A stretch of DNA of 9,199 nt. Origin: a bacterium (GTDB lineage Bacteria > Thermosulfidibacterota > Thermosulfidibacteria > Thermosulfidibacterales > JALWSI01). Made by a program: the position numbers and the translations under genes. Within the stretch, counting starts at the first letter, position 1, and each line of letters starts with the position of its first letter. The notes beneath the pieces were generated by a model. The model worked only from the letters and a program-made list of their open reading frames with translations. It was not told the DNA's origin and searched no databases. Positions 1 through 9,199 of this stretch are shown here, piece after piece. The stretch covers positions 1-9,199 of the forward strand of contig JALWSI010000019.1 of assembly GCA_027080315.1 (NCBI GenBank), written 5' to 3'.

Positions 1-458
1 AGATTGAGATGAACATGAAGCTGCAGCAGAAATTGAGCGGCGGCAGACCCTACTACGTCTTGGGGCCTGTTCCCACCGATGTCTTTCCCGGTTACGACCA
101 CGTGGTAGGGGTTGTGGGGGCTTCCTTAGCGGCGCAGTACGGGGCGGATCTCATCTGCTATCTTACCCCTGCAGAGCACCTGGCGCTTCCGCTGCCAGAG
201 GATGTGAGGGAGGGTGTGCGTTACGCCAGAATGGGGGCCTACATGGGAGACATGGTGAAGCTGGGGAGGCGAGAGAGGGATCTGGCTATGGCCCGAGCCA
301 GAAAGGATCTGAACTGGGCAGAGCAGTACCAGCTGGCGATGTTCAAAGACAGGTTCCGTGAGATTCGCTCCAGCCGTCCTCCAGAGGCACCGGATACCTG
401 CACCATGTGTGGAGAGCACTGTGCCCTTAAGGTGGTGAGAAATTACTTTGAAAAGTAG
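1..458 (+). CDS. bzaF: ThiC-family radical SAM enzyme, C-terminal part; probably 5-hydroxybenzimidazole synthase (BzaF)
   Basis: The gene is cut by the left edge: the frame is open from base 3, and about 150 residues, roughly the last third of a ~430-residue family member, are visible. The ThiC-family core is clear: GPVPTDVFPGYDH, then YLTPAEHLALP, EDVREGV and the ARARKDLNW segment. Near the end is the cysteine motif CTMCGEHC, which binds the 4Fe-4S cluster used for radical SAM chemistry. Its spacing is CX2CX3C rather than the CX2CX4C of classical bacterial ThiC. ThiC turns aminoimidazole ribotide into the thiamin pyrimidine; its paralogue BzaF turns the same substrate into 5-hydroxybenzimidazole, the lower ligand of some cobamides. 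The reading frame overlaps the next gene, a cobamide biosynthesis fusion, by 11 bp, and no thiamin gene is visible. BzaF is therefore favoured by context. The short cysteine spacing also occurs, as I recall, in ThiC of anaerobes and archaea, so a true ThiC is not excluded. Family is near certain; the paralogue assignment is about 60 percent. Confidence 0.8.
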   Translation, partial: IEMNMKLQQKLSGGRPYYVLGPVPTDVFPGYDHVVGVVGASLAAQYGADLICYLTPAEHLALPLPEDVREGVRYARMGAYMGDMVKLGRRERDLAMARARKDLNWAEQYQLAMFKDRFREIRSSRPPEAPDTCTMCGEHCALKVVRNYFEK

Positions 459-1839
459 GGGACAGGTCTTTGTTGTTGGGCTTGGGCCAGGGGTAGAGGA
501 ACTCCTAACCCCCATGGCTAAGAAGGCCCTTGAGTCTGCCTCTCACTGGGTTGGCTACAAAGGGTATCTGATGCAGGCAGAGAGGCTGGTTGACCCCCAA
601 GGAAAGGCTCTTCATCCTTTTCCCATGGGTGGAGAGGTGGAGAGGTGTTCAAAGGCCCTTCAACTGGCAAGTGACGGTGAAAGGGTGGCACTTATCTCCA
701 GCGGAGATCCAGGCATCTACGGTATGGCGGGCCCTCTTCTTCAGATGGCCCGGGATGTGGATGTTGAGATCATTCCCGGTGTGCCTGCCCTCTCTGCAGC
801 TGCTGCTCGCCTTGGGGCTCCCCTCATGGGGGATTTTACCCTCATCTCTCTCTCAGACCTTCTGGTGCCCTGGGATGGGATACTCTACCGCTTGGAGAAA
901 GCGGCTTCTGCCGATCTTGTTGTGGTTCTCTACAATCCCGGTTCTTCAAAGAGGCGGGATCATCTTAGCAAGGCCATGAAGATTCTGGCCCACTGGCGTT
1001 CTGCCGACACCCCTGTGGGGATTGTGAGCAGGGTATTCTCACCGGAAGAAAAGGTAGAGTTCACCACCATTGGCAGGCTTATGGAGGGTGAGTTTACCGA
1101 CATGTCCGCCACAGTGGTGGTGGGAAATTCCCGCACTCTCCTTTGTGGTGGACGCATGGTGACTGATAGAGGATACGATATTGATGGTGAAGGTGGCTTG
1201 GATCAGGCTTCGTGGCTTCCCTGCCGGGAGATTGGAGAGAAGGGGCTCTCCGGAGTCCTTATTGAAGAGAGGAGCCTTGACTTCATACGCCGTGGACTTG
1301 AGGCCTATGGATTCAACGATAAACAGCTTGAGGTGGTGACCAGGGCCATTCATGCAGTGGCCGATTTCTCCATCGCCCCCCTGTTCAGGTTCTCACCCGG
1401 TGCTGTGGAGAAGGGTCTTGAACTCCTTAAGAAAGGTGCGTCCATCTGGCTGGACACCCGCATGGCAGCGGCAGGGGTTTCAAAATCCCTTGCCGGGTCT
1501 TTGGGCTGTTCTATTGGGATTCCCAATTCCGACGCAAAGCCCCCTGCAGGTCTTACCCGTTCTGCCTATGCTTTCAGGGAGATTGGAGAGAGGCTGCATG
1601 GGTCCTTGGTTGTGGTGGGCAATGCTCCCACGGTGTTGGAAGAGCTATGCCGCCTCTCTGCTCAGGGTGTGCACCCGGGATTGGTGGTAGGGGTTCCTGT
1701 AGGCTTTGTGGGGACGGTTAGGTCCAAGAAGTGGCTCATGGAGAGCGGGCTTTCTCACATAACCCTTCTTGGCAACAGGGGAGGTACACCCATAGCCGTT
1801 GCAATTGTGAATGCCCTTCTGAGGTTGGCCTGCCGCTGA
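448..1839 (+). CDS. Fused CbiH/CobJ (C17-methyltransferase) and CbiC/CobH (precorrin-8 methylmutase)
   Basis: This 463-residue protein carries two cobamide-ring enzymes in one chain. Residues 5-245 are a SAM-dependent tetrapyrrole methylase of the CbiH/CobJ type: the N-terminal VVGLGPG loop, the SSGDPGIYGMAG motif at 84-95, IIPGVPALSAAAARLGAP at 108-125 and LYNPGSSKR at 161-169. It should methylate C17 and contract the ring. After a short acidic, glycine-rich linker (about 244-262), residues 268-463 match CbiC/CobH: TRAIHAVADF with the likely catalytic His302, FRFSPGAVEKGL, IPNSDAKPP and the closing GNRGGTPIAVAIVNAL. This half should move the C11 methyl group to C12, giving (cobalt-)hydrogenobyrinate. 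The VGFVGTVRSK segment at 418-427 has Arg where I expect Glu (…ESK) in the family. The start is TTG at 448, inside the preceding gene, with an AAGGTGGTGAG-like Shine-Dalgarno eight bases upstream, suggesting translational coupling. The two steps are not consecutive in the pathway, so the fusion may serve channelling or fixed stoichiometry. I see no clear terminator after it. Confidence 0.93.
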   Translation: MKSRGQVFVVGLGPGVEELLTPMAKKALESASHWVGYKGYLMQAERLVDPQGKALHPFPMGGEVERCSKALQLASDGERVALISSGDPGIYGMAGPLLQMARDVDVEIIPGVPALSAAAARLGAPLMGDFTLISLSDLLVPWDGILYRLEKAASADLVVVLYNPGSSKRRDHLSKAMKILAHWRSADTPVGIVSRVFSPEEKVEFTTIGRLMEGEFTDMSATVVVGNSRTLLCGGRMVTDRGYDIDGEGGLDQASWLPCREIGEKGLSGVLIEERSLDFIRRGLEAYGFNDKQLEVVTRAIHAVADFSIAPLFRFSPGAVEKGLELLKKGASIWLDTRMAAAGVSKSLAGSLGCSIGIPNSDAKPPAGLTRSAYAFREIGERLHGSLVVVGNAPTVLEELCRLSAQGVHPGLVVGVPVGFVGTVRSKKWLMESGLSHITLLGNRGGTPIAVAIVNALLRLACR

Positions 1840-1861
1840 CTATTGTTTCCCTATGATTGTA

Positions 1862-1947
1862 TGGTGCGAGAGGCGGGACTTGAACCCGCACGGGCAAAAC
1901 CCACTGGATCCTAAGTCCAGCGCGTCTACCAGTTCCGCCACTCTCGC
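1862..1947 (-). tRNA. tRNA-Leu (anticodon UAG)
   Basis: On the minus strand the acceptor arm is GCGAGAG (1947-1941) pairing with CTCTCGC, followed by discriminator A and an encoded CCA (1864-1862). The anticodon stem CTGGA/TCCAG encloses the seven-base loop CTTAGGA, so the anticodon is TAG, reading CUA leucine codons. A long variable arm lies between the anticodon stem and the T arm, whose stem and loop read GCGGGTTCAAGTCCCGC. The length (86 nt with CCA) and long arm fit a class II tRNA. The gene faces the end of the cbiH-cbiC fusion, with 22 bp between that stop codon and the tRNA 3' end. Confidence 0.97.
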
Positions 1948-1969
1948 AAACCGGCCCTTTGCTGAGCCG

Positions 1970-1998
1970 GATATACAGAGCATCCTTTTGAGGGTCAA
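1970..1998 (-). promoter_or_regulatory. sigma70-type promoter of tRNA-Leu
   Basis: Read on the minus strand, TTGACC (1998-1993) is followed after exactly 17 bases by TATATC (1975-1970). These match the -35 consensus at five of six and the -10 consensus at four of six positions, including the conserved first TA. Transcription would begin near 1963, about 16 bases before the mature tRNA 5' end at 1947, a normal leader length. The promoter sits between the terminator-like hairpin of the cytochrome operon and the tRNA, so the tRNA can be transcribed independently of it. Confidence 0.65.
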
Positions 1999-2006
1999 TA
2001 GATGAG

Positions 2007-2032
2007 CAGGGGCGCCTTCAAAGGCGCCCCTG
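2007..2032 (-). terminator. Hairpin downstream of the octaheme cytochrome gene
   Basis: CAGGGGCGCCTT and AAGGCGCCCCTG form a perfect 12-bp GC-rich inverted repeat around a 2-base centre; in practice the loop would open to four to six bases. It lies 28 bases after the stop codon of the octaheme cytochrome gene. There is no T run after it on either strand, so it is not a textbook intrinsic terminator. It may end transcription weakly or protect the mRNA 3' end, and its position also shields the tRNA promoter at 1970-1998 from read-through. Confidence 0.55.
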
Positions 2033-2060
2033 ATGATGTGTGACTTATTGCTCAGGTTAC

Positions 2061-3467
2061 TTACTTGCCGCCTCCTGGCACTCCGTACATGATGGTTCCG
2101 GAGGTCTTCTTCCATACATCCATGGGTTTGGGGAGCTTTGCAGGGGTTATGTTTTTGCCAGTTGCCCCGGGTACGTAAACGGGCTCTGCTTTCCCCTCTT
2201 TGAGGAGCCTGTGGTACTCGGTCTCCAGCTTCATGTAGGCCTTTTTGGCATCGTAGAACCCGTGCCACCAGGAGTAGTCTGGTCCCATCATCATAGCACC
2301 CATACGAGCACGTCTTCCCTGATGGTGCCACAACTCATAGAACTCCCACTCAAACTCTTCGTCAAAGAAGGGCCACTTGGTTAATAGCCCTTTGGCGTAG
2401 AGCTCGGTTAGCATCTTCTTGGCGGGCTTGAAGTAGTCCTCTCCGTAGTGGGTCATAACCTTGTCAAACCTGTCCAGGTAGTTCTTTGACCACTGGGGAG
2501 AGTGGCACTGGTTACATACGGTGAGCATGTTCTTTCTACCCTGCTCGGGGTTGTAGTCTTTGTTGAGAAGCACCATGGGGGCCTGGCTTTCCCATTTGAG
2601 CCTTGTTGCCACATCGTGGGTGGTGGGAAGTCCTCCAACACCAGACATGTGGCATGAGGCACAGGTGGGGGCTGTGAAGTCCTGTCCTGGCTGCCAGGCT
2701 CCAGGAGCAGCATTCCAGTTCCATTTGCTTCCCTCCGCCAAGTACCTGAGGCCGTGTTTGGACTCAAAGTAGATCTCCTTCTGGGGATGATCGGGACCTA
2801 AGTGGCACTGGCCACAGGTTTCGGGCTTTCTGGCCTCGCCCACAGAGAAGGCGTGGCTTGTGTGGCAGATGACGCAGGAGCCTTTGGAACCGTCGGGGTT
2901 GATCCTGCCGCATCCCTCGTTGGGCCATGTCATGGGATCTATGGTCTTCTTTCCGTTCTTGGTCTCAAACTTTATTGTGCTTCCATGGCACATGAAGCAG
3001 CCTGCTGCCCTCTCTTCTGCAGAAGCCATGCCTTTGAGCCAGGGATCTTTGATCTTGTCACGGATGATCTCAATGGTTCTGGCGTGCTTGCTTCTCTCAA
3101 ACTCTTTGAACTCTTGGGGATGACAGCGGGAGCAGTCTTTGGGTGTTACAATGGGGGTTATCTTGAGCTTGGGATTGCCCATGGTGCCGGGACAGTCCAT
3201 TGCGTCTGCATCGGTGGGATCTGCCCTGTGGCAATCAAGACATGCTATGTTTGCTCTGGCATGGGCACTCTGAGCCCAGTCGTGTACCCTGCCAGGCTGG
3301 TTCTTTGAGTGGCACTCTATGCATTTGGCCTCGGTGGGGGTTAGTCCCCTAACCACCTTTAACTCTTTTGGAGCATAAGGCACAGGCACCTTGGCTGCCC
3401 AGGAGGGCATAGCGCCTAAGGCAAAAAACACTGCAATCGCTAATGTTATGCACCAACCTCTCTTCAT
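2061..3467 (-). CDS. Periplasmic octaheme c-type cytochrome of the hydroxylamine oxidoreductase (HAO) family
   Basis: The 468-residue product starts with a Sec signal peptide (positively charged MKR, hydrophobic to about 20, likely cleavage after PSWA at 24). Eight CxxCH sites follow, starting at residues 49, 76, 112, 157, 198, 218, 269 and 318. HAO-family signatures are GRINPDGSKGSCVICH (187-202), RKPETCGQCHLGPDHPQ (213-229), YFESKHG (233-239), APTCASCHMSG (266-276) and, after the last haem, LWHHQGRRARMG with MMMGPDYSWWHGFYD (379-406). Family members oxidise hydroxylamine or hydrazine, or reduce nitrite, NO or hydroxylamine. Enzymes with the Tyr cross-link to the active-site haem favour oxidation; those without it favour reduction. 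Tyr398 lies in about the right region, but I cannot assign it without alignment. No C-terminal membrane anchor is visible. Cys186 is an extra, unpaired cysteine just before the GRINPDGS motif. The gene follows the NrfH-like gene by 28 bp and has a strong AAGGAGG site 7 bases before ATG. With that quinol-linked partner, a reductive role is favoured. It is not NrfA, which has five haems. Confidence 0.93.
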   Translation of the reverse strand: MKRGWCITLAIAVFFALGAMPSWAAKVPVPYAPKELKVVRGLTPTEAKCIECHSKNQPGRVHDWAQSAHARANIACLDCHRADPTDADAMDCPGTMGNPKLKITPIVTPKDCSRCHPQEFKEFERSKHARTIEIIRDKIKDPWLKGMASAEERAAGCFMCHGSTIKFETKNGKKTIDPMTWPNEGCGRINPDGSKGSCVICHTSHAFSVGEARKPETCGQCHLGPDHPQKEIYFESKHGLRYLAEGSKWNWNAAPGAWQPGQDFTAPTCASCHMSGVGGLPTTHDVATRLKWESQAPMVLLNKDYNPEQGRKNMLTVCNQCHSPQWSKNYLDRFDKVMTHYGEDYFKPAKKMLTELYAKGLLTKWPFFDEEFEWEFYELWHHQGRRARMGAMMMGPDYSWWHGFYDAKKAYMKLETEYHRLLKEGKAEPVYVPGATGKNITPAKLPKPMDVWKKTSGTIMYGVPGGGK

Positions 3468-3495
3468 ACGACTTCCTCCTTCAAAAAATAGAATC

Positions 3496-4050
3496 TTACA
3501 ATGTTCCGTATGCTGGTTTGGGGCCGTGGAATCTGTGGTAGTGACACTTTATGCACTTCAGCCCCAACTGGTCCTTGCTCCTACGATACGTCATGTGGGC
3601 TATGATTCCCCCTTTGCTGATGTTGGGAGGAATCAAAACCTTGTGGCAGTGCCGGCAACTCTCGTCACTGATGCTCTTTCTCGCAGAAGCTCTCCACCTG
3701 CTACGTACCTCTTCTGTAGGATTAGGATTCTCTACGATGTGAAACATAAGGTCTTTGGTTCCGTCTGTCATCTTTGCCAATATCTCATGCACCAAACCCG
3801 GTTTGATATGGCAGTCCTTGCATTCCGCCACCACCCCCTTAGAGTTGGCGTAGTGAGCCGAAACCTTCCAGTCGGCTCCTGCAGGACGCATCTCGTGACA
3901 GGAGAGGCAGAACGAAGCCTTTGAGGTGCTATGAACAATCAAAATGCCGAAGAAGCATAGAGCGGCACCCACAAATAGCCCCACAATCAAGGAGACAAAG
4001 GCTTTTCCTTCCTTCTTCCCAAGCACAACGCCCATCCTGGTATCCCTCAA
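3496..4050 (-). CDS. NapC/NrfH-family tetraheme membrane cytochrome c (quinol dehydrogenase partner)
   Basis: From the preferred TTG start the protein has 184 residues. A short basic N-terminus precedes one membrane helix at about 18-40, which anchors the haem domain in the periplasm. Four CxxCH sites begin at residues 48, 77, 132 and 166. The first is CLSCHEM, the CxxCHxM form typical of NapC/NrfH, in which the methionine or its neighbours serve the quinol-proximal haem. Such proteins take electrons from menaquinol and hand them to a periplasmic reductase. Here the next gene, 28 bp downstream, is the octaheme HAO-like cytochrome, so the pair is probably an HaoC/HaoA-like or NrfH/NrfA-like module with a different catalytic subunit. 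The start is chosen by the AAGGAGG site, which overlaps the first possible GTG (4059) but lies eight bases before TTG 4050; ATG 4056 and ATG 4035 are also in frame. Family is secure; the exact start is not. Confidence 0.92.
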   Translation of the reverse strand: MRDTRMGVVLGKKEGKAFVSLIVGLFVGAALCFFGILIVHSTSKASFCLSCHEMRPAGADWKVSAHYANSKGVVAECKDCHIKPGLVHEILAKMTDGTKDLMFHIVENPNPTEEVRSRWRASARKSISDESCRHCHKVLIPPNISKGGIIAHMTYRRSKDQLGLKCIKCHYHRFHGPKPAYGTL

Positions 4051-4058
4051 ACACATCA

Positions 4059-4065
4059 CCTCCTT
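4059..4065 (-). promoter_or_regulatory. Shine-Dalgarno that decides the NrfH-like start
   Basis: On the minus strand AAGGAGG occupies 4065-4059. The in-frame GTG at 4059 shares its first base, and ATG at 4056 is only two bases away, both too close. TTG at 4050 is eight bases away, the best spacing. ATG at 4035 would be 23 bases away. Confidence 0.6.
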
Positions 4066-4289
4066 TCTTATCTTAGGGTTTCGCTTCTCAGTTTATTGAG
4101 AATAGCTCTCATCCCCACTCTTACTAAAATCAGTTCTCGTTATTAATTTCAAGGCCGTTTTATGAATAATTTTGGGTTAATTTTGTTACAATTGATATTT
4201 CGGAAGAGACGGTTGAGGTGTATTCACCATTAAAGTCTAAGGCATTTGGGCCACTTGTGTGGTTGGATAGAGTGGAGTAAGGGAGAGAT
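4066..4289. promoter_or_regulatory. Divergent control region between cytochrome and sensor operons
   Basis: About 220 bp separate the NrfH-like gene (minus) from the kinase gene (plus). The part from about 4120 to 4200 is markedly more AT-rich than the flanking genes, as expected of promoters, and must hold start signals for both operons. No promoter stands out: on the minus strand TTGAAA, 17 bases, TTTTAG is the best candidate, but its -10 is poor. I see no convincing TGGCAC-N5-TTGC sigma54 site and no full FNR palindrome (TTGAT-N4-ATCAA). A TTGAT half-site occurs at about 4192-4196. I see no gene in the stretch. Confidence 0.5.
4085..4111. repeat. Overlapping small inverted repeats, possible operator
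   Basis: TTCTCA (4085-4090), TGAGAA (4097-4102) and TCTCA (4107-4111) form two inverted repeats that share their middle arm: TTCTCA-6-TGAGAA and TGAGA-5-TCTCA. The two same-direction arms are 21 bases apart, about two helical turns, which would suit an OmpR/PhoB-type dimer on direct repeats. A related TTCTCG lies at 4134-4139. The site is 35-60 bases before the NrfH-like start. A regulatory role is inferred only. Confidence 0.3.
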
Positions 4290-5822
4290 ATGTTTTCGGT
4301 GCTGGGTAAAAGAATAATGCTCTTTCTCTTTGTCACACTGGGGATTGGTGGGCTTCTGTTATCCTGGTGGATAGGTGTTAAAGAGAAGGAGCTGATACTG
4401 GATCAACTCAGGCTTGAGGCCGAGTCTGTGTACCAGTACGCTATTGCTGCAAGGCACTGGTTGGCTTCAAATAAAGGAAGGTTGCTTAAGAACGGTGATA
4501 AGCCATCCATTTTGAGCCCCTGTGAGTTTATTCACAAGCTGGATGACTATTCAAGTAAAATATACCCTTACCGGGTGAAGATAGCGCTCCTCAATCCTTC
4601 AAATGAGGCTCTGAAGGCAGATGAGTTTGAGAGGGCAGCCATCTCTACCATGGATGAGAGAACCCCAATATGGAGAATAGAAAAGGGCTCTGATGGCCCT
4701 GTTTTCCGATTTGTAGCTCCTCTTCAATTCTCACAGGAATGTCTCAATTGCCATAGTGATTTTCCTAAAGATGTTCAGGGTTGCATAAGTGTAGCCATTC
4801 CAGCCACCGAAGCCTTGACAAAGCTGAGCCGAGAACGGTTGGCGCTCTTTTTTGTAGTATTTCTCTTGATAATGATAGAGCTTGCTATCTTGCTGGTGGG
4901 CTTAAAAGTTATGGTTCTTAATCCTCTTGGAGTAATGGTTGATGCATCCCAAAGGGCCTGTGAAGGGGATCTCAGCGTTAGGATTGATAGGGAGGGGGAG
5001 GATGAGTGGAGCAGGTTGGCAAATAACTTTAATGCCATGGTTGAAAAGATTCTGCACCATCGCTCTGAGATGGAGCAAGAGGTGAAGAAGGCTATTGAGA
5101 AGGTTGAGAGGGCCTATCGGGAGCTTAAAGAGACTGAGAGCTTCAAGGCTGAGTTTTTCTCTAACATAACTCACGATCTCAAGACCCCTATCACCGCTAT
5201 TAAAGGGGCGGTTGATCTGTTGGCGAGACAGAGAGGAGTGGAGCCCACTTTGGATGTGATTAAGAAGAACATAGATAAGCTATCTAAAATGATCGGAGAT
5301 CTTCTGGACTGTGCAAGGCTTGAGAGCGGGAAGCTTGAGATGAACCTTGAGGAGCAGGATCTCGTTGAGGTGGTGGAAGAGACTGTATTTCTCAACACCT
5401 TATTGGCCCAGCAGAAAAATGTAACATTGAATCTTGAAAGCGAGAGGGAGACTGTGGTACTGCCTTTTGACAGTGATAGGATTTCTCAGGTGGTGGCGAA
5501 TCTCCTGAGCAATGCCATCAAGTTCTCTCCTGAAGGGGGAGTGGTTAATGTAAAGGTGGGAGTGACCGAGGGGGGATGGGCTGTGGTATCGGTGGAGGAC
5601 TCAGGGCCCGGTATTCCGAAGGAGAAGAGGGATAAGGTGTTTGAGAAATTTTATAGAATTGACATGCAAGAGAACTCAAAAGGATCAACGGGGTTGGGTC
5701 TTGCTATATGCAAAGGGGTTGTTGAGGCCCATGGTGGCAGAATTGAGATTGTGGACCCTGTGGATCACAAGGGGACAGTGGTCAGGTTCTACCTGCCGGG
5801 GGTGAGAGAAGAGCGAGTTTGA
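4290..5822 (+). CDS. Sensor histidine kinase with periplasmic haem-c (DUF3365/Tll0287-like) domain
   Basis: This 510-residue kinase has a membrane helix at about 8-29, a periplasmic domain at 30-183, a second helix at about 184-209, and a HAMP linker near 206-258. A charged coiled-coil stretch (257-285) leads to the kinase core. The phosphorylated residue is His295 in SNITHDLKTP. ATP-binding boxes follow: N box at 398-413 (LLSNAIKFSP with Asn408), G1 DSGPGIP at 437-443, F box FEKFYRID at 451-458 and G2 GSTGLGLAI at 465-473. The periplasmic domain contains CLNCH (151-155) in a setting (FVAPLQFSQ before it, ISVAIPATEAL after it) typical of the DUF3365/Tll0287-like family, so it should carry one covalently bound haem c. 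It probably senses redox state or a gaseous ligand such as NO. The gene is divergent from the two cytochromes and 22 bp upstream of its response regulator. The ATG has AAGGGAG four bases upstream. The true ligand cannot be read from sequence. Confidence 0.93.
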   Translation: MFSVLGKRIMLFLFVTLGIGGLLLSWWIGVKEKELILDQLRLEAESVYQYAIAARHWLASNKGRLLKNGDKPSILSPCEFIHKLDDYSSKIYPYRVKIALLNPSNEALKADEFERAAISTMDERTPIWRIEKGSDGPVFRFVAPLQFSQECLNCHSDFPKDVQGCISVAIPATEALTKLSRERLALFFVVFLLIMIELAILLVGLKVMVLNPLGVMVDASQRACEGDLSVRIDREGEDEWSRLANNFNAMVEKILHHRSEMEQEVKKAIEKVERAYRELKETESFKAEFFSNITHDLKTPITAIKGAVDLLARQRGVEPTLDVIKKNIDKLSKMIGDLLDCARLESGKLEMNLEEQDLVEVVEETVFLNTLLAQQKNVTLNLESERETVVLPFDSDRISQVVANLLSNAIKFSPEGGVVNVKVGVTEGGWAVVSVEDSGPGIPKEKRDKVFEKFYRIDMQENSKGSTGLGLAICKGVVEAHGGRIEIVDPVDHKGTVVRFYLPGVREERV

Positions 5823-5844
5823 TACCAATTCCAAGGAGGATCAG

Positions 5845-6537
5845 ATGATAGGTTCAAAGAAGATTCTGGTGATTGAGGACGATCCTGATATCAGGATGGT
5901 TTTAAAAGGCCAGCTTGATATGGACGGTTATGAGGTTTACGAGGCTGAGACGGGAAGGGAAGGTCTTGTCCTTACAAAAAGCGTCTTGCCTGACTTGGTG
6001 ATCCTTGATCTCAACCTCCCTGATATGGATGGAATGAAGGTCTGTAAAGAGGTGAAAGAGATAGGGGATATCCCTGTGATAATGCTCACCGTTAGAGACA
6101 CAATGTCTGACAAGCTCAGAGGGTTTGAGGTTGGAGCAGACGACTATCTTACCAAACCTTTTGAATACCTTGAACTGGCCGCCCGTATAAAGGTCTGTCT
6201 TAAGAGAAAAGGGCAGAGGATGTTCAAGGATGAGCCTCTGGAGAGCGGTGACTTCAAACTCTTCCAGAAGCGCAGAGAGGTGGTTATAGGAGACAAGAAG
6301 ATTCGCCTCACAAAGAGAGAGACCCAACTTCTTGAGCTTCTAATGGGACATGCAGGGGATGTGGTGCCCAGGGAGTTCTTGAAGTCACAGATATGGCAAG
6401 GTGAGCTTGGCTCTGAGAGCAGGTCATTGGATGTGCATGTGAGGCGTCTTAGATGCAAGATAGAGCCTGATCCTGAAAATCCCCGTTATGTGATAACCCA
6501 TCCAGGGGTTGGATACAGGTTTGAGCCAGGGGAGTAG
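5845..6537 (+). CDS. OmpR/PhoB-family response regulator
   Basis: A 230-residue DNA-binding response regulator. The receiver domain (about 5-120) has the acidic pocket Glu11-Asp12-Asp13, the phosphoacceptor Asp55 in VILDLNLPD, Thr82 and Lys104 in LTKPF, so it should be fully active. The C-terminal winged helix (about 131-228) shows the family features LTKRETQLLELL, SLDVHVRRLRCKI and the closing VITHPGVGYRF. It starts 22 bp after the haem-c kinase, with AAGGAGG five bases before ATG, and is surely the partner of that kinase. Its 3' end overlaps the CRP/FNR-family gene by up to 29 bases in another frame. Likely targets are its own operon and the divergent cytochrome operon, for which the repeats at 4085-4111 are a candidate site. 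The regulon is inferred from position, not shown. Confidence 0.96.
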   Translation: MIGSKKILVIEDDPDIRMVLKGQLDMDGYEVYEAETGREGLVLTKSVLPDLVILDLNLPDMDGMKVCKEVKEIGDIPVIMLTVRDTMSDKLRGFEVGADDYLTKPFEYLELAARIKVCLKRKGQRMFKDEPLESGDFKLFQKRREVVIGDKKIRLTKRETQLLELLMGHAGDVVPREFLKSQIWQGELGSESRSLDVHVRRLRCKIEPDPENPRYVITHPGVGYRFEPGE

Positions 6538-7204
6538 GTCTGGAGATCTACTACTAAAAGAGGTTCCCCTTTTTAAAGGGCTCTCCCCTGATTTCCTAAG
6601 AACCTTAGAGGGGATTGCCAGAAGGCGCTTTGTGCCAAAGGGAGATATGCTTTTTATGCAGGGGGATCGGGCTGAGGGGTTCTATGTGTTGCTTTCTGGC
6701 AAGGTTAAGGTGATGAAGCTCTCTTCGCAGGGTAAAAGCCAGATTTTAGGGGTTTTTGGCCCTGGTGATTCGGTGGGGGAGGTGGCTGTATTCGAGGACG
6801 GTACCTATCCTGCTTATGCTCAGGCTATAGAGGACTCAACTCTGGCCTTCTTGCCACGAGACAGGTTTATTCAGGTGGTTAGAGAGAATCCCGATCTTGC
6901 ATTGGGAATGATGGCCATTCTCTCCCGTAGGCTACGCAGGTTGACCTCTTTGGCAGAGTCTCTCGCATTGAAAGAGGTGCCTGCAAGGTTGGCTCAGTAC
7001 CTATTGACTCTCGCCTCTGAGAGAGGAGACGAGGTGGTCTTAGGGTTGAAGAAGGGAGAGATTGCCGAGGTGCTTGGAACCACTCCAGAGACCCTTTCCC
7101 GCTCTTTTGCTAAATTGTCTTCCTTGGGAATGATAGAGGTTAATGGTCCTAAGGTGAGAATCCTGGATGAAAGGGCTTTGAGGCGTATCTCAGAGGAAAT
7201 TTGA
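6509..7204 (+). CDS. CRP/FNR-family transcriptional regulator without cysteines
   Basis: The 231-residue product (from TTG 6509) has a cyclic-nucleotide-binding-type beta barrel at about 20-130 (VLLSGKVKVM, GPGDSVGEVAVF), a long dimer helix at 131-150 and a winged helix at 155-228. The recognition helix reads TTPETLSRSFAKL (191-203). Glu-x-x-Ser-Arg here equals the contact residues of FNR, so a TTGAT/TTGAC-type half-site is predicted. There is no cysteine at all, so it cannot carry the FNR Fe-S cluster. Among relatives, the haem-dependent NO sensors DNR and HcpR are better models than FNR, and the barrel lacks an obvious full set of cAMP contacts. The start is uncertain: TTG 6509 or TTG 6521 (AGGGG twelve bases upstream). 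Both overlap the response-regulator gene, which suggests coupled translation. Placement in a haem-sensor operon supports a role in nitrogen-oxide or redox control, as inference. Confidence 0.9.
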   Translation: MDTGLSQGSRSGDLLLKEVPLFKGLSPDFLRTLEGIARRRFVPKGDMLFMQGDRAEGFYVLLSGKVKVMKLSSQGKSQILGVFGPGDSVGEVAVFEDGTYPAYAQAIEDSTLAFLPRDRFIQVVRENPDLALGMMAILSRRLRRLTSLAESLALKEVPARLAQYLLTLASERGDEVVLGLKKGEIAEVLGTTPETLSRSFAKLSSLGMIEVNGPKVRILDERALRRISEEI

Positions 7205-7281
7205 TCACGGTATTGGTATGAGCGCGGCTTTCCCTGATTTTACGAGGCTTATGAGGGAATCAAGACTTGTTTCTGAGCCTT

Positions 7282-7288
7282 AAAGGAG
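7282..7288 (+). promoter_or_regulatory. Shine-Dalgarno that decides the mazG start
   Basis: AAAGGAG lies five bases before an in-frame TTG (7294) and fourteen before ATG (7303). Spacing favours TTG; codon preference favours ATG. The two starts differ by three residues. Confidence 0.55.
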
Positions 7289-7293
7289 TAGAT

Positions 7294-8094
7294 TTGGTCA
7301 CCATGAAGAGCGAATCAAAGGATTGGTTCAGAGATCTGGTTGAGGTGATGAAACGCCTTAGGGCTAATGACGGGTGTCCTTGGGATAGAGAGCAGACCCA
7401 TTCATCTCTAAGAACCTACCTTTTGGAGGAGACCTATGAGGTTCTGGATGCTTTAGACAAGGAGGACCACGATGCTCTTTGTGAAGAGCTTGGGGACCTC
7501 TTGCTTCAAGTGGTGTTTCACGCCCAGATAGCCTGTGAAGATGGCAGATTCTGCATAGACGATGTGTGTCGTAATGTGGTTCTAAAGCTCATACACCGCC
7601 ATCCCCATGTGTTCGGCGATGCCCATGCAGAGACCCCTGAAGACGTGATGGAGCACTGGGAGCGTCTGAAGGCAAAAGAGACCAACCATAAAGGTTCTGT
7701 GCTAAAGGGTATTCCCGACTCTATGCCTGCCCTGCTGCAGGCCTACAGGCTTCAAGAGAAGGCTTCAAGGGTGGGGTTTGACTGGAGAGAGATAGATCCC
7801 GTCTGGGATAAGGTAAGGGAAGAGTGGGATGAGCTGGAGGATGCCTTTAAATCAGGTGATAGAGAGAGAATCTCGCATGAGCTGGGTGATCTTTTGTTTG
7901 CCATCACCAATCTTGCGAGGTTTATGAAGATAGACCCTGAGACGGCTTTAAGGGAGTGCAATAAACGGTTCAAGCGCAGGTTTGAACACGTTGAGGAGCG
8001 GGCTCGGGAAGAGGGTCTGGTTATGGAGGAGACCCCTTTAGATACGCTGGATCTATTCTGGGAAGAGGCAAAGAGAGCGGAAGGAGGGGAATAG
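7294..8094 (+). CDS. mazG: Nucleoside triphosphate pyrophosphohydrolase MazG
   Basis: A full-length two-domain MazG of 266 residues (from TTG 7294). It hydrolyses (d)NTPs to NMP and pyrophosphate in the cytoplasm, cleaning damaged nucleotides and affecting the stringent response. The first domain has the hallmark GCPWDREQTHSSLR (27-40), then LLEETYEVLDA (43-53) with the metal-binding EExxE, and EELGDLLLQVVFHAQ (64-78) giving the ExxD pair Glu65/Asp68. The middle has the usual HRHPHVFGD (101-109). The second, catalytically dominant domain repeats the pattern: EEWDELEDA (176-184) and HELGDLLFAITNLAR (195-209) with Glu196/Asp199, ending CNKRFKRRFEHVEE. The preceding 89 bp after the CRP/FNR gene contain no clear promoter or terminator, so it may be in the same transcript. 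It lies two bases before the AsmA-like gene. Nothing links it functionally to the sensor genes; co-occurrence is probably housekeeping. Confidence 0.97.
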   Translation: MVTMKSESKDWFRDLVEVMKRLRANDGCPWDREQTHSSLRTYLLEETYEVLDALDKEDHDALCEELGDLLLQVVFHAQIACEDGRFCIDDVCRNVVLKLIHRHPHVFGDAHAETPEDVMEHWERLKAKETNHKGSVLKGIPDSMPALLQAYRLQEKASRVGFDWREIDPVWDKVREEWDELEDAFKSGDRERISHELGDLLFAITNLARFMKIDPETALRECNKRFKRRFEHVEERAREEGLVMEETPLDTLDLFWEEAKRAEGGE

Positions 8095-8096
8095 AG

Positions 8097-9199
8097 ATGT
8101 CAAAGGGTATGAAGGTCATAATATCGTTAGTGGTTCTTATTGCCTTGGTTATGGGTGGACTTTTTATTGCTGTGAAGACCATGGTGACCAAAGAGAGGGT
8201 GATGGGCTACATCGCCCCAGTGGTTGAGCAGCGCTTTCATCGCAAGGTTTACTTGGAAGATGTTAGCGTTGGACTTTCCGCCCTGCATCTTAAGGGGTTT
8301 GTTCTCTCAGAAAGACTGCCCAGCAAAGAGGGCTTCTTCTCTGTTAAAGACCTTCAGGTGTCGTATCACCTTCTGCCGTTGATACTGAATAGAAAGATTG
8401 AGATTGGGGCAATCACCGTTGTTGGGCCAAAGATAAAGGTAGTGAAGTTGAAGAACGGCAAGTTCAACTTCAGCGATCTCATTGAGTCTCTGTCAGAAGG
8501 GCAAGAAGAGGAGAAGGGTGAGGCTTCTGGCGGTTCAGGGGGCGCTGATCCTCTAACCATTGAGAAGGTTCTGGTGAAGAATGGGGTTCTCTTCTTTGAA
8601 GACCAGTCGGTGCCCACAAAACCCGTTTACACCATTGATCTTTCCAGTTTCAGTATGGGGCCTCTCAACTTGAGTGGTTCGGTTCCTTACAGTTTTCAGG
8701 CCAGTGTTGAGAAGGAGACCAAGATCAGCGGTGAGGGCAGCTTCAACATAGTTGCATCTTCACAGTCTGGTTCTATCACCATAGATAACCTCCTGCTCTC
8801 GCTTCTCAATCCGTATCTTGAGGAATCTCAACGTTTTCAGCATGTTGCCGTTGATCAGGTGAGGATGGAAGAGTCTTTCTCATGGTCTGGCAAAGGGGTC
8901 TTAAAGGTTGATAAGGCTACGGTTAAGGTGGCAAACCAGAAACTCACAATAACCGGAAGGGTCTCCAACCTCTTCTCAAGTCCCGTCAGCAGGGTCCATG
9001 TTATGAGTAAATCTATAGTGCCAGCCGAGCTGCTGATCTTCTGGCAGCAGGCCACAGGGGCAGAGGTTACAAAAGGCTCTGGGGTTATGATGGTTCCAAT
9101 AAACGACCTTGATGCAAACATCTTTGCAACCTCAAAGGAGGTTAAGCTGGTCTCACTTAAGTGCTTTGTGGCAGAGGGAGCGGTGATGGCCAATGGAAA
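8097..9199 (+). CDS. AsmA/DUF748-like envelope protein, N-terminal part
   Basis: The frame is open from ATG 8097 to the right edge (367 complete codons, no stop), so the C-terminus is missing. AAGGAGG nine bases upstream supports the start, two bases after the mazG stop. The protein begins with a short basic stretch and one membrane helix at about 5-26 (VIISLVVLIALVMGGLFI), a signal anchor that puts the rest in the periplasm. The body looks beta-rich. The AsmA-type pattern is visible: RKVYLEDVSVGLSALHLKG, then IEIGAITVVGPKIKV followed by NGKFNFSDLI at about 120-129. A low-complexity acidic and Gly/Ser linker follows (about 133-150, EGQEEEKGEASGGSGG). AsmA-like proteins are thought to form bridge-like grooves that move phospholipids between inner and outer membrane, which supports a Gram-negative envelope. 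Family assignment rests on pattern, not on search; other large AsmA/TamB-type proteins are possible. Confidence 0.78.
   Translation, partial: MSKGMKVIISLVVLIALVMGGLFIAVKTMVTKERVMGYIAPVVEQRFHRKVYLEDVSVGLSALHLKGFVLSERLPSKEGFFSVKDLQVSYHLLPLILNRKIEIGAITVVGPKIKVVKLKNGKFNFSDLIESLSEGQEEEKGEASGGSGGADPLTIEKVLVKNGVLFFEDQSVPTKPVYTIDLSSFSMGPLNLSGSVPYSFQASVEKETKISGEGSFNIVASSQSGSITIDNLLLSLLNPYLEESQRFQHVAVDQVRMEESFSWSGKGVLKVDKATVKVANQKLTITGRVSNLFSSPVSRVHVMSKSIVPAELLIFWQQATGAEVTKGSGVMMVPINDLDANIFATSKEVKLVSLKCFVAEGAVMANG

Follow-up and report, generated by a model that had tools for sequence, protein, structure and literature searches.

The central locus of the analysed DNA most plausibly encodes a dedicated two-component system that would sense a periplasmic N-oxide and switch on a quinol-linked octahaem reductase, a reading to which we assign a probability of about 0.6. 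Comparison of related loci lends good support to kinase control of the cytochromes, and NO or another N-oxide is the likely signal by analogy with distantly related haem-c domains. To the known picture this adds a kinase–regulator pair linked to haoCA, mostly in divergent orientation, in Thermodesulfobacteriota and Acidobacteria, and a candidate operator of TGTWAA direct repeats shared by the linked promoters. Support at the sequence level covers the domains, the conserved linkage, the operator together with its specificity, and the hcp box. The stretch analysed, hereafter the window, is one entire contig of 9199 bp (G000:C19) from a MAG of 1.84 Mb that is 94% complete.

Two cytochrome genes lie on the reverse strand, haoA (2061–3467), encoding an octahaem HAO-like cytochrome of 468 residues with a signal peptide, and a gene for a membrane-anchored NapC/NrfH-like tetrahaem quinol dehydrogenase of 187 residues resembling HaoC/CycB (3496–4059). 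The divergent promoter region (4060–4289) is devoid of long ORFs and separates them from the forward-strand gene of a sCache_heme (Tll0287/DUF3365) histidine kinase (4290–5822; 510 residues), which comprises a first transmembrane segment, a periplasmic haem-c Cache domain, a second transmembrane segment, HAMP, HisKA and HATPase_c. All three ORFs are intact, and their translations bear out the CxxCH counts originally given, namely eight for the HAO-like protein, four for the NapC/NrfH-like protein and one for the periplasmic domain of the kinase; their Pfam matches greatly exceed chance expectation. The span of the original prediction stops before two further genes on the same strand 3' of the kinase, an OmpR/PhoB-type response regulator (5845–6537; PF00072 and PF00486), the presumed partner of the kinase, and a Crp/Fnr-family regulator resembling HcpR/DNR (6509–7204; PF00027 and PF13545); these are followed by MazG and an AsmA-like protein. 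Scans of positions 4000–4350 for sigma70 promoters and terminators gave nothing above chance, and FNR-like boxes were absent from the divergent region.

The periplasmic domain of the kinase matches PF11845 (Tll0287-like) with an E-value of 1.3e-13 and 52.1 bits, compared with a curated cut-off of 24.1, and the remaining Pfam matches are HAMP, HisKA and HATPase_c. Its single haem c motif, CLNCH (residues 151–155; codons 4740–4754, forward strand), is invariant among relatives. Searching the PDB directly with the sequence of the sensor domain yielded no matches, and in a profile search HAMP domains dominated, with Tll0287 reaching an E-value of 0.29 only, so that a comparison of folds was needed. 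In the AlphaFold2 model, calculated from the window protein and nine relatives (pLDDT 84), the CxxCH sits on a segment inserted into the Cache fold, within a short helix (149–153) between strands. The fold search returned Tll0287 (5b82) as the top haem-domain match (E 2.1e-4) and ranked the haem-c chemoreceptor domains of GSU0935 and GSU0582 (3b42 and 3b47) lower; structure comparison likewise related the Cache fold to Tll0287 (Z 11.5 over 131 residues, rmsd 4.8). The family assignment, the predicted fold and the literature (PMC12889525) thus agree that the DUF3365-type sensor is a haem domain, as had been proposed, and we infer by analogy that the window kinase is loaded with haem c.

A 2026 preprint renames the Tll0287/DUF3365 domain sCache_heme and finds CxxCH in 99% of its members; it distinguishes a stand-alone type with Cys/His-ligated haem from a signalling type without the axial Cys, of which one member binds NO tightly and forms no stable O2 complex (PMC12889525). 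Binding of NO is also reported for GSU0582 and GSU0935 (PMC3460858). The window kinase is similar to these proteins and to target 2 of P. azotoformans in domain, CxxCH position, Cache fold and HAMP fusion (PMC12889525, PMC3460858). Like the signalling type it has no conserved first-helix cysteine, and none is found ahead of the CxxCH across its clade, a fully supported group whose 12 members are associated with haoCA, nap or nrf. It differs from the sCache_heme proteins of both papers by an extra conserved cysteine after the CxxCH (Cys165, in GCIS), which could alter haem ligation. A conserved axial cysteine was considered; Cys78 is specific to the window, and Cys165 occurs in most of the clade without being universal. 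Neither paper gives target genes or an operator, and the words 'nitrite', 'operon' and 'hydroxylamine' are absent from the text of PMC12889525, whereas here the kinase and its OmpR-type partner are tied to N-oxide reductases.

The octahaem protein belongs to PF13447 (Multi-haem_cyto, E 7.9e-35), and its best PDB match by sequence is IhOCC (4qo5), followed by HAO (1fgj). Its model, of modest confidence (pLDDT 75) and used for the fold class only, retrieved 4qo5 and 6h5l, the reducing HAO-like Kustc0457/0458 complex, in a Foldseek search, in which the sulfite reductase MccA was not a close match. The active-site pair Asp226-His227 is present in all 20 aligned sequences, and the position of the P460 cross-link tyrosine is occupied by Trp400 in the window and by W, H or Q throughout the same 20 sequences, by which a hydroxylamine oxidoreductase proper of the P460 type was dismissed. 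The tetrahaem protein falls into PF03264 (Cytochrom_NNT, the NapC/NirT family; E 1.1e-30), carries CxxCHxM as its first motif and matches NrfH of D. vulgaris (2j7a), scoring below the cut-off of the NrfH equivalog TIGR03153 (64.1 versus 134.2 bits); its gene adjoins haoA in most of 80 relatives. The literature recognises the reductive, reverse-HURM type by a HaoA that lacks the P460 tyrosine and has a NapC/NrfH partner (PMC3701875). Since the window HaoA keeps Asp-His and lacks the tyrosine, we assign it to this type, with a reductive activity predicted from these residues. The genome of the window holds one copy of hcp and no detectable nrfA; PF02335 (NrfA) matches within the order are short and centred on one haem motif, and hence are not NrfA.

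The arrangement around the kinase recurs well beyond the window, as a survey of relatives envisaged by the original prediction now documents for other phyla. Of 80 haoA loci drawn from public genomes, seven (L122, L123, L128, L131, L135, L071, L121) have the kinase–regulator pair directly divergent from nrfH-haoA, with PF11845 confirmed genome by genome; besides Desulfofervidaceae, these comprise four loci of Thermodesulfobacteria type and one each from Desulfobacteraceae and Acidobacteria. About 70 of the 80 relatives have no such kinase nearby. Conversely, a near full-length kinase homologue was detected in 17 of 198 evenly drawn Thermodesulfobacteriota genomes, using a profile built mainly from linked loci and a cut-off picked after the matches had been seen. 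Leaving out two genomes that served for profile building, 14 of 15 homologues adjoin respiratory genes, the exception being G308. These neighbours are haoCA or an octahaem gene (G268, G190, G223, G220), of which G268, G190 and G223 again show the kinase, with or without the regulator, divergent from nrfH-haoA; Rieske-cytochrome b with or without an octahaem gene on the contig (G200, G168, G164, G127, G229, G281); nap with octahaem and NrfD (G148, G294); nrfHA with nap (G269); and nrfAH (G291). The identities of NapA, NrfA, NapH, Rieske, cytochrome b and NrfD were checked on representatives, and nearly every relative has an OmpR-type regulator adjoining the kinase. Kinase-domain matches in distant genomes reflected generic HisKA/HATPase similarity and were discarded. 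Within the window's own order, kinase, regulator, nrfH and haoA run in one direction in G006, and in G003 and G005 the kinase and haoCA lie on different contigs and are not adjacent. A divergent pair in G007 is a remnant, with haoA lacking its first half and the last haem motif changed to CVQCY, and was left uncounted. All of these data are sequence-based and come mostly from fragmented MAGs.

When the intergenic regions of the divergent loci were compared, repeated TGTWAA/GGTTAA/TGTTAC hexamers with a spacing of 9–11 bp became apparent. Such direct repeats are the form expected of a site for a PhoB/OmpR-type regulator. Scored against a fixed consensus, 14 linked regions lay well above their shuffles (p 0.0025–0.005), and a score of at least 26 was reached by six of eight kinase-linked upstream regions and by none of 63 unlinked haoCA upstream regions from the 80 loci (Fisher 2e-7), where the score was partly designed on the same loci and fixed after most of them had been viewed. 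One of the two misses, L128, has a perfect site that an automatic start call places inside the gene; L118, with the kinase 5 kb away, and L059, with another arrangement and no operator, were left out of the operator support. Two results safeguard the score. High values were obtained outside the consensus set, at L121, nrfH of G003, nrfH of G006, G229, G281 and the nap/octahaem cluster of G148, and a strict three-unit pattern occurred eight times in 20 whole genomes, once per genome and each time at the kinase/cytochrome locus. In G003, whose kinase genes sit on a separate contig, a four-unit site (11-11 pattern) is found solely upstream of nrfH. In the window, the candidate core GGTTAA-N3-TGTTAC (4175–4189, forward strand), located where relatives carry their operator, consists of two clear units, and no other two-unit match exists in the 9.2 kb (shuffle p 0.0013–0.005); the third unit is degenerate, and the three-unit score of the region gives p 0.10. 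The DNA-binding loop of the regulator reads YPWSR or similar in most relatives and GSESR in the window. Together with the weak third unit, this indicates that binding in the window may be altered, and site and regulator may have drifted together. The specificity of the operator for kinase-linked cytochrome promoters supports regulatory control and thereby strengthens, at the level of sequence comparison, the earlier proposal that the kinase governs the cytochrome genes.

The Crp/Fnr protein of the window contains no cysteine and has an ETLSR recognition helix. Its gene also follows the kinase–regulator pair in the order relatives G005 and G007 and in the Desulfobacterota-type genomes G200, G229 and G127, and in G002 a related Crp gene adjoins hcp. 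The pattern TTGAY-N4-RTCAA, with TTGATTCACATCAA as the hcp box, is located at −71 to −78 before all five hcp genes found in the order, has no occurrence in 118 kb of other loci of the order and is absent from the window. The Crp/Fnr protein of the window is a candidate regulator of hcp. The pattern resembles HcpR/DNR regulation and fits an N-oxide response (PMC1274295). Shared with those regulators are the cysteine-free Crp/Fnr protein, the box before hcp and a ferredoxin-like gene beside hcp, whereas the Crp/Fnr gene of the window stands behind the two-component pair and not beside hcp (PMC1274295).

In the proposed mechanism, haem c would be held in the periplasmic Cache domain of the kinase, where NO, or another haem-reactive N-oxide, would most likely bind the iron and change the domain. 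HAMP would relay this change, upon which the kinase would presumably phosphorylate the OmpR-type regulator. The regulator would then bind the TGTWAA direct repeats between the operons and, as the presumed direction of control, activate the nrfH-like gene and haoA, and probably its own operon. The tetrahaem protein would pass electrons from quinol to the octahaem enzyme, which is predicted to reduce nitrite, NO or hydroxylamine, and in the cytoplasm Hcp, probably controlled by the Crp/Fnr protein, would clear NO or hydroxylamine. Points that weigh against this reading are the weak third operator unit and altered regulator loop of the window, the separation of kinase and haoCA in G003 and G005, the decayed haoA of G007, the many haoA relatives with no such kinase nearby, the failure to find napA in the genome as a source of nitrite or NO, and the extra Cys165.

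A rather unlikely alternative is that the oxidation state of the haem, and not NO binding, sets the activity of the kinase, making it a redox (or quinol/oxygen) sensor that tunes the cytochromes to the periplasmic redox potential. Haem c can work by redox state, the stand-alone sCache_heme proteins look redox-like (PMC12889525), and for the haem-c chemoreceptor DcrA sensing of O2 or redox has been proposed, as cited in PMC3460858. Kinase relatives moreover adjoin several respiratory modules including Rieske-cytochrome b, and the additional Cys165 is widespread in the clade. However, most identified partner modules (nap, nrf, hao) are linked to N-oxides, and the first helix resembles that of the NO-binding type in having no conserved Cys, both of which favour N-oxide sensing.

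Two further explanations appear improbable. Sulfur oxyanions, for example, could be the substrate that enzyme and kinase serve, with the N-oxide reading being wrong; many hosts come from lineages of sulfate-reducing or sulfur-disproportionating bacteria, and a study of a related octahaem/NrfD locus leaves room for a role in sulfur metabolism (PMC5276818). Against this stand NapA and NrfA adjoining kinase relatives, as well as the HAO fold with its Asp-His site and the distance to MccA. Alternatively, the neighbourhood could be a relic whose kinase system now acts on other targets and has lost control of haoCA, a view to which the weak third operator unit, the altered regulator loop and the decayed haoA of G007 lend some weight. 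Yet every reading frame in the window is intact, two operator units are retained at the expected place, and the linkage has persisted over large evolutionary distances.

The nearest functional parallel is NrfS-NrfR of Desulfovibrio, which is likewise dedicated and encoded divergently from nrfHA; this two-component system presumably responds to nitrite and has sites also at nap (PMC5701242). NrfS-NrfR is sigma54-dependent (NtrC-like), whereas the window encodes an OmpR/PhoB-type regulator (PF00486) and a sensor with a haem c motif. On the enzymatic side, reverse-HURM (HaoA, CycB and Hcp) of Nautilia profundicola shares the tyrosine-less HaoA, the NapC/NrfH-type partner, Hcp and the lack of NrfA (PMC3701875). 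There, haoA and cycB are at separate loci with no regulator described, whereas haoCA of the window is accompanied by the kinase; the Nap of that setting differs too, as no napA was found above cut-off in the 94% complete MAG. The view that a haem-c two-component system for an octahaem reductase is little described still holds, as no paper that we found, in a search that covered subscription journals thinly, connects sCache_heme sensors with octahaem or nrf systems.

Anaerobes commonly carry sCache_heme domains, whose physiological outputs the papers found do not give. On balance, we lean slightly towards a widespread, undescribed regulon, in which a periplasmic haem-c two-component system sensing NO or N-oxides, with its own TGTWAA direct-repeat operator (single-copy in several genomes), would activate ammonifying octahaem, Nrf and Nap modules in anaerobes, and which would constitute the first physiological target of sCache_heme kinases. 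The target genes, cognate regulator and operator proposed here make the role of these sensors testable. According to a 2025 review, octahaem enzymes bring unknown variables into the control of nitrite and NO reduction (PMC12285233), and the proposed system bears on this control in bacteria that use octahaem cytochromes.

In the order relative G007, the divergent pair of haem kinase and haoA, the octahaem HAO-like cytochrome gene, was found decayed, with each gene truncated into the other (locus L042:9390-10594). Its haoA is a C-terminal remnant whose last haem motif is lost, reading CVQCY, and the kinase is broken at its N-terminus. Additional genes were observed at kinase–haoA loci: the Thermodesulfobacteriota genome G190 carries a type II DMSO-reductase-family molybdoenzyme, accompanied by its iron-sulfur partner, immediately 3' of haoA and adjoining the haem kinase (L149:302-3373), and at loci L131 and L135 nrfH is separated from the operator by a small cupin-like reading frame of about 115 aa (by eye).

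At L106-L110 and L113, the haoA relatives are longer (about 730 aa), carry nine CxxCH motifs and have no separate nrfH immediately ahead. The window's genome encodes a second, divergent cytochrome of 411 aa with eight CxxCH motifs and about 26% identity (contig G000:C95; L054:9884-11116); other genomes of the order hold longer types of about 517-544 aa. For sister-clade sCache_heme kinases, a divergent Rieske–cytochrome b module was observed at L156, L157, L159, L160, L161 and L162, followed by an octahaem cytochrome of about 538 aa in L156, L157, L159 and L162; the TGTWAA direct-repeat operator is also present at these sister-clade loci.

Towards the left end of the window, a CbiH-CbiC fusion (precorrin-3B C17-methyltransferase and precorrin-8X methylmutase; 448-1839) follows the 3'-terminal part of a thiC-family gene, and a tRNA-Leu is located at 1862-1947 on the reverse strand. 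The hcp locus of the same genome (L163, G000:C168:6526-8139) comprises a ferredoxin-like, FrdX-like gene directly after hcp, and five genomes of the order (L163, L172-L176) carry the palindrome TTGAY-N4-RTCAA upstream of hcp, at -71 to -78.
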